The notes under the pieces: generated by a model | What the model saw: the letters and a program-made list of their open reading frames with translations, nothing else | Database searches by the model: none | What the model was told of the DNA's origin: nothing | Shown here: positions 1-64,000 of the stretch, one piece after another | Layout of the letters: every line of letters starts with the position of its first letter | Position numbering within the stretch: position 1 is the first letter of the stretch | DNA from: Candidatus Peregrinibacteria bacterium | Lineage (GTDB): Bacteria; Patescibacteriota; Gracilibacteria; UBA1369; LOWO2-01-FULL-3 | Direction of reading: 5' to 3' | Length of the DNA stretch: 64,000 nt | NCBI GenBank assembly: GCA_030688025.1 | Contig: JAUYJL010000003.1 | Location: 1-64,000 of the forward strand | Translations under genes and position numbers: made by a program

Positions 1-127
1 AACAAAAGAAGGAAGAGAAGAAGGACAACATAGAACAAAAGAAGGAAGAGAAGAAAGACAACATAGAACAAAAGAAAGAAGAGAAGAAAGACAATCAAGA
101 ACAAAAGAAAGAAGAGAAGAAGGACAA
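1..127 (+). repeat. 33-bp tandem repeat, about 3.8 units, in coding sequence
   Basis: Units begin at about 1, 34, 67 and 100 and differ at only a few positions, mostly G/A changes at Lys/Arg/Glu codons. The period is a multiple of three and keeps the frame, so this is an intragenic repeat able to change copy number. It is not a CRISPR array, because there are no unique spacers. Confidence 0.8.
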
Positions 128-200
128 CCAACCAAAGGACAACCAACCAAAAAACAATCAACCTGCAAATCCAAGCCCAAATCCGGGTCCAAAACAATAA
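3..200 (+). CDS. Lys/Glu-rich repeat protein, C-terminal part (5' end outside window)
   Basis: The reading frame is open from the window edge to TAA at 198-200. It consists of four near-identical 11-residue units of the type QKKEEKKDNIE (33-nt period, about 1-127), followed by two KDNQP-like steps and a Pro/Asn tail ending PNPGPKQ. The composition is almost wholly charged and polar, so a disordered or single-helix/coiled-coil tail is likely. I recognise no family, and the N-terminal part that would name the protein is missing. A strong terminator follows directly. Frame 2 is also open here, but frame 3 ends just before the terminator and has the simpler, protein-like repeat. Confidence 0.6.
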   Translation, partial: QKKEEKKDNIEQKKEEKKDNIEQKKEEKKDNQEQKKEEKKDNQPKDNQPKNNQPANPSPNPGPKQ

Positions 201-204
201 AACA

Positions 205-236
205 ATTAAAAGAGCCCTAAATTAGGGCTCTTTTTT
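205..236 (+). terminator. Rho-independent terminator after the repeat protein
   Basis: The 9-bp stem AGAGCCCTA/TAGGGCTCT (211-219 with 223-231) has a 3-nt loop. It is preceded by an A-run and followed by a T-run. It starts 10 nt after the stop codon and separates the upstream gene from pyk. Confidence 0.92.
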
Positions 237-271
237 AGTCTTTTCTATTTCAATCCACACACGATTTTTGA

Positions 272-277
272 TATAAT
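272..277 (+). promoter_or_regulatory. -10 box upstream of pyk
   Basis: A perfect TATAAT lies between the upstream terminator and the pyk ATG, 28 nt before the start codon. No good -35 box is visible at the usual distance. It is probably the promoter of the long pyk-secDF gene run. Confidence 0.5.
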
Positions 278-305
278 TTTTACGAATAAATTTCCCTCAT
301 TTTTT

Positions 306-1730
306 ATGTTCCAAAAAAATACAAAAGTAGTTTGCACCCTCGGTCCATCAAGCGACAGTGTAAATGAATTATTGGCTTTAATAAAAGCCGGAATGAATGT
401 TGCAAGACTGAATTTTTCACATGGGACACACGAACAGCATCTGAAATTAATTAAAAATATTCATAAAGCTGAAAGTCTTATGAATACCAGGATTGGAATT
501 CTTCAAGATCTCCAAGGCCCAAAAATCAGAATTGGAGAAATGCCCCCGGAAGGCATCCAGATAAAAAAAGATGAGGTTTTCACAATCACAATAAAAGACA
601 TCACAGGAGAAAAAACAAAACACAAAACAATAATTCCGGTCACATACAAAAACGTTTGTCGCGACGTAAAAAAAGGCGCAACAGTCCTAATCAACGACGG
701 ATTACTTGAATCAGTAGTCATAAACAAGAAAAAAGACGAACTCATCTTGAAAGCAAAAACATCAGGCGTCATCAAACACGGAAACGGAATAAATTTCCCA
801 AATTCAACAATCTCCGCAAAAACAATTACAGAAAAAGATTTAAAAGACCTTGAATTCGGACTAAATAACGACGTAGATTTCATTGCACTATCATTCGTAA
901 AATCAAAAAAAGACATCGAAGACTTACGAGCGCTAATCCAAAAAAAAGGCAAAAACACGCCAATCGTAGCCAAAATCGAAAGACATGAAGCCGTCTCGCA
1001 TTTGAAAGAAATTATAAAAGCAACAGACGGAGTAATGGTCGCACGCGGAGATTTGGGCACAGACATACCGCCAGAACACGTTCCATTAGTTCAAAAAAGA
1101 ATAATTCATCTAGCAAACAAATACGGAAAACCTGTAATCACAGCGACGCAAGTTCTTCAATCTATGGTAAAGAATCCAATTCCGACAAGAGCCGAAATTT
1201 CAGACGCGGCAAACGCAGTTTTTGATCACACGGACGCAATCATGCTTTCAAATGAAACCGCAGTCGGCAAATATCCAGCGCGCGCCGCTTTGGTACTGAC
1301 AAAAGTCGCACACTCTGTCGAACAAGAAATGGAAAAACACGAAGAACTCAAAGAATATAATTTTTCAAACAAACAAAAAACAAGATCCTCACTTATAGCC
1401 TGTGAAAATGCATGTGACCTTACAATTAGAGCAAAAGCCGCCGCAATAGTAGCATACACAGACGACGGTTTCACTCCGAGACAAATCGCAAAATATCGCA
1501 TATCCACACCAATAATCACTTTTACATCGTCTGAAAAAACAGCACGAGAACTCACATTAGTTTGGGGAATAAACAAAGTTTTCGTTAAAAAATTCCCTCT
1601 AGACGTAAACAAAAAATTGCAAAATATCGTAAATTTCATCGCACGAGAACGCTTAGTGAAAAAAGGACAAAAAATAGTGATTATCTGTAACGCAAGTAGC
1701 ACAAGCACAATATCAACATACAAATTATGA
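306..1730 (+). CDS. pyk: Pyruvate kinase
   Basis: Converts phosphoenolpyruvate and ADP to pyruvate and ATP, the last step of glycolysis, in the cytoplasm. At 474 aa it has the usual bacterial length. Seen: N-terminal TKVVCTLGPSS and ARLNFSHG signatures; the metal/PEP site segment MVARGDLG near residue 244; ITATQVLQSM near 278; and SNETAVGKYP near 315, all in the expected order. A C-terminal allosteric-type domain follows. No Shine-Dalgarno site is visible before ATG 306. It is the first gene of a tightly packed + strand run, and its TGA stop overlaps the ruvC start (ATGA). Other glycolytic genes in the window are gpmI and tpiA. Confidence 0.97.
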   Translation: MFQKNTKVVCTLGPSSDSVNELLALIKAGMNVARLNFSHGTHEQHLKLIKNIHKAESLMNTRIGILQDLQGPKIRIGEMPPEGIQIKKDEVFTITIKDITGEKTKHKTIIPVTYKNVCRDVKKGATVLINDGLLESVVINKKKDELILKAKTSGVIKHGNGINFPNSTISAKTITEKDLKDLEFGLNNDVDFIALSFVKSKKDIEDLRALIQKKGKNTPIVAKIERHEAVSHLKEIIKATDGVMVARGDLGTDIPPEHVPLVQKRIIHLANKYGKPVITATQVLQSMVKNPIPTRAEISDAANAVFDHTDAIMLSNETAVGKYPARAALVLTKVAHSVEQEMEKHEELKEYNFSNKQKTRSSLIACENACDLTIRAKAAAIVAYTDDGFTPRQIAKYRISTPIITFTSSEKTARELTLVWGINKVFVKKFPLDVNKKLQNIVNFIARERLVKKGQKIVIICNASSTSTISTYKL

Positions 1731-2218
1731 GGATAATGGGAATAGATCCAGGCACCGCCACGACCGGATTCAGCATCATAGATTCGATAAAAGGAAAAAT
1801 AAGTTTACTCGATTATGGCTGCATAAGAACACATTCTTCGCTTCCTCAATGCGAAAGATTAAAACAAATTTCCGAAGACCTGACAATTTTGATCAAAAAA
1901 TGGGAGCCATCCATGGCCTCAGTTGAAAAACTTTTCTTTCAAAAAAATATAAAAACAGCAATGACAGTTGCAGAAGCTCGCGGAATAATTTTAGAAAAAT
2001 TAGCAGAAACAAATATAGAAATCAGTGAATACACCCCTCTCGAAATAAAATCAGCAATTTGCGGATACGGGAAAGCAGACAAAAAAATGGTGCAACAAAT
2101 GGTAAAAGCGATATTGGGATTACAAAGAATTCCAAAACCAGATGACGCCGCCGACGCAATAGCAGCAGCGATTTGCATGGCCAACAGTCATAATTTAAAG
2201 CAACGCATACAAAAATAA
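1727..2218 (+). CDS. ruvC: Crossover junction endodeoxyribonuclease RuvC
   Basis: Resolves Holliday junctions in homologous recombination, normally with RuvAB. The 163-aa length fits the family. Catalytic acidic residues are visible: Asp in MGIDPG near residue 7, Glu in SVEKLFF near 67, and the Asp cluster KPDDAADAIA near 138-142. The start ATG overlaps the pyk stop by 4 nt (ATGA), suggesting translational coupling. Its place in a metabolic/envelope operon rather than beside ruvA/ruvB is unusual but gives no hint of another role. Confidence 0.95.
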   Translation: MRIMGIDPGTATTGFSIIDSIKGKISLLDYGCIRTHSSLPQCERLKQISEDLTILIKKWEPSMASVEKLFFQKNIKTAMTVAEARGIILEKLAETNIEISEYTPLEIKSAICGYGKADKKMVQQMVKAILGLQRIPKPDDAADAIAAAICMANSHNLKQRIQK

Positions 2219-2222
2219 ATTA

Positions 2223-3548
2223 ATGAACAAATTCTTAGCAACACTTTGGATAATAATAATCGCAGGATCAATAGTAATCAGCGTAGGCCTGTTTAAGCCA
2301 AAAACCGCCGAAGAAGTCATAACCACAACACCAGAAAATTCCACAGAAAAATCTCCACAAACAACACCTCCAACGGAGTCCACACCACAAGACGTTAACG
2401 AAAATTCACCGACTTCTCTGACAAAACTTGGAGACAAATATTTAGCAGAATATAAACCAAAAGAAGCACAAGAAGCATATCAGAAAGCCGAAAAACTCGA
2501 CTCATCTTCGACAGAAATAAAACTAAAAATTGCCCAAAGTTATCTTGCCCAAAGAAATATCAACGCCGCAAAAGAAATTATTAAACAATTAAACAAAGAA
2601 GACCCAGAGGTTAAATATTACACAGGAATCATCCTTTCTCTTTTCAAAGACAACGAAGGCGCAAAAAAAATCTTCACAGAAATTTCCAAAATCGAAAATG
2701 ATCCAAACAAAGAAAACGCTCAAAAATTCGTAAACGCTTTTACTCAATTTTCATATTACAAAGAAGGAGAACAAATATTTTTAGAAACTTTGCTGGCGAA
2801 AGCAATGACAGAAGCAAAACAATTCGAACCGGCGATTCCCCTACTCTACGACGTAATTAACCAAAAAAACGATTACAAAGACGCATGGATCGTACTTGGA
2901 TACGCCTACCTAAACACCGCAAAATATCAAGACTCAGTAGACGCGCTTATACAAGCCCTAAAACTCGACAACGAAAAACCGGAAACATTGTTTTTCCTAG
3001 GACTTTCTTACTCATTCATAAATGACGCAGACAGAGCAATCTTCTACCTCGAAAAAGCAAAATCATATGGATTCGCCCCAAAAGAAGAAATAGAAATCAG
3101 ACTTGGAGATCTCTACACGATGAAAGGAGAATATAAAAAATCCGCACTTCTTTACGAAAAAGTTTTAGCCTCCGACACAAAAAATTTGAACCTCTATACC
3201 AAAGCGATTTGGGTAAATATAGAAAAATTGAAAGACACAAATCAAGCCCTAATATTAGCAAAAAAAGCCTTATATGAAAGACCATCAGAAGCAATAAGTT
3301 TCAACCTCGTAGGATGGGCACTTTCAAGTAAAGGCAATCTGGAAGACGCAAAAGCATACCTTCAAAAAGCAATTGAATTAAATCCAAAATTCGACGCCGC
3401 ATATTTAAATTTGGGACAAATATACGAGAAAGAAAACAAAACCTCTTTGGCAAAAGACTCCTACACCAAGGCATATTCTCTAGGCCAAGGCAATAGCGTC
3501 GCAAGACTTGCCGCAAAAAAATATCAAGATCTAACAAAAATTAATTAA
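2223..3548 (+). CDS. Membrane-anchored TPR-repeat protein
   Basis: Seen in the 441-aa protein: a hydrophobic segment at about residues 4-22 (signal anchor), a Thr/Pro/Ser-rich stretch at about 30-60, then tandem tetratricopeptide repeats to the C-terminus, with typical pieces such as GDKYLAEYKPKEAQEAYQKA and LGWALSSKGNLEDAKAYLQKA. TPR arrays act as protein-protein scaffolds, and the anchor would place them outside the membrane. The partner is unknown. It starts 4 nt after ruvC and lies just upstream of the prepilin peptidase, so a role in pilus or secretion assembly is possible, but that is inference from neighbourhood only. Confidence 0.85.
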   Translation: MNKFLATLWIIIIAGSIVISVGLFKPKTAEEVITTTPENSTEKSPQTTPPTESTPQDVNENSPTSLTKLGDKYLAEYKPKEAQEAYQKAEKLDSSSTEIKLKIAQSYLAQRNINAAKEIIKQLNKEDPEVKYYTGIILSLFKDNEGAKKIFTEISKIENDPNKENAQKFVNAFTQFSYYKEGEQIFLETLLAKAMTEAKQFEPAIPLLYDVINQKNDYKDAWIVLGYAYLNTAKYQDSVDALIQALKLDNEKPETLFFLGLSYSFINDADRAIFYLEKAKSYGFAPKEEIEIRLGDLYTMKGEYKKSALLYEKVLASDTKNLNLYTKAIWVNIEKLKDTNQALILAKKALYERPSEAISFNLVGWALSSKGNLEDAKAYLQKAIELNPKFDAAYLNLGQIYEKENKTSLAKDSYTKAYSLGQGNSVARLAAKKYQDLTKIN

Positions 3549-3558
3549 CCAAATAAAA

Positions 3559-4371
3559 ATGATAAATTTCTTTGCAATCTTAGCCTTCATCTTGGGAACA
3601 GTTTTTGGAAGTTTCTTAAGTGTAATAATTTACAGAATAAAATCGAATAAAAAAGGAATGATTTTGGGCCGCTCAATGTGCCCATTTTGCAAAAAGAAAC
3701 TAAAATTCAGATACTTAGTCCCAGTCTTAAGTTGGCTTTTCCTTCGCGGAAAATGCGGATATTGCGGCAAAAAAATCGGAATAAATTATTTGGCATTAGA
3801 GGTTGCAACAGGCCTGACATTTCTGGTTTTATTTTTAACATTCAATTTCATAGAAATAAAATTTGACCAATTTTTCTTGAATTATGAAATGCTAAAATTA
3901 TTTGTTTTCTACACGATAGAATTTTTATTTTTAATGGCAATTTTCTTTTACGACCTACAGTACAAAGAAATTCCAGACAGGTTTTCAATCACAGCCATCG
4001 TCTTAGCAATCACAGGAAACATTTTACTAAACACAGTGAATCCGTTAAATATGGCAATCGGAGGGATTTCAATTTCGCTATTTTTCGCATTACAATTTTT
4101 ACTTTCAAGAGGAAAATGGATCGGAGGCGGAGACTTAAGACTTGGCTTCCTTATGGGAGTTTTACTAGGATGGGAAAAAGGTCTTGTCGCATTAATAATA
4201 GCTTACATGGTCGGAGCACTTTTAAGTTTGATTCTCTTAGGAATGAAAAAATTAGACAGAAAATCACAAATACCGTTCGGCCCTTTCTTGGTTACGGGAA
4301 CACTAATCGCATTTTTCTTTGGACAACAAATTCTCGACTGGTATTTTGGAGGAATTTTTATAGGACTATAA
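3559..4371 (+). CDS. pilD: Prepilin peptidase (A24 family, PilD/TadV type)
   Basis: Cleaves, and in full-length members N-methylates, type IV prepilins and pseudopilins at the membrane. Seen: the N-terminal signature GSFLSVIIYRI; two CxxC pairs (CPFC near residue 41, CGYC near 66) of the zinc-binding N-terminal domain; catalytic Asp in FYDLQYKEIPD near 132; and the second Asp in GGGDLRLG near 193. Several hydrophobic helices are visible. The 270-aa length is normal for a full bifunctional enzyme. No prepilin gene lies in this window, though a GspF-like domain protein is found at 16849. The gene shares the run with the TPR protein upstream and gpmI downstream. Confidence 0.95.
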   Translation: MINFFAILAFILGTVFGSFLSVIIYRIKSNKKGMILGRSMCPFCKKKLKFRYLVPVLSWLFLRGKCGYCGKKIGINYLALEVATGLTFLVLFLTFNFIEIKFDQFFLNYEMLKLFVFYTIEFLFLMAIFFYDLQYKEIPDRFSITAIVLAITGNILLNTVNPLNMAIGGISISLFFALQFLLSRGKWIGGGDLRLGFLMGVLLGWEKGLVALIIAYMVGALLSLILLGMKKLDRKSQIPFGPFLVTGTLIAFFFGQQILDWYFGGIFIGL

Positions 4372-4435
4372 TTCACACATGAAAAAACTACAAATTCAAA
4401 ACAACAAGAAAATATCATTTTTGAATAAACCACAG

Positions 4436-5977
4436 ATGAATAAAAAAGTTTTACTCATAATTCTTGACGGCTACGGAGAAGGAAAAGATTATACATACAA
4501 TGCCGTAACAAGAAGTAAAACTCCGTACATCAATGAACTCCGAAAAGATTACCCAACGACACTCCTTCGAACCGAAGGAAATTATGTCGGATTGCCAAAA
4601 AATTCAATGGGAGGAAGCGAAGTCGGACATTTTACGATAGGCGCAGGCAGAATAGTATTTCAATCACTTGAAGAAATAAACAAATCCATCCAATCAAAAA
4701 AATTCTTCAATCTCAAAGAGTTGAAAAAAGCGGCAAAACTCTGCAAAAAAAACAATTCCAAATTTCACATAATGGGAATGATTTCAGATCAAGGCGTCCA
4801 CGCCCATATAGATCACCTTTTTGCCTTGCTTAAATTCGCAAAAGAAGAAGGATTAGAAAAAGTATATATTCATGCAATCGCAGACGGACGCGACGTCCCT
4901 GAAAGATCCGCAGACAAATTTATAAAACAAATAAACTCAGCAATAAAAAAATTCAAAGTCGGAAAAATTGCAACAATCATAGGCAGATATTACGCAATGG
5001 ATCGCGACAAAAACTTTCTGAGAACAAAAAAAGCATATGATTTAATAACAGAAGGCAAAGGCACATTTGAAAAAAATGCCCTCACCGCAATAAAAAACGA
5101 TTACAAAAAAGGCACAAAAACCGACTATTACTTAAACCCGATTCTTCTGGACAAAGATGGCTTAATAGAGAGCAAAGACTCTGTCGTCTTTTTCAACTAC
5201 AGAACCGATAGGGCAAAACAATTAGCGGAATCACTGATAGAAAAAAAGTTCACAGGATTCAAACGAAATTCCACGCCACTCCCTCACTTCGTATGCTTTG
5301 GACCATATTCAAAAACCGCTCCAGTTTTATTCAAAACAAACGAAGTAAAAAACAATCTCGGAGAAACATTATCAAAAAATAAAATTCACCAACTAAGAAT
5401 CGCTGAAACCGAGAAATACGCACACGTCACCTATTTCTTCAATTCACAAGTGAAAGAACCTTACAAAAACGAAACTCAAATAATGGTTCACTCTCCAAAA
5501 GTTCCATCATACGCACAAAGCCCAGAAATGAGCGCACTAAAAATAAAAAGTCACATCCTAAAAGAACTGCACAAAAAACCACAATATGGCTTCATTGTCC
5601 TAAATTTCGCTAATTGTGATCTCGTCGGTCACAGCGGAGATTTCAAAGCAACGGTAAAAGCAGTCGAAACTGTAGACAAATGCCTATCAGAAATAATTCC
5701 TGAAGCACAAAAAAAAGGATACACAATCATGGTCACAGCCGATCACGGAAACGCAGAATTCAAAAAATATGCAAACGGAGATCAATGCCCTGCACATTCA
5801 TTAAATCCAGTAATCTTTATTTTGATATCGAAACTGGGCAAGGAAATCTCTTTGCTCAAGAACAAAGATCTTGGCCTTGCATCAGTCGCCCCAACAATCC
5901 TAAAGATCATGGGAATTCCAAAACCTAAAGAAATGACTGGAAAGCCTTTAATAAAGCAGTTAAAATCAACACCATGA
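4436..5977 (+). CDS. gpmI: 2,3-bisphosphoglycerate-independent phosphoglycerate mutase
   Basis: Interconverts 3- and 2-phosphoglycerate in glycolysis using two Mn ions and a phosphoserine intermediate. Seen: LLIILDGYG at the N-terminus, the nucleophile Ser in MGGSEVGH near residue 60 (usually GNSEVGH), IADGRD, GRYYAMDRD, and the metal-site motif TADHGNAE. An upstream in-frame ATG at 4379 would add 19 residues not typical of the family. I prefer ATG 4436 because LLIILDGYG then falls at the expected place; the length becomes 513 aa, as in other GpmI. Neither start has a Shine-Dalgarno site. The stop overlaps the manC start by 4 nt. Confidence 0.94.
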   Translation: MNKKVLLIILDGYGEGKDYTYNAVTRSKTPYINELRKDYPTTLLRTEGNYVGLPKNSMGGSEVGHFTIGAGRIVFQSLEEINKSIQSKKFFNLKELKKAAKLCKKNNSKFHIMGMISDQGVHAHIDHLFALLKFAKEEGLEKVYIHAIADGRDVPERSADKFIKQINSAIKKFKVGKIATIIGRYYAMDRDKNFLRTKKAYDLITEGKGTFEKNALTAIKNDYKKGTKTDYYLNPILLDKDGLIESKDSVVFFNYRTDRAKQLAESLIEKKFTGFKRNSTPLPHFVCFGPYSKTAPVLFKTNEVKNNLGETLSKNKIHQLRIAETEKYAHVTYFFNSQVKEPYKNETQIMVHSPKVPSYAQSPEMSALKIKSHILKELHKKPQYGFIVLNFANCDLVGHSGDFKATVKAVETVDKCLSEIIPEAQKKGYTIMVTADHGNAEFKKYANGDQCPAHSLNPVIFILISKLGKEISLLKNKDLGLASVAPTILKIMGIPKPKEMTGKPLIKQLKSTP

Positions 5978-7026
5978 AAGCAGTAATATTAGCAGGAGGA
6001 GGAGGAACCCGACTTTGGCCACTCTCCGTGGAAGAGTCCCCAAAGCAATTCCAAAAATTAGTATCGGAAAAAACACTTATCGAAGAGACTTTAGACAGGT
6101 TGTCTTTTTTAGACCCAAAAGACATATATATCGCCACAAACAAAACCCACAAACCCCTTGTACAAAAAATTTGTACTAAGGTCCCAGAAGAAAACATAAT
6201 AATAGAACCAGCACTAAGAGACACAGCTTCATGTATTGGGCTTGCCGCAGCTATTATTGAGAAGAAGCACCCTGGGGAAGTCATGGCCATCATTTACGCA
6301 GATCATTTAGTCCAAAACAAAGCAGAATTTGAAGAAAAATTACGCATCGCAGAATCATTAGCAAAAGAAGAACATACCTTAAATATAATAGAAGTTTTAG
6401 CTTCGTCTCCAAACACAAATTACGGATACGTTAAACTTGGAAAACTCCACAAAAAAGTAAAAGACACCGAAATTTACATATTGGACTCTTTCAAGGAAAA
6501 ACCAACACTCGAGCAAGCGAAAACCTTCATAAAAGAAGGGAATTACCTATGGAATACGGGGATTTATGTCTGGAAATCCTCTACAATATTGCACTACTAT
6601 AAGGAGTACAAACCAGAGACCTACGAAAAACTCCAAAAAATCGCAGAAAATTTTGGTACACAAGCCTACGAAAATACGCTAGAATCGATTTACCCGACAT
6701 TGGAAAAGATATCAATTGACTACGCAATCATGGAAAATGTTGACCCAAAAAACGTAAGAATCTTAAAATCAGACCTCGGATGGTCCGACATCGGAAACTT
6801 CGAAACAATCTGGGAAGTACAAGGAAAAGACGCACAATCAAACGTAAAACGCGGCGAAGTAGCCTCACTTGACGTAGAAAACTCATTAATATACAACGAC
6901 ACAGACAAAAAAATGGCCGTAATCGGCCTAAAAGACGTCGTAATAGTAAACACAAAAGACGGAATACTTATCTGCGACAAATCACAATGTCAAAGAATTA
7001 AAGAACTAAATAATGGACAAAGTTGA
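5974..7026 (+). CDS. manC: Mannose-1-phosphate guanylyltransferase (GDP-mannose synthesis)
   Basis: Makes GDP-mannose from mannose-1-phosphate and GTP, feeding cell-surface glycans. Seen: the nucleotidyltransferase signature AVILAGGGGTRLWPLS near residues 4-18, followed by ESPKQFQKL, which is typical of ManC; then FKEKP, NTGIYVW and the DYAIME region. The 350-aa length corresponds to the catalytic domain of ManC/CpsB alone. The phosphomannose-isomerase-type cupin domain that is fused in many bacteria is encoded by the next, overlapping gene, so the bifunctional protein appears split. ATGA overlap with gpmI. Confidence 0.93.
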   Translation: MKAVILAGGGGTRLWPLSVEESPKQFQKLVSEKTLIEETLDRLSFLDPKDIYIATNKTHKPLVQKICTKVPEENIIIEPALRDTASCIGLAAAIIEKKHPGEVMAIIYADHLVQNKAEFEEKLRIAESLAKEEHTLNIIEVLASSPNTNYGYVKLGKLHKKVKDTEIYILDSFKEKPTLEQAKTFIKEGNYLWNTGIYVWKSSTILHYYKEYKPETYEKLQKIAENFGTQAYENTLESIYPTLEKISIDYAIMENVDPKNVRILKSDLGWSDIGNFETIWEVQGKDAQSNVKRGEVASLDVENSLIYNDTDKKMAVIGLKDVVIVNTKDGILICDKSQCQRIKELNNGQS

Positions 7027-7411
7027 AATAAAACTAAAGCCATGGGGGCGTGAAATCTGGTTTGCCCATACTGACAAATACGCAGGGAAGATCCTGGAAA
7101 TAAAAAAAGGACACCGCTATAGCCTGCAGTACCATGAGCAAAAGTCGGAAACTCAATATATTTTGAGCGGAAAAGTGAAACTTATCCACGGCACAGAGAT
7201 AACAAACCTGCAAGAGAAAATTTTAAATGCTGGTGACAAATTTGACATAACTCCATATACTATCCACCGCTTGGAAGCCTTAGAGGACAATACTAAGGTA
7301 TTTGAGGTATCAACGCCGGAACTCGACGATGTCGTAAAACTAGACGACGACTACGGGAGATCAGGAAAAGGAAACAACGCAGGGCTTGATGAGTCATTAC
7401 ACAATCAATAA
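7013..7411 (+). CDS. Cupin protein, type II phosphomannose isomerase-like
   Basis: A 132-aa single-domain cupin. Seen: KPWGREIWFAHTDKYAGK, the metal-site stretch HRYSLQYHEQKSETQYILSGK, and the second cupin motif around GDKFDITPYTIHRLEAL. These match the C-terminal isomerase domain of ManC-type mannose-6-phosphate isomerase/guanylyltransferase enzymes. It overlaps manC by 14 nt, so it very probably supplies mannose-6-phosphate isomerase activity or a regulatory domain for the same pathway. No phosphomannomutase is seen in the window. Isomerase activity is inferred from family and context. Confidence 0.85.
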   Translation: MDKVEIKLKPWGREIWFAHTDKYAGKILEIKKGHRYSLQYHEQKSETQYILSGKVKLIHGTEITNLQEKILNAGDKFDITPYTIHRLEALEDNTKVFEVSTPELDDVVKLDDDYGRSGKGNNAGLDESLHNQ

Positions 7412-7438
7412 AAATTTAAATAATAATAAAACACAACC

Positions 7439-10400
7439 ATGAAAAGATTTTTATCTTGGAAGATAGTAGGAATAATTCTTATAGCTCTATTTTTAGGGTT
7501 CTATGACTTATCTCCAGAAATACAATCAAAGCTTATTCCATTTACTCCAGAAGCGCTAAAAACAACAAGGATGCAACTTGGTCTAGACCTTCAAGGAGGC
7601 TCACAACTCGATTATAAGATCGACTTAAGAGATGTTCCCGCTGAATATCAACAAGACATCATCGAAGGAGTCATGGATGTTATTACAAAACGTGTAAACG
7701 GCCTCGGAGTCGCGGAACCGAACATTTATATTGCAGATCTTCCAGGTGAAAAACACATAGTTGTTGAATTGGCGGAAAACGCTCAAATCACACAAGCGGA
7801 TGTAGACAAATACCTTAATATAGGGAAAAAAGCGGAAGAAAAAAGAACAGCAGAGACCTTAACTTCAGATGAAAGCAAAAAAGTCAGCTTGGAAAAAGCA
7901 AAAGAAACAGTAGGAAAAACAATTCAACTTGAATTTAAAGAAAAGAAAGAATCTATCGATCCACAAGAAAAAGAGAAAGTAAAAGAAAATGCATTAGTCG
8001 CGCTTAACGACATGAAAAATGGACAAAGCTTCGAAGTAGTAGCGCAAGAAGAATCCCTTATAAATCCGGAAAAAGTAAAATACTCTAAACCTGACTATCA
8101 AACAGAAGATCAACTTCCAAGCTCAATCAAAGACGCTCTTGGAAAACTAAAAATCGGAGAATACACAAAAGAATTAGTTGAGACAGGAGGAACTTTCGTA
8201 GTAGACGACACAGGCAACGCAGTCGAAGACACAGGCCTAGGAGTAATAAAACTTATAGACAAACAAGAAGAAAAACTGGACAAAAAAGAAGTATCGGTAA
8301 GCCACATTTTAATTTCATACAAAGACGCAAAAAGAGCTGACGAATCAGTCGTAAGGACACAAGACGAAGCGAAACAACTTGCAGAAGAATTAAAAACAAA
8401 ACTTGAATCAGGAGAAGATTTCGCAAAACTTGCGAAAGAATATTCAGACGACAAGAGTAACAAAGACACAGGTGGAGTCTTGGACAATCCAGTAAAAGGT
8501 GACGGATCATATGCATATGATTTCGAAAAAGCCTCTCTTGCGTTGACAAAAAAAGATGAATTAAGCTCTGTAACAAAAACAGAATTCGGATACCACATTA
8601 TTAAAGCTACTGACGTTAAAACATCCGTAAACCAAGTAAAATACAAATACGAATCACTTGTATTCTCTACACTTCCTGACGCATGGCAAGACACAGATCT
8701 TACAGGAAAATACTTTGTACACGCAGACGTACAATTGGATAATTTCTACCAACCATTCGTAGCAATCCAATTCAACGATGAAGGAGCAAAACTATTCGAA
8801 GACCTAACAGCCAAAAACGTTGGAAAACCTATCGCAATCTTCGTTGGAGGAAACAAAATTTCAGCTCCAAAAGTAAATGAAAAAATAACAGGAGGAAAAG
8901 CCGTAATTCAAGGAAGCTTCACAAGTGAAGAAGCAAAAGAATTGGCAAGAAACCTAAACACAGGAGCTATTCCAGCGCCAATTATTCTTTCAGGAGAATA
9001 CACAATCGGAGCAACACTCGGAGAGGAAGCCTTAAATCAAAGCATGGTTGCAGGACTTATCGGACTATTTTTGGTCATGGCATTCCTCATCTTGATGTAC
9101 AGACTTCCTGGAATTTTCGCCAGCTTCGCCCTTCTAATTTACATAAGCATCTTACTTTTCGTTCTAAAATCTCAACTTCCAATGTGGGCGGCACTTATAA
9201 TTTCAATCACGACATTCGTCTTCCTCCTCACAAAAGTCATAAACAGCAAAGACTCAGGATGGGAAAAATTCATATCATTTACATTGAGCTGTCTCGCATT
9301 CTTCTTCCTTACAGTGATCCTAAAAAGTGGAGTAGTAATGACGCTTGCGGGAATCGCCGGAGTAATTATGTCTATTGGAGTCGCTGTTGATGCGAACGTC
9401 CTTATTTTCGAAAGACTAAAAGAAGAATTAAAAACAGGAAAAACTTTCAATGCCGCACTTGACGCCGGATTCGACAGAGCGTGGGCCGCAATCAGAGATT
9501 CAAACTTCTCAACACTCATCACTTGTGCAATCCTATTCTACTTCGGTAGCTCAATGATTAGAGGATTCGCAATGAATTTATCTATAGGTATCATAATCTC
9601 AATGTTCACAGCAATCATTGTCACAAAAACGCTACTTAAAACAATGGTAGGAAAAGAAATCACACAAAACTTGAAACTATTTGGAGTCAATCCTAATGCA
9701 AAACCAAAAGAACAAATTCACTTCATAAAAAATGCAAAGAAATTCCTAACAGTTTCAGCAACATTATTTGTTCTTTCAATTCTTTCCTTCTTTATCATAG
9801 GGCCAAATCTTGGAACAGATTTCACAGGAGGAACACTTCTAGAATTCCAATTTGAAAAACCTATAACAAAAGATGAAATATCTAAAGCTTTAGTAAAGGC
9901 AGGAGACGAACTAAAAAATCTTGGAGGATCGATTATGGAAACGAAGACAGAAGACAAAACTTCAGAAAAATCCGTAATAGACACTTCAGGAACTTCAACA
10001 ACCGACAAAGCAATAGTCGCTGAAGATTCACAAAAATCAGAAGAAGTTATAGATCTTGCTTCAGCCAAAGTATTAGAATCTGGAGAAAACGGATACATCA
10101 TAAAAACAAAGTATCTAACATCTCAAACTCACGAAAAATTACTATCAATATTAAAAGACAAACTACCAACATTCGAAGAGAAAAGATTCACAACAATGGG
10201 ACCTATCGTAGGATCAAGCATTCTACAAAAATCCCTTATCGCAGTACTTTTAGCCTCAGTAATGATCATTCTTTACATCTCTTTCGCCTTCAGAAAAATC
10301 CCAAAACAATTAAATCCATGGAGATTTGGAGTCGCAGCCATCGTCGCACTTATCCATGACATAACAATCGTAACAGGAATCTTCATTGTTCTTGGAAAAG

Positions 10401-10759
10401 TACTGAACGTCGAAATAGACGCACTATTTATTACAGCGATGCTTACCGTCCTTGGATATTCCGTAAACGACACAATCGTCATCTTCGACAGATTGCGTGA
10501 AAATATTCTTACATACGGAAAACTGGATAATTTTGCACAAGTTACAGACGATGCATTAAATCAAACTCTAAGAAGATCCATCGGCACAGCATTGTCAACG
10601 ATCATCGCCCTAACATCAATACTTATATTTGGAAGCTCAAGCATCTTCTACTTCATCCTAGCGCTTACAATCGGTATTATGTTCGGAACATACTCATCAA
10701 TATTCGTAGCGTCACCAATGCTGGTTTATTGGAAAGCATGGTCTGACAAGCAAAAATAG
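7439..10759 (+). CDS. secDF: SecD-SecF fusion with inserted parvulin-like domain(s)
   Basis: SecDF is a proton-driven membrane partner of SecYEG that helps pull secreted proteins across. Seen in 1106 aa: an N-terminal membrane helix; the SecD motif LGLDLQGG near residue 48; RVNGLGVAEPNI; SecD membrane helices from about residue 530 (GLIGLFLVMAFLILMY); then the SecF half with GTDFTGGTLLEF near 795 and its helices. Inside the SecD periplasmic region, residues about 284-391 form a parvulin (PpiC/SurA) fold: VSHILISY, FAKLAKEYSDD, GGVL, FGYHIIKATD. A weaker, similar unit may precede it at about 181-275. SecD/SecF are often separate genes. A terminator lies 21 nt downstream, so this is the last gene of the run. 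Confidence 0.95.
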   Translation: MKRFLSWKIVGIILIALFLGFYDLSPEIQSKLIPFTPEALKTTRMQLGLDLQGGSQLDYKIDLRDVPAEYQQDIIEGVMDVITKRVNGLGVAEPNIYIADLPGEKHIVVELAENAQITQADVDKYLNIGKKAEEKRTAETLTSDESKKVSLEKAKETVGKTIQLEFKEKKESIDPQEKEKVKENALVALNDMKNGQSFEVVAQEESLINPEKVKYSKPDYQTEDQLPSSIKDALGKLKIGEYTKELVETGGTFVVDDTGNAVEDTGLGVIKLIDKQEEKLDKKEVSVSHILISYKDAKRADESVVRTQDEAKQLAEELKTKLESGEDFAKLAKEYSDDKSNKDTGGVLDNPVKGDGSYAYDFEKASLALTKKDELSSVTKTEFGYHIIKATDVKTSVNQVKYKYESLVFSTLPDAWQDTDLTGKYFVHADVQLDNFYQPFVAIQFNDEGAKLFEDLTAKNVGKPIAIFVGGNKISAPKVNEKITGGKAVIQGSFTSEEAKELARNLNTGAIPAPIILSGEYTIGATLGEEALNQSMVAGLIGLFLVMAFLILMYRLPGIFASFALLIYISILLFVLKSQLPMWAALIISITTFVFLLTKVINSKDSGWEKFISFTLSCLAFFFLTVILKSGVVMTLAGIAGVIMSIGVAVDANVLIFERLKEELKTGKTFNAALDAGFDRAWAAIRDSNFSTLITCAILFYFGSSMIRGFAMNLSIGIIISMFTAIIVTKTLLKTMVGKEITQNLKLFGVNPNAKPKEQIHFIKNAKKFLTVSATLFVLSILSFFIIGPNLGTDFTGGTLLEFQFEKPITKDEISKALVKAGDELKNLGGSIMETKTEDKTSEKSVIDTSGTSTTDKAIVAEDSQKSEEVIDLASAKVLESGENGYIIKTKYLTSQTHEKLLSILKDKLPTFEEKRFTTMGPIVGSSILQKSLIAVLLASVMIILYISFAFRKIPKQLNPWRFGVAAIVALIHDITIVTGIFIVLGKVLNVEIDALFITAMLTVLGYSVNDTIVIFDRLRENILTYGKLDNFAQVTDDALNQTLRRSIGTALSTIIALTSILIFGSSSIFYFILALTIGIMFGTYSSIFVASPMLVYWKAWSDKQK

Positions 10760-10780
10760 AACTAAGAAAATAGAACAAAA

Positions 10781-10806
10781 AGAGCTCCGCATTGCGGGGC
10801 TCTTTT
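10781..10806 (+). terminator. Rho-independent terminator after secDF
   Basis: The 10-bp stem AGAGCTCCGC/GCGGGGCTCT (10781-10790 with 10794-10803, one G-U pair) has a 3-nt loop, an A-run before it and a short T-run after it. The -35 box of the tRNA-Arg promoter overlaps its loop and 3' arm. Confidence 0.9.
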
Positions 10807-10820
10807 AAAACCGCTATAAT
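10792..10820 (+). promoter_or_regulatory. Promoter of tRNA-Arg
   Basis: TTGCGG (10792-10797), 17-nt spacer, perfect TATAAT (10815-10820). The tRNA starts 17 nt after the -10 box. The -35 box sits inside the preceding terminator hairpin, a compact arrangement. Confidence 0.7.
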
Positions 10821-10837
10821 CCTCACGTTAACATTAT

Positions 10838-10914
10838 GCACCGCTAGCTCAACTGGATAGAGCGTTGGTCTTCGGAACCGAAGGTTGCAGGTTCGACCCC
10901 TGCGCGGTGCACCA
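10838..10914 (+). tRNA. tRNA-Arg (anticodon TCG)
   Basis: Full cloverleaf by eye: acceptor GCACCGC/GCGGTGC, D arm GCTC/GAGC, anticodon stem TTGGT/ACCGA with loop CTTCGGA (anticodon TCG), T arm GCAGG/CCTGC with loop TTCGACC, discriminator A and an encoded CCA end. It closely resembles bacterial tRNA-Arg species. Confidence 0.95.
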
Positions 10915-10954
10915 CATGCGACAAAGTCGCACGGCACGATATAAACATTAAATC

Positions 10955-11347
10955 ATGGGGGAAATAAAAGAAGAACAAGAAGATGAGAATAATGGATTAA
11001 AGGAATATAATGACTATAAACTAGGCAGTGGAGACGTAACCACTCTTAGACTTATAACATTGAAAAATGGCACACAAGTCTTGACTCCAGCCTTGATGTT
11101 AACAATGAAATTACTAATACTTCTTGCAGAAACACATCCAAAAATTCTTGAAAAATTTGCAAAATCATGCAAAGGAACAGAACGAGAACTATTTCCACAA
11201 GATGAAATAGCAATACTAAGACGATACAATCTTCTCCCATACGACAGCACAAACATACATCCACAAATCAAAGCAATTGTAGCTTCAGCCACAGAAATAC
11301 AAGGGAACAATGTAATCTTGGTAAATCCAAAAGCAACGATCAATTAA
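10955..11347 (+). CDS. Hypothetical protein, 130 aa
   Basis: Not recognised. The first ~25 residues are acidic and polar (GEIKEEQEDENNG), followed by a mixed alpha/beta-looking body with an amphipathic helix LMLTMKLLILLAETHPKILEKFA. There is no signal peptide, membrane segment or clear motif. The two Cys-free thirds flank a single Cys. It lies 40 nt after tRNA-Arg and converges on the next gene with only 3 nt between stop codons. The coding call rests on length, an A-rich composition like the neighbouring genes and lack of a competing frame. Confidence 0.65.
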   Translation: MGEIKEEQEDENNGLKEYNDYKLGSGDVTTLRLITLKNGTQVLTPALMLTMKLLILLAETHPKILEKFAKSCKGTERELFPQDEIAILRRYNLLPYDSTNIHPQIKAIVASATEIQGNNVILVNPKATIN

Positions 11348-11350
11348 ATC

Positions 11351-11941
11351 CTACAAAATCCCTTCCTTCGTAATCTGTCTCTGCTCCCTAGATCCATTAT
11401 AGATCATCGTAAAAGCCGTAATCCCCTGCTCAAAAGTTTTTTCAGAAACAATATTTTTCACAACAGACTTTAGCAAAAAATCCAAAACCTTTTCCCAATT
11501 TTCAGAATATTTCGCACCGGAAACTCCCAAAACTTTTCTAACAAATTCACTTCCATATTCATTCAAAGAATCCAAATATTTTCCACGATGTTCAATCACA
11601 TGAAGCAAAAGTCCATCATGCGAAATTACCAAAAAATCAAAAATCACTTCACACCCTCTATCATATTTTTCATCAAGAACCCCAAGCATATCCCTCAAAT
11701 GAGCCATTCCATGTCGAACATATTGATCCAAAAAGAAATCAACATTCGCAACGACACACTTATAAAGAAGATTATTTTCAAACACCAAATAATCAAAAAC
11801 CACCTCAAACTCTTCATCAGTTAAAGAAACTTCCTGCTTCATTTTTGAAGGCCCAAGAATTATATATTTTCGAATAAGTTCATCTTCCTGTCCCTTCGCA
11901 AACCTCTCAATAACCAAATTTTTATCCTTATCATTAAACAT
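11351..11941 (-). CDS. Hypothetical protein with two internal ~50-residue repeats, 196 aa
   Basis: Not recognised. Seen: two similar helical units, each with a stretch like YVRHGMAHLRDMLGV / FVRKVLGVSGAKYS, then a Tyr/Asp-rich turn and a VIFDFL / VLDFLL segment. This suggests an alpha-helical repeat protein that binds other proteins. There is no signal peptide or membrane helix. It is transcribed alone on the minus strand, converging on the 10955 gene, and faces away from priA across a 175-nt gap. Function unknown. Confidence 0.65.
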   Translation of the reverse strand: MFNDKDKNLVIERFAKGQEDELIRKYIILGPSKMKQEVSLTDEEFEVVFDYLVFENNLLYKCVVANVDFFLDQYVRHGMAHLRDMLGVLDEKYDRGCEVIFDFLVISHDGLLLHVIEHRGKYLDSLNEYGSEFVRKVLGVSGAKYSENWEKVLDFLLKSVVKNIVSEKTFEQGITAFTMIYNGSREQRQITKEGIL

Positions 11942-12101
11942 TCAAATTGAGTTAATTAAACCTAAGAGCATCACATGATACACTAAATATAAAACCTGTC
12001 AAGTCGCTCCGCACATAGACGACAATACGGGGTTATATTTAACCTAAAACTACTTTCAAAAAATTCAACCGAAAGCAGTATATAAAATTTAAAAAAATTC
12101 G

Positions 12102-12110
12102 TGCTATAAT
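12102..12110 (+). promoter_or_regulatory. Extended -10 promoter directly before priA (leaderless type)
   Basis: TG-C-TATAAT (12102-12110) ends 6 nt before the priA ATG at 12117. Transcription normally starts about 7 nt after the -10 box, i.e. at or next to the ATG, so the priA message would have almost no 5' leader. No -35 box is evident, as is common for extended -10 promoters. Confidence 0.65.
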
Positions 12111-12116
12111 CCATGC

Positions 12117-14153
12117 ATGAAATACGCACAAGTTTTATTCCCACAAAAAATAATTTTCAAGAATCAAAAAGATAATTCTCTAAAAGAATTGAATTCAACT
12201 TTGACATATAAAATTCCAAAAGACCTAAATGTCGAAAAAGGATCACTCGTAAAAGCTCCAATCAGAAATTCTCAAAGAATAGGAATCGTTTTAGAACTTT
12301 CGGACGTAGTCCCCACCTTCAAAACACTGGAAATCAAAGAAATAATGCTACCATATCCGGTTTTGACAAACAGTCAAATAGAGTTATTAAGATGGATTAG
12401 CACCTACTACTACTGCCCCATCCACCAAATAATAAAACTATTTATCCCTAAAAAACTCTTAATCGCAAAAGAACCGAAAAGACGCGCGAACAAGCCAAAA
12501 ACAAGAGAAGTTGAACAAATTATTAGTTCCAAGAAAAAAGACCTAACAGAAGAGCAAGAAAAAGCGATAAACAAAATATTAAAAGACCCATTGAACACTT
12601 TTTTAATACAAGGAGTGACCGGATCGGGCAAAACAGAGATTTATGTACACCTCGCAAAACATTTTATAAATCAAAACCTCCAAGTTTTGATCCTTGTCCC
12701 CGAAATCGCCCTAACTCCACAAACAATTGAGTACTTTGAAAGGTCAATTGGCATAAATGCATCAGTAATTCACAGTAAATTATCCGAAGGAGAGCGCATA
12801 AGAAACTGGAAAAATATCTCAGAAGGAAAATCAAAACTGATAATCGGATCACGCTCTTCAATCTTCACCCCATTCAAAGATCTTGGCTTAATAATCATCG
12901 ATGAGGAACACGAATCATCATACAAACAAGAAAATTCACCAAGATATTCTGTCCAACGTGTCGCTGAAAAAATTCAAGAATTATCAAAAGACAGGCCTAT
13001 AAAAATAGTTTACGGAAGCGCAACCCCATCGATAGAAATAGCCGAAAAATTAAAAGACTCAACCATAAAATTATTTAATCGCATCGGCGATATTCCGCTT
13101 CCAGACGTCGAAATCGTAGACCTCCGAGAAGAGTTCAAAAAACAAAATCACTCAATATTCAGCGAAAGATTACAAGAAGAATTGCGAAAAATTTTGGCAG
13201 AAAACACTCAAGCAATCCTATTTTTAAATCGCAGAGGATCATCTTCATCGGTCGTATGCAGAGACTGCGGATTCATATACAAATGCACGGATTGCGAAAT
13301 GCCGATGACCTACCATGAAAAAACATTGGGCTCCCCCACTATGATCTGCCATCATTGCGGAAAAATTTTGAAACCACCCTCAACCTGTCCTCTGTGCAAA
13401 GGCGTCAACATTAGATTTCTCGGAATAGGAACAGAAAGAATAGAAAAAGAAATACAAAAACTTTTTCCAAAAGCAAAAATCGTCCGCGCCGACAAAGACA
13501 CAACAAGCAAAAAAGACAGTTTCAAAAAAATATATGAAGACTTCAAAAATCATAAAGCAGACATCCTCGTCGGAACACAAATGATCGCAAAAGGACTTCA
13601 TTTACCGCTTGTAAATCTGGTCGGTGTAGTTTTGGCAGACATAGGATTAAACATTCCAGATTTCAAAACTCTCGAAAAAAACTTCCAACTTTTGACACAG
13701 GTTTCAGGACGAGCAGGCCGAACCGACACAAAAGGAAAAGTAATAATTCAAACATATAACCCAGATAATCTCGCCCTCAAATACACAAAAGAAAACTCAT
13801 ACGATGAATTTTTCAAATACGAGATAACACAAAGAAAACTGCTATCTAATCCCCCATTCTCTCATTTAATAAAAATCATGATAGAAGACAAATCACTGAA
13901 TAATTGTCAAACCAGAACGGAAAGATTATACATACAAATAAACAAAATTCTCTCAAAACTAAACGCAATGTCAGAAGTAGAAGTCCTAAAATATCCAGCA
14001 TACATGATGAAACTGCACAGTAAATACAGATATATTATTCTTTTAAAATCAGTAAACAGAGAAATCCTAGATAAAACATTAGAAAATATCGCAAAAGAGA
14101 TTATAATGGACACGTCTATAAAAATAGATATCGACCCAAATACCACTTCATAA
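12117..14153 (+). CDS. priA: Primosomal protein N' (PriA helicase)
   Basis: Superfamily 2 helicase that reloads the replisome at stalled forks. Seen in 678 aa: N-terminal DNA-binding region; Walker A GVTGSGKT near residue 167; DEEH box near 261; zinc-binding Cys pairs CRDC, CTDC, CHHC and CPLC between about 380 and 430; and the helicase C-terminal motifs GTQMIAKGLHLPLVNLVGVVLAD and QVSGRAGR. All core motifs are present and the length is near normal. It opens the priA-trpS-pyrG run; trpS starts 7 nt after its stop. Transcription probably starts at the ATG itself. Confidence 0.96.
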   Translation: MKYAQVLFPQKIIFKNQKDNSLKELNSTLTYKIPKDLNVEKGSLVKAPIRNSQRIGIVLELSDVVPTFKTLEIKEIMLPYPVLTNSQIELLRWISTYYYCPIHQIIKLFIPKKLLIAKEPKRRANKPKTREVEQIISSKKKDLTEEQEKAINKILKDPLNTFLIQGVTGSGKTEIYVHLAKHFINQNLQVLILVPEIALTPQTIEYFERSIGINASVIHSKLSEGERIRNWKNISEGKSKLIIGSRSSIFTPFKDLGLIIIDEEHESSYKQENSPRYSVQRVAEKIQELSKDRPIKIVYGSATPSIEIAEKLKDSTIKLFNRIGDIPLPDVEIVDLREEFKKQNHSIFSERLQEELRKILAENTQAILFLNRRGSSSSVVCRDCGFIYKCTDCEMPMTYHEKTLGSPTMICHHCGKILKPPSTCPLCKGVNIRFLGIGTERIEKEIQKLFPKAKIVRADKDTTSKKDSFKKIYEDFKNHKADILVGTQMIAKGLHLPLVNLVGVVLADIGLNIPDFKTLEKNFQLLTQVSGRAGRTDTKGKVIIQTYNPDNLALKYTKENSYDEFFKYEITQRKLLSNPPFSHLIKIMIEDKSLNNCQTRTERLYIQINKILSKLNAMSEVEVLKYPAYMMKLHSKYRYIILLKSVNREILDKTLENIAKEIIMDTSIKIDIDPNTTS

Positions 14154-14160
14154 CCTCATT

Positions 14161-15147
14161 ATGCCAGCATCAAAAAAGCGAATTTTATCAGGCATACAGC
14201 CAAGCGGACGCCCTCACCTCGGAAATTATCTTGGAGCAATGCGTCAACACATCGAGATGCAAAAAGATTTTGAATGCTTCCTTTTCATCGCAGACCTACA
14301 CGCACTTACCACAGTCCACAACGCAAAAGAAATGCAAGAAAACACATATGATCTTGCAGTCTCATATCTCGCACTCGGACTCGATCCGGAAAAAACAATT
14401 TTCTTTAAACAATCGGACGTAGCAGAACACACAGAACTTTGTTGGATTTTTGATTGTTTGGTGAAAATGCCATTTTTGGAAAGAGCACACGCATGGAAAG
14501 ACGCAAAAGCGAAAGGCAAAAAAGAAGAAAGCGTAGGACTTTTCAATTATCCGATTTTGCAAGCCGCTGACATTTTACTATATCAACCAAACCTCGTTCC
14601 AGTTGGAAAAGACCAAAAACAACACATCGAAATGAGTCGCGACATCGCCATAACATTCAACACGACTTTCGGAGAAACTTTCAAAATTCCAGACCCATTA
14701 ATCAAAGAAGAAGTTGCCGTAGTTCCTGGAACAGATGGCCAAAAAATGAGCAAATCATATGGAAACACAATCGACATTTTCGCAGAAGAAAACATACTGA
14801 AAAAACAAGTAATGGGAATAGTAACAGACTCAACTCCTCTTGAAGAACCTAAAGATCCAAAAAAATGTAACGTCTTCAATCTCTACAAGCTCCTCGCCAC
14901 AAAAGAAGAAATAAAAGAATTGGAAAACAAGTACAAAAAAGGTGGCTTTGGCTACGGAGATGCAAAGAAAACCCTCCTCGCAAAAATACTCGAACATTTC
15001 AAAGAATCCAGAGAAAAATATAAAGAAATATATCCAAAAAAAGACATGGTTTACGCAATCCTCGAAAATGGCTCCAACAAGGCAAGAATTCTAGCGGCAA
15101 AAACTCTAAAAGAAGTTAAAACAAAAGTAGGATATATTACAAGATAA
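14161..15147 (+). CDS. trpS: Tryptophanyl-tRNA synthetase
   Basis: Charges tRNA-Trp with tryptophan in an ATP-dependent reaction. Seen in 328 aa: the class I HIGH-type motif as HLGNYLG near residue 20 after SGIQPSGRP, and the KMSKS motif exactly as KMSKS near 196. QAADILLYQPNLVPVGKDQKQH in the middle is typical of TrpRS. Normal length. The start ATG is 7 nt after the priA stop with no Shine-Dalgarno site. No T-box or Trp leader is visible. Confidence 0.97.
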   Translation: MPASKKRILSGIQPSGRPHLGNYLGAMRQHIEMQKDFECFLFIADLHALTTVHNAKEMQENTYDLAVSYLALGLDPEKTIFFKQSDVAEHTELCWIFDCLVKMPFLERAHAWKDAKAKGKKEESVGLFNYPILQAADILLYQPNLVPVGKDQKQHIEMSRDIAITFNTTFGETFKIPDPLIKEEVAVVPGTDGQKMSKSYGNTIDIFAEENILKKQVMGIVTDSTPLEEPKDPKKCNVFNLYKLLATKEEIKELENKYKKGGFGYGDAKKTLLAKILEHFKESREKYKEIYPKKDMVYAILENGSNKARILAAKTLKEVKTKVGYITR

Positions 15148-15223
15148 ACACAAGATTTATCACTTGAACTTTGGCCACCCTTCCATTAAAGTAAACCAGA
15201 AGGGGCAATTTAATTTTATAAAT

Positions 15224-16843
15224 TTGTGTAAATATATATTCGTCACTGGAGGCGTTTGTAGTTCATTAGGGAAAGGAATTTCCTCAGCGTCCATCGGCGC
15301 ACTACTTAAGGCTTCAGGACTAAAAATATTCACACAAAAACTAGATCCATATCTAAACGTAGATCCGGGAACGATGAGCCCTTTTCAGCATGGAGAAGTC
15401 TTTGTCACAGATGATGGAGGCGAAACGGACTTGGACCTCGGCCACTACGAAAGATTTATCGATACAAGCTTAAACAAATTTTCCTCTGTAACAACAGGTA
15501 AAGTATATAGCGAAGTCCTTGATAAAGAACGAAAAGGTGGATTTTTAGGACGCACAATCCAAATCATTCCACACATCACAAACGCAATTCAGGACAAAAT
15601 CACAAAAGCCGCAGAAGAATCACAATGCGACATTATGATGGTGGAAATAGGAGGAACCGTCGGAGATATCGAAGGGCAGCCATTCCTTGAAGCAATAAGA
15701 CAATTACGAAATAAACTTGGAGCAGAGAACACATTTTTTGTTCACCTTACGCTTTTACCTTATCTTGCAGCCTCAAAAGAGCTCAAAACAAAGCCAACGC
15801 AAGCCTCAGTAAGAGAACTAAGGTCAATAGGAATACAACCAGACATGATTTTGGCAAGAGCAGACTACCCTATCAAAAAAGATATCCTGAAGAAAATCTC
15901 GTTATTTTGCGATGTACAAGAAGAATATGTAATCCCCGCTCCCACAGTAAGCACAATTTATGAAGTCCCTTTGAATTTCGAAAAATACAACATCACTCAA
16001 CTAATTGCCGACAAACTAAATCTTGGCAAACTTAAGCCAAATCTAAAAGAATGGGAAAAAGTCGTTGAAAAAATAAAAGCCAAAAAACCATCATTGAAAA
16101 TCGCTTTAGTGGGGAAATACACAGGACTTGATGATGCCTACTTAAGCGTAATCGAATCCCTAAAAATAGCTTGTTATCACAACAGCAGAGACCTAAATTT
16201 ACTTTGGGTTTCATCGGAAAGTTTGGAAGAAAAAGATAAAGAGACATGGGAATTACTGCATACAGCAGACGGAATTATCGTTCCAGGAGGATTTGGATCA
16301 CGTGGAATAGAAGGAAAAATAATGGCCGCAAAATACGCCAGAGAAAACAAAATTCCATATCTAGGCCTTTGTCTTGGAATGCAAATAATGACTATCGAAT
16401 TCGCAAGATTCGCACTAAAAGATCCCGAAATAACATCCGAAGAATTTGACGAAGGCAGAAAACTTTCTCCGGAAAAATATGTCATTCACTATTTAGCGGG
16501 ACAATCCGACGAAAGAGCAAAAGGCGGAACATTAAGACTTGGATCTTATCCATGTAAAATTAAAAAAGATACAAAAACATACAAACTTTACAAAAAAACA
16601 TTAATAGACGAAAGACACCGACACAGATATGAATTCAACAACGATTATAAATCTGCGCTTGAGAAAGCCGGAATGATCTTCTCAGGAACAAATCCTCAGC
16701 AAAATCTTGTTGAAATTGCAGAATTAAAAGGACATCCATTTATGATAGGATCACAATTTCATCCTGAATTTAAATCCAGACCACTTCGCCCTCATCCGCT
16801 ATTTGAAGGGTTTATTGACGCTTGCAAAAAACTCAAAAAATAA
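15224..16843 (+). CDS. pyrG: CTP synthase
   Basis: Makes CTP from UTP, ATP and glutamine. Seen: synthetase P-loop GGVCSSLGKGISSASIG, DPYLNVDPGTMSPFQHGEVFVTDDG, VEIGGTVGDIE; then the glutaminase domain with PGGFGSRG, nucleophile Cys in GLCLGMQ and the QFHPEF His/Glu. An in-frame TTG at 15164 would add 20 residues unlike any CTP synthase. I chose TTG 15224 (MCKYIFVTGG), which gives 539 aa, the usual length. There is no ATG or GTG at a sensible position, so the exact start remains open. Confidence 0.94.
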   Translation: MCKYIFVTGGVCSSLGKGISSASIGALLKASGLKIFTQKLDPYLNVDPGTMSPFQHGEVFVTDDGGETDLDLGHYERFIDTSLNKFSSVTTGKVYSEVLDKERKGGFLGRTIQIIPHITNAIQDKITKAAEESQCDIMMVEIGGTVGDIEGQPFLEAIRQLRNKLGAENTFFVHLTLLPYLAASKELKTKPTQASVRELRSIGIQPDMILARADYPIKKDILKKISLFCDVQEEYVIPAPTVSTIYEVPLNFEKYNITQLIADKLNLGKLKPNLKEWEKVVEKIKAKKPSLKIALVGKYTGLDDAYLSVIESLKIACYHNSRDLNLLWVSSESLEEKDKETWELLHTADGIIVPGGFGSRGIEGKIMAAKYARENKIPYLGLCLGMQIMTIEFARFALKDPEITSEEFDEGRKLSPEKYVIHYLAGQSDERAKGGTLRLGSYPCKIKKDTKTYKLYKKTLIDERHRHRYEFNNDYKSALEKAGMIFSGTNPQQNLVEIAELKGHPFMIGSQFHPEFKSRPLRPHPLFEGFIDACKKLKK

Positions 16844-16848
16844 AATTC

Positions 16849-18237
16849 ATGGAAGTTTTTAAATATATCGTCGCCAACAAGGACGGGAAAAAACTTACAG
16901 GAACAGTAGAGGCTCCTGATGAACAAACAGCTAGAGTCGAGTTAAATAACCTCGGTTTTTCAATTTTAACATTAGAAAAAACTCAAGAACTTCCAAAACA
17001 TGACGACTCCTTAACTAAATATGTTTTTGAAGCAATCGATTCAAGCTCAAAGCTTGTCTCCGGAACAATCCCAGCAAAAGACACTGACGAGGCCTTTTCG
17101 AAGCTAACAAGCGGATATTCTTTAACAGTCACCGCAATCTGGAAAGAAGGAGCGCTAGAAGAAGAGATAAATGAAGCAAGAACAAAAGGAAGCAAAAAAA
17201 TGGAAGAGTTTATCGAAAAAAAGAATGAAGAGAATGAAAGAAAAAAGACACAAAACGCAGAACAACAAAAAGAAGAAGCATTTGTAAAAACAAAAATTGA
17301 AAATCTATTAAGAGAAATAAATGAACTCTTGGTCAAATTCGACAAAGATTTTACGTTAGGACAAAGAACTGAAATAGAAAAAAAGATAAATAAACTTCTA
17401 AGAATAAAAAACAGTACAAACCTAAATTATGTACTGGAAACCGCAGAAGACCTATTAAATTCCATAAAAGAGCAAGAACAAACACTCGTCGAAAAAGGCT
17501 ATTTCGAGAAAAAAATGCACCTCGAAATGGAAACACAAAAATTAATAAAAGAACTTCATAGATCTTCGGCCCCAACTTCAATTTCAGAGGATATTATAAG
17601 CAAAATCGACAAATGGGAGCAATCAAATACTGGCCAAAAACAAGAAAGCATCCCTGCAAAATTTCTTGGAAAGACATTGGCATGGATCAAAAACCTATTT
17701 AAAAAACCACCACAAATAGTGGTAATAGAAGAACAAATAAGCGCATACAATCACCAACTATGGGAGTTTGCAAAAATGTATTTCAAAGAACCGACAAAAG
17801 AATATAAAGACAAAGTAAAAAATGCATTAAAAACAATATGGGCCGCAAGAAAAAAAGCAGTCCACAGTTTAGATCAAGCAAAAGAATTAATAAAAAAACG
17901 AGAAGCAGGCCAAGTAAACACAATGGACATAGAAGGTAAATTTATAGAACCAGCAATAGAAGAATTAAACTCATTAACAGGATGGCTCCTTGTTTTTTAC
18001 TTATTTTATTATTTCATTTCAATCCTTATTACCACAAAAAATTTCGGCTTAACGGAAATCCCTCAAGGATTTTTCGTTTATAAAAGCCATATTTTCAAGT
18101 ACATACTCGGAATATTATTTCTGATGCACGCATCAACATCATTAAAAATAAATTTCTTTCAAAGAAATATTATCGCAAATTTATTATTGCCGACAGGATT
18201 TGTGTTCGGCAGTGTTTTAATTTTACTAAACTTTTAA
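16849..18237 (+). CDS. Membrane protein with two GspF/PilC N-terminal-like domains
   Basis: Seen in 462 aa: residues about 3-42 (FKYIVANKDGKKLTGTVEAP...ARVELNNLGFSILTLEK) resemble the N-terminal domain of type II secretion/type IV pilus platform proteins (GspF/PilC). A second, weaker copy follows at about 55-100 (KYVFEAIDSSSKLVSGTIPA...KLTSGYSLTVTAIWK). Next come a long Lys/Glu coiled-coil-like region and about three membrane helices at the C-terminus. The GspF repeat of helices itself is absent, so it is not a standard platform protein. I prefer ATG 16849 over 16822 because it lies just after the pyrG stop and starts cleanly at the domain. Confidence 0.75.
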   Translation: MEVFKYIVANKDGKKLTGTVEAPDEQTARVELNNLGFSILTLEKTQELPKHDDSLTKYVFEAIDSSSKLVSGTIPAKDTDEAFSKLTSGYSLTVTAIWKEGALEEEINEARTKGSKKMEEFIEKKNEENERKKTQNAEQQKEEAFVKTKIENLLREINELLVKFDKDFTLGQRTEIEKKINKLLRIKNSTNLNYVLETAEDLLNSIKEQEQTLVEKGYFEKKMHLEMETQKLIKELHRSSAPTSISEDIISKIDKWEQSNTGQKQESIPAKFLGKTLAWIKNLFKKPPQIVVIEEQISAYNHQLWEFAKMYFKEPTKEYKDKVKNALKTIWAARKKAVHSLDQAKELIKKREAGQVNTMDIEGKFIEPAIEELNSLTGWLLVFYLFYYFISILITTKNFGLTEIPQGFFVYKSHIFKYILGILFLMHASTSLKINFFQRNIIANLLLPTGFVFGSVLILLNF

Positions 18238-18259
18238 TTCACAAATTTAACTCAAAAAA

Positions 18260-19081
18260 ATGAACCCAGTCCTATTCGAAACTCAATACTTCGCAATCAA
18301 CACTCTCTGGCTTTTCATAGCAGCAGGAGTAATAATTGGCGTCTACACTTTGATAATCCTAGCGGAGAGAAATAGCTTAAAACTGCAATTCTTAAGCGAA
18401 AATTCCGCGCAATTGCTTCTCTGGACACTTATCGGAGCGAGAATTTTTGGAATAATAGAAAACTACCAAGCGTACTTTTACGAATTCTCAATCCACACAA
18501 TCCTCAACATATTTTATATTTGGGACAAAGGATTAAATTTCGGCGGAGCTGCAGTAGCATTCTTAATTTACTTTTTTATAATTTGCAAAAAAAACGATCA
18601 AGACTTTTTCAAATGGCTGGACACACTAATCCCAGCATCCCTTATCGCCATCGCATTTGGAAACATTGGGACATTCTTCGACGGATCAAATTACGGACAC
18701 GAAACTTCCATGCCATGGGGAGTAAATTTTGAAAGTCCATCAATAAAATACACAGTTCCAATTCACCCTACACAAATATACGCATTCATCTACACAAGCC
18801 TAATCGCCGCCGGATTAATTCTCACAAATCGCATAGAAAAGATTTCCAAACTTGAGAGAACAGGATTCATCGGCTTACTCGGGATTACAGCATATAATTT
18901 TTTTAGATTTTTAGAAGAATTTTTAAGAGGAGACGACGCAATAATGATTTTAGGAATAAGACTTCCGCAATTAATAGCGATACTTATAGCAATATCATCT
19001 GGAATATTTTTGTATCTTCGCTATAATTCAACCATCACAAAAAAAATTATCAATAAATTTAAAAAAGTATGGAAAAAGTAA
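18260..19081 (+). CDS. lgt: Prolipoprotein diacylglyceryl transferase family protein, divergent
   Basis: Lgt moves diacylglycerol from phosphatidylglycerol to the lipobox Cys of prolipoproteins in the inner membrane. Seen in 273 aa: about seven hydrophobic segments, GARIFGIIE, IWDKGLNFGG, FGNIGTFFDGSNYGHE, PWGV, IHPTQIYAF and FFRFLEEFLRGDD in the Lgt order. Several residues held to be essential in E. coli Lgt appear changed: the His of SFHGG reads Gly here, and the Arg and second Asn of GRLGNFIN read Asn and Thr. It may be a diverged enzyme or have another substrate. A lipobox-like protein occurs at 59442. Overlaps the next gene by 13 nt. Confidence 0.82.
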   Translation: MNPVLFETQYFAINTLWLFIAAGVIIGVYTLIILAERNSLKLQFLSENSAQLLLWTLIGARIFGIIENYQAYFYEFSIHTILNIFYIWDKGLNFGGAAVAFLIYFFIICKKNDQDFFKWLDTLIPASLIAIAFGNIGTFFDGSNYGHETSMPWGVNFESPSIKYTVPIHPTQIYAFIYTSLIAAGLILTNRIEKISKLERTGFIGLLGITAYNFFRFLEEFLRGDDAIMILGIRLPQLIAILIAISSGIFLYLRYNSTITKKIINKFKKVWKK

Positions 19082-19500
19082 ACACACTCTTAAAATATAT
19101 TTTCGACACAACTCCAGGGTCAGATTTTGGCTACTACTTGCCAATGTTAATATTGTCAGGACTATTAATCCTAGCAGGAATTGTATTCATGTTTATCTAT
19201 AACAAAAGAAAAAGAAAAGACTTCGCCTTCAAAAGAATGTTTAAGAACACAAGCAGAAGCCTAGTCTTCTTCGGAATTCTATTTTTATTTCTCCTCGGAA
19301 CAAGATACGAAAATATCCCTTACTTCGGAATGAGATTTTTACTTTATATCTCACTTCTAGGCCTTGCTTACTTGCTTTACGGCTACGTAAAAACACACAG
19401 AACAGAATACAGAAAAGAACTTAAGCTAAATCCAAAAAGCACATTCAAAGAAAACGTACAAAAAGAAGTAAGCTATACAGCAAGAAAGAAAAGAAAATAG
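19069..19500 (+). CDS. Small membrane protein of unknown function
   Basis: A 143-aa protein with about three hydrophobic helices (MLILSGLLILAGIVFMFIY, SLVFFGILFLFLLG, FLLYISLLGLAYLLYGYV) and a basic Lys/Arg-rich C-terminal tail. It overlaps the Lgt-like gene by 13 nt, so the two are probably translated together and may act on the same membrane substrate. I do not recognise a family. It ends the priA run and converges on greA with only 2 nt between the stop codons; no terminator hairpin is visible there. Confidence 0.75.
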   Translation: MEKVNTLLKYIFDTTPGSDFGYYLPMLILSGLLILAGIVFMFIYNKRKRKDFAFKRMFKNTSRSLVFFGILFLFLLGTRYENIPYFGMRFLLYISLLGLAYLLYGYVKTHRTEYRKELKLNPKSTFKENVQKEVSYTARKKRK

Positions 19501-19502
19501 AA

Positions 19503-20180
19503 TTAATCTAATTTCACAATCTGATATTCAACGCTTCCTGCAGGAACGGCAACTTTCACTTTGTCTCCTTTTTCTTTATCAAGAAGCATGCTTCCTATCG
19601 GAGATTCATTTGAAATCTTTCCAGCGAACGGATCAGCCTCAGTAGATCCAACTATTGTGTAAATCTCAAGGTCGTCCTTTCCTTTAGTAAGATTCCTAAG
19701 ATGAATAGTTGTTCCAAGCTGAACGGTTTTAGTAATTTTTTTGCGTCCTGATATGATTTTTGCATTTTTAATCTTTTCGTCGAGCTCAAGAATTCTTCCT
19801 TCAACGAAAGCCTGCTCATTTTTAGATTCTTCATATTCGGAATTTTCAGAAAGATCTCCATAAGAAATAGCCTCCTTAATTCTACCGGCGACTTCCCTTC
19901 TTTTCGTCTCTTTCAAATATTTTGATTCCTCAATAAGCTTATTCAAGCCCTCTCTTGTGATAAGAGTAACTTTTTTCCCATCCTCACTCACCATCTCTTC
20001 ATCATCATCATCCCCATATTGCTCCATCAAATCCATCTCAGCTTTCTCATCTTCCTCATCTTTATACTCCTCAGATTTCACAGATTGCCCCTCATCATCA
20101 TCGTCATCATCTCCAGCACCAAAACCAGCAACACCACTCCCGCTCAATAAATCATCTTCTTGAAAAAATAAATCATTCAT
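19503..20180 (-). CDS. greA: Transcription elongation factor GreA with acidic N-terminal extension
   Basis: Rescues backtracked RNA polymerase by stimulating transcript cleavage. The last ~160 residues are a complete GreA: coiled-coil with VTLITREGLNKL, AISYGDLSENSEYEESKNEQ (tip acidic residues), then the FKBP-like domain with NESPIGSMLLDKEKGD. In front are ~65 residues very rich in Asp/Glu. An internal ATG (codon 63, about 19994) would give a GreA of normal size. I keep the upstream start because a TATAAT lies 19 nt before it, in the rpoD-greA gap. The acidic tail might be a nucleic-acid mimic or a polymerase contact; that is speculation. Confidence 0.92.
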   Translation of the reverse strand: MNDLFFQEDDLLSGSGVAGFGAGDDDDDDEGQSVKSEEYKDEEDEKAEMDLMEQYGDDDDEEMVSEDGKKVTLITREGLNKLIEESKYLKETKRREVAGRIKEAISYGDLSENSEYEESKNEQAFVEGRILELDEKIKNAKIISGRKKITKTVQLGTTIHLRNLTKGKDDLEIYTIVGSTEADPFAGKISNESPIGSMLLDKEKGDKVKVAVPAGSVEYQIVKLD

Positions 20181-20199
20181 ATTTTTAAATTAGTTAATC

Positions 20200-20205
20200 A
20201 TTATA
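20200..20205 (-). promoter_or_regulatory. -10 box for greA
   Basis: TATAAT on the minus strand, 19 nt before the upstream greA ATG, between the rpoD stop and the greA start. No clear -35 box. It suggests greA can be transcribed separately from dnaG-rpoD and supports the longer GreA start. Confidence 0.45.
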
Positions 20206-20207
20206 TT

Positions 20208-21395
20208 TTAATGTGGACGAATCTTAGCACTAGTTGGATGTTCTTTCAACTTCTGAAGAACTTTTGCCTCGATTTGTCTGATTCTTTCACGTGTAACCCT
20301 AAATTCCTGACCAACTTCCTCAAGAGTATGCCCAACTCCATCCTTAAGCCCAAATCTCATTTCTATGATCTTTCTCTCACGAGGAGACAAATACTGTAAC
20401 ATCTCATGAATATTTTCTTTAAGAAGCTGCCTATTTGTAGATTCTGAAGGAGAAAGCGCATCATCATCCTCAATGAAATCTCCAAGCTTACTATCTTCTT
20501 CAGTTCCAACAGGCGCCTCAAGAGACACAATATCCTGTGAAATTTTCAAGATATGACGAACTTTTTTTATTTCCATATCCATTTCAGCCGCAAGCTCTTC
20601 CACAAGCGGTTCACGCCCAAGCTCCTGAACAAGTCTTCGTTGCGCATGAGTCAATTTATTTATCGTCTCAACCATATGAACCGGAATACGAATCGTTCTC
20701 GCCTGATCCGCAATTGCACGAGTTATCGCCTGTCTGATCCACCAAGTCGCATAAGTAGAAAATTTAAATCCTCTATTTGGATCAAATTTTTCGACAGCAC
20801 GGAAAAGTCCAATATTCCCTTCCTGAATCAAATCCAAAAAAGAAAGTCCACGACCGATATATTTCTTAGCAATACTCACAACAAGCCTCAAATTCGCTTC
20901 AGCAAGCTTTGATTTTGCAGACTGATCTCCTTTTGCAATTCTACGCGCAAGCTCAACCTCCTGTTTTGCATTAAGAAGCGGCACACGCCCAATTTCACAC
21001 AAATAAAGCCTAATCGAATCATTCGCAATTTCCTTATATTCAGCCTCTTTCTTCTGTTTTTTGTCTTTAATAGCAACCACATCAAAAATTTTCTCCTCAG
21101 GAATTTCCCCAGCAACCTCAGGTGCAATCTCCTCATCCACAGGGAAAAGATCGTCATCCTCCAAAATAAACGCATCCTTAGTATCAAGAACCTCGATACC
21201 CATGTCCATAAACAAGCTATAAAGTTCGTCCAAAAGAATCAAATCCTCCTCAACATTCGGCATAGCCTTCAAAAGTTCCTGCTGAGTGATGAATCCCTGC
21301 CCTTTTCCCTTTTTTACAAGCTCTTGAACTCCTTTAGGAAACTTGGACAACTGATCATCGGTCGGCTGACTTATAAATTTACTTGTTCTCGCCAT
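20208..21395 (-). CDS. rpoD: Primary RNA polymerase sigma factor (sigma-70, RpoD)
   Basis: Directs RNA polymerase to housekeeping promoters. Seen in 395 aa: N-terminal region with an acidic stretch; region 1.2/2 from [17 protein letters not shown]; the core-binding and -10 melting region [46 protein letters not shown]; region 3; and region 4.2 [26 protein letters not shown], which reads the -35 box. This matches the TTGnnn/TATAAT promoters visible in the window. It lies 5 nt after dnaG, the classic dnaG-rpoD pairing. Smaller than E. coli RpoD, lacking the large non-conserved region. Confidence 0.97.
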
Positions 21396-21400
21396 TGGAA

Positions 21401-23182
21401 TTATTTAGATAATAATATTTGCTGCTCCTGTAAAAGTTTAATTAACAATTCTCTATCTTCAGACTTTTCCGCCTCTTTCAGCTTCAATTGCAATTCTTTC
21501 AAAAGATTATTCCTACGACTTTTCTTCATACTGTCAACTAGTTTTTTTACCTCTAACGCAACAGCAACGTCCGAAAAATCCTGATACTTATCCTCAACAT
21601 AAAGCATGTAAACCCCCGTTTTGACTTTAAACTGGACGAAAACTTCACTTTCAAAATCCCATTTTCCTTCCTGAATTCGGGACGAATTATACTGAGTTAA
21701 ACAGTCTTTGTAAACATTTTTACAATCTTCTTCGAAATCATCTTCAGTCAAAACAGACGATATTTCAGCGAAAATATGAGGATACACTAAAACAATTCCA
21801 AGCATAATTTCTTGAATACCTATCTCAAATTTCTTACTTGCAGAACTTTCAGACAAACTATCTTGAAAACTCTGCCTTGCAGGATGATCTTTCGGCAATT
21901 TATAGCTATCAATCTCATCATAAAGAATTTTCTCACCGGTAGAAATCTTAGCCCCAAGCTCTTTCACATAAAAATCACGGTCCGTTGGCGTCATTACCTT
22001 ATAAAAAGGCATAAGCAAATTCATAACATTTTTTCTTCCATCAAAAGTATCCACATCAAAATCCTTGATCAGCCTATCCATGTAGAAACTTATAAAATCT
22101 TTTGCCTCAGCTACGGCTTCCTTGAAAGCGGCTCCACCATGCTCATGAACATAATCAGCGGGATCCTTCTTGTCAAAAGCAAAAACTGTCTTTACGCTAA
22201 AATCTTCTTTCTGCAAAACCTCAAAAGCCCTTCGTGTAGCCTCAAATCCAGCAGTATCAGTGTCGAAGGAAGTTACAGCACTTTGAGTAATTCTACTCAT
22301 CATTTTCGCCTGTTCTTTCGTCAAAGCAGTCCCACTAGTCGCAACAATATTCTTAACACCTTCCTGATAAGGCAAAATCACATCAAAATATCCTTCCACA
22401 AAAACCACATTACCTGCCTCTTTTATATATTTTTTTGCATGAGAAAATCCGTACAAAACCTTACTTTTACTGTAAATTATATTTTCAGGCGAATTTAAAT
22501 ATTTTGGCATCTGGTCGGCCTTAAGAGCACGCCCACCAAATCCACATATCCGTCCAAGTGCATCAAAAATCGGAAACATAAGCCTCATCCTGAATTTATC
22601 AAAAATCTGATCCGAAGAAATATTTTTAACAGAAACAAATCCACTTTTTATAAGCACATCCTTTTTAACCCCACTCTTCAAAAGCTCAGTATAAAGCGCA
22701 TCGTAGCTCTCGGGCGAAAATCCAATTCGGAATTCTTTGATAGTTTCGTCCTTGACTCCGCGAGAATACAAATAATCCAAAACTTTTTTTCCATCATTTG
22801 TAGAATGAAGCTGTTTTTCAAAAAACTCACAAGCGAGCTCATGCGCCTTGAAATATTCATCTTTTTCAGTTTTTCCCTCTTTTTTCACAACTTTATCAAA
22901 ATTCTCAATCTTCAGCCCAGCACGATCCGCCAATATCTTCATAGCCTCGGCAAAAGTCACGCCTTCAACTTCCTGTATAAATCCAAAAATATCGCCACCT
23001 TTATTACATCCAAAACAATGACAAATCTGCTTTTCAGGGCTTACCACAAAGCTCGGCGTCTTTTCACTATGAAATGGACAAAGCCCTTTAAAATTGTGCC
23101 CCGCTCGCTTTAGCTGAACGTACTGGGAAACAACATCGCTTATATCCAGCCTGCCTTTTATGTCTGAAACAATGTCTACCAT
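21401..23182 (-). CDS. dnaG: DNA primase
   Basis: Makes RNA primers for replication. Seen in 593 aa: CHC2 zinc finger [18 protein letters not shown]...CHCFGC near residues 35-65; primase core with [29 protein letters not shown] motif [11 protein letters not shown] near 258 and the FDTDTAG acidic motif near 310; then a helical C-terminal helicase-binding region. Length is normal. A good promoter lies just upstream (TTGTTT-17-TATAAA), and rpoD follows after 5 nt, so dnaG-rpoD (and probably greA) are co-transcribed. Confidence 0.96.
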
Positions 23183-23205
23183 AAATTTATGAAAAACCCA
23201 TGTGT

Positions 23206-23234
23206 TTTATACTCCAAACCAAGCACAAAAACAA
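23206..23234 (-). promoter_or_regulatory. Promoter of dnaG-rpoD
   Basis: On the minus strand: TTGTTT (23229-23234), 17-nt spacer, TATAAA (23206-23211), with the dnaG ATG 23 nt downstream. It lies in the 64-nt gap between the WecA-type gene and dnaG. Confidence 0.6.
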
Positions 23235-23246
23235 GAAAAGGAAAAA

Positions 23247-24329
23247 TTATCGCCTCTTTCCCTTCAGCCTTGGTAAAAATATAAGAGCCCCACCCAAAAG
23301 AAGCATCAAAATAACAAGCCCTACAATTATAAAAAATTTCTGATCGGTACTCACAAAAATAACAGCCATAATCCCAAAAATCTTAACGATCAAAAGATAC
23401 GACAGAACAGCTTGTCTTTCGCTTAATCCAGCCATTAAAAGCCTGTGATGCAAATGCTTCAAATCCCCTTTCCAAAAATTTTGTCCCGACAAAATTCTTC
23501 GAACAACAACCCAAACCATATCAAGAATAGGCAGACCAAGAACCAAGAAAGCCGTCGCGACTTTTCCTCCGGAAAAAATCGCAAGAGTCGCGATCATAAA
23601 GCCAAAAAAAGTACTACCACTATCCCCCATCAAAATCTTTGGAGGATAAAAATCAAACACAAAAAACGCAAGAGCCAACGCCGAAATAATCAGAGCTATT
23701 GTCGCAACAGAAAACTGTCCAGCGGGATTTTCATGAATCCCGGGATGAACACTTAAAATAAAAATAATAAACGCCGCAATAGCCGAAACTCCGCTATTTA
23801 AGCCGCTTATTCCGTCAACAAAATTCATTGCATTGATAATCGCAAGAACCCAAAACACAGTAAAAATCGCACCGAACAAATAAACAACAACATTAAAATC
23901 AAACACAGAAAATGCAATTTTTATAGAAGTAAAATCAATACTCCCTATGAAAGGAAGCTTTATCGAAAGCACTCCTATTCCAAAAACCACAAGAATAAAC
24001 GCCGCCAAAAACTGCACAAACAAGCGCAAAAAAGGACTTAAAGAAAATTTATCATCAAAAAATCCAAGCAGAAAAATCAAAGTTCCACCAAAAAGTAACC
24101 CAACAACACGCACATCAAACGGCACAAAAATAACAACAGAAATCAAAAAAGCCAAGTAAATCGCTATACCCCCATAATAAGGAATCGGCGCCCTTTTAAT
24201 ACCATATCTTTCAGGCCTATCCATAAATCCAATCTTCGGAAAAATTTTTGTCGCAAGAAAAACAAGCACAAGACAAAGCACAAAAGCAAAAACAAAAATT
24301 CCTAAATAATTTAAAAAAAAGTTTTCCAC
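23247..24329 (-). CDS. Undecaprenyl-phosphate sugar-1-phosphate transferase (WecA/TagO type)
   Basis: Starts a surface glycan by moving a sugar phosphate (often GlcNAc-1-P) from UDP-sugar to undecaprenyl phosphate at the membrane. Seen in 360 aa: about ten membrane helices; DRPERYGIKRAPIPYYGG; the DD motif FFDDKFSLSPFLRL; NAMNFVDGISGLNSG; MGDSGSTFFGF; and HLHHRL in the last cytoplasmic loop. The HLHHRL loop is typical of WecA/TagO rather than MraY. The sugar cannot be told from sequence. With manC and an O-antigen-ligase-like gene in the window it fits surface polysaccharide synthesis. The upstream gap holds two hairpin repeats. Confidence 0.88.
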   Translation of the reverse strand: MENFFLNYLGIFVFAFVLCLVLVFLATKIFPKIGFMDRPERYGIKRAPIPYYGGIAIYLAFLISVVIFVPFDVRVVGLLFGGTLIFLLGFFDDKFSLSPFLRLFVQFLAAFILVVFGIGVLSIKLPFIGSIDFTSIKIAFSVFDFNVVVYLFGAIFTVFWVLAIINAMNFVDGISGLNSGVSAIAAFIIFILSVHPGIHENPAGQFSVATIALIISALALAFFVFDFYPPKILMGDSGSTFFGFMIATLAIFSGGKVATAFLVLGLPILDMVWVVVRRILSGQNFWKGDLKHLHHRLLMAGLSERQAVLSYLLIVKIFGIMAVIFVSTDQKFFIIVGLVILMLLLGGALIFLPRLKGKRR

Positions 24330-24358
24330 AAAGGCAAGTATGAAGTTTTTTGATACAT

Positions 24359-24465
24359 AGGTAAAGTGAAAATATCTTCCAAGAGCTTAGACTTCTTCTT
24401 CATGAAATCCATCTTTTATTTAAAACGAACGTAATGCGCTCTTAAAAGATATTTTCACTTTACCT
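24359..24465 (-). repeat. Hairpin element family 1, copy A
   Basis: Perfect 20-bp inverted repeat (24359-24378 with 24446-24465) enclosing a second 6-bp stem AAGAGC/GCTCTT. Read on the minus strand, the ~51-nt interior begins GCATTACGTTCGTTTT and ends AAGAAGTCTAA, nearly as in copies B and C, whereas the outer arms are unrelated in sequence to theirs. It lies upstream of the WecA-type gene and beyond copy B from truB. No protein is encoded. Confidence 0.85.
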
Positions 24466-24506
24466 CATAAACAAACTTAAAACTTATTTTATTGAAAGTT
24501 TTTTAT

Positions 24507-24617
24507 ATAAATTTGTGTCGGAATATTTCATTGAGCGCATTGCGTTCGTTTTCATATAAAGATTGAACTTAAACAAAAAAAGCTTAAGCTCAAGGGAATG
24601 TTCCGACACAAATTTAT
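24507..24617 (+). repeat. Hairpin element family 1, copy B
   Basis: A 30-bp stem (24507-24536 with 24588-24617) has one mismatch and two T-G pairs on the + strand. The interior is 51 nt, starting GCATTGCGTTCGTTTT and ending AAGCTTAA. The stem base is GAGC/GCTC as in copies A and C. Its right end touches the truB stop codon. The T-G pairs would be U-G wobble in a + strand transcript but A-C mismatches in the other strand, suggesting that the + strand RNA is the folded form. Confidence 0.85.
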
Positions 24618-25330
24618 CAATCAACCTGCTTTAAGAACACTTCAGGCTTACCTTCGCGAAACAACTTTTCTACATCTTCGATCTTAAAAGCCTTTTCTAC
24701 ATCCAAGTCCCCCACCTTGGTCCTACGAAGTTTTTCTGTGTACGCACCAACTCCCAAAACCTGCCCCAAATCATGAATTAGAGAACGAATATAAGTCCCG
24801 CTACCACACTTTATTCGGAAAGAAATTTTCGGAAATTCGATCTTCATAATCTTATACTCTTGAACAAAAATTTTGCGCGGCGCAAGCGTGACCTCCAAGC
24901 CCTTTCTAGCCAAATCATACGCCCGCTTCCCTCCAACTTTCAACGCCGAAAACTTCGGCGGAGTTTGCAAAATTTCCCCAATAAATTTTTCTTTTATAAC
25001 ATCTTTTACTTTCTGGCAATCATCCTCAAACAAAGCTTCCAATTTCTTATTCTCTTTAGCAGGCAAGCTCTCGGAAATCGGCCCCTCCGCATCATAAGTC
25101 TCAGACACAGCCCCAAAATATCCAGTAACTTTATATTCTTTATCGCACCCCAAAAATTGACTCAAAGATTTTGTAGCTTTTCCAACTCCAACAATAAGTA
25201 GTCCAGTCGCCAAAGGATCAAGTGTTCCCCCATGCCCGACCCTCCTTACGCCAAAAATTCTTCGAAGAGTCCTCACAACAAAAAAACTCGAAACCCCCTT
25301 TCCTTTATCCACCAAAACAAATCCATCCAT
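24617..25330 (-). CDS. truB: tRNA pseudouridine(55) synthase
   Basis: Makes pseudouridine 55 in the T loop of tRNAs. Seen in 237 aa: GFVLVDKGKGVSSFFVV, catalytic Asp in HGGTLDPLATGLLIVGVGKATK near residue 38, YKVTGYFGAVSETYDAEG, PPKFSALKVGGKRAYDLARKG, and IKCGSGTYIRSLIHDLG. It is a little shorter than many TruB and lacks a full C-terminal PUA domain. It starts 6 nt after murE on the same strand. Its stop codon abuts hairpin element B. Confidence 0.96.
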   Translation of the reverse strand: MDGFVLVDKGKGVSSFFVVRTLRRIFGVRRVGHGGTLDPLATGLLIVGVGKATKSLSQFLGCDKEYKVTGYFGAVSETYDAEGPISESLPAKENKKLEALFEDDCQKVKDVIKEKFIGEILQTPPKFSALKVGGKRAYDLARKGLEVTLAPRKIFVQEYKIMKIEFPKISFRIKCGSGTYIRSLIHDLGQVLGVGAYTEKLRRTKVGDLDVEKAFKIEDVEKLFREGKPEVFLKQVD

Positions 25331-25336
25331 ATAATT

Positions 25337-26644
25337 TTAAGTCACAGAAATCTCAGCCTCCCTCTTTAAAAGTCCTTCAATAACTTGTTTATCATTCCAA
25401 GGAATTCGCTTTCCCCTAAGCATAATCACCTCCTCGCATCCTTTCCCCGCAACAATAACACAATCCCCTTCTTTCGCTAAAGTAAGCGCCAAACGAATCG
25501 CCTCCCTCCTGTCAGGAATCTTCCAAAAATCATGCCCTTCTTTTCGAGGAATTCCTGTCGAAACCTGCTCAATAATACTCAATTCATCCTCAGAATAAGG
25601 ATCATCATCTGTAACAATAACATAATCAGAATTTTCATTCACAACTTGTCCCATTTTCGGACGCTTAGATTTATCACGACCACCACCGGTCGCCCCAAAA
25701 ACAGTGTACAATTTGCCTCTCGTAAGCCCTTTATAAAGCTTCGTCAAATTCTCAAGCGCCTCAGGCGTATGCGCATAATCCACAACTATACTATATGGCT
25801 GACCGACATAAATTTGCTCAGACCGACCAGGAACACCAACACTTTCCTCAAGTCCTTTCTTTATTACTTCAAGCGGCACACCAATGGCAATACACGCGCT
25901 CGCCGCCGCAAGAGCATTATACACATTGTATTGACCGGGGAATTTTATTTCGACAGAAATAACATTGTTTGGAACATGCAAAATAAATTTTGATCCACCG
26001 GTCGTACTCTCAACATTTTCGCTATACACAGTCGCATAATTCATTCCGTAAGTAATTTTTCTGTCTGAAATATATTGATTGAAAAAATTATAATATTGAT
26101 CATCCGCGTTTAACACAAGCACTTTCGGCACTCCAACTTTTTTCGAATCCATCGAAACTTTTTTGAAAAATTTTCCTTTTTCATTCAAATAATTATTAAA
26201 CCCACCGTGATATTCAACATGGTCAGGCGTCACATTTGTTATAACCCCGACATCAAAATTAATTCCGGCGATTCTGGATTGCGTCACCGCATGAGACGTC
26301 ACTTCAACCACAGCATACTTACATCCCTCATTCTTCATGCGCTTCAGTAAGCCCTGCATCTTGAATGCACCGAGAGTACTTTGCTTAGAAACATTCGTCC
26401 ATTTATCATCACCAATTTGAAAATTCACAGTCGAAGTCATTCCGACTTTTTGCCCCCACGCAGTCAAAATTCCAGCAATAAGATTTACTACCGTAGTTTT
26501 TCCATTCGTCCCCGTAACACCAATAACTATCATATTGTCAGACGGATAAAAATTCACAAGCGCCGCAACAAATGCCGCAACCTTGTGATACAAAAGGCGT
26601 AAAGGATGAGTATCAGGAACAAGTTTTCTTAAGAGATCAAACAT
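25337..26644 (-). CDS. murE: UDP-N-acetylmuramyl tripeptide synthetase (MurE-like)
   Basis: Adds the third amino acid to the peptidoglycan stem peptide. Seen: P-loop GVTGTNGKTT, EVTSHAVTQSRIAGINFDVGVITNVTPDHVEYHG, the YLNEKGKFF region with the candidate carbamylated Lys, YAHTPEALENL, FGATGGGRDKSKRP, and TDDDPYSED in the substrate loop. In MurE that adds meso-diaminopimelate this loop reads DNPR; here it reads DDPY without Arg, so the third residue may differ. The N-terminal UDP-binding domain is reduced. ATG 26680 would overlap the upstream gene by 32 nt; I prefer ATG 26644, 4 nt after the riboflavin kinase stop. Confidence 0.9.
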   Translation of the reverse strand: MFDLLRKLVPDTHPLRLLYHKVAAFVAALVNFYPSDNMIVIGVTGTNGKTTVVNLIAGILTAWGQKVGMTSTVNFQIGDDKWTNVSKQSTLGAFKMQGLLKRMKNEGCKYAVVEVTSHAVTQSRIAGINFDVGVITNVTPDHVEYHGGFNNYLNEKGKFFKKVSMDSKKVGVPKVLVLNADDQYYNFFNQYISDRKITYGMNYATVYSENVESTTGGSKFILHVPNNVISVEIKFPGQYNVYNALAAASACIAIGVPLEVIKKGLEESVGVPGRSEQIYVGQPYSIVVDYAHTPEALENLTKLYKGLTRGKLYTVFGATGGGRDKSKRPKMGQVVNENSDYVIVTDDDPYSEDELSIIEQVSTGIPRKEGHDFWKIPDRREAIRLALTLAKEGDCVIVAGKGCEEVIMLRGKRIPWNDKQVIEGLLKREAEISVT

Positions 26645-26648
26645 AAAT

Positions 26649-27113
26649 TTAAGTATTCTTCTTAAAAAAGTATCCCACATCTTTCACATCCTTCGCAATC
26701 TGCTTTTTCAACCCATCAAGATTCTCAAATTTTTTGGTGTCACGAATTTTTTCAAAAATTTCCACTTTTATTTTTCGACCGGAAATATCTTTTTCTTCGA
26801 ATTTTTCAAACCCCTCTATAATATAAGCTTCAAGAATCGGCTCTTCTACATTTAGAGTCGGCCTTTTTCCAATATGTATCGCTGACAAAAAACCATTTTT
26901 ATTTTGCTCGGAACTACACAAACATCCTCCTCCACATTTACAAGCGTGCGCTTCCTGCCCCTGAGCAGTAATGATTTTCGGCTTCTCTCCAACAAAAACC
27001 TTACCTGCAAAAACTCCAGAAAGATCCCCATTATATAAAATATTGATAGTCGGAAATCCCAATTTTTTCCCAACTCCCAATCCTCTCACAACTTGTCCTT
27101 CAATAATTTTCAT
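26649..27113 (-). CDS. Stand-alone riboflavin kinase with Cys-rich insert
   Basis: Phosphorylates riboflavin to FMN. In most bacteria this is the C-terminal domain of bifunctional RibF. The 154-aa protein has only that domain: GKKLGFPTINI near residue 16 (family GxxLGxPTxN), GVFAGKV, AIHIGKRPTLN, ILEAYIIEGF, DISGRKIKVEIFEKIRDTKKFENLDGLKKQI. An unusual insert with five Cys (CKCGGGCLC plus neighbours, residues about 55-70) interrupts the barrel and could bind metal. The FAD-synthase half is absent here, but a separate candidate lies at 51728. It starts the minus-strand run to murE and truB. Confidence 0.86.
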   Translation of the reverse strand: MKIIEGQVVRGLGVGKKLGFPTINILYNGDLSGVFAGKVFVGEKPKIITAQGQEAHACKCGGGCLCSSEQNKNGFLSAIHIGKRPTLNVEEPILEAYIIEGFEKFEEKDISGRKIKVEIFEKIRDTKKFENLDGLKKQIAKDVKDVGYFFKKNT

Positions 27114-27119
27114 AATTGA

Positions 27120-27127
27120 AATATACT
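27120..27127. promoter_or_regulatory. Overlapping divergent -10 boxes (riboflavin kinase / ligase-like gene)
   Basis: On the minus strand TATATT (27120-27125) ends 6 nt before the riboflavin kinase ATG, the spacing of a leaderless start. On the + strand TATACT (27122-27127) precedes the ligase-like gene. The two -10 boxes share bases, so polymerase could not occupy both at once. No strong -35 boxes are visible. Confidence 0.45.
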
Positions 27128-27157
27128 AAACAAAGAAGGATAAACACAAGAAATAAA

Positions 27158-28405
27158 ATGACAGAAAAAACAAAATCACACATGGAAAATTTTTTTAGTC
27201 ATCTCACGAAAATACTTCTTTTCGCAAATATTTTTTTCCTTGAGTCTTACTTAATAAGATTCAAAATATTTTCATACCCGACAAATCTTCAAGAAATTTT
27301 AATAGCACTTACAGCTCTATCATTTTTCATTCAATCCGTTTTTTCAAAAACATTTTTCAAGAAAATAAAAAACTTTTACAGCCACAAGGCCATAACGATT
27401 TTTACCCTTCTGACAGCCATTTCTATCATTACGGTCGATCCTGTCAACAGTTTGGATTTCATAAGATATTTAAAATTTTTCATATTCACAATCGCATTCG
27501 TTTACTTATTTTTAGAGACATTTAAAACAACGGACGAACAAACTTTCGCAATAAAAATCGGAGGATTTGGCGCAATTTGTTTTGGAATTTTTTCAGTAAT
27601 TTATAATCTTCTCGGATACAATGTTGCCTACGATATAAGACTTCTCGGACCGCTTGATGCCGCCGTTTATTTAGCATACTACATGACTCCATTTTTCATA
27701 TTTTTCGTTTTAGAATTCATCAAAGACACGGGCAAAAATAAAAAAACAAATCTAATCTCATCAATTTTACTTTTGATTTTAATCCTCGCGACGCGTTCAG
27801 CCGGAGCAATTTTAGGGAGCTTTTTAGTAATTTCTTTTTACGCACTAAAAAACAGCGACATCAAAATCTTAAGTCTAAAAGCCACAAAAATCGCTATCGC
27901 AATAATAGGTATAGCGATATTTGTCGGAGTTTTCTACACGAAAATTATTCCAGCTTTTCAAACAAATTATTCCAGCCTAAACGAACGACAAGAAATTTGG
28001 AAAACATCTCTATACCTCGCAAAAGACCCTACCACCATGTTTTTTGGACTTGGCCAAGGACAGTTCCAAGAATATTATTTACAAAACGCAGACAAAGTTT
28101 TGGGCCATAAACCTCTCGACTATTACGTTCTGCAACCTCACAATGTCTTCTTTCTATTCCTTTTTCAGTACGGCGTTTTAGGGCTTCTATTCGTCACAAC
28201 CTGCCTATACCGAGCATTCAAAAAGACACTCGTGTCGGAAAATTCCACAGTAGACCCCTCCAAATTAATATTCACTTTTATCCTTCTATATTTCTTCCTT
28301 CATGGCATGATTGACACGCCGTTTTTCAAAAACGATATGTTGATTTTATTCATACTTTTCATGGAGTTAGGACTACAAAAACTTCCTGCAAAAACACAGG
28401 TTTAA
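27158..28405 (+). CDS. O-antigen ligase-like polytopic membrane protein
   Basis: Seen: about ten to twelve hydrophobic helices along 415 aa; a large outside loop near residues 270-340 with PTTMFFGLGQGQFQEYY...PHNVFFLFLFQYGVLGLLF, typical of the Wzy_C/WaaL family (conserved Gly-rich start and His in PHN); and a C-terminal LHGMIDTPFFKND segment. These proteins join or polymerise lipid-linked glycans outside the membrane. ATG 27158 is chosen over an upstream TTG at 27116, which lies on the promoter. Substrate unknown; it goes together with the WecA-type transferase and manC in theme only. A hairpin element follows its stop immediately. Confidence 0.82.
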   Translation: MTEKTKSHMENFFSHLTKILLFANIFFLESYLIRFKIFSYPTNLQEILIALTALSFFIQSVFSKTFFKKIKNFYSHKAITIFTLLTAISIITVDPVNSLDFIRYLKFFIFTIAFVYLFLETFKTTDEQTFAIKIGGFGAICFGIFSVIYNLLGYNVAYDIRLLGPLDAAVYLAYYMTPFFIFFVLEFIKDTGKNKKTNLISSILLLILILATRSAGAILGSFLVISFYALKNSDIKILSLKATKIAIAIIGIAIFVGVFYTKIIPAFQTNYSSLNERQEIWKTSLYLAKDPTTMFFGLGQGQFQEYYLQNADKVLGHKPLDYYVLQPHNVFFLFLFQYGVLGLLFVTTCLYRAFKKTLVSENSTVDPSKLIFTFILLYFFLHGMIDTPFFKNDMLILFILFMELGLQKLPAKTQV

Positions 28406-28531
28406 GAATCTCTGAAAAACAATGTAGTGTAAGGAAACAAGGAACTCACGACATAGCCGTACTAACAAGTACGCGAGAATCAAAATTTTTCGACAACGTA
28501 GTAGATGATAATGTTTAATCGTTCTTTTAAG
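28406..28531 (+). repeat. Hairpin element family 2, copy D1
   Basis: Fills the 126-nt gap between the convergent stop codons of the ligase-like gene and hpf. Its first ~55 nt match copy D2 (53684-53805, opposite strand) at all but a few positions, including CTCTGAAAAACAATGTAGTG and CGACATAGCCGTACTAA. A small inner hairpin CGTACT/AGTACG is present. The right half has diverged and the long outer stem of D2 is weak here, so this may be a decayed copy. Confidence 0.75.
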
Positions 28532-29083
28532 CTAAGCCTCTTCGTCCACATCTATCGTCCCATACCCATCTTCACTTTTTCGCTTGTACACAACATGAAC
28601 CGCACCATCACCTTCATTGCGATATATGTAAAAATCATGACCGATTAGCTCCATCTGATTGATCGCTTCTTGCTCCGTCATCGGTCGAAGTTTTTTTAAT
28701 TTTTTGCGTTTCACCACATCCGACATTACACCAAATTCATCCTGCGAAGTTAAAACATTTTTCAATGTCGAAGATGGCAACCACTCTCCATCTTTAGTTC
28801 TTCTTTCCTCGGATTCTTTATATTTTTCCATCTGTCTTTCAAGCTTTTCGCAAACCCTTCGCAAAGCCCCCTCTGTCGATTCACCGCCTTCCTCAGCCCT
28901 GATCACAGCATGCGGAACATACATCGTAATCTCAATTTTATTTTTCGCAACTTTCACATGAACAATACTCGCCTCATCATCAATCCGATTCGCATACTTC
29001 GCCAAATGTTCAATTTTTTCACGAATAAAATTATCCTCTGTTTCATTTGCGCCAACCCCGTCACGATAAATTTCAATATTCAT
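28532..29083 (-). CDS. hpf: Ribosome hibernation promoting factor, long form
   Basis: Binds 30S subunits and pairs ribosomes into inactive 100S dimers in starved cells. Seen in 183 aa: N-terminal S30AE fold (IREKIEHLAKYANRIDDEASIVHVKV, EITMYVPHAVIRAEEGGES), a linker, and the C-terminal dimerisation domain with VKRKKLKKLRPMTEQEAINQMELIGHDFYIYRN...VVYKRKSEDGYGTI. The C-terminal domain identifies the long, self-dimerising form. It starts 18 nt after tpiA on the same strand. Confidence 0.96.
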   Translation of the reverse strand: MNIEIYRDGVGANETEDNFIREKIEHLAKYANRIDDEASIVHVKVAKNKIEITMYVPHAVIRAEEGGESTEGALRRVCEKLERQMEKYKESEERRTKDGEWLPSSTLKNVLTSQDEFGVMSDVVKRKKLKKLRPMTEQEAINQMELIGHDFYIYRNEGDGAVHVVYKRKSEDGYGTIDVDEEA

Positions 29084-29101
29084 AAGATTTTTACATAGAA
29101 A

Positions 29102-29764
29102 TTAAGATTTTAAACCGCTCACCAAATCCATCAAAACGCTATAAGGATCATCAGCTCTGACCACTCCTGAAGCCAATAAAACCCCACTCGCCCCAAGCGC
29201 CAAAGCAATCCTCACATCTTCCCCGTCCTTGATTCCCGCTCCGACCAAAACATTCCCACTCCCCACCAACTCCACTGCTTTTTCTATAATCGCAGGCTCG
29301 GTTTTCGAAACAGACAAATCCCCTCCGATAAGTTCCGGAGGCTCAACCGCGACCAAATCAGGATTAAACCCAGAAATTTTCTTCGCCCTATCTCCATCAT
29401 TCGCACAAGCAATAACAAAAAGTCCTGCACGCTTCGCCGCATTTATACATTTCTCCAAATTTTCATTTTCAAGCTGAAATTCCGCATGATTCAAAAGCGT
29501 CCCATAAGCCCCAACCCCTTTCACCATATCCGGCAAAATATGTCCGGTGTGCCCTCCATATCCCACAAAATCCGTATGTTGAGCAAAAACAGGAATAGAA
29601 ACCGCCTCGCAAACTTTCACCAAATCAAGCGCAGAAACCGCAATACAAATATTCGCACCGGTTTCTTTCGCAACCCGCTCATGAATTTTCGCTAAAGCAA
29701 CGGCACTTCCACCCGTCCCTTGCTCGTACGCCTTAAAATTGACTAAAATCAAAGGTAATTTCAT
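29102..29764 (-). CDS. tpiA: Triosephosphate isomerase, archaeal-type short form
   Basis: Interconverts dihydroxyacetone phosphate and glyceraldehyde 3-phosphate. Seen in 220 aa: NFKAYEQGTG (Asn/Lys active-site pair), LLNHAEF (catalytic His region), AVEPPELIGG (catalytic Glu region) and GAGIKDGEDVRIALALGASGVLLASGVV (phosphate loop). Usual bacterial TIM is about 250 aa with AYEPVWAIGTG. The 220-aa length, AVEPPELIG and the C-terminal loop are those of the archaeal-type enzyme. Its -10 box ends 6 nt from the ATG. hpf follows after 18 nt. Confidence 0.93.
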   Translation of the reverse strand: MKLPLILVNFKAYEQGTGGSAVALAKIHERVAKETGANICIAVSALDLVKVCEAVSIPVFAQHTDFVGYGGHTGHILPDMVKGVGAYGTLLNHAEFQLENENLEKCINAAKRAGLFVIACANDGDRAKKISGFNPDLVAVEPPELIGGDLSVSKTEPAIIEKAVELVGSGNVLVGAGIKDGEDVRIALALGASGVLLASGVVRADDPYSVLMDLVSGLKS

Positions 29765-29770
29765 GAGGAA

Positions 29771-29776
29771 AGTATA
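29771..29776 (-). promoter_or_regulatory. -10 box of tpiA-hpf, leaderless spacing
   Basis: TATACT on the minus strand ends 6 nt before the tpiA ATG, so transcription should start at or beside the start codon. The flanking 12 nt GTAGTATACTTT also occur upstream of the rel gene (around 56037-56042). Confidence 0.5.
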
Positions 29777-29814
29777 CTACAAATCCCACTTATATCCAAA
29801 ATCTTATTAAAAAT

Positions 29815-30690
29815 TTAATGCCCAGATAATTTTCTTTTTTCCTCTGCTTCCATCAAGAAATTTTTGGCATTTTCCCTCGAAACAACAGGCACTCCTGTTT
29901 CCCGTTCAATACCTCTACGCGCATCACCGGCAATCCGCCCACCTTGCTTAGCAATTTCACAACTTTCCGAAAATCCATCAGGCAGCTTTTTCTTTGAGAT
30001 TTCCGTTGTCGTAGCCTCTGCCAACATATTCAAAACAAGTTCGAGATTCGTCATATTATCTCTCAAACTTTGTTTCTTCAGACCCTTAAACCGCTTATAA
30101 TCTTTCACTTTCATCCCAGCCCACTCATTAGTCATTTCATCCGTTAAAACCGCATACTCTTGCCCTTCCTTGACTCCTCTAGTTTGCCATTCATCTGTCA
30201 ATTCTTTGCATACTTCTATAGTTTTAAGTCTCTGATTTATCCATTCCTTGGAATACCCTTTTTGCAAATAATTTTTCATCACACGGTCAATCGATAACTC
30301 AGGATCTTCCGTCTCTTCAAGCCTTTCATAACCAACCTTGGCAAGCCAAAGCTTGATTGGTTCAGCTTTTGGACTCGGAACAGATTGAATAAGACGCAAA
30401 AGTGTTTCCACAGTCGCCACATCAGTTTCTCGCAACTTACCATCTTGAGCAATCATTTTCAAGTGGTCACAAAATGTGACCACTTCACTTCCTTCAGTCT
30501 TTAAGCGATTTTTAAGAGTCGTCCAATAACTTTTTGCCTTTTTGTAATCAGTCTGCTCTATCAACACAGCCACAACATCAATCACCGAAAAATACCAAAG
30601 TTCATGCTTTTCATCATAATATTTCCGAATATTGAAATTTTCAAAAACAACCGAAATATTATCCCCTATTTGTTTTTGACTATTCTCCAT
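29815..30690 (-). CDS. BRO-N / DinD-like antirepressor-family protein
   Basis: Seen in 291 aa: an N-terminal BRO domain with IRKYYDEKHELWYFSVIDVVAVLIEQTDYKKAKSYWTTLKNRL, then LMRLIQSVPSPKAEPIKLWLAKVG-like sequence and a C-terminal part matching the DNA-damage-inducible protein D type (ELTDEWQTRGVKEGQEYAVLTDEM, MTNLELVLNMLAEA, SCEIAKQGGRIAGDAR). BRO-N domains bind DNA and are frequent in phage antirepressors and mobile regions. The role in cells is unclear. No other phage gene lies nearby. It is transcribed away from the giant MORN-protein gene. Confidence 0.85.
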   Translation of the reverse strand: MENSQKQIGDNISVVFENFNIRKYYDEKHELWYFSVIDVVAVLIEQTDYKKAKSYWTTLKNRLKTEGSEVVTFCDHLKMIAQDGKLRETDVATVETLLRLIQSVPSPKAEPIKLWLAKVGYERLEETEDPELSIDRVMKNYLQKGYSKEWINQRLKTIEVCKELTDEWQTRGVKEGQEYAVLTDEMTNEWAGMKVKDYKRFKGLKKQSLRDNMTNLELVLNMLAEATTTEISKKKLPDGFSESCEIAKQGGRIAGDARRGIERETGVPVVSRENAKNFLMEAEEKRKLSGH

Positions 30691-30794
30691 ACATTTTTTG
30701 AACTAAAAAATCACAGAAATACTAGTCAAAAACCAATTCATTTACAACAAAAAACTTTTTATAAATACTTTAAGAAAATTTTACATTTTACAAC

Positions 30795-30823
30795 TTGCAT
30801 AAAGAAGATAACTTTGCTATAAT
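30795..30823 (+). promoter_or_regulatory. Promoter of the giant-protein genes
   Basis: TTGCAT (30795-30800), 17-nt spacer, TATAAT (30818-30823) with the extended -10 TG at 30815-30816. Transcription should start near 30830, i.e. just after the first in-frame ATG (30827). This is the main reason for choosing ATG 30878 as the start of the giant protein. Confidence 0.75.
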
Positions 30824-30877
30824 ACTATGATAGCTTTAATAAAGCCCGAGAAAAAGGGCACTAAAACAAAAACAAAA

Positions 30878-33800
30878 ATGGCTATTAAAAAATTCCTAGA
30901 TTGTATCTCTAACTACAGTCAAAAACTCTCCCAAAAAGAGAACCGATTCGTGTATTTTGCTGATGCAGAAAAACCCGCCCCAGCAGAAACACAAAAAGAG
31001 CCAAAAGACATGAATCATGAGGAATTTAAAAAATATCTTCAAGAAAAAACAAGAGTAAGCATCGAAGGAACCGGTACCGATCAAAAATTCGTTTTTCCAG
31101 TTAAGAATCAAGCTACAGAACGCTTCCCATGGACCCAAGAATTCGAAGATAAACTTAAAAAACTAAACATTAAAGACCTAGCCCATCCAGTCGAAATAAC
31201 GCAAGCCGTCCTAGCGGAATTCGAAAGAGTCACGAAAAGCACAACAAGAGAAGCTTTAATTCCAGTAAGCAACGACCCAGCAAAAAAACTAGACGCCAAA
31301 AAAGAAAATCCAGCCTTCATCGAAAGAAAAAACTTCATCAGAACCCTATCCACAACTCTTCAAGAAAAATACAAAACCCATGCAGAAAAAATAACATGGA
31401 CACTCATAGAAAATGATGCAACCGACTCAAACAAATTTAAATTGCAAGCAACTGATAAAAAAACAAACGCCAAAATTGTGTCAATTTCCGCCATGGAAAG
31501 CCCTGCCATATTTATTGTAGGAACATCAGAGCAAAGCTTTCTTAACCCAACCCCGACTAAAGCACGATCCAAATTCGAAGAACTATTAAACTTACACCTA
31601 GAAGAATGGGGAGAAACATCAGTGGAACTTTCTGCCACAGAGGAAAAGAAAGCATACATAGAAACATTGCAAAACGTCTCCACAGATTTCGAGAAAAAAA
31701 CAGCCCCAGCCGAAATAACAGATCAGGAAACAAGAAAAGACATAGAGCTTTACTACAAACAAGCCGCAGAATCAATTGCGGAACTGTCAACCGACCAACT
31801 TAGCAAAATAATCAAATACAATAGCTTCCCTGTATCCCAATCCGACCTAGACTCCGCCTTCACGCACAACTGGACAAGAAATGACAGAGCAAAAGCAAAA
31901 GCAAAAGCCACTTTCACAAAAACCATTTCAGATAAACTTGTTCAAAAAGCAAACGCCACCTCAGCTGAAATTGCCAAAGAAACACCTACAGACAAAGCCC
32001 AAGCGATAGAGCACATAACAAAACTCCTAAGAGCCTTCACTAAGATTCAAAACGAAAAAGATATAGGATTTGTAAAAAATGCACCATTTGTTCTTAAAAA
32101 CTGCCTTAACGCGCTTTCAGCCCAACAAGACAGAAATGTACCCCGTGTCGCAATCAGCCAAGTGACAAAAGAGTACGAATTATTTGGAGTAAATTACATG
32201 CAAGGCGACAAAACCCCAGAAAAAATCAAAGCCACTTTTTATCAAGTGTTAAGAGTCGGTATCCCAGGCGCCGACAACGACCCAGAATACAAGGCAAAAA
32301 TTGACACACTCCTAGCCAAAGCTTTCCCGGAAGCAGAATCAAAAACCCCAGTAGAACTTTTAGAAAAAACAAAAAAAACATTTGATAGAACAATAGCAAA
32401 AGCCGGAGAGACAAGAGCGAAAGCTAAAGCGATATACGACAAAATGGCAGCAACAGACAAGAGATCAGCTTCAAACCCATCACTACCACTCTCAAGCATA
32501 ACAGCCTCTTTAGCCTCCGCAAAAACAGCTTTTGAAGCACCAACGAAAAAAATCCAAAATATTGTAGAAGGAAAAACAGCAGAAGGAACTTTTGACGCGA
32601 CTCATGATTTAACCAATGGTCGCACAATCGAAGACACTGGAACAGTAGAACAAGGAGAATTCCACGAAGGAAAATTAAAAAAAGGCCAAAGGGTTAATGC
32701 AATAGGCACAATCGAAGAAGGAGAATTCCAAAACAGAAACTTACAAAACGGAAGAATAATATTCACCAATGGAGAAATCCAAGAAGGAGAATTTGACACA
32801 AACACCAATCTAACCAGCGGTATAAAAATCGACCAAGACGGAAAAATCACAAAAATACCAGTGGCCGCACCCGCTCCAGCTCCAGCAGCAGAACAACCAA
32901 AAGTAAAATCATTGTCAGACGATATGACTGACTCAGGAATGGAAAATATGCGGACAGCAAAAGCGGAATTACAAAAACTAAGAGACAAGCTGAAAACCAC
33001 AGGCGAATTTGTAAGCGCAATAACTACAGATGGAGAAGGCTCACCCATGTTTACACTTACCACAAAGAAAAAGGGAGCATACCAAATTAAAATATTCCAA
33101 GATAGGAAAAAGCCCCCATATTTTATGGTAATAGGAACCCAGCTTACGAGTCCCCTGATAAAAACCCCTAAAAACCTGGCAAAGTATATAGAAGAGAACA
33201 AATTATTGAAAAAACCCGCAGCCGCTCCAGCCAAGACCGCACCCGCTCCAGCTCCAACTCCAGCATCGGTCTCAGCACCAGCCCCAGCCGCTTCCGCCCC
33301 AGAAGCCACAGCGGGAGAACCAGAACCTGACGCAAAAAGAGAACCAGAACTCACACAAGAATACAAAGCAAACCACGAGCAAACATTAAAAATGGCCACA
33401 GCGACCAGAACAAAAGCCGCAGAGACTTTAAGGAAGTCAAATGAAGTTCTAGCAAAAGCCAAAGCAACATTAACACCATTACCCGCAGACGTACAAACAG
33501 CAATTGATGAAGCACAAAAAGCCGCAAATGATTCTACAACCGCAGATCAACTAAAAGGAAAAGCCTACGCAGAAAACACCAACACAACGCCACATCGCAC
33601 AGAAATCGGCGAACGAACACCAGCAGGCATCCTCACAAAAGGACGAGCAGTAGACAAAGAAGGAACAATCCTAGAAGGAAACTTCGCCACCGACGGAAAA
33701 CAAGCCCTTATAAAAGGACGCGCAATTTTAAATGACGGAACAATCCTAGAAGGGAACTATGACCCCAACAGCGAGAACATAACAAAAGGAAAAGCGATTC

Positions 33801-36800
33801 TCCCATCTGGAGAAATCCAAGAAGGAGAATTCGATCCAAAAACGGGAAGTATCACAAAAGGAAGATCAATTTTGCCATCTGGCATAATCCTAGAAGGAAC
33901 ATTTGCAAATAAGACATTAGCTACCGGGACAAGAACTACAACTGATGGAAAAGTTGAAACATGGGAAAATGGGAAAAAAGTTGAACATTCAGCTCAAGCC
34001 CCAGCAGCAGCAGCAGCACCAGCAGGAGCCCCAACTACAGCCGCTCCAACAAAAGACTCCGCTCCAGCAAGAGTGGAAAAGAGAATAGACGCAACCACAC
34101 TAGAAACCCCTGATTTCAAAACCGCAACGACACCTGCAGAAAAAGCAGAACAAGCCGCACAAATCCAACAAATCGAAGAATTAATAGCAGCCGAAACCGA
34201 AAAATTAGAAAAATTAAATAAAACCCAGGGAAATCCACAAGCCTTAGCCAACGCAAAAGCTGCAATCGACTCAACATTAGTAAAGCTAAAATCAACATTA
34301 GAAAAACTAAAGAAAGGAGAAGTCCTAACGACAAATGGAAAAGAAAAATTCATGAAAGGCAGTAGCGGCACGGGAGCAGCAGAAGCCCCAGCAGACAGAG
34401 CAGCAGGAGCCCCAGCAAAAGCCAAAGAAGCCGCCCCGGCAGAACCAGAAATCCCTGCCACATACAAAACAAAATACGAAGAAACTCTAGCAAAAGCCAA
34501 AGCTACAAGAGCCCTCACTCATGCGTCAGTCAGAAATAAATCAAAACCACTAGATCCAACCGTACAAGCAGCAATTGATAATGCAGAAAAAGCCGCACAA
34601 GATGCCACAAAAAATCTAACAGGAAGCTACACTGATAAAAAAACATACACAGAAATCGGAGAAAAAACAGGAAAAATCGTAACAAAAGGAAGAAAAATCG
34701 CCCCAAATGGAACAACCCACGAAGGAGAATTTGATAAAGAACTGGGCGGCTTAACAAAAGGAAGAAAAACATCCCCAGACGGAACAATCCAAGAAGGAGA
34801 ATTTGACGCAAACACCGTAACCTTAAAAAAAGGAAGAATAATCCTCCCAAATGGAACAACCTACGAAGGAGAATTTGATCAAACAGGAAGATTAACAAAA
34901 GGAAGAAAAACATCCCCAGACGGAACAATCCAAGAAGGAGAATTTCATCAAACAGGATACCTAAAAAAAGGAACAAAAACCCTTCCCAACAGAACAATCC
35001 TAACAGGAAAATGGGACAAAGAAGGAAAGAAAAACGGAACAGTTACAGAAACTCAAGCCACAGCCGAAAAGAAAGAACCCACAACAGCAGAAAAAATTGC
35101 AAAACTCAAGAAACAAATCGACAAACTTTACGCACAAAGAGATAATCCTAACACATCAGGTGCTCAAGCAAGCGAAATTGGAGACAAAATAATAAAACTT
35201 GAAAACCAAGTCAAAGGACTTGAAGCCGCCACCGCCGAAAAGAAAGAACCCCCAACAACAGAAGCACAAGCAGAAGCACCAGCACCTACCCCTCCTCCAA
35301 CCACAGAAAAACCAGCCGCCCCAGAAGCCACACCGGAAGTCCAACCGGAAAACGAAGTAATCACAAACGCTGTAGCCATAGCCGATGCCGCCGCAAAAAT
35401 AGCAAATGAAGCTGCAAAAACAGCAGCTACCGCTGGAGAAAGAACGCCAAAAGCCGGAGAAAGACCAGCAATATATAGAAACAAACAAGGAACATTGTTT
35501 ACAGGTATCGTTGGCGAAGACAATAAATTAGTAGAAGGCAGAGCCATAACAAAAAAAAATACAAAATTCGAAGGATTAATTGATCCAAAAACAAGACAAA
35601 TCATATTTGGACGAATAACATTGAAAACTGGAGAAAAATTCGAAGGAGAATTTCATCCGGCAGAAGGGGGAAAAGCAGCTCAGCTTAAAGAAGGAAGACA
35701 TGTAAGCGCAGACGGAAAGACAACAGAAGAAGGATTATTCGACAAAGATTCAAACAAACTTATCAATGGCCGACGAATAACAACCTCAACCGCCGGAAAA
35801 CTCATTGAAGTCGGAAAATTCGACAAAGACACAGGCAAGCTCATAGATGGTAAAAAAACAAAAACAGACGGCACGATTGAAGTCGGAAAATTCGACAAAG
35901 GCACCGGCAATCTCATAGATGGCATACGAACATTGCCAAATGGCGACAAAGAAAAAGGAAAATGGAACCCAGACGGAAAACCAAATGGAGCTATAGAAAA
36001 AATCGCAGCCCCGGTCAACCCAACTACAAAAAACATTACCAACCTTGCCTCCAAAAACATAATAATAAGCGGAGAAAAATTAAACCTACCGGACGCACAA
36101 GCAAAAGCTATTGAAACCCTATCAACAGCACTAGAACCAGCGCTTCTTGCAGCCAAAACCCCAACCGAAGTTCGAGACATTCTGGAAAAACTCTCGACAA
36201 ATATATCAAAAACATTAGTAGCCGTCGACAAAGACACAGGAATCAAAAAAATCGAATTCCCGGCATTTGGCATCACATGGACAAACCAACCAATAAACCA
36301 ATTTGACCTAGCGGGAAAAGACAGCTTCAGAAAATTAATAAAGAAAATCTCAGGAGCCAAAAAAGAAAAACATGGTCCACGCTCACCTGAATTCGAGACA
36401 TTCAGAAAAGAAATAAAAAAATACGAAGACACAAGCGCAAGACTGGAAACAGACGCAAGATATAAAACCAACTACAAAGCCCTCGCAACAAAAACCAACC
36501 TTGTCGACGAAAGCGTCCACAAACTCGGCGAAGACGGGATCGAGGCAAAATGGGCATTCATGAAAGGCCACGGAAGAATTGACAAAATTCTTACAACCGA
36601 CGAAGGTCCATTCAAACTGGACGACACCCAAACAGGAAGATTCGTCGCACAAGTCATCACGGAAGGCTTAGACTTCAAAATCGACCTGGAACATATTTTC
36701 AAATTCGCGGCACAGTACAATAAAGATTTCCCTCAAGATTTCGGAGATTTCATGAAAAAATATGAAACACTTTCAGCTAAAGCAAACAAGACCCCCGATG

Positions 36801-39800
36801 AACAAAAAGAATTAGCAAAAATGTTCAACGAAGTTCTATCCCCTGCCCTAAGACTTCTCGAATCAATACAAAAACTTCGCTACAACCAAGAAAAAGCAAA
36901 AGAAACCGCCGAAATTCTTACTCCAAAACAACAAAAAATCAGAACAAGCCTATCCTCAATGTTCACCTATTCCGAAAGAGAACCGGGAAAATGGGAACGC
37001 CTCATGGGCTGGATGCAAGGAGTGGAACATGTAGACGCAGATGACGAAAAAGCAGGAAAAGTCCCTGTCCTAACAGACCTAGACGGAGAAATAAAATATC
37101 TCGACAGAGGAATCCTAAGACGCTCATTCGATCCAAAAGCCGCATACGCCAAATTCATTGAAACAAGCGGAGCAATCACTGTCGATGAAAACGACAAGAG
37201 AACAATAGATCCTGTAAAAATGCTCGCAAAAACAAACGAATTGATCGCCCTTGGAGGAAGAAGCATAGCGATACGAAAATTAATGCTAGGAGAAGGAAAA
37301 AAATCTCTCGATGAATTACAAAAAGATAAAGATTTCGCAAAGAAGCTAAAAGCACTCGTCCCAGCTCCGCTCACTGCCGAAATGATGGCAGAAACAAAAG
37401 AAATTCCAAAAGAACAAATGGAAGCATTCCAGCTTGGATTCATTCTTGGCGAAGACATGCAATACGACACAGAATTGGCAGAGACTCAAGCACTATTAAG
37501 AGAAGAGAGTCCTGAAAACGCAAAAAATCCTGCAATAGAAGCCCTACTCAAAGACCTCGAAAAACAAGGAGTATCAAAAGAGGACATCATAAATGTAGAA
37601 GCGCAAATATTAGCAATGGGCGCACTTACTTTCAACCAACACGGAGACTTGCAAGGCGCAGGAGTCGCATTCAACAAAAAAATCAAAATAGGAAAAAACA
37701 CAACCTTAACCATCGGAGGAGGAAAAACAAGAGAAGGAACAAACATAGGCGCCGCACTGACATTCAGCATATATGAGGGAGAAAACTTCAAATGTGGCTC
37801 AACATTAGAATTCGATTTACGAGGAGTTGGCGCTAGCTTAAATACATCATGGGAAGACGTAAACATAGGAATAGGCAGAGCAAAAATCTCATTCTCAGTG
37901 GGAGGAAGACTCGGAAAAGGTATTTCCCTTGGAGCCGGAGTCCTCATCACCCGTAGAAATGTGGCCTTAAGAATCGCAGAAAACAAAGCCAATCTCGAAA
38001 AAGAAACAGGCATAAATTCACAGGAATGGGAAGCATTCAAAGCCTCAAAAGGTAAACCTACAGAAGAAAGATATGCACTTCTTAAGAAAGTAACAAAACT
38101 ATACAACGCAATCGTAATCCCATATAAATCAACATTCCCGGGAGACCAAGCCGTTCAACACAGAGACATAGTCTACATGATGGACAGCTTCAAAGACGCA
38201 GTCACGGACAAAGCCGTAGATCAAATCGCAAGCTCACCATGGGAATTTTTCCAAGGAGTCGGAGTTGTCGCGACAATATACCCTCCATTCTTCATGCTTG
38301 TAGGAGTGTTCAAACTTGGTTCCGCAAAAGTATTCATACCAAGCAGAGACAAACTCGGAAAAATCAAAGACAAAATCTCAAACAAGATAATGCGCAGAAA
38401 ATTGGAAGTTGCACTTCAGGAGGCAGAAAAAAGAATGAAAGAGGGAAAATCTATCGGAGTGGAAGCCCCAACGATTGAAACAAGAACATATGGACCTGCA
38501 AGAAAAATAGACTTTAAAGGAGCACAAAAAACAGCAAACCTAGTCTACAACAGCGCAGAAACCGCAGAAATAGACCCAAACGGCTCACCACGAGTCACTA
38601 CCTCCAAAGCAAGAACTTCTTTCGCCGACCTCCTGAAAGAGACCGATGAACCGGAATGGAAAAAAGTTGCAGACCCTACCAAAGAAACTCCTCTTGAAAT
38701 CGAAGCCGATAAACTAAAACGCTTCAACAAAAAACTTCTTAAAGAAGTACAATTACAACTTGGCGAAGACAAAGACGGAAAACGCGAACTTAAAGTATTA
38801 AATACTTATAATAAAGATGTTGAAGTCTATATCGACCCTCGTATCCCACGTGAAGAACTCGGATTGACGGTCGAAGGAGGCAAACTTTACATCACCGGAG
38901 ATATCGACAAAATCGCAATCACTCGCGAAAGATTCTACATGCCGTTCAAATCACAAAAAAGCACAAGTAGCATAAAAGACATCATCGTCCTCGGAAACCA
39001 AGGCTCAGTCGCCGGCACAGTCGACAGAGAATATATAGAACGATATTCAAGCGCCTACGCCGAAAAACTTGAAGGAGACATGGGATTCTCACTGGAAACA
39101 GGATACGGAGAATCCGCTCAAGAAAACATAAAAGAAGGCCCACTCGCACCCGAAGAACAAACAGAAGTAAAAGCAATTTCAACGGCAAAAGCGGCAAAAC
39201 TAAAACAAAGACAAGACGAGCAAGCCGCAAGAGAAACAGGCAGACAACAATTCATAGCAGACGTAGAGAAAGGGAAAAAAGCCTACGATGCCCGCAAAAA
39301 AGAAAAAGAAACCCGCAAAACAGAAGCCAAAGAAATGGACACATCTACAGCCAAACGTACAAAAGCCTTGGACGCAATAAAAACAAAAGCTTTGAAAGAA
39401 CAAACAGTTCCACCAGCTTTCGATGCAGACATCGTAAGCCTTGCTAAAAATCCCGCATTCCGAAAAGAATTAGGAGAAATCACAGGCAATGATGAAAAAA
39501 TAAAAACCCTAATCTTAACATACGCAAAAAAGACAACCAGAAGCGGAAAACTTCTATATCCTGCCCTACAAAATATCACCAAAAAAGGCCACGAAAACGA
39601 AATCAATCACGCAATGATCGGAGTACTGAACAAATGGTTTCTCACCCTATTAAGGGATGACAAACAAAGCGACAAAGCAATCCATCGCACCCTTGCAGGA
39701 AGAATACGATTCGCAACACAAATATTCACAGAATCTTTCGAGGCATCACGAAAAGCAATCAACGCCCGCCTTCCGAACGATCAACAAATAACCATTTCCT

Positions 39801-40861
39801 CAGCAGAGATCGCAAAGGAAATAACAGACCGCATCTACAAAAAAATACGAAAAGGAGATTTCAAATTTAACGATATAAACTGGGGGAAAAATAGCCCAGA
39901 CATCCAACCAATCGAAGAAGGCTCAACAGTTTTTTCCACAACAAGATTAAGAAAGAAACATGGCAAAAAAGGTGCAGGAACTCTCGCGAAAACAATCGCA
40001 TACGTTTCAAAACCAGGCACTCAAGGACAAACTCTAGGGCTTAACAACGGCTTCATCAAAGCCGCGATGCAAGATTACACATTAAACACAGGAACACCTA
40101 AAGAACAACAAATCGCCCGCATACTTTTCGAGATGGCAAGCCCTTCTCCGGAAAAGGAGGTAAAAACAGCAGACCAAGCCCGCAGTTTTCTTACATCACC
40201 GCTAGCCTTAAGACTGGCCGGATTGGAAACACTCATGCTTGTCCCTAAATTCGGAAAAGCAAAATTCGACAAAATAAGTGAACTTTATGGGAAGATAACA
40301 AACCGAAACCCAAACCAATTCAACGCATTATATGCAAAGAAAGCATACAAAGACGCGGTAGACGCATACTTAGAAATAGTCAAAGAAGTCAGAGCCGCTC
40401 AATTAGCAGGCAAACCATATGAAAAAGAATTCGAATGGGGAAACGACAACTACAAACTCGTCCTAAACATGACAACAACTATCCAAACCGGCGCATATGC
40501 ACGTTGTGCAAACGGAACAGTCGCCGTAAAAGAAGACGGTGAAATCAGCATCTACAAAGTACAACCACCGGTTGAAGGAAAAGTATTCAAACCGGGTCAA
40601 CCTCCTCATGAAGAAGTACTCGAAGAACCAATCGCTGTCTACAGAGAATCCACAAAAACAAGAGTCAAATCAAAACAAAGCAAAGCCGAATTAAAATTCG
40701 CAACCGCCGTCGGCGTAAACATCGAAGACGAACCGGAAACAGAACCAAAGAAAAATGCAGCAGAAGGCCCAACAACTAAAATAGACACAAAACAAGCAAC
40801 CCCCCCCACACAAGGCGAAGTCCCTCCAAGTGGAGACACAGGAGAAGAAGAAGGATTTTAA
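30878..40861 (+). CDS. Giant MORN-repeat protein, 3327 aa
   Basis: Not assignable to a known family as a whole. Seen, in order: a ~90-aa domain at about 150-240 that recurs near 690-790 (core PAIFIVGT / PYFMVIGT); four clusters of MORN-like repeats (pattern GRxxxPDGTIQEGEFD, ~23 residues each) at about 575-660, 907-1034, 1255-1389 and 1527-1707, the later ones preceded by Ala/Pro-rich linkers and similar helical modules; a long helical part; a Gly-rich beta-strand stretch at about 2257-2364; a hydrophobic stretch at about 2449-2489; and Lys/Glu-rich helices to the end. No signal peptide is visible. Cys is very rare. The secreted giant protein gene follows after 31 nt, so both probably form one transcript. 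MORN repeats can bind lipids or build scaffolds; function here unknown. Confidence 0.85.
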   Translation: MAIKKFLDCISNYSQKLSQKENRFVYFADAEKPAPAETQKEPKDMNHEEFKKYLQEKTRVSIEGTGTDQKFVFPVKNQATERFPWTQEFEDKLKKLNIKDLAHPVEITQAVLAEFERVTKSTTREALIPVSNDPAKKLDAKKENPAFIERKNFIRTLSTTLQEKYKTHAEKITWTLIENDATDSNKFKLQATDKKTNAKIVSISAMESPAIFIVGTSEQSFLNPTPTKARSKFEELLNLHLEEWGETSVELSATEEKKAYIETLQNVSTDFEKKTAPAEITDQETRKDIELYYKQAAESIAELSTDQLSKIIKYNSFPVSQSDLDSAFTHNWTRNDRAKAKAKATFTKTISDKLVQKANATSAEIAKETPTDKAQAIEHITKLLRAFTKIQNEKDIGFVKNAPFVLKNCLNALSAQQDRNVPRVAISQVTKEYELFGVNYMQGDKTPEKIKATFYQVLRVGIPGADNDPEYKAKIDTLLAKAFPEAESKTPVELLEKTKKTFDRTIAKAGETRAKAKAIYDKMAATDKRSASNPSLPLSSITASLASAKTAFEAPTKKIQNIVEGKTAEGTFDATHDLTNGRTIEDTGTVEQGEFHEGKLKKGQRVNAIGTIEEGEFQNRNLQNGRIIFTNGEIQEGEFDTNTNLTSGIKIDQDGKITKIPVAAPAPAPAAEQPKVKSLSDDMTDSGMENMRTAKAELQKLRDKLKTTGEFVSAITTDGEGSPMFTLTTKKKGAYQIKIFQDRKKPPYFMVIGTQLTSPLIKTPKNLAKYIEENKLLKKPAAAPAKTAPAPAPTPASVSAPAPAASAPEATAGEPEPDAKREPELTQEYKANHEQTLKMATATRTKAAETLRKSNEVLAKAKATLTPLPADVQTAIDEAQKAANDSTTADQLKGKAYAENTNTTPHRTEIGERTPAGILTKGRAVDKEGTILEGNFATDGKQALIKGRAILNDGTILEGNYDPNSENITKGKAILPSGEIQEGEFDPKTGSITKGRSILPSGIILEGTFANKTLATGTRTTTDGKVETWENGKKVEHSAQAPAAAAAPAGAPTTAAPTKDSAPARVEKRIDATTLETPDFKTATTPAEKAEQAAQIQQIEELIAAETEKLEKLNKTQGNPQALANAKAAIDSTLVKLKSTLEKLKKGEVLTTNGKEKFMKGSSGTGAAEAPADRAAGAPAKAKEAAPAEPEIPATYKTKYEETLAKAKATRALTHASVRNKSKPLDPTVQAAIDNAEKAAQDATKNLTGSYTDKKTYTEIGEKTGKIVTKGRKIAPNGTTHEGEFDKELGGLTKGRKTSPDGTIQEGEFDANTVTLKKGRIILPNGTTYEGEFDQTGRLTKGRKTSPDGTIQEGEFHQTGYLKKGTKTLPNRTILTGKWDKEGKKNGTVTETQATAEKKEPTTAEKIAKLKKQIDKLYAQRDNPNTSGAQASEIGDKIIKLENQVKGLEAATAEKKEPPTTEAQAEAPAPTPPPTTEKPAAPEATPEVQPENEVITNAVAIADAAAKIANEAAKTAATAGERTPKAGERPAIYRNKQGTLFTGIVGEDNKLVEGRAITKKNTKFEGLIDPKTRQIIFGRITLKTGEKFEGEFHPAEGGKAAQLKEGRHVSADGKTTEEGLFDKDSNKLINGRRITTSTAGKLIEVGKFDKDTGKLIDGKKTKTDGTIEVGKFDKGTGNLIDGIRTLPNGDKEKGKWNPDGKPNGAIEKIAAPVNPTTKNITNLASKNIIISGEKLNLPDAQAKAIETLSTALEPALLAAKTPTEVRDILEKLSTNISKTLVAVDKDTGIKKIEFPAFGITWTNQPINQFDLAGKDSFRKLIKKISGAKKEKHGPRSPEFETFRKEIKKYEDTSARLETDARYKTNYKALATKTNLVDESVHKLGEDGIEAKWAFMKGHGRIDKILTTDEGPFKLDDTQTGRFVAQVITEGLDFKIDLEHIFKFAAQYNKDFPQDFGDFMKKYETLSAKANKTPDEQKELAKMFNEVLSPALRLLESIQKLRYNQEKAKETAEILTPKQQKIRTSLSSMFTYSEREPGKWERLMGWMQGVEHVDADDEKAGKVPVLTDLDGEIKYLDRGILRRSFDPKAAYAKFIETSGAITVDENDKRTIDPVKMLAKTNELIALGGRSIAIRKLMLGEGKKSLDELQKDKDFAKKLKALVPAPLTAEMMAETKEIPKEQMEAFQLGFILGEDMQYDTELAETQALLREESPENAKNPAIEALLKDLEKQGVSKEDIINVEAQILAMGALTFNQHGDLQGAGVAFNKKIKIGKNTTLTIGGGKTREGTNIGAALTFSIYEGENFKCGSTLEFDLRGVGASLNTSWEDVNIGIGRAKISFSVGGRLGKGISLGAGVLITRRNVALRIAENKANLEKETGINSQEWEAFKASKGKPTEERYALLKKVTKLYNAIVIPYKSTFPGDQAVQHRDIVYMMDSFKDAVTDKAVDQIASSPWEFFQGVGVVATIYPPFFMLVGVFKLGSAKVFIPSRDKLGKIKDKISNKIMRRKLEVALQEAEKRMKEGKSIGVEAPTIETRTYGPARKIDFKGAQKTANLVYNSAETAEIDPNGSPRVTTSKARTSFADLLKETDEPEWKKVADPTKETPLEIEADKLKRFNKKLLKEVQLQLGEDKDGKRELKVLNTYNKDVEVYIDPRIPREELGLTVEGGKLYITGDIDKIAITRERFYMPFKSQKSTSSIKDIIVLGNQGSVAGTVDREYIERYSSAYAEKLEGDMGFSLETGYGESAQENIKEGPLAPEEQTEVKAISTAKAAKLKQRQDEQAARETGRQQFIADVEKGKKAYDARKKEKETRKTEAKEMDTSTAKRTKALDAIKTKALKEQTVPPAFDADIVSLAKNPAFRKELGEITGNDEKIKTLILTYAKKTTRSGKLLYPALQNITKKGHENEINHAMIGVLNKWFLTLLRDDKQSDKAIHRTLAGRIRFATQIFTESFEASRKAINARLPNDQQITISSAEIAKEITDRIYKKIRKGDFKFNDINWGKNSPDIQPIEEGSTVFSTTRLRKKHGKKGAGTLAKTIAYVSKPGTQGQTLGLNNGFIKAAMQDYTLNTGTPKEQQIARILFEMASPSPEKEVKTADQARSFLTSPLALRLAGLETLMLVPKFGKAKFDKISELYGKITNRNPNQFNALYAKKAYKDAVDAYLEIVKEVRAAQLAGKPYEKEFEWGNDNYKLVLNMTTTIQTGAYARCANGTVAVKEDGEISIYKVQPPVEGKVFKPGQPPHEEVLEEPIAVYRESTKTRVKSKQSKAELKFATAVGVNIEDEPETEPKKNAAEGPTTKIDTKQATPPTQGEVPPSGDTGEEEGF
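34751..34945 (+). repeat. 54-nt exact direct repeat inside MORN cluster 3
   Basis: Positions 34751-34804 and 34892-34945 are identical over 54 nt, 141 nt apart, which equals two MORN units. Neighbouring units are similar only at protein level, so this copy pair arose recently by unequal recombination or gene conversion, keeping the frame. Confidence 0.8.
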
Positions 40862-40892
40862 AAATAATAAAAAAATAATTTAAAAAACAAAA

Positions 40893-43800
40893 ATGAAAAC
40901 AACACAAAAAATATTCTTATCCTTAGTCTCCTTAACAACGATACTGTTAACCACTTTTACGGTACTGGCAGACACAGTAGTGTTAAAATTCACTCCATTC
41001 GAAAGAGCCACAAAATCATGTATAGACAACACATGTGGAATCGATGGATTGTCCTATACAAGTTTCAATAGTTTCCTAAAAAATCCAAACATAGGATGGG
41101 ATTGGGCAAACAACAAGATAAATCAATTCGATCCACGAGCCGGAGATGAAAGAAACTTACTCGTTGGAAAACTCTGTAAAAAAGACGTAGCAGAATGTAC
41201 AGCACAAAATCCATATGACTCCTCTTACGATAACAAAATAACAAGTCTTCAAGATGGAGATACTCTTAGATTTTCAGTATACTATCACAACAACGGAAAA
41301 GACGGAGATTCGGCAACAGAAGCAAAAAATGTACAAATAGGGATAAAACTAAAAAACGACGACGGATCTCTAAAAACACTAAATAATGAACTACATCCAA
41401 TAGGAGTAATTCGCGCAAATAATAATACATATAGAACAATTCTCAATGATCCTACCAAAGTAATAAAAGTAAATGGCGTAGACCTACATACAGCCACAGA
41501 CGACATAGCAATAGAGATGCCAACCTTTGACTTCACTTTGGAACCAGTAGCAGGTTCAATTTATGTAGCGGCAGGAGAAGATTTCATGAATCAGCAAGAC
41601 AAAAAAGCGATCCAAGTTTCATCAGATGCAAATAATAAAACAAAATTAACATTTAAACCTACCGGTAAACCCGCGATCACATCAACATTGCTTGCCAGCA
41701 TAGACAACGACAAAGGAAAAATGTGGGTTGACTTCGACCGCCTCCCAGGCTGTTTTCGATATAGTGGATTCGTTTATTTTGATGTAAAAGTCGTGAAGAA
41801 ACCGGAGCCGGTAGCTTCAATATGTTCAGAATTAAAAGTCGTAAAAGAAGCAATCAACGAGCCAAAACTCCAACTTCAACCATCATACAAAATCTCCGCA
41901 ACTCCAACATTTGCCCCTACAAATACAGTTCCAGACACAACACAAATCCAATGGAGCACAACCGACAGCAAAGGTAAATTCTGGCAAAGAATAGAAATGG
42001 CAGTCCCGGGGCAATACAAATATTCAGACATCACCGCCTCAGGCGGATCTTCCCCCGGAGCATTGTCAAATCCCGATGAAGAAATCTTCTACACAGGCTA
42101 CGGAACAGTCTCCGCAAAACTGACGGGCATCGCAGACAATTTAGCAAACCCAACCAAGTGTACCGACAAATTCACTCTCACTCCCCCACCAATATGTACA
42201 AAACTTGAAGTGAATTACCCTGAAACGGTAACAGTCGGCGTAATTTCCGACTTCATGGCAAAAGCCACAATCACAAAAGATGATAAAACAACAGCAGACT
42301 TCCAAGGCCAAATCAAATACTGGGTGGACAACATAAACGATGGAAGATTCTATTCTGCCCCTCCATCAGAATATCCATACATGACTCAGCCATATAAAAT
42401 AGCCTTTGGATATACACCGGAAACCCTTCAAGGAGAAGCAAAAAAAACAGGCCAAATCGGAACACAATCCGTAACAATAAACCAAAAAGTTTGGACACAT
42501 TTCGTAGGAATGAAGGCCACAGGCCAACAAGTCCACATTAAAGCCTACGATCCAACAGGCATTATAGACGTCTCAAAATGTAAATTGGACTTACCAATCG
42601 CACCAGCACCAAGCTGTAAGGAAATCTCAGTAAACAAACATTCAATCATAACAGAAGGCCAAGTCACCGAATTCTCAGCAATAGGAAAAGATTATGCAGG
42701 AAAAACATTCAACGGGAAAGTCACATATTCCGTTCCTCCAGAATACGGAACATTCTACACCGACCCAAATGATGCAGATGTAAATACCGCAAAAGCAAAC
42801 ACATCTAAATTCACAGAACAATACAACGAAACACAAGTAGGAGATCTTAGCAAAATAAAACCACAAGACGGCGATTTCTGTAAAAATCCGGTACAACTAC
42901 CAAAAGACTTAGCCCCTACCATAGCAGGAAATCCAAACACAATTCCTTCCGCTCTCGACATAATCCTCGGGCAAATGTATGGGACAATACCTCTTCAATC
43001 AATCAAAGATATAATCGACATAGGAAAATTTGGAGCAAATGGAATGATCGATCCAAACACCTCAGATTTGGTTAATCCATTAAATCCAACAGGAGAAACA
43101 ACCAACCCCGGCGCAACAAACATTTTCGGTGCATTCGGCCAAGAAAAACTAACTCAAGCCGACAAAGCAAAAATATCCGGATTCAACCAAAAAATACTAC
43201 AAGTAAAAGCCGGAGATCCGCAAAAAGGCTCAACAATCGTAGTCGATCCAAACACAAAAGTATATTTCGTTCCAAAAAAAGGATCAGAAGGTCAAAAAGT
43301 CGTTTCCGTATCCATAAATTGTAGCTCTAATTCATGTAGCAAAACATTCGAGATCATATCTATTCCAAAAGAAATACCGATCGTCTGTGAAGCCTCAGGC
43401 CTAACAGTTACAGACATGAAAACAAATCAAAAAGTCTCATGTCTGAAACAAGGAGAATATCTCCTAAATACAGGATTCTACCAAGATAAAGATCAGAAAA
43501 TATCTCTCGCGCCTCCAAAAGACATATCCGTAAAATGGGAATCGACAGACCCAAATAGCCTATTCTACGACATGTCTTCAGGCGCTCCTGCAAATCAAAA
43601 TGGAGCCAAGAGCCCATTTGTAGCAAGCCTTTCCGTAAAATACATCGGTGAAGGTCAAGTCACCTCCTCCCTCATCGCATTAAACGGAAAACAATACACT
43701 CAAAAATCATGTTCAAAATTCATTCCCCCATGTACAAAAAATTGTGAATCACTAACATTTACCTCAAACGGTGAAGCATTCCCACCAAATTCACCGGGAC

Positions 43801-46800
43801 TAATCGCACAAAAAGACCAAGCTATAAAACTTTCACTTAACACGAAAGACAACCAAGGCAATCCCCTTCCAGACGACACGAAATTCAATTTCGTATGGAA
43901 CACAAATGGGGAAGTGACAGACTCAAAAGGAACCAAAAACACAGAAACCGGAAAATTTTCAACGACCATAAACAATCTTCCTCTGATATTTTCAGGAGCG
44001 GACAAAATCGGCCAAATCACCGCAACAGTCGACAAATCAAGCCCTCTTTACTCAGAAAAATGTAAAGCCGACATCTCGATTTTGCAACCTGAGATCCCAC
44101 CGGTCAAACCAGAAGAACCATTAACTTGTAAAGAAATATCAGTCATAGATGTAGCCACAAACAAAGCTCCATCTCTTGCTCCAAACGGAATCTACCAAGT
44201 CAGGGCAAAAGCTCAATACTCAAAAACTGTGATCGCAAACAACACTTTTGCAGTAAAACAAGGAATGGGCGTAGTCGTCTCAATGTCGAGCAACCCACTA
44301 ATAAAATCACTTCAATTAGTAGTATTAAACGACCTAAGACTTTCAGAAAATCTTACAGCTGAAGGCAAATTGAAAACATTATTCACACTCCTTCCATCTC
44401 AAACAGTCGCAGACGGCCAAACAGCTTACCTCGTCACATATAGCGACGTAAAAGTCTCAGACAAGGAAGCCTTGGAAGTAAAAGCGGAAAAATTCTCAAC
44501 TCCCGCTGATTGTGACAAATTCTTCCCACTAACTTACACACCACCGATACCAAAACCGGAACCTACTTGTGACACTCTAAGCATCGTCAAACCTACAAGC
44601 CCATGGACCGCCGACGGAATGACAATCGATCCATTCGAAATCAAAGTCACAACAACTCCGGCAAACAAAGAAGGCGAATTCTCGTACACTTGGGAAACAG
44701 ACAAAACCGGAACATGGAACAGCACAGGAAAAACAACAGACAAAACCGTAGGCATCCTCACAAACACATTAAAAAATGCTGAAGGCGGAACAACTGTAAA
44801 AATCCAAGCCTTGGACAAAACAGGCGCAAAAATTCCAAAATGTTTAGCGACAATCACAGCAAACCCAGCTCCACCACAAGGCACAATTTGTGACAGTTTA
44901 ACTTTAGAAAAACCAACAAGCCCATGGACTGCTAATAAATTAGGAGAAGACGACTTCAAAATCAAAGTCGAAACAAGCCCCCAAGGCAAAGAAAGCGAAT
45001 TTCTGTACGCTTGGGAAGTGAACAAAAACGGAACTTGGACCAGCAACGGCCACGCAACAGACCAAGAAAAAGGATTACTCACAAACACTCTCAAAAACGG
45101 ACAAGACAGCACAACCGTAAAAATCTATGCGCTGAAAGATGGCAAAGAAATCACAAAATGTTCAACCACAATCAAAGCGGAACCAAAACCGGCAAACCCG
45201 ACAATTTGTAAGAGCTTGAACATCAAAACTCCAAAAAGCCCATGGATCGCAAAAAAATCAACAAAAGAACTATTTGAACTTGATGTCCTAACTGACCCAA
45301 AAAGCAAAGAAAAAGATCTTACATACATTTGGAAAGTAACAGACAAAAAAGGAGAATGGAGCAACGGAAAACAAGAAGACAGAACAAGCTCCCTTAAAAA
45401 CTCTCTCGAAGATGCAGAAGACGGCACAACTGTCGAAGTCTACGCACAAGACGAAGACGGAAAGAAAATCAAAGAATGTTCCGACACAATCAACGCAAAA
45501 ACAGTACGAAGCCCTATCATGACAAAATCAGTCTATGCAACAAGCCCAAAACCAACAAACACAACAAAAGACATCCTAAACATGGGCGCTTCCTCAAGCA
45601 AAAAACTTGTCACATACAAGATCCAATTCAAAGCAAATTCCGCCGAAGAAGTGGACATCTCTGAAAAAACTATGTCAAACGGAATCATCAAAGGTAACAA
45701 AAACGGAACAATGGGCTACAAAGGAATGATAATCAATGCCACAGAAGGCACAGGTCCCGATGCAAAACGCACCCTTCTGAAAGACGGAAATTATCAAACA
45801 GAAACAGAAGACACATACTTCCGTGGACATGATTTCAAATTAGCCGACCTTCAAAACCAACACAACTGTAACAACGGAACTCTAAAAGCCGACGCCATCT
45901 GTATCGACAATCCAGACTTTACAAGTGTAGTAAACAGATTCAAAGACGGCTACGCAATTCCATTCAAAAACATAAAAACAAACCTGAAAAACACAGTCAT
46001 CGAAATCAAGGTCCAAATGGAAATCACAAACACAATCGACGATACTACTTGTAAAGGACTTTCTACAGCAGACGGTTGTGGAGAAGAATTCAACAACAAC
46101 GCCAAATTCGAAGCCACGATACTTTACGGTGGCAAAGAAAACGATTCCGTCTCTGCAAAAGTCATCGTGATTTGTCCTTACGTTCTTACAAGACAAGCCG
46201 GCGATGTATTCTTCTACGACGCCCTCTCAACTGGAATCGACGTATCACGTTGTTCCGAAGTGAAAAGCACTCCGGGACTTGTCGTCCAACCTGAAAAGAA
46301 ACAAACAACCACAGTGACAAAAACAGGTTCAGGAGACCTACCGGACGAAGCAAAATTCCTCTCAGTCCCTTCACATGACATTTGCCGCTACAGCAACACA
46401 GGAACAAATGTAGAAGGATACGATGACGTCCTCAAAAACTTCTCAAGTACAATTTGTGAAATGCGTGCAGAAGTCGCAGAAACTTGGAAAGAAGCCTATA
46501 TCAATGAATCAATCAAAGCCAACGTAGAAAGAATCTCAAGATTCGGTCAAAACCTGAAAGATCAAAATCAACAAATCTCAAACATGACAAGCTTGCAAGA
46601 TCTTGATAACGCGCAAAGCGGAGTCTTCGTCAAAGAAGGCGGAACACTTACTATCGGAAGAAATGGAACCTTCGAAATCAATTCTTTCGCCCTAAATAGA
46701 TCCGAAAAAGTCCCTGCCGGCCAAACATACATCATAAAAGGCGGAACACTTCATATCAAATCCGACATCATCTACGGAGAAACAACCTACGAAAATCCGA

Positions 46801-47168
46801 AAAAGATCCCATCAGCCGCATTCATTGTAATTGATGGAAACATCATCATCGACAACAATGTCGGACAAATCGACGCCATCATAATGGCAATCGACACAGA
46901 CAACAGTGGCGACGGCAAAATCACAAATGCTACCATCGACAAGTCCGGAAATTTACATTTCGACGAAAACGACACCTCTGATCGCAAACTCGTCATCAAC
47001 GGAAGTTTGATCGGAAATGTCTCCGAACTCTTCAGTACACGTACAGGCGCCGGCGATCCTACAAAGGACGAAGGAGCCGTCACAGTTCGTTACGACGAAA
47101 GAATATTGCTCAATACCCCACCGGGACTAAGTGATCTTCTAAACATCACACAATCATTGATTCCGTAA
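40893..47168 (+). CDS. Giant secreted Cys-containing surface protein, 2091 aa
   Basis: Seen: an N-terminal signal peptide (KIFLSLVSLTTILLTTFTVLA) cleaved near residue 27; a series of beta-rich, Ig-like-looking domains, many beginning with a single Cys (CxxL... and CKEISV-type starts); three clear ~95-residue tandem repeats at about 1224-1322, 1331-1425 and 1437-1532, each with a PTSPWTA-like start, a W...G.W core and a closing Cys; and a C-terminal Gly/Asp/Ile-rich repeat region (about 1909-2066) that looks like a beta-helix, ending DERILLNTPPGLSDLL. Paired Cys per domain suggests disulfides outside the cell. No C-terminal anchor or LPXTG motif. Probably a cell-surface adhesin or stalk. Cotranscribed with the MORN giant gene; a terminator follows. 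Confidence 0.85.
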   Translation: MKTTQKIFLSLVSLTTILLTTFTVLADTVVLKFTPFERATKSCIDNTCGIDGLSYTSFNSFLKNPNIGWDWANNKINQFDPRAGDERNLLVGKLCKKDVAECTAQNPYDSSYDNKITSLQDGDTLRFSVYYHNNGKDGDSATEAKNVQIGIKLKNDDGSLKTLNNELHPIGVIRANNNTYRTILNDPTKVIKVNGVDLHTATDDIAIEMPTFDFTLEPVAGSIYVAAGEDFMNQQDKKAIQVSSDANNKTKLTFKPTGKPAITSTLLASIDNDKGKMWVDFDRLPGCFRYSGFVYFDVKVVKKPEPVASICSELKVVKEAINEPKLQLQPSYKISATPTFAPTNTVPDTTQIQWSTTDSKGKFWQRIEMAVPGQYKYSDITASGGSSPGALSNPDEEIFYTGYGTVSAKLTGIADNLANPTKCTDKFTLTPPPICTKLEVNYPETVTVGVISDFMAKATITKDDKTTADFQGQIKYWVDNINDGRFYSAPPSEYPYMTQPYKIAFGYTPETLQGEAKKTGQIGTQSVTINQKVWTHFVGMKATGQQVHIKAYDPTGIIDVSKCKLDLPIAPAPSCKEISVNKHSIITEGQVTEFSAIGKDYAGKTFNGKVTYSVPPEYGTFYTDPNDADVNTAKANTSKFTEQYNETQVGDLSKIKPQDGDFCKNPVQLPKDLAPTIAGNPNTIPSALDIILGQMYGTIPLQSIKDIIDIGKFGANGMIDPNTSDLVNPLNPTGETTNPGATNIFGAFGQEKLTQADKAKISGFNQKILQVKAGDPQKGSTIVVDPNTKVYFVPKKGSEGQKVVSVSINCSSNSCSKTFEIISIPKEIPIVCEASGLTVTDMKTNQKVSCLKQGEYLLNTGFYQDKDQKISLAPPKDISVKWESTDPNSLFYDMSSGAPANQNGAKSPFVASLSVKYIGEGQVTSSLIALNGKQYTQKSCSKFIPPCTKNCESLTFTSNGEAFPPNSPGLIAQKDQAIKLSLNTKDNQGNPLPDDTKFNFVWNTNGEVTDSKGTKNTETGKFSTTINNLPLIFSGADKIGQITATVDKSSPLYSEKCKADISILQPEIPPVKPEEPLTCKEISVIDVATNKAPSLAPNGIYQVRAKAQYSKTVIANNTFAVKQGMGVVVSMSSNPLIKSLQLVVLNDLRLSENLTAEGKLKTLFTLLPSQTVADGQTAYLVTYSDVKVSDKEALEVKAEKFSTPADCDKFFPLTYTPPIPKPEPTCDTLSIVKPTSPWTADGMTIDPFEIKVTTTPANKEGEFSYTWETDKTGTWNSTGKTTDKTVGILTNTLKNAEGGTTVKIQALDKTGAKIPKCLATITANPAPPQGTICDSLTLEKPTSPWTANKLGEDDFKIKVETSPQGKESEFLYAWEVNKNGTWTSNGHATDQEKGLLTNTLKNGQDSTTVKIYALKDGKEITKCSTTIKAEPKPANPTICKSLNIKTPKSPWIAKKSTKELFELDVLTDPKSKEKDLTYIWKVTDKKGEWSNGKQEDRTSSLKNSLEDAEDGTTVEVYAQDEDGKKIKECSDTINAKTVRSPIMTKSVYATSPKPTNTTKDILNMGASSSKKLVTYKIQFKANSAEEVDISEKTMSNGIIKGNKNGTMGYKGMIINATEGTGPDAKRTLLKDGNYQTETEDTYFRGHDFKLADLQNQHNCNNGTLKADAICIDNPDFTSVVNRFKDGYAIPFKNIKTNLKNTVIEIKVQMEITNTIDDTTCKGLSTADGCGEEFNNNAKFEATILYGGKENDSVSAKVIVICPYVLTRQAGDVFFYDALSTGIDVSRCSEVKSTPGLVVQPEKKQTTTVTKTGSGDLPDEAKFLSVPSHDICRYSNTGTNVEGYDDVLKNFSSTICEMRAEVAETWKEAYINESIKANVERISRFGQNLKDQNQQISNMTSLQDLDNAQSGVFVKEGGTLTIGRNGTFEINSFALNRSEKVPAGQTYIIKGGTLHIKSDIIYGETTYENPKKIPSAAFIVIDGNIIIDNNVGQIDAIIMAIDTDNSGDGKITNATIDKSGNLHFDENDTSDRKLVINGSLIGNVSELFSTRTGAGDPTKDEGAVTVRYDERILLNTPPGLSDLLNITQSLIP

Positions 47169-47209
47169 GCCTTTGGCACCCACGACACGCCCGCACTCAC
47201 ACATCCCAC

Positions 47210-47240
47210 AAAAGAACCTTCCCTAACCGGAGGTTCTTTT
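47210..47240. terminator. Terminator after the giant-protein genes
   Basis: The perfect 10-bp stem AAAAGAACCT/AGGTTCTTTT (47210-47219 with 47231-47240) is continued by CC/GG, with T-rich sequence at both ends, so it may work in both directions. It lies 42 nt after the stop codon. Confidence 0.88.
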
Positions 47241-47261
47241 GACATTCAAACATATGCGGTC

Positions 47262-47309
47262 TTGACATTATGAAAATCAGACTTCTAATTCAACGTATAC
47301 GTTGAATTA
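47262..47309 (+). promoter_or_regulatory. Strong promoter overlapped by a perfect 24-bp palindrome
   Basis: TTGACA (47262-47267), 16-nt spacer, TCTAAT (47284-47289). A perfect 24-bp palindrome spans 47286-47309 with core TTCAACGTATACGTTGAA, covering the end of the -10 box and the predicted start site. This is the classic layout of a repressor operator. The next gene downstream is holA, 111 nt away. The regulator is not identified. Confidence 0.6.
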
Positions 47310-47390
47310 AACAATCCCCGTCAAATATGTAAACCTCACCACCCACCCCGCTCTCACATTTTCTATTTCCATAAAAACATACCTTCAGGT

Positions 47391-47396
47391 TATAAT
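47391..47396 (+). promoter_or_regulatory. -10 box nearest to holA
   Basis: A perfect TATAAT 24 nt before the TTG start of holA; no clear -35 box. With the palindrome-bearing promoter upstream, holA may have two promoters. Confidence 0.45.
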
Positions 47397-47420
47397 ATCA
47401 CCCAACATTAACAAACAACA

Positions 47421-48434
47421 TTGACAGAACAAACAACATCCGAACCTCAAGGCAAAGCAAGCATTTTTCTTATCTTCGGCGAAGATAATTTTTCCTCAAA
47501 CCAAAAACTAAAATTTTACCAAGACGGATTTTCAAAAAAATACGGTGAAGACAGCAACATAGAGGCTCTCGACGGGAAAAAACTCGACATCAAAAACTTC
47601 GAAACTGACCTGCAATCACTCCCCTTTCTGTCAGAAAAAAAAATGATAGTAATAAAAGATTTATTCGCAGAACGAGATGCAGAAGAGCAAAAAGAAGTGG
47701 CAAAAATAATAGAAAAAACTCCTGAATTTTGCGTATTGATTTTCTACGAAACAGCAAACGTCAAAAAAACGTTATCATTGTATAAAAAAATTGCACAAAT
47801 AGGAAAAATAGAAGTATTCCCTGCCCTTTCTCCTCAAGAAAGTGCCCAATGGATAATGAAAAAAGCAAAACAAGAAAATATAAAAATATCCATCATCACG
47901 GCAAAAATATTAGCAGACCGCGTTTCAGGAACGCTCTGGACCCTCACGAACGAATACGAAAAATTAAAAACATTCGCAAACGGCGAGGAAATCACAAAAG
48001 CGATGGTTGAAGAATTAGTCCTGCCAAACATCTCAGCATCAATTTTCCACATGACAGATTTTATCGGTGGCAAAAAGCAAAAAGAAGCAATAAGCACATT
48101 TGAACTTATCGAAGAATCCGAAGGGAATGCCCCCCAAATATTCTTCATGATTGTCAGACATTTCAGATTGCTAATCCAAACTTTCGACATGCTAAAAAGA
48201 GGAGAATCACAACAAAGTATTATGAAAAAATTAGGAATACAACCATTCGTCGTCCCAAAAATGGCATCACAATGCAAAAATTTCACAGAAAAAGATCTAA
48301 TTGAAATTTACAAAAAATTACTTAAAATAGATACAGACTTCAAAACAGGCCAAATAAAAACTTCAGCTCAAGACAATAGTCACCACAAACTCGCAATAGA
48401 AAAATTCATAATTGATTGCTGTAAGAAAAACTAA
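47421..48434 (+). CDS. holA: DNA polymerase III subunit delta
   Basis: Opens the sliding clamp as part of the clamp loader. Seen in 337 aa: IFLIFGEDNFSSNQKLKFY at the N-terminus, LPFLSEKKMIVIKDL, ILIFYETANVKKTLSLYKKI-like Rossmann part, then the all-helical ALSPQESAQWIMKKAKQE...RVSGTLWTLTNEYEKL and a C-terminal helical collar (FFMIVRHFRLLIQTFDML). All three HolA domains are recognisable. The start codon is TTG at 47421; no ATG occurs before the conserved part. A bulged hairpin begins directly after its stop. Confidence 0.92.
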   Translation: MTEQTTSEPQGKASIFLIFGEDNFSSNQKLKFYQDGFSKKYGEDSNIEALDGKKLDIKNFETDLQSLPFLSEKKMIVIKDLFAERDAEEQKEVAKIIEKTPEFCVLIFYETANVKKTLSLYKKIAQIGKIEVFPALSPQESAQWIMKKAKQENIKISIITAKILADRVSGTLWTLTNEYEKLKTFANGEEITKAMVEELVLPNISASIFHMTDFIGGKKQKEAISTFELIEESEGNAPQIFFMIVRHFRLLIQTFDMLKRGESQQSIMKKLGIQPFVVPKMASQCKNFTEKDLIEIYKKLLKIDTDFKTGQIKTSAQDNSHHKLAIEKFIIDCCKKN

Positions 48435-48479
48435 TTGTTAAAATCTACTTCGTAAATTTGTCGTAGAGTTTTACAACAA
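48435..48479 (+). other. Bulged hairpin directly after holA stop
   Basis: TTGTTAAAATCTAC (48435-48448) pairs with a stretch at 48463-48479 through 14 bp with two small bulges. No T-run follows. It may mark the end of the holA transcript or be unrelated to termination. The rest of the gap to the next gene (to 48563) shows nothing clear. Confidence 0.4.
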
Positions 48480-48563
48480 GATTTCGACAAATCCAAGAAA
48501 ACCGCGGGAAAAAGACACATTCTCAGTGCCGCAAAATCTCTATTTCATAAAATTAACACCATC

Positions 48564-49427
48564 ATGGAAAAAGAGCTTATCCAAATCCTTACAAGCCTCG
48601 GCCTTACAGATAAAGAATCCAAAGTTTATCTTGCCGCAACAGAGGCGGGCACTTCACCCGTATCGCAAATTGCGCAGAAAGCCGGCATAAACAGGGTCAC
48701 GACATACGACATCTTGGAAAAACTAAAACAACGCGGCGTAATCAGCCATTTTACGAAAAAACAAATAAAATATTTCACAGCCACAAAGCCTGAAACGCTT
48801 CTCGAAGAATTCGAAAAAAGAACAAATTCTCTTCGTATAGCATTGCCAAAACTAAAGAAACTCACGGGCGATATGTCACATCCACGAGTAAGATATTTCG
48901 AAGGACTTGAGGGCATCAAAGCCATTTATACGGACACACTCACAAGCAAAACAGAAATATTAAACTACTCAAATTCCGAAGAAATAAGAAATGCTTGGCC
49001 AAATTACGACATCGAATATGTAGAAAAAAGAGCAAAGAAGCAAATCTTCCTGAAAGGAATTTGCCAAAACGATGAATACGGCAAAAAAGTGCATGAACTA
49101 GACCAAAAATATTTCCGCGAAATGAGGCTACTCGACCCTACTCAATTCGATTTCACAAACGAAATAAATATTTACGACGACAAAGTCGCAATTATTTCAT
49201 TCAAAGATGAACTAATAGGAATGATCATAGAAAGCGCAGAAATCGCAAAAAGCCAACGTGTAATCTTCGACATGTGTTGGAAATTCTCAAAAATACTTGA
49301 TGAAGTGGAAAAATCCAAAGACATCAAAACAAAACTCCTCCAACCAATCAAAAGCACAAAAAATCTAATCGCCACCAAAGAAGAAACGGCCGAGGACATT
49401 TACAGAAAGAATCTGTCATTGTTTTAG
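48564..49427 (+). CDS. TrmB-family transcriptional regulator
   Basis: Seen in 287 aa: an N-terminal winged helix-turn-helix (LGLTDKESKVYLAATEAGTSPVSQIAQKAGINRVTTYDILEKLKQRGVI), a short coiled linker, then a C-terminal sensor-like domain (RVRYFEGLEGIKAIYTDTL...EILNYSNSEE...IYDDKVAIISFKDELIGMIIES). TrmB proteins bind sugars or other ligands and repress or activate transport and metabolic genes; they are best known in archaea. The target is unknown. The palindrome near 47297 is the only operator-like site nearby, but a link is speculative. Hairpin element C lies after the stop. Confidence 0.88.
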   Translation: MEKELIQILTSLGLTDKESKVYLAATEAGTSPVSQIAQKAGINRVTTYDILEKLKQRGVISHFTKKQIKYFTATKPETLLEEFEKRTNSLRIALPKLKKLTGDMSHPRVRYFEGLEGIKAIYTDTLTSKTEILNYSNSEEIRNAWPNYDIEYVEKRAKKQIFLKGICQNDEYGKKVHELDQKYFREMRLLDPTQFDFTNEINIYDDKVAIISFKDELIGMIIESAEIAKSQRVIFDMCWKFSKILDEVEKSKDIKTKLLQPIKSTKNLIATKEETAEDIYRKNLSLF

Positions 49428-49500
49428 AAAGGAAGAAATATATTTGAGAAAATATTACTAAAGCGTGGGAGAGCTTAGAAAAGTTCAATATAGCAGTAAA

Positions 49501-49601
49501 GAAATGGCAAAAATATTTCTGAGAGCGCATTACGTTTCATTAGATAAAAAAATACTTACGAAAAAAGAAGTCTAAGCTCTCAGGAATGTTTTTGGCATTT
49601 C
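49501..49601 (+). repeat. Hairpin element family 1, copy C
   Basis: A 26-bp stem (49501-49526 with 49576-49601) has one mismatch and two T-G pairs. The interior of 49 nt begins GCATTACGTTTCATTAG and ends AAGAAGTCTAA, matching copies A and B. The stem base GAGAGC/GCTCTC again closes the core. It lies 2 nt beyond the gatA stop, between two convergent genes. The stretch 49428-49496 contains a CTAAGCTCT motif on the other strand and may be an eroded further copy. Confidence 0.85.
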
Positions 49602-49603
49602 CT

Positions 49604-51046
49604 TTATTCTACTTGAACCTTTTCTACCACCTCCCCAACCATAAAACACCTTCCCTCTTCAAACTGCGGAGCAATGATCTGTAAACCGATTGGCAAGCCA
49701 CTTTTAGACATTCCCGCCGGAACTGCAAGCGAAGGAATACCGGCCGCACTCATAGGAATCGTCAAGGAATCAGCCATATACATCGCAAGCGGATTATCCA
49801 CAAACTCTCCAACCTTAAATGCAGGAGTTGGGCTTACAGGAGCGATCAAGACATCCACTTTCTCAAAAGCATCCGCAAAATCTTTTATAATTAAAGTCCT
49901 GACTTTTTGTCCTTTTTTATAATACGCATCGTAATAACCAGCCGACAAAACATAAGTTCCAATCATTATTCTTCTCTTTATTTCGCTTCCAAATCCTTCT
50001 CCACGAGCCGCAAAATAATATTCGACCAAATCCTCCGCTTTCTCTTTAGGCTTTTTTCCATATCGAATTCCATCAAACCTTTCCAAATTCGCAGAAAGCT
50101 CAGCCGGCATTGATACATAATAAGCCGCAATCGCATATTTCGTCATTGGCAAAGAAACTTCCACTACTTTCGCCCCTTCCTTTTCAAGTTTTTGAACAAC
50201 TTCCATTACTTTATCTGAAACCTCTTTATCAATCCCCTCCCCAAAATACTCCTTAGGAATCCCTATCTTAAGCCCTTTAACACCTTTTCCCAAAAACGAA
50301 GTATAATCCGGAACCTCTACATCAGGAGTAGTAGAATCATTCAAATCTTTTCCAGCAGTTACATTCAAAATAATAGCAGCATCTTCAACACTTTTCGCAA
50401 AATGCCCGATAGTATCCCAGCTAGAAGCCATCGCCGTAACACCACTTCTAGAAACACGACCATAAGTAACCTTCATTCCAACAACTCCGCATAGTGAAGC
50501 AGGCTGACGAATCGACCCTCCAGTATCAGTTCCCATTGCATAAATACACATATCAGCAGCAGTAGCCGCAGCGCTTCCACCGGACGAACCACCAGCAACC
50601 CTTTCGAGATCATAAGGATTTTTCGTCACACCAAAACACGAATGTTCAGTACTACTTCCACACGCAAACTCATCCATATTTGTCTTTCCAATCATCACCA
50701 TTCCCGCATTCCTAAGCTTTTTCACAACTGTCGCATCATAAGGCGGGACAAAATCTTTCAACATCGGAGAACAACACGTCGTTTTAACTCCCTTTGTATT
50801 AAAAATATCTTTCATTGCACAAGGAATTCCCATCAAAGATCCCAAATCCTCACCTTTTTTGAACCTCTTATCCATCTCTTTTGCCTCAGCCAAAGCCATT
50901 TTCTCATCCACAAAAATAAAAGCATTCAAATCTTTATTTCGCACAGAAATTTCCACCAAACAATCTTTCATCAAATCCTCACAGGAAAATTTCCCTTCTC
51001 TAAGCCCTTTTGCCGCCTCACTAATTTTAAGTTTATTTAATTGCAT
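49604..51046 (-). CDS. gatA: Asp-tRNA(Asn)/Glu-tRNA(Gln) amidotransferase subunit A
   Basis: Amidase subunit of GatCAB, which converts misacylated Glu-tRNA(Gln) or Asp-tRNA(Asn) to the correct amide form. Seen in 480 aa: catalytic Lys in IPCAMKDIF near residue 76; the Ser-rich amidase signature VAGGSSGGSAAATAADMCIYAMGTDTGGSIRQPASLCG with cis-Ser and nucleophile Ser; and IPKEYFGEG. Complete and of normal length. It overlaps gatC by 14 nt; gatB is not in the window. Its presence suggests Gln-tRNA and/or Asn-tRNA is made by the indirect route. Confidence 0.97.
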   Translation of the reverse strand: MQLNKLKISEAAKGLREGKFSCEDLMKDCLVEISVRNKDLNAFIFVDEKMALAEAKEMDKRFKKGEDLGSLMGIPCAMKDIFNTKGVKTTCCSPMLKDFVPPYDATVVKKLRNAGMVMIGKTNMDEFACGSSTEHSCFGVTKNPYDLERVAGGSSGGSAAATAADMCIYAMGTDTGGSIRQPASLCGVVGMKVTYGRVSRSGVTAMASSWDTIGHFAKSVEDAAIILNVTAGKDLNDSTTPDVEVPDYTSFLGKGVKGLKIGIPKEYFGEGIDKEVSDKVMEVVQKLEKEGAKVVEVSLPMTKYAIAAYYVSMPAELSANLERFDGIRYGKKPKEKAEDLVEYYFAARGEGFGSEIKRRIMIGTYVLSAGYYDAYYKKGQKVRTLIIKDFADAFEKVDVLIAPVSPTPAFKVGEFVDNPLAMYMADSLTIPMSAAGIPSLAVPAGMSKSGLPIGLQIIAPQFEEGRCFMVGEVVEKVQVE

Positions 51047-51323
51047 TCATCACTTTTACCTGATTACTATCAACTTCAAGCTCACTACAAGCCAAAAGTT
51101 CTTCCCTCTTAGCCTCACTCGCAACAACCTCATCCTTTCTCATTACATTCTTTAAACCCGTCACCTGACTCGTAATTTCAACTCCCTCCGTATCAACTTC
51201 CTTCAAAATATCCACATACTCAAGAACTCCGGACAGCTGTCCGGCAAACTTTTTAACCTCTTCGTCGGTTAGTTTAAGCCTTGCAAGCTTCGCTACATGT
51301 CTTACCTGTTCTTCTGTTAACAT
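51033..51323 (-). CDS. gatC: Asp-tRNA(Asn)/Glu-tRNA(Gln) amidotransferase subunit C
   Basis: Small stabilising subunit of GatCAB. Seen in 96 aa: LTEEQVRHVAKLARLKLTDEEVKKFAGQLSGVLEYVDILKEVDTEGVEITSQV, typical of GatC, with the C-terminal part that wraps around GatA. Normal length. Its 3' end overlaps the gatA start by 14 nt, so the two are translated together. Confidence 0.94.
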   Translation of the reverse strand: MLTEEQVRHVAKLARLKLTDEEVKKFAGQLSGVLEYVDILKEVDTEGVEITSQVTGLKNVMRKDEVVASEAKREELLACSELEVDSNQVKVMNAIK

Positions 51324-51399
51324 GCCAAAACTCTACAAAAAAAGTAGCCAAAAAGCAAGAACTAAGCTAAAATTCCTTCATTGACAGCCACAAACAAAA

Positions 51400-51705
51400 A
51401 TGAACACACTTCTCAACATAAAAAGAGTTTCCCTAATCTTCTTTATTGCGATAGGAATCATCCATCTCGGCTCCAGCATGCTAATCGCAAATAATATATT
51501 TTCACAAACAAGCTACATCGTAAGCAAAACAATGGAAATCCCATTCATTCTCACTGGAATGATGTACGGACTATGTTCCCTCAGAATATCCCTCACCAAT
51601 CCGGAAGAACCCCACAAAACACTGGACATTTTCCTGATATCATTGATAATAATCACCTTGGTCGCACTAATAATCATAAATCTAGCAATTCCAACAATTT
51701 TATAA
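51400..51705 (+). CDS. Small membrane protein, 101 aa
   Basis: Three hydrophobic helices are seen: VSLIFFIAIGIIHLGSSMLI, IPFILTGMMYGLCSLRI and LDIFLISLIIITLVALIIINLAI, with a short loop SLTNPEEPHKTLD between the last two. No family recognised. It precedes the nucleotidyltransferase gene by 22 nt on the same strand. There is no clear promoter; a TAAAAT lies about 30 nt upstream. Confidence 0.7.
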   Translation: MNTLLNIKRVSLIFFIAIGIIHLGSSMLIANNIFSQTSYIVSKTMEIPFILTGMMYGLCSLRISLTNPEEPHKTLDIFLISLIIITLVALIIINLAIPTIL

Positions 51706-51727
51706 GCAGAAAATTTTAAAAAAATAA

Positions 51728-52207
51728 ATGCAAAACGAAAAAGAAAAAAAATTGGTAATGGTCTTCGGAACATTTGATTACCTGCATGCCGGTCACGAAA
51801 ATCTCTTTTCACAAGCACGCGAGCTTGGTGACGAAATCATCGCAATAATAGCGCGCGACAACACAGTAAGAACAATCAAAGGCGCTCTTCCCGACCACAA
51901 CGAAAAAGAAAGAATGAAAGCTCTCGAAGAAACATCTTGGGCGGACAAAGTAGTTTTAGGCGACACAAAAGACAAAACAAAAGTGATAAAAAATTACAAA
52001 CCCGACATTATCGCGCTTGGATACGACCAATTCGCATTCACATATCTACTCGACAAAATGATAATCGAGCTTGGACTGGAAACAAAAATCGTCAGACTAA
52101 AGCCATATCGTCCTGATATGTACAAATCTTCAATAATTAAATATAATCTCTCAGAGAATAAACAAACCCCTCATGAAACAAATACCCTCATCACTCAACC
52201 TAATTAA
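51728..52207 (+). CDS. Cytidylyltransferase-family protein, FAD synthase (RibL)-like
   Basis: Seen in 159 aa: the nucleotidyltransferase HxGH motif in FGTFDYLHAGHENLF near residue 14-28, LGDEIIAIIARDNTVRTIKGALP, VVLGDTKDKTKVIKNYKPDIIALGYDQF and the second motif KSSIIK near 140. The IARD, KG.LP and LGYDQ pieces resemble archaeal FMN adenylyltransferase RibL; the same fold also makes CDP-glycerol and CDP-alcohols. With a stand-alone riboflavin kinase at 26649, FAD synthesis is a reasonable guess. The last ~12 codons overlap ftsX by 35 nt. Confidence 0.8.
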   Translation: MQNEKEKKLVMVFGTFDYLHAGHENLFSQARELGDEIIAIIARDNTVRTIKGALPDHNEKERMKALEETSWADKVVLGDTKDKTKVIKNYKPDIIALGYDQFAFTYLLDKMIIELGLETKIVRLKPYRPDMYKSSIIKYNLSENKQTPHETNTLITQPN

Positions 52208-53096
52208 ACGCGGTTTTTCGCTCGCAGTTTCAAATGTATGGAGAAATAAATTTTTATCAGTAGCCGTAATATTTGTAATAGCGGTTATTTTGCTGATCTT
52301 CAACACAATTTTACTTGTAAACTTCATCTCACAAGACGCACTTTCAGATTTAAATAAAAAAATAGATATCGTCGCCTACCTCAAAGAAAGCACCTCCTAC
52401 GAACAAGTAATTTCAATAACAAACGATTTAAAAAACATTGAAGGAGTAGAAAGTGCCACATACTTTTCAAAAGAAGACGCTCTTGCCCAAATCAACAAAT
52501 TACATCCGGACATCTCGGGCGCCTTTGAAAAATACAACCTCGGAAATCCGCTTCCTGCAAGCATAAACATAAAAACCATACATCCAAAATATTACAAAAC
52601 CGTAACAGAATTTTTATCACAAGAAAAATACAGCACCTACCTTTCAAACTTTGAAGCGAACAGTTCCGAAAACGCATCACTCATCACAAGCGCCGCACAA
52701 AATCTCGTAAAAATCACAAATTTCGCAGGCCAAATCATATTCTGGCTCATTGCAATTTTCATAGTCGGAGGCGCACTAATCATCCTAAACGCAATCCAAA
52801 TCACGATTTTTAATCGCAAAAAAGAAATCGAAGTAATGAAACTCGTTGGCGCATCTTATTCTTTCATCAGACTTCCATTCATCATAGAAAGCATAATTTA
52901 TGGACTTCTTGCAATTGTCCTAAGCCTTGGAATGTTCGCATTAATCACACAAAAAATCGACATCTCATCATATGGAATTTCAATGACATTCCAAAATTCT
53001 GAAATCATCAAAATAATCATAGGCGAAATTCTGGCAACAATCGCATTAAGCGTAACAAGTTCTCTAATCGCAGTACACGAATATCTAAATCAGTAA
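52173..53096 (+). CDS. ftsX: Cell division protein FtsX
   Basis: Membrane subunit of FtsEX, which couples division to cell-wall hydrolase activation. Seen in 307 aa: one N-terminal membrane helix (FLSVAVIFVIAVILLIFNTILLV), an outside domain with IDIVAYLKESTSYEQV and ATYFSKEDALAQINKLHPDI, then three membrane helices with the IFNRKKEIEVMKLVGASYSFIRLPFIIESIIYGLLAI signature. ftsE is not adjacent. The ATG lies inside the end of the preceding gene (35-nt overlap), and I see no later start that keeps the first helix. Confidence 0.93.
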   Translation: MKQIPSSLNLIKRGFSLAVSNVWRNKFLSVAVIFVIAVILLIFNTILLVNFISQDALSDLNKKIDIVAYLKESTSYEQVISITNDLKNIEGVESATYFSKEDALAQINKLHPDISGAFEKYNLGNPLPASINIKTIHPKYYKTVTEFLSQEKYSTYLSNFEANSSENASLITSAAQNLVKITNFAGQIIFWLIAIFIVGGALIILNAIQITIFNRKKEIEVMKLVGASYSFIRLPFIIESIIYGLLAIVLSLGMFALITQKIDISSYGISMTFQNSEIIKIIIGEILATIALSVTSSLIAVHEYLNQ

Positions 53097-53683
53097 CCAC
53101 AAAATGCATAATTTTAGGTCACAAGAATATCGGAGAATCCGATAGACTTGTTTATTTATATTCGGAAGAATTAGGCAAAATAAAAGCATACGCAAAAGGA
53201 GGAAGAAAAATTTTAAGCAAATTCATAGGACACATCGAAACCCTAAACATCGCAGAAGTCTCACTTTATTTCGGCCCACAAAGCATAATCATCACAGAAA
53301 TTTCCAGCAACGAAACCCTCCTCAAGAAAGCTGAAAAACTTGAAACTTTTCAAAGCGCATTAAAAATCGCAGAGATCGCAAACGCCTTACTTTTCGAAGA
53401 ACAAAAATACGATAACCTCATAAGCCTGATGAGAAAAGCCATCATGCATTTGATAACATCAAAAAAACCACACTTGATTTACACCGCATTCGCGATAAAA
53501 CTTATGGACAAACTTGGAATCGTTCCGGACTTCAAAGACAGCACAATGCACATTTCAGATAAATACATCAAATTTTTCGAATTCATAAAAGCAAAAACCT
53601 TCACAGAAATAGAAAAAATAAAAACAACAAAAGAAGAAGACACTTATATCTCAAAATATCTCAATAAATTATTGGATTTCTAA
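53093..53683 (+). CDS. recO: DNA repair protein RecO, no standard start codon
   Basis: RecO loads RecA with RecF/RecR. The frame from 53003 to the TAA at 53681 translates into a RecO N-terminal domain: VTTKCIILGHKNIGESDRL, VYLYSEELGKIKAYAKGGRK, FIGHIETLNIAEVSLYFG, then a helical C-terminal half. The first ATG in this frame is at 53429, well inside the protein, and no GTG or TTG lies upstream. The conserved Thr-x-x-Ile-Ile-Leu begins about residue 3 if counting starts at 53093. ATA 53081, GTA 53093 or an assembly indel near ATG 53104 (one base out of frame) are possible. About 196 aa, shorter than usual (~240), without a clear zinc motif. Start shown is approximate. Confidence 0.85.
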   Translation, partial: VTTKCIILGHKNIGESDRLVYLYSEELGKIKAYAKGGRKILSKFIGHIETLNIAEVSLYFGPQSIIITEISSNETLLKKAEKLETFQSALKIAEIANALLFEEQKYDNLISLMRKAIMHLITSKKPHLIYTAFAIKLMDKLGIVPDFKDSTMHISDKYIKFFEFIKAKTFTEIEKIKTTKEEDTYISKYLNKLLDF

Positions 53684-53805
53684 GGAACCTCCGAAAAACA
53701 TGTATTGTTGCGTCAACTTTGTCGCCCCCTCCTCGCCGTACGAATTAGTACGGCTATGTCGGGAGCTCCTTGTTTCCTTACACTACATTGTTTTTCAGAG
53801 GTTCC
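53684..53805 (-). repeat. Hairpin element family 2, copy D2
   Basis: Exactly fills the gap between the recO TAA and the rel TAG (convergent genes). Outer stem of about 21 bp (53684-53704 with 53784-53805; one G-U on the minus strand and one bulge). Inside is a second perfect 7-bp hairpin GCCGTAC/GTACGGC with a 6-nt loop. About 55 nt on the minus strand match copy D1 closely. Confidence 0.85.
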
Positions 53806-56007
53806 CTAAGCCTTCTTTTTTATACGACCAGAAGCTTTTCGTCTTCCATGAGGGCTTGCGACATATTTTTCATTTTCCTTCTTAGCTCTGGAAACTTTCA
53901 TCACACCATTTATATTTTCAAGCTTATCTATAACAATATCGAATTTATCCAAATTATCCATTTCCAACAAAAAATAATCTTCATAAAGTCCAGCATCCCC
54001 AAGCGCCTTCAATTGAATATCCTTTATCGTCATATTTAATTTGGCCATTTCCACAGTAAGCTCATTCATAAGCCCTATTCTAGATACCGCAACAACCTTG
54101 ATCCCGACAATATATTTCGGCCCTTCATCAGAAATATTTTTAAAATGAGCGGCAACGAATCTATCATAATTAAGAGCCCCAATCATCTTGCAATCCATTT
54201 TATGAACCGTAACGCAATTTCCACGCGTTACATATCCAAGAATATTATCTCCGGATTTCGGCTCACAACACGACGCAAACTTTATAGGAAGCCCTTCTTC
54301 TCCACCAATCAAAACTTGTTTTTCTATCACGACACTCTGCTCAAGAGTGCATTTTTTTGACTTCTTAGCGACCTTTGCGGGCATGACGACGGAATGGACA
54401 ACCGCCTCTTCATAAGGATAAATCTTCTTAACAATTTCATGTGCAGGCTTTCCACCTTTCCCTATTTCCTCAAGAATCGTTTCTCTTTGCACTAAATTCA
54501 AATTTTTTCCAAGATATTTTCTCAAAATAGTATAATTCTGATCGAGAAAAGGTTTTCCAATTCTTTCCAAATGAGTATTTAAAATATCACGTCCCAATTT
54601 TACATTATTATCCCTATTTAAAGAGCTAAAATAAGCCTTTATTCTGTTGCGCGCAAATCCACTTTTCACAACCGAAAGCCATTGAAGTTTTGGAGTCGCA
54701 TCGCTTCTTGTAATAATCTCAACCACTTCTCCATTTTTGAGCTCGTAATCAAGAGGCACAATCTTCGAATCAACTTTTGCCATAATACACCTATTCCCAA
54801 CATCGGTATGAACACTATAAGCAAAATCAATGGGCGTAGAGCCCGCAGTCAAATCACGAACCTCTCCACGAGGAGTCAGCACAAATATTTTATCTTTAAA
54901 AACATCCAAATCATTAAGCCCCTCACGAATATCAGCAATTCCCTTTACCCAATCGGAATAAGCCTTAAGCGCCTCCGCACTTGAAGTCCCATTCTGTTTA
55001 TAGACCCAATGTGAAGCGATCCCAAACTCGCTATCCATATGCATTTTTTCATCCCGTATTTGTATTTCAACAGGTTGATCCATATCCTTTGGAGCAAGCC
55101 CCAAAACAACAGTATGAAGACTCTTGTACCCATTTGCTTTTGGAACAGCGATATAATCCTTAAATCTTCTTGTAACAGGCCTCCATTCGCTATGGACAAG
55201 CCCCAACACAGAATACAAATGTTCAACTTGAAAATTCCCCAACACATCTTTTTTCTCAGGCAAAACAACCCTTATTGCAAAAATGTCATACAAATCCTCA
55301 GGAGAATTCAGTCCTTTCTTTTTAAGCTTTTTGTGAATACTGTAAACGCCTTTTATTCGCCCGGAAACATCAGCAATAACTCCACGATTCGCAAAAAAAT
55401 CCGTTAATCTCTTATTAATCCATGCTATAGAGATTTCACAACTCTTCTTTAATTCCTTCAATTTTCCTGAAATATTTTTATATTCCACGGGATTCGTGTA
55501 CTTGAAAGAAAGATCCTCAAGACTTGTTTTCATATTATAAATTCCAAGCCTATCCGCAATAGGCGCATACAAATCAAGAGTTTCCTTGGCAAATGCAACA
55601 TGATCCGAAACTCCATGAAAATCTTTAAGTTTATGAAGCCTACAAGCCAAACTCATCAAAACAACCCTTATATCCTTGGCCATCGTCAAAAACATTTTTC
55701 TCAAAATCTCAAGTCTAGAAGTTCGATCATTTTCTTTATAACTTAAATTCTCAATCTTTGTAACCGCAAGAATAAGCGCTATAACCGATTTACCAAAAGA
55801 TTCCTCAATCTCTTTTTCCGTCAAAATTTCTCTAAGAAAAAGATCCTTAACAAGCAAAGCAATCACCGTATCCTCATCGGGATTCATAGGCATCAAAATA
55901 TCCAGCGCCGAGATACAGCAAGCCTCATGATTTTTAGCAAGAGAAAGCGCACGCTCAAACCGCTCAGAATCAAATAATTTCACTTTTTTTGAAACCTTTT
56001 GAACCAT
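53806..56007 (-). CDS. (p)ppGpp synthetase of the RelA/SpoT family, hydrolase domain degenerate
   Basis: Makes the starvation alarmone (p)ppGpp. Seen in 733 aa: N-terminal HD-type domain without its key residues (LLVKDLFLREIL where the family has LLHDVVEDT; ACRLHKLKDF where it has ADRLHNMRTL); intact synthetase motifs GRIKGVYSIHKKLKKKG, EDLYDIFAIRVVL and RFKDYIAVPKANGYKSLHTVV; TGS domain IFVLTPRGEVRDLTAGSTPIDFAYSVH; the zinc/CC region FASCCEPKSGDNILGYVTRGN; and a C-terminal ACT domain. It therefore looks able to synthesise but not hydrolyse. A TATACT lies 29 nt before the start. Convergent with recO. Confidence 0.93.
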   Translation of the reverse strand: MVQKVSKKVKLFDSERFERALSLAKNHEACCISALDILMPMNPDEDTVIALLVKDLFLREILTEKEIEESFGKSVIALILAVTKIENLSYKENDRTSRLEILRKMFLTMAKDIRVVLMSLACRLHKLKDFHGVSDHVAFAKETLDLYAPIADRLGIYNMKTSLEDLSFKYTNPVEYKNISGKLKELKKSCEISIAWINKRLTDFFANRGVIADVSGRIKGVYSIHKKLKKKGLNSPEDLYDIFAIRVVLPEKKDVLGNFQVEHLYSVLGLVHSEWRPVTRRFKDYIAVPKANGYKSLHTVVLGLAPKDMDQPVEIQIRDEKMHMDSEFGIASHWVYKQNGTSSAEALKAYSDWVKGIADIREGLNDLDVFKDKIFVLTPRGEVRDLTAGSTPIDFAYSVHTDVGNRCIMAKVDSKIVPLDYELKNGEVVEIITRSDATPKLQWLSVVKSGFARNRIKAYFSSLNRDNNVKLGRDILNTHLERIGKPFLDQNYTILRKYLGKNLNLVQRETILEEIGKGGKPAHEIVKKIYPYEEAVVHSVVMPAKVAKKSKKCTLEQSVVIEKQVLIGGEEGLPIKFASCCEPKSGDNILGYVTRGNCVTVHKMDCKMIGALNYDRFVAAHFKNISDEGPKYIVGIKVVAVSRIGLMNELTVEMAKLNMTIKDIQLKALGDAGLYEDYFLLEMDNLDKFDIVIDKLENINGVMKVSRAKKENEKYVASPHGRRKASGRIKKKA

Positions 56008-56036
56008 ACTATGTTCAAGAAAAAATACCCAAACAA

Positions 56037-56042
56037 AGTATA
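56037..56042 (-). promoter_or_regulatory. -10 box upstream of the rel gene
   Basis: TATACT on the minus strand inside GTAGTATACTTT, the same 12 nt as at the tpiA promoter. It lies in the 45-nt gap after the 56053 gene, 29 nt before the rel ATG. Confidence 0.45.
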
Positions 56043-56052
56043 CTACTTTTCC

Positions 56053-57918
56053 CTAGTTAGATAAACGAATAATTGCATTTATATCGGAGTCCGGTATATC
56101 AAAAACGTGTATACCCTTCACTAATGCTTCAAAATTCGCAGAAATATCTTTATATCTTGGTTCAAGTTTCTTAATAGAATTTACATACATATCAGAGATG
56201 TAACTATAGGCTTTGTAATAAGCACGAAGCCTTATCGCGCTTTGCGAAAATCCTACAAATTTTTCAAGATTATTGAAAGAATCTTGTCCTCTCAAATCTT
56301 TTGTATCCGCAAAAAATTCTTTTTCGAGAAGATCTCTCTGCTCACCTGCAGAAAGACTAGCCACATTTATATTTGCCGCCGCCTTTGCAACTTCATTTTG
56401 AATTTGCTTAGCATTGTCTATTTCGCTCTTCATTTTATTCAAGAAACTCGTCAAAGATGCCCTCCTGTCATACGATTGATCCAGAAATTTATAAATATCG
56501 GTAGAATATAGATTTTGCATTTCATTCAAATACCGCATGTAATAAGCAAATCTATGCTCAGGACTCACAACTTCCCCACCAAGTTTCAATGCAAAAAACG
56601 CACCCAAAATTTTATTACTGCCAAGAATCAAATAGTCATACTCATTACCAAGAATTTCGCTCATATTCAAGGCATCAGTCCCCTCTTTCACTTCAGGAGT
56701 TACGGCAACAGGCTTTTGAACATCTTGTTTTTCTTCTTGCTGCGAATCTTCCGCTAAGGTCTCAGTTTTCTCACCTCCTCCAAAAATATCTCCGAATGGA
56801 ATATAAAACGCACCGACAATTCCAAGAATAACCAGAATCAACGCCACAAAAACCCCAAGGATTTTACCCTTCGTAATTCCAGCTTGTTCAAGCATATAAA
56901 AGAATCCACCATCATCAAACTCACTAGACGCTATAACCTCAGGTGCGGTTTTAGACATAGGTTTAACCTCCGGCTCAACATCTTTCGGCTCTACATGCAC
57001 TGCCCTCGCCTCAACGACTTCAGGCGTAGTAGCAGGCGTTTGCGATATATCTGCGGAAACTTCTTCCTTAGGCTTTTCCTCCTCCTGCAATTTCTGATCC
57101 TCTGGTTCTTCATAAGGAACTTCCGCAAAAGGATTTACGGGAGCAACATTTTCTTTTTTCTCTTCAACCACGGGAGCTTCAATTATAGCATCATCCTCAA
57201 GTACTCCATCACCAAAAGGATTAAAAGTATCATCTTGCTTTGGCTCTTCTTTGATTTCAGGAACTTTTTCATCCACAGACTCTTCAACTTTCGCAGACTC
57301 AGAAACCTCAGGTTCTACAACCTCAGGTTCCGAAGAAACAACTGGCTCTTCAACAGCATCCTCTTCCTCAGGAGAAGTAATCTCTTCAACTTCAGAATTT
57401 GGGATAGGCTCTGGAGCAACATCTTCATCTTCTATTACATCTTCTTCCGGTTCAAGTTCAACATTTGCATCTTTCACATCCTCTTCAGAAATTTCATCAG
57501 GAACAGCCCCAACAGAAGGAACATTTTCCTCCTCAGTATTGTCAGCAATAATTTTTTTCTTCCTTCGTTTTCTCTTTCGTTTCTTCTTAACATCACCATC
57601 ACTGTCAGCCAAAACGCCTTCTTCCGCGATAGAATCTTTAAATTCAGACCTTTGTCCTTTCGATGCAACTTCACTCACATATTGCTTTACATCATTCTCA
57701 TAACCTTTAATTTTTTTCTTAGTTTTATGCTTAACCTCCGTCTTATCCTCCTCCAAATCTTGATCAATAACCTTAGGCTTTCTCATCTTTTTCTCCTTCT
57801 TTTTGGAAGTTTTATCTTCATTTGGAACAGCATCATCGGAAAATTGAGCCCCACCTGAAGCATTCGCATCATCTGCGAACGGATTTATCCCAAAATTTTG
57901 TCCTTTTTTATTATCCAT
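56053..57918 (-). CDS. Acidic membrane-spanning protein with long disordered N-terminus
   Basis: Not recognised. Seen in 621 aa: a Lys-rich start (KKKEKKMRKPKV, KKKRKRKRRKKK), then about 200 residues dominated by Glu, Pro and Val (EEPVVSSEPEVVEPEVSES-like), a single membrane helix at about 355-375 (GKILGVFVALILVILGIVGAFYI), and a folded-looking helical C-terminal domain (~220 aa) with LGNEYDYLILGSNKILGAFFALKLGG. The layout suggests a cytoplasmic charged tail and an outside domain. A TATAAT (57943-57948, minus) precedes the start. Stands before rel on the same strand. Confidence 0.8.
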   Translation of the reverse strand: MDNKKGQNFGINPFADDANASGGAQFSDDAVPNEDKTSKKKEKKMRKPKVIDQDLEEDKTEVKHKTKKKIKGYENDVKQYVSEVASKGQRSEFKDSIAEEGVLADSDGDVKKKRKRKRRKKKIIADNTEEENVPSVGAVPDEISEEDVKDANVELEPEEDVIEDEDVAPEPIPNSEVEEITSPEEEDAVEEPVVSSEPEVVEPEVSESAKVEESVDEKVPEIKEEPKQDDTFNPFGDGVLEDDAIIEAPVVEEKKENVAPVNPFAEVPYEEPEDQKLQEEEKPKEEVSADISQTPATTPEVVEARAVHVEPKDVEPEVKPMSKTAPEVIASSEFDDGGFFYMLEQAGITKGKILGVFVALILVILGIVGAFYIPFGDIFGGGEKTETLAEDSQQEEKQDVQKPVAVTPEVKEGTDALNMSEILGNEYDYLILGSNKILGAFFALKLGGEVVSPEHRFAYYMRYLNEMQNLYSTDIYKFLDQSYDRRASLTSFLNKMKSEIDNAKQIQNEVAKAAANINVASLSAGEQRDLLEKEFFADTKDLRGQDSFNNLEKFVGFSQSAIRLRAYYKAYSYISDMYVNSIKKLEPRYKDISANFEALVKGIHVFDIPDSDINAIIRLSN

Positions 57919-58326
57919 TTATAGCTAATTTATATCTAAACATTATACCACAAAACAGCCTTTTTTTAAAGCAGGAAACCGCATTACGCAACAGATAATA
58001 GAACAGCGTAATCAAAATAATTAGAAAGCCCCAGGTTTTCCAGCAACACATTTTGACATATTCCAAAATAGACTTAAAATTTAACGTCACCGTTAACGGC
58101 ACTTTCTGTGCATTTTTGGCTTATATATGCCACGAGTGCCAGTTGAGGCAGATAAGGACAACTATCGTACCCCAAACATTTGCGCACTAGGTATTCTCAA
58201 CAATTTAAACTTAATCAACTAAACATTTTTCCAAAACGACAATGAAGCAGTTAAATTTCGCCTTGTTCAAGCCAGTATTCGACTACCAAAAAACGAAATA
58301 TTTTTAGAAATAACAAAAATCAATCT
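57919..58326. other. 408-nt stretch without a convincing gene
   Basis: It holds a minus-strand TATAAT (57943-57948) for the 57918 gene, an ATTACGC/GCGTAAT inverted repeat (about 57984-58010), and the palindrome CCGTTAACGG (about 58090-58099). A + strand mini-ORF at 58127 (31 codons, starting MPRVPVEADKDNYRTPN) and another at 58242 (21 codons) have slightly less AT-rich sequence than their surroundings and could be remains of a decayed gene, but nothing can be named. A GTG ORF on the minus strand (57911-58102) would overlap the 57918 gene start and is unlikely. Confidence 0.4.
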
Positions 58327-58821
58327 TCAAATTTGAGGATTAAAATACGAAGGTGGTGGAGGGGGTGATTGATTATTATCATTTGTTTTTCCACTTTCCC
58401 CATTACTTGGCTGACGACAATTAATACCAGCAAAGTAAAAAGAACTAAACATTATCCCCGCCTTTAGCAAAAAAGATATTATAACTATATACACTTCAAT
58501 TTTTTCTTGAGAAAAATTGATATAAATAAGGTCAACAAAAATTTGCAAAGCAATAACATAGAGAATAGCATCTATTAAGCGTATATTTTGAGACATAGCA
58601 ACGCCTCTATACGAGTATTTAAATGCGATATAACTTAGGATTGCAATACCGATTCCTATCAAAATAAAAAAAATTAAAAACTTCAGCAAAGCAGAAAATG
58701 CAAAGGGAAACAAAAGCTCTACTGGGAACAAAAATGAACCAAAAACCTTACCATAGAAGATTGTTATAATAAAAAGAAAAAAATTAGTTTTTATAGCAAA
58801 CCAAATATAAGTTTTTTCCAT
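58327..58821 (-). CDS. Small polytopic membrane protein, 164 aa
   Basis: Four hydrophobic helices are visible (FFLFIITIFYGKVFGSFLF, LLKFLIFFILIGIGIAILSYIAF, AILYVIALQIFVDLIYINF, VYIVIISFLLKAGIMFSSFYFAGI), followed by a polar tail with a Pro run (PPPPPSYFNPQI). No family recognised. It lies 12 nt after the Yip1-like gene on the same strand and probably belongs with it. Confidence 0.72.
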   Translation of the reverse strand: MEKTYIWFAIKTNFFLFIITIFYGKVFGSFLFPVELLFPFAFSALLKFLIFFILIGIGIAILSYIAFKYSYRGVAMSQNIRLIDAILYVIALQIFVDLIYINFSQEKIEVYIVIISFLLKAGIMFSSFYFAGINCRQPSNGESGKTNDNNQSPPPPPSYFNPQI

Positions 58822-58833
58822 AAATATAGTCCT

Positions 58834-59424
58834 TTAAAAGTATCTATACACACTTCCCACCAAAATTTTCCCCAAAATCCACTGAAGCACAAAATATCCG
58901 ACAACACCGATCGCGATTACCTTTACAGCGTCATCTTTGTGAACTTTGTGATAATCCAAAAGTAAATGATAACACACCGCAAAAACCACAATCACCACCG
59001 CCAAATTGATAATGCTAAGCAACTTAAAAATGTCAAAAACTCCAATCACTGAAAGAACCGCAACGGGAATAGAAAGCCAAGAAACAATCCCTGCATAAGA
59101 TAAAACTCTGAAAAATCCAATATCATTTCCTACTCCATGAAAATATTTTCTGGCCACATAGCTAACCCCAAAAATCATTCCAACAAAAGCAAACACCGGA
59201 ATCAAAAGCGGCCAAACAAGAAATCTTGAAAAAATCGATGAAAATCCTGAAGGGAAACTAAGCGATCCAAAAATAATATTAAAAACAGCTGGGACGACAA
59301 GAATAATAATACCGTTTCTCGTCGCATCGGATTTCCCTGCCACATGAGCCATAATAACCTTATCAAACTTCAAAATCGCCATAGCATTTTTCGCCTCAGA
59401 AATAACATAATTTTTGAGATTCAT
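58834..59424 (-). CDS. Yip1-domain-like membrane protein
   Basis: Seen in 196 aa: five hydrophobic helices with the arrangement of the Yip1 family, including IIILVVPAVFNIIFGSLSF, FLVWPLLIPVFAFVGMIFGVSYVARKYFHG, and FRVLSYAGIVSWLSIPVAVLSVIGVF. The middle SYAG...P motif is typical. Bacterial Yip1-domain proteins have no settled function; some are found with transport systems. It sits between a putative lipoprotein gene and another small membrane protein gene, all on the minus strand. Confidence 0.78.
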   Translation of the reverse strand: MNLKNYVISEAKNAMAILKFDKVIMAHVAGKSDATRNGIIILVVPAVFNIIFGSLSFPSGFSSIFSRFLVWPLLIPVFAFVGMIFGVSYVARKYFHGVGNDIGFFRVLSYAGIVSWLSIPVAVLSVIGVFDIFKLLSIINLAVVIVVFAVCYHLLLDYHKVHKDDAVKVIAIGVVGYFVLQWILGKILVGSVYRYF

Positions 59425-59441
59425 TTCGTTTTGATTAAATT

Positions 59442-59963
59442 TTAATAGACATCCTGACTAAAAAGATTTGTAACATCCAAGAATAAAGATCTAACAGGAT
59501 CAAATTCCACGTCATTTTGTATCATACTATAGTCATATTTTTGATTTTTCCCATTTTTAAAATTAAGCGAAACAACAAATTTTCCAACACCGGTAGAAAC
59601 ATCATACGAATCAGAATTTTTTAATTTTCCATCCAAAATCAAGGCTATCGATTCCTCAAAACGATCATAAAATTCTCCACCCACAACTCCATTATTTTTC
59701 ACATCCGGATTTTGAGCTTTAACGCTTCCCGAAGCCTTCGGATAAGAACGCACATAATCCAAAGAAAGAGTTCTATCTCCCAGACTTGGAATCAACTTAA
59801 GAGTAGAAACAGAGAAATAATCATCCGGAATATTTCCATCATCAATATAAAACTCAATCGAAACGACGTCCTCAGCCTTAGCACCAAAAACAGAACACCC
59901 AGCGTAAACAAGGCCGAAAATGGCAACCAATATAACTGAATAAATAATTTTCTTCATAAGCAC
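59442..59963 (-). CDS. Putative lipoprotein, 173 aa
   Basis: N-terminal signal sequence KKIIYSVILVAIFGLVYAGC with a Cys right after the hydrophobic core, a lipobox-like end (YAGC; Tyr at -3 is not typical). The rest is a small beta-rich domain with DGNIPDDYFSVSTLKLIPSLGDRTL and a closing DLFSQDVY. No family recognised. If it is lipidated, the Lgt-like protein at 18260 could be the enzyme. An internal ATG two codons on (59957) may be the true start. It lies 17 nt upstream of the Yip1-like gene. Confidence 0.72.
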   Translation of the reverse strand: MLMKKIIYSVILVAIFGLVYAGCSVFGAKAEDVVSIEFYIDDGNIPDDYFSVSTLKLIPSLGDRTLSLDYVRSYPKASGSVKAQNPDVKNNGVVGGEFYDRFEESIALILDGKLKNSDSYDVSTGVGKFVVSLNFKNGKNQKYDYSMIQNDVEFDPVRSLFLDVTNLFSQDVY

Positions 59964-60035
59964 AACAAATAACTCAGTTAATATTATTGCACTTTTAAAT
60001 CAAAATGCAACAAAAACATCAAAAACGCATTAGAA

Positions 60036-60722
60036 TTATTTTGCCTTTGGCTCCTCCTTCGAACCATCACCTTCCGCAGAAGCAGCTTCGCCTTCTGTAG
60101 GAGCACCGGCTTCACCTTCCGCAGGAGCAGCCTCCACAGTCGTAGGTTCTTCCTCCGCTCTCGGAGCAACAACCACAGCGACTACATCTTCAGGTTCATT
60201 CATAATTGTAATTCCAGCAGGGACAGTCAAATCTTTCACCCTGACATAACAATGGAAATCTTCAAGAGAATCAACACTTACTTCAATTTCGTGAACAAGT
60301 GCATTTGGCAAACATTTAACCTCAACTTCATCAAGTTTAGCCATGAAAATTCCAGAAAGATTTTTCACTGCAGGCGCAGTTCCAACAAAAGTAAGAGGTA
60401 TATTTGTAGTAATTTCCTGATCCATCTTCACGTTTCTAAGATCAACATGAATCATAGTTCCATTAACTGGATGATATTGGACATCACCAACAAGAACATT
60501 TGGTCCTTTTTTGCCATCCACAAGAAGACTTATAATAGTATTTGTACCGGCTTTAACAAAAGTTCTTCTAAAAGTTTGATAATCAACTTTAAAAGATATA
60601 TTTTCAACGCCATTCCCGTAAAATTCCAAAGGAATCAAATTCTCAGCCAACAAATCTTTGGCCTTCTCTCCAGCATTTCTGCTTTGTACTTCAAGTGTTG
60701 TTGCATCCATATTTTTTACCAT
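60036..60722 (-). CDS. rplY: 50S ribosomal protein L25 (Ctc type)
   Basis: Binds 5S rRNA in the large subunit. Seen in 228 aa: N-terminal L25 domain (LEVQSRNAGEKAKDLLAENLIPLEFYGNGVENISF, VGDVQYHPVNGTMIHVDLRNV), the C-terminal Ctc/TL5 beta domain (IPLTFVGTAPAVKNLSGIF, VKCLPNALVHEIEVSVDSLEDF, VKDLTVPAGITIMNEPEDVVAVV), and a Glu/Ala/Pro-rich tail as in many Ctc proteins. ATG 60710 is an alternative start four codons in. Faces ybaB across a short promoter region. Confidence 0.95.
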   Translation of the reverse strand: MVKNMDATTLEVQSRNAGEKAKDLLAENLIPLEFYGNGVENISFKVDYQTFRRTFVKAGTNTIISLLVDGKKGPNVLVGDVQYHPVNGTMIHVDLRNVKMDQEITTNIPLTFVGTAPAVKNLSGIFMAKLDEVEVKCLPNALVHEIEVSVDSLEDFHCYVRVKDLTVPAGITIMNEPEDVVAVVVAPRAEEEPTTVEAAPAEGEAGAPTEGEAASAEGDGSKEEPKAK

Positions 60723-60780
60723 TCAAGAATAAATTGCTGGCTCAGTCTAGCCGAATTTAGTTACCCATGCAATAGAATTT

Positions 60781-60809
60781 TTGAGGAAATCCTAAGTATG
60801 TGGTATAGT
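60781..60809 (+). promoter_or_regulatory. Promoter of ybaB-mltG
   Basis: TTGAGG (60781-60786), 17-nt spacer, TATAGT (60804-60809) with TG of an extended -10 at 60801-60802. The ybaB ATG is 28 nt downstream. Confidence 0.65.
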
Positions 60810-60837
60810 TGGCCAAAATCGCTTAAAAAAACCAATT

Positions 60838-61128
60838 ATGTTCGACAAAGCAAAACAAATGTATCAGCTCCAGAAAAAGGCCAGAGAGATAAAAGGTCAG
60901 CTAAAAAACACGCATATCGAAGCCGAAGACGAAGGCGTAACTGTAGTAATAGACGGAGAGCAAAACGTCGTAAAAGTCACTCTTCCGGAACTCACAAACG
61001 AGAAAAAGGAAGATTTGGAGAAAAAACTTGAGAAATGCTTCAACAAAGCAGTCAAAAAATCACAACAAATCGGCGCAGACCTTATGAAAAGCGTAATGGG
61101 CCCTGATTTCAACTTGCCGGGGATGTAA
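60838..61128 (+). CDS. ybaB: YbaB/EbfC family nucleoid-associated protein
   Basis: A small DNA-binding protein that acts as a dimer on the nucleoid. Seen in 96 aa: FDKAKQMYQLQKKAREIKGQLKNT, VVIDGEQNVVKVTLPELT, EKCFNKAVKKSQQIGADLMKSVMG, in the family order. The usual partner genes dnaX and recR are not adjacent; mltG follows after 10 nt instead. Length slightly below average. Confidence 0.93.
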   Translation: MFDKAKQMYQLQKKAREIKGQLKNTHIEAEDEGVTVVIDGEQNVVKVTLPELTNEKKEDLEKKLEKCFNKAVKKSQQIGADLMKSVMGPDFNLPGM

Positions 61129-61138
61129 TTCCTTATAA

Positions 61139-62164
61139 ATGAAAAAACAAAACAAAAAAACCTTAACGTTGATTTTAGCTATATTGCTAATCAATATTTT
61201 CGTCTTCACAAAGGCATATTTTAATAATATCGAAAATCCTGTCGACAAGTCCGACACCAAAGAAATTTCATTTACAGTGAAAAAGAATGCAACATTGCAT
61301 GAAGTTGCAAACAATCTCGAAGATAAAGACCTTATAAAAAGCTCATTGGCTTTTCGCGTTTATGGAAAACTTCATGGCACAGCCTCAAAACTAATCGCCG
61401 GAAGATTTATTTTATCAAAATCGATGACTCCTGAAGAAATCGCAAATACATTAATAGACTCATCAAAATCCGAATTCATCATCACAATCCAAGAAGGACT
61501 AACCATAAAAGACATCGACAAAAAACTGGTAGAAATGGAACTAATAAAAAACGGTGAATTTGCTAACGCCGTAAAAACCTTCAACGGATGGCAGTATTAC
61601 GCATTTCTAGACAAAAACACGCTAAGCAAATTTCCATTACCGCTCGAAGGCTACCTTTATCCGGACACTTATTATTTAGACCCTTCGGACTTCAAACCAA
61701 ACGACCTTATATATAAAGCATTAGATAATTTTGAGAAAAAATGGCAGACAGCGATAAGCGCAAATGGCTCAATGCTCAAAAAATATTCAATTCCGGAAAT
61801 AATTGTAGTGGCATCAATCGTAGAACGAGAAGTTTTCGGCAAAAATGACAGAAAGATCGTAGCCGGAATTTTGTGGAAAAGACTTGAAAGTGGCTGGATG
61901 CTAGGCGCAGATGCGACTTTACTATACGAAAAAAATGACAAAAAAATAACACAAGAAGACCTTCAAAAAGATTCTCCTTATAATACACGAAAAATAAAGG
62001 GTCTTCCTCCAACACCAATTTGCAATCCAGACATCGACGCAATCTCCGCCACACTAAATCCTACAAACACAGATTACTGGTTTTATTTGTCAGCAAAAGA
62101 CGGCACAACAATTTATTCCAAAACAAACGAGGAACACAGCATAAATAAAGCAAAATATCTTTAA
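61139..62164 (+). CDS. mltG: Endolytic murein transglycosylase MltG
   Basis: Cuts nascent peptidoglycan strands at the outer face of the membrane. Seen in 341 aa: an N-terminal membrane helix (LTLILAILLINIFVFTKAYF); a LysM-like part (FTVKKNATLHEVANNLEDKDLIKSSLAF); PLEGYLYPDTYYL near residue 176; the catalytic-Glu segment VVASIVEREVFGKNDRKIVAGILWKRL near 223; LGADATLLYE; and SPYNTRKIKGLPPTPICNPDIDAISATLNPT. All family hallmarks are present. Converges on the FecR-domain gene with 9 nt between stops. Confidence 0.96.
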   Translation: MKKQNKKTLTLILAILLINIFVFTKAYFNNIENPVDKSDTKEISFTVKKNATLHEVANNLEDKDLIKSSLAFRVYGKLHGTASKLIAGRFILSKSMTPEEIANTLIDSSKSEFIITIQEGLTIKDIDKKLVEMELIKNGEFANAVKTFNGWQYYAFLDKNTLSKFPLPLEGYLYPDTYYLDPSDFKPNDLIYKALDNFEKKWQTAISANGSMLKKYSIPEIIVVASIVEREVFGKNDRKIVAGILWKRLESGWMLGADATLLYEKNDKKITQEDLQKDSPYNTRKIKGLPPTPICNPDIDAISATLNPTNTDYWFYLSAKDGTTIYSKTNEEHSINKAKYL

Positions 62165-62173
62165 GCAAAATTT

Positions 62174-63520
62174 TTATTGCACAGGCTTTTCCTCCGCAGG
62201 TTTTGGCTCTACAGGCGCAGGCGCCACCACCGGAACAGGTTTTTTGTAAAACACTTTAATCGTAGTCATTGGCGTTTTATTGCCATCTTTATCGAGTCCA
62301 TAGATTTCGTAAACATTGTCCCCTTCCTTCATATAGCCATAATCAATATTTGCAAAATAAGACCAAGTCTTATCCCCTGCTCTAAATTTCTTTAATTGTA
62401 GACCATTTACGACAATCGCAACCGCACCATTTGGATTTCCTGCGATCACCGCAGGATTTGCAGTAACTTGATAAACACCCTTGTCATCAGGTTTTCCACC
62501 CCCAACAGAAACAACAGTTGGCGCCACCCCTGAAATTTTTGGAACAACCACCTCTTTTGTTTTATCAGCACTAGTTTTCGCGGCATCAGCAGGATTAGGA
62601 GTTCCCTCCACTTTCGTTCCATCCGGATTTAAAGGTTCATCGGTAACCTCCACAGGCGCATCAGGCACTCCGTCCCCATCTGTATCAACCGTAAGCTCTA
62701 AAGGCGCTATCACCTCAGGCTCAACCCTCACAAATTGCCCATCACCACTTGTAGATTTAATAAACTTAGTCGGATTTTTATCCTCTCCAATATTCCAAAG
62801 ATAAAATTCACCCGTTTTAAACGCATCAGAAAGCGCAGAAAGCACACTTGGACTTCTGAATCCCCAATAACTACTCATGATTTCATCAGTAAAAACAACT
62901 TCCTGCCCAACTCCAACAATCTCACTATCTACAACTTTATCACCAGTTTCGCTCAAGATATCGACAGAAACAGCATCTCCAGCAACAACTCTCAAATTCT
63001 CATCAGTCTCATTTTCAAAATCAAAAATACTTTGCTTGTCAGATTTTGCTATAACACTATCGCCTCTGATTTCGACAATTGTCCCACCCGCAGTTTGCCC
63101 ATAAACCTTATTCACCCAGACTTTTCCATTCACAATAAGAAGGCTTATCGCAGGGCTATTTTCGTCATCATCAATCACGCTCAAAACTATATCACTACCT
63201 CCGGCAATTCTCATCACCGTCCCATCAAAAAATTCCGCAATAATTTTGCTGTCAGCCGAAGTCTTAAATTCGTCTCCCTGAAGCACCAAAGCATCGGAAG
63301 AAACTCCAAAAAAGTCCTGAGTATTCCAAGTTTTCATCTGAACACTCCCCTGCAAAATATGCAAATATACTCCATTCACAGATCTTCCTCCAAAAATAAA
63401 ACCCCATAAATTAAAAACCAAAACTCCAATAATTCCAATACACAAAATCACCAAAAACGGCATAATATAGCCCTTTCTCGAAGGAGCTTTTCTCTGCGCA
63501 CGATAAGGAGAATAATACAT
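62174..63520 (-). CDS. FecR-domain membrane-anchored protein with Asp-rich calcium-type motif
   Basis: Seen in 448 aa: a short basic cytoplasmic tail, one membrane helix at about 19-45, and a FecR-like beta domain at about 50-210 (LQGSVQMKTWNTQDFFGV, LVLQGDEFKTSADSKIIAEFFDGTVMRI, VNGKVWVNKVYG, VEIRGDSVIAKSDKQSIFDF). Then come a linker with DTDGDGVPDAP (thrombospondin type 3-like, probably binding Ca), an Ala/Asp/Lys-rich segment and a final Ig-like domain, ending in Pro/Ala/Glu repeats. FecR domains often transmit signals or bind glycans outside the cell; the role here is unknown. No FecI-type sigma factor is nearby. Confidence 0.82.
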   Translation of the reverse strand: MYYSPYRAQRKAPSRKGYIMPFLVILCIGIIGVLVFNLWGFIFGGRSVNGVYLHILQGSVQMKTWNTQDFFGVSSDALVLQGDEFKTSADSKIIAEFFDGTVMRIAGGSDIVLSVIDDDENSPAISLLIVNGKVWVNKVYGQTAGGTIVEIRGDSVIAKSDKQSIFDFENETDENLRVVAGDAVSVDILSETGDKVVDSEIVGVGQEVVFTDEIMSSYWGFRSPSVLSALSDAFKTGEFYLWNIGEDKNPTKFIKSTSGDGQFVRVEPEVIAPLELTVDTDGDGVPDAPVEVTDEPLNPDGTKVEGTPNPADAAKTSADKTKEVVVPKISGVAPTVVSVGGGKPDDKGVYQVTANPAVIAGNPNGAVAIVVNGLQLKKFRAGDKTWSYFANIDYGYMKEGDNVYEIYGLDKDGNKTPMTTIKVFYKKPVPVVAPAPVEPKPAEEKPVQ

Positions 63521-63650
63521 ATTTGAAGGATTTATTGATTTTTACGCACACATATTAGCGCAAAGCGCAGACAAATGGCAATAAAATCGGGAATAAAGTA
63601 ATTACCCCCTGTCGTTGAAACTCCAACAACACTTTTTTCGCCCAAAAATC

Positions 63651-63679
63651 TTGCCAACAAAATCGAAATTTGCTAGTAT
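63651..63679 (+). promoter_or_regulatory. Promoter of the putative leader RNA upstream of the last tRNA
   Basis: TTGCCA (63651-63656), 17-nt spacer, TAGTAT (63674-63679) with an extended -10 TG (63671-63672). Predicted start near 63686. Confidence 0.55.
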
Positions 63680-63685
63680 ATAAGC

Positions 63686-63758
63686 ACAAGCTAGACTGTC
63701 GTTAAACTACGACCCTGTCGGGTGACTCATAAGAATCCTTTGTAAAGAAGGATTTTTA
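63686..63758 (+). ncRNA. Putative ~73-nt small or leader RNA ending in a terminator
   Basis: Between a good promoter and a terminator-like hairpin there is no ORF. The sequence holds a hairpin GTCGT/ACGAC (63699-63703 with 63708-63712), then CTGTCGGGTGAC (63715-63726), which is a perfect 12-nt complement of the anticodon arm of the tRNA that follows (63822-63833), then the terminator. CTGTCG occurs three times here (63609, 63696, 63715). It could be a free small RNA or an attenuator in the tRNA transcript. No known RNA family is recognised. Confidence 0.4.
63734..63757 (+). terminator. Terminator-like hairpin upstream of the last tRNA
   Basis: The 7-bp stem AATCCTT/AAGGATT (63734-63740 with 63748-63754) has a 7-nt loop. 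A run of five T (63753-63757) overlaps the end of its 3' arm. Moderate strength. Confidence 0.55.
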
Positions 63759-63787
63759 TGTATGCTTAAATCACCTTGGTGGAACAT

Positions 63788-63863
63788 GGGGCTGTAGTTT
63801 AATGGTAGAACAGTCTGGCCTGTCACCCGACAGATGCGGGTTCAACCCCCGTCGGCTCCACCA
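63788..63863 (+). tRNA. tRNA with irregular anticodon arm, probably tRNA-Asp (GTC)
   Basis: Seen: acceptor GGGGCTG/CGGCTCC (G3-U70 and one more G-U), D arm GTTT/GAAC, T arm GCGGG/CCCGT with loop TTCAACC, discriminator A and encoded CCA. The anticodon arm is irregular: GTCGG/CCGAC around loop CTGTCAC (anticodon GTC) fits only if two extra bases (T63816 and one C) are bulged out. A 17-nt arm without bulges would give anticodon TGT, C at position 33 and a mismatch, which is less likely. The D loop and T arm look like tRNA-Asp, while G3-U70 and A73 are alanine-type features. Confidence 0.7.
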
Positions 63864-64000
63864 GGGCACAAATCACTACTAAAATTATATATCTTCATTT
63901 ACAATAGATAATGTAAAGTTTTAAACAAAAATTACATAGACAACCAAATTCCAAATCAATTACCTCAAGAAACTTTCTTTAATCTTCACAAGAAAAAAAT
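63864..64000. other. Window end, nothing recognised
   Basis: 137 nt of AT-rich sequence after the tRNA with no ORF, hairpin or promoter that I would defend. Confidence 0.5.

Follow-up and report, generated by a model that had tools for sequence, protein, structure and literature searches.

Giant proteins of CPR bacteria have often been noted, but have rarely been grouped into families. The genomes of Ca. Peribacter riflensis differ mainly in large variable proteins (PMC4736985), Vampirococcus lugosii encodes giant membrane proteins (PMC8080830) and Peregrinibacteria figure in a list of bacterial phyla in which huge proteins are overrepresented (PMC11573180). Here we analysed a stretch of 64,000 nt (the window) from a genome of 1.18 Mb in 34 contigs; a single gene, P1, takes up 15.6% of the window (Table 1). 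P1 resembles the giants of P. riflensis and Vampirococcus in being a very large protein of a small, host-dependent genome. In contrast, those giants have been described as membrane or extracellular proteins, in Vampirococcus with common adhesion domains, whereas P1 carries neither a Sec signal nor a Pfam domain. A search of the open literature, with preprints and most subscription journals outside its scope, found no description of this locus, of the gene pair that it contains or of the leader described below. The initial annotation of this DNA had reported a 3327-residue protein covering about 16% of the window in a presumably small CPR genome, and this agrees with the open frame, with the genome size and with the names of the locus relatives, which are Candidatus Peribacteria and Peregrinibacteria MAGs. 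The important structural role that it attributed to the protein is not shown by our results.

Table 1. Features of the P1 locus, in order of their position in the window
Feature	Position	Strand	Basis
tpiA (triosephosphate isomerase), divergent left neighbour marking the locus	29102..29764	-	Pfam TIM, E 6.8e-31
Promoter-like TTGCAT-17-TATAAT 5′ of P1	30795..30823	+	Read from sequence
P1, 3327-aa giant, no Sec signal	30878..40861	+	Open frame read; start backed by L022 indel
N-terminal leader of P1 (residues 1-33), MAIKKFLDCISNYSQKLSQKENRFVYFADAEKP	30878..30976	+	Consensus K-E-x-R-[FL]-[VIL]-[FYW]
First copy of ~90-aa alpha/beta domain (residues 147-250)	31316..31627	+	Aligns with second copy, z 5.4
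Domain, residues 258-470	31649..32287	+	Common to L038/L046 only, 43% identity
MORN cluster 1	32567..32851	+	Own-unit HMM
Second copy of ~90-aa domain (residues 681-785)	32918..33232	+	Alignment to first copy
Helical module before MORN cluster 2 (residues 826-905)	33353..33592	+	Match to block 3 module, z 9.5
MORN cluster 2	33599..33979	+	Own-unit HMM, cluster profile
Helical module before MORN cluster 3 (residues 1191-1262)	34448..34663	+	Alignment; helices in AlphaFold model
MORN cluster 3	34649..35044	+	phmmer, profile, AlphaFold/Foldseek
MORN cluster 4, divergent units	35462..35968	+	Own-unit HMM, AlphaFold
Conserved core (residues 1850-3290), defines P1 family	36425..40747	+	Alignment, profile
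Eight-strand beta-meander, proposed beta-barrel (residues 2244-2359)	37607..37954	+	Model, pLDDT ~50-75
Hydrophobic beta-hairpin joining barrel in model (residues 2458-2480)	38249..38317	+	Sequence, AlphaFold, VIA
C-terminal strand beside barrel in model (residues 3272-3281), low confidence	40691..40720	+	AlphaFold, VIA
P2, 2091-aa partner, Sec-type signal, conserved C-terminal part	40893..47168	+	Sequence, homolog comparison
holA (DNA polymerase III delta), conserved right neighbour	47421..48434	+	Pfam, E 1.1e-26

Searches of P1 against Pfam, NCBIfam and PHROGs returned no family, save one PHROG of unknown function that covered the MORN part of the protein. Relatives of residues 1801-3327 were found in 28 of the 60 genomes searched, and their alignment revealed a conserved region of ~1,440 residues, preceded by an N-terminal half that varies in length and content. 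Across 16 diverged sequences, 23 columns of this core were invariant. When the core profile was run against 240 sampled genomes of the phylum it produced seven hits, all of them within this order, and against PDB sequences it gave nothing credible. As judged from the sequence, the C-terminal core defines the P1 family, which within our sample is confined to this order of Peregrinibacteria, and P1 is a member of a previously unnamed family of giant proteins in these tiny uncultured bacteria.

The family also occupies a fixed place. Throughout the order, relatives have a tpiA homolog immediately beside the P1-type gene, P1 homologs are followed at small gaps by P2 homologs, either directly or with one small gene between them, and holA homologs adjoin P2 in most of the relatives compared. 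P2 likewise matched no family in Pfam, NCBIfam or PHROGs. As measured by hydropathy only, a signal-like hydrophobic segment was present within the first 60 residues of 20 of the 21 P2-type proteins and of none of the 23 P1-type proteins. The initial annotation had set a giant without export signal beside a secreted giant downstream and had proposed a search of CPR genomes for the pair; this search was run, P1 itself contained no signal-peptide-like segment by the same measure, and the pair recurred at the same place across the order within its tpiA/holA surroundings. The identification of P1 as a Sec-secreted giant adhesin was rejected, for it is P2, and not P1, that has the N-terminal signal peptide.

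In the genomes missed by the P1 search, the place beside tpiA often still held a giant gene. The core was recovered there by profile in three of them (G012, G045 and G042) and a P2 homolog in G032, while the frames of G035 (L092, 3620-17901, at least 4760 aa) and G044 (L097, 884-17509, 5541 aa) carried the leader and were unmatched by the core profile; they look like even larger members, or replacements, of P1. In G031, no giant lay beside tpiA. With its constant locus, its partner gene, its leader and its conserved core, the P1 family can be recognised in any genome of the order and is open to testing. Two further observations concern the locus itself. A gene with a BRO-N domain, of mobile-element type, is located between tpiA and P1 in the window (29815-30690), with none at that place in the related loci L022 and L023. 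Between P1 and P2, loci from one taxonomic family within the order (L039, 8721-9257; L041, 8101-8637) encode a membrane-anchored protein of ~178 aa that looks cohesin-like by eye.

Comparison of close relatives revealed a different history for the core. Nine neighbouring genes of L023 (genome G002) are 91-98% identical to those of the window, and the 5′ half of its P1 gene is conserved; its P1 homolog is 70-83% identical to P1 over residues 1501-1700 but only about 26% identical in the core, whereas L022 and L024, which are more distant, are 46-52% identical to the P1 core. The fall in identity between L023 and P1 is sharp, lies near residue 1700 and is flanked on either side by conserved sequence. 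A tree of tpiA grouped the window with L023 (support 96), a pair that the core tree rejected (AU p = 6e-8). An assembly chimera at this core is unlikely, because the 350 residues of the P2 homolog that lie on the L023 contig still match at 66%. On this sequence evidence, the pattern reads as the replacement of the core allele.

The initial annotation had divided the N-terminal half of P1 into four blocks, each made of a helical module followed by MORN repeats. All four clusters were recovered by an HMM built from the window's own units, and a cluster profile and AlphaFold with Foldseek confirmed their MORN identity. The unit spans ~24 residues (KGRxIxPDGTIxEGEFDxxTGxL), at least 13 units reached E < 1e-3 with the own-unit HMM, and none of the shuffled P1 copies gave a match of that strength. 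Cluster 3 matched the MORN1 structure 6t4r by phmmer (E = 0.0015), and the cluster profile retrieved MORN1 (2.9e-10), RSP1 (1.2e-7) and RSPH10 (5e-6) from the PDB, together with further radial-spoke, junctophilin and MORN4 structures. Within residues 1190-1720, AlphaFold predicted beta-hairpin ladders (pLDDT about 85-93), whose best Foldseek matches were MORN1, radial-spoke heads and junctophilins. The Pfam MORN model (PF02493), at its curated cut-off, matched neither the proteins of the own genome nor the excised clusters. Because profile and predicted fold match MORN while the Pfam model does not, we regard the repeats as a divergent MORN variant that lies below the Pfam standard. They are like those of TbMORN1, RSPH1/RSPH10, the junctophilins and MORN4 in repeat length (~23-24 residues), in the beta-hairpin ladder and in being the best profile and structure matches; they differ in lacking the usual second Gly of GxG and in forming a lineage-specific insert in a giant bacterial protein. 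Rhs/YD-repeat proteins such as Tse5 and Tse15 were considered as well, as the MORN ladder gave weak signals of them in Foldseek and with Pfam RHS_repeat, and were rejected: RHS_repeat scored 16.2 bits against a cut-off of 22, and the MORN matches were far stronger. The initial annotation had held its reading to be at odds with any match of the clusters to a named family of known function; a match by profile and fold does exist, but MORN is the name of a fold and not of a function.

The modules that accompany the clusters were less uniform. Those of blocks 2 and 3 are homologous (z 9.5), that of block 1 is marginal (z 1.9-3.8) and block 4 contains a helix without sequence similarity to the modules of the other blocks, so that the four-block scheme holds for the clusters, and for the module in two of the blocks. 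The ~90-aa domain described as repeated is indeed found twice (z 5.4 against shuffles), and the Gly-rich beta stretch and long helices also appear in the AlphaFold prediction. With respect to distribution, each of the four genomes of the genus contained MORN units; within the order they were detected in 10 of 89 genomes, in part within other genes, and most P1 homologs lack them. Since they are present in the genus and only sporadic elsewhere in the order, the MORN blocks are, as far as sequence comparison tells, a lineage-specific addition and not the essence of the P1 family. The initial reading, which leaned on these blocks, was right about the identity of the repeats, but the conserved, fast-evolving part of the protein is the C-terminal core, of which it had noted no more than a beta stretch and helices. 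A tblastn search of cluster 3 against phage records found nothing, and a phage origin is not claimed. Other proteins from the order, either large or secreted (L102, G024:C5:79017; L105, G069:C26; L106-L108), likewise contained MORN-like units, the repeat cassette turning up in unrelated genes.

AlphaFold modelling of core residues 2091-3290 with ten sequences yielded a weak model (mean pLDDT 59.6), in which the beta-meander, the hydrophobic hairpin and the C-terminal strand come together. VIA-align of this weak model placed outer-membrane barrels at the top of its list (KdgM, Z 12.8, 154 residues at 3.1 Å), and the best Foldseek matches were again outer-membrane barrels, with E no better than 0.076. 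The barrel strands form the lowest-charge stretch of the core (10.7% charged residues vs a core average of 29.4%) and alternate between a hydrophobic face, 6% charged, and a face rich in Gly/Ala/Ser/Asn, 15% charged. Taken with the model, such strands would be more in keeping with a membrane barrel than with a soluble barrel. In the same weak model, strand order and barrel closure are predicted to be like those of the 12-strand outer-membrane porins of the KdgM/NanC type. The P1 core differs from these porins in having no sequence similarity to them, no signal peptide and no Omp85 in its genomes, and in that other domains totalling about 800 residues lie between its barrel strands. Indeed, the Sec signal and Omp85/BAM that accompany a porin were missing on both counts, with a signal in 0 of 23 P1-type proteins and Omp85 in 0 of the 21 genomes searched (control positive in 7 of 14). 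Based on the model, it is plausible that the core forms a porin-like membrane beta-barrel; it may instead be a soluble nitrobindin/lipocalin-like barrel, a fold that ranks lower in the VIA list.

We then considered the N-terminus. The first ~35 residues of P1-type proteins contain the motif K-E-x-R-[FL]-[VIL]-[FYW] after a short basic-hydrophobic stretch. With 216 other ORFs from these regions as the background, leave-one-out scoring of this leader placed 20 of 29 P1-type giants above the 99th percentile. A 341-aa protein encoded elsewhere in this genome carries the same leader at its N-terminus, as do the relatives of that protein and three further long ORFs (L130, L140 and L143). Occurrences were counted by DNA patterns with a reversed-pattern control. 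In 15 genomes, 12 of the 15 in-frame matches within long ORFs were N-terminal, six of them in non-P1 proteins; the total count in the own genome showed no excess over the reversed control, so that within these pattern counts it is the N-terminal placement that carries the information. From its sequence, it is best read as a portable non-Sec element, either a sorting or a membrane-targeting leader. Thus, the signal peptide that the initial annotation found missing is absent, but this is not the whole story, as a conserved N-terminal leader takes its place. A bolder though unlikely extension is that Peregrinibacteria possess an undescribed non-Sec sorting system which recognises this leader and delivers giants with a self-inserting, lineage-swapped barrel core to the envelope or to partner cells from a fixed two-gene locus. 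Should the leader be a real sorting signal, it would give a handle on the placement of the largest proteins in host-dependent bacteria that have no outer-membrane assembly machine, and the exchanged core would mark what these bacteria vary when meeting hosts or phages. As separate observations, the ~341-aa leader-bearing family (L052, 3443-4465 on the minus strand of G000:C15:16000-21500; relatives L114, L115 and L116) is found among consecutive large proteins, none with a Pfam domain and one with several hydrophobic segments, and a small extra gene that precedes a P1-type gene in L093 (791-1351) begins with a leader-like motif (AEKQKFIFLSIEKP).

Tentatively, we infer that P1 may act together with P2 as an envelope or contact protein whose placement depends on the leader and not on Sec. 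The two genes would constitute one module of this Peregrinibacteria order, in which the leader, that is, an amphipathic stretch plus the motif, would direct P1 to the envelope by a non-Sec route and P2 would exit through Sec. The variable N-terminal half, with its MORN ladders, helical modules and Ala/Pro linkers, could serve both as a long spacer and as an arm for protein-protein interaction, in line with a role of MORN repeats in protein-protein contacts and not in membrane binding (PMC7725318). The beta-barrel-like domain of the core would insert into, or lie against, the membrane at the contact zone, working there with P2, and the swapping of the core between lineages is what one would expect if this part faced other cells or phages. 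Against this model count the weak barrel prediction, the Foldseek E of 0.076 and the lack of Omp85, which leaves the 21 genomes without the machinery that normally inserts such barrels. The lack of a Sec signal throughout the P1-type proteins, and of a clear transmembrane helix in most P1 homologs, would also fit a cytoplasmic scaffold at the inner face of the membrane, where the MORN repeats and helices would organise proteins or the cell pole while P2 would be a separate, co-expressed surface protein. The MORN proteins whose structures are known serve as scaffolds inside the cell, and the leader, basic and amphipathic by inspection, could be a membrane-targeting helix that keeps P1 inside. 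We consider this arrangement possible but doubtful, for a cytosolic scaffold need not swap its core between close relatives, and strands that alternate and carry so little charge are uncommon in a soluble barrel.

The low confidence of the model and the weak Foldseek E-values could likewise indicate that the core is a soluble beta/alpha domain and no membrane barrel, its rapid change being due to loose constraint on a large spacer-like protein and not to exchange under selection; in large giants from other parts of the order, the core defies any alignment. However, the sharp drop at about residue 1700 and the AU rejection point to exchange and not to drift, and the invariant columns show constraint, so that we find this account quite improbable. 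We give just as little credit to P1 as a signal-less effector delivered on contact, with the barrel as its pore, the leader as the loading signal of a secretion device and P2 as a surface adhesin. Unrelated proteins carry the leader, as would be expected of a loading signal, the barrel-like core occurs in genomes without Omp85 and its exchange resembles that of antagonistic proteins. Nevertheless, no delivery device was identified, P2 is followed by holA and not by an adjacent immunity gene, and Pfam, NCBIfam and PHROGs gave no toxin family match. P1 also departs from typical polymorphic toxins in that almost every member has the gene once and in a constant position. The preferred reading remains that of a leader-dependent envelope or contact protein.

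Finally, we examined the 5′ region of P1. The mechanical ORF begins upstream of the start given in Table 1, at 30827. This earlier start was ruled out, because a 1-bp indel in the relative L022 breaks the frame between the two ATGs, while the 30878 ATG, the promoter-like element and the MAIKK/MAIRR start of the protein are preserved there; on this comparison, 30878 is the correct start. The promoter-like element is conserved in both L022 and L023, except for the end of the -35 in L022, and is absent from the list produced by a consensus promoter scanner. A small hairpin (GCCC-GAGAAAAA-GGGC, 30844-30859) is situated between the promoter and the start of P1. At this position L022 has other letters with the pairing kept (CTCC...GGAG), hinting that a 5′ leader RNA structure may be conserved.
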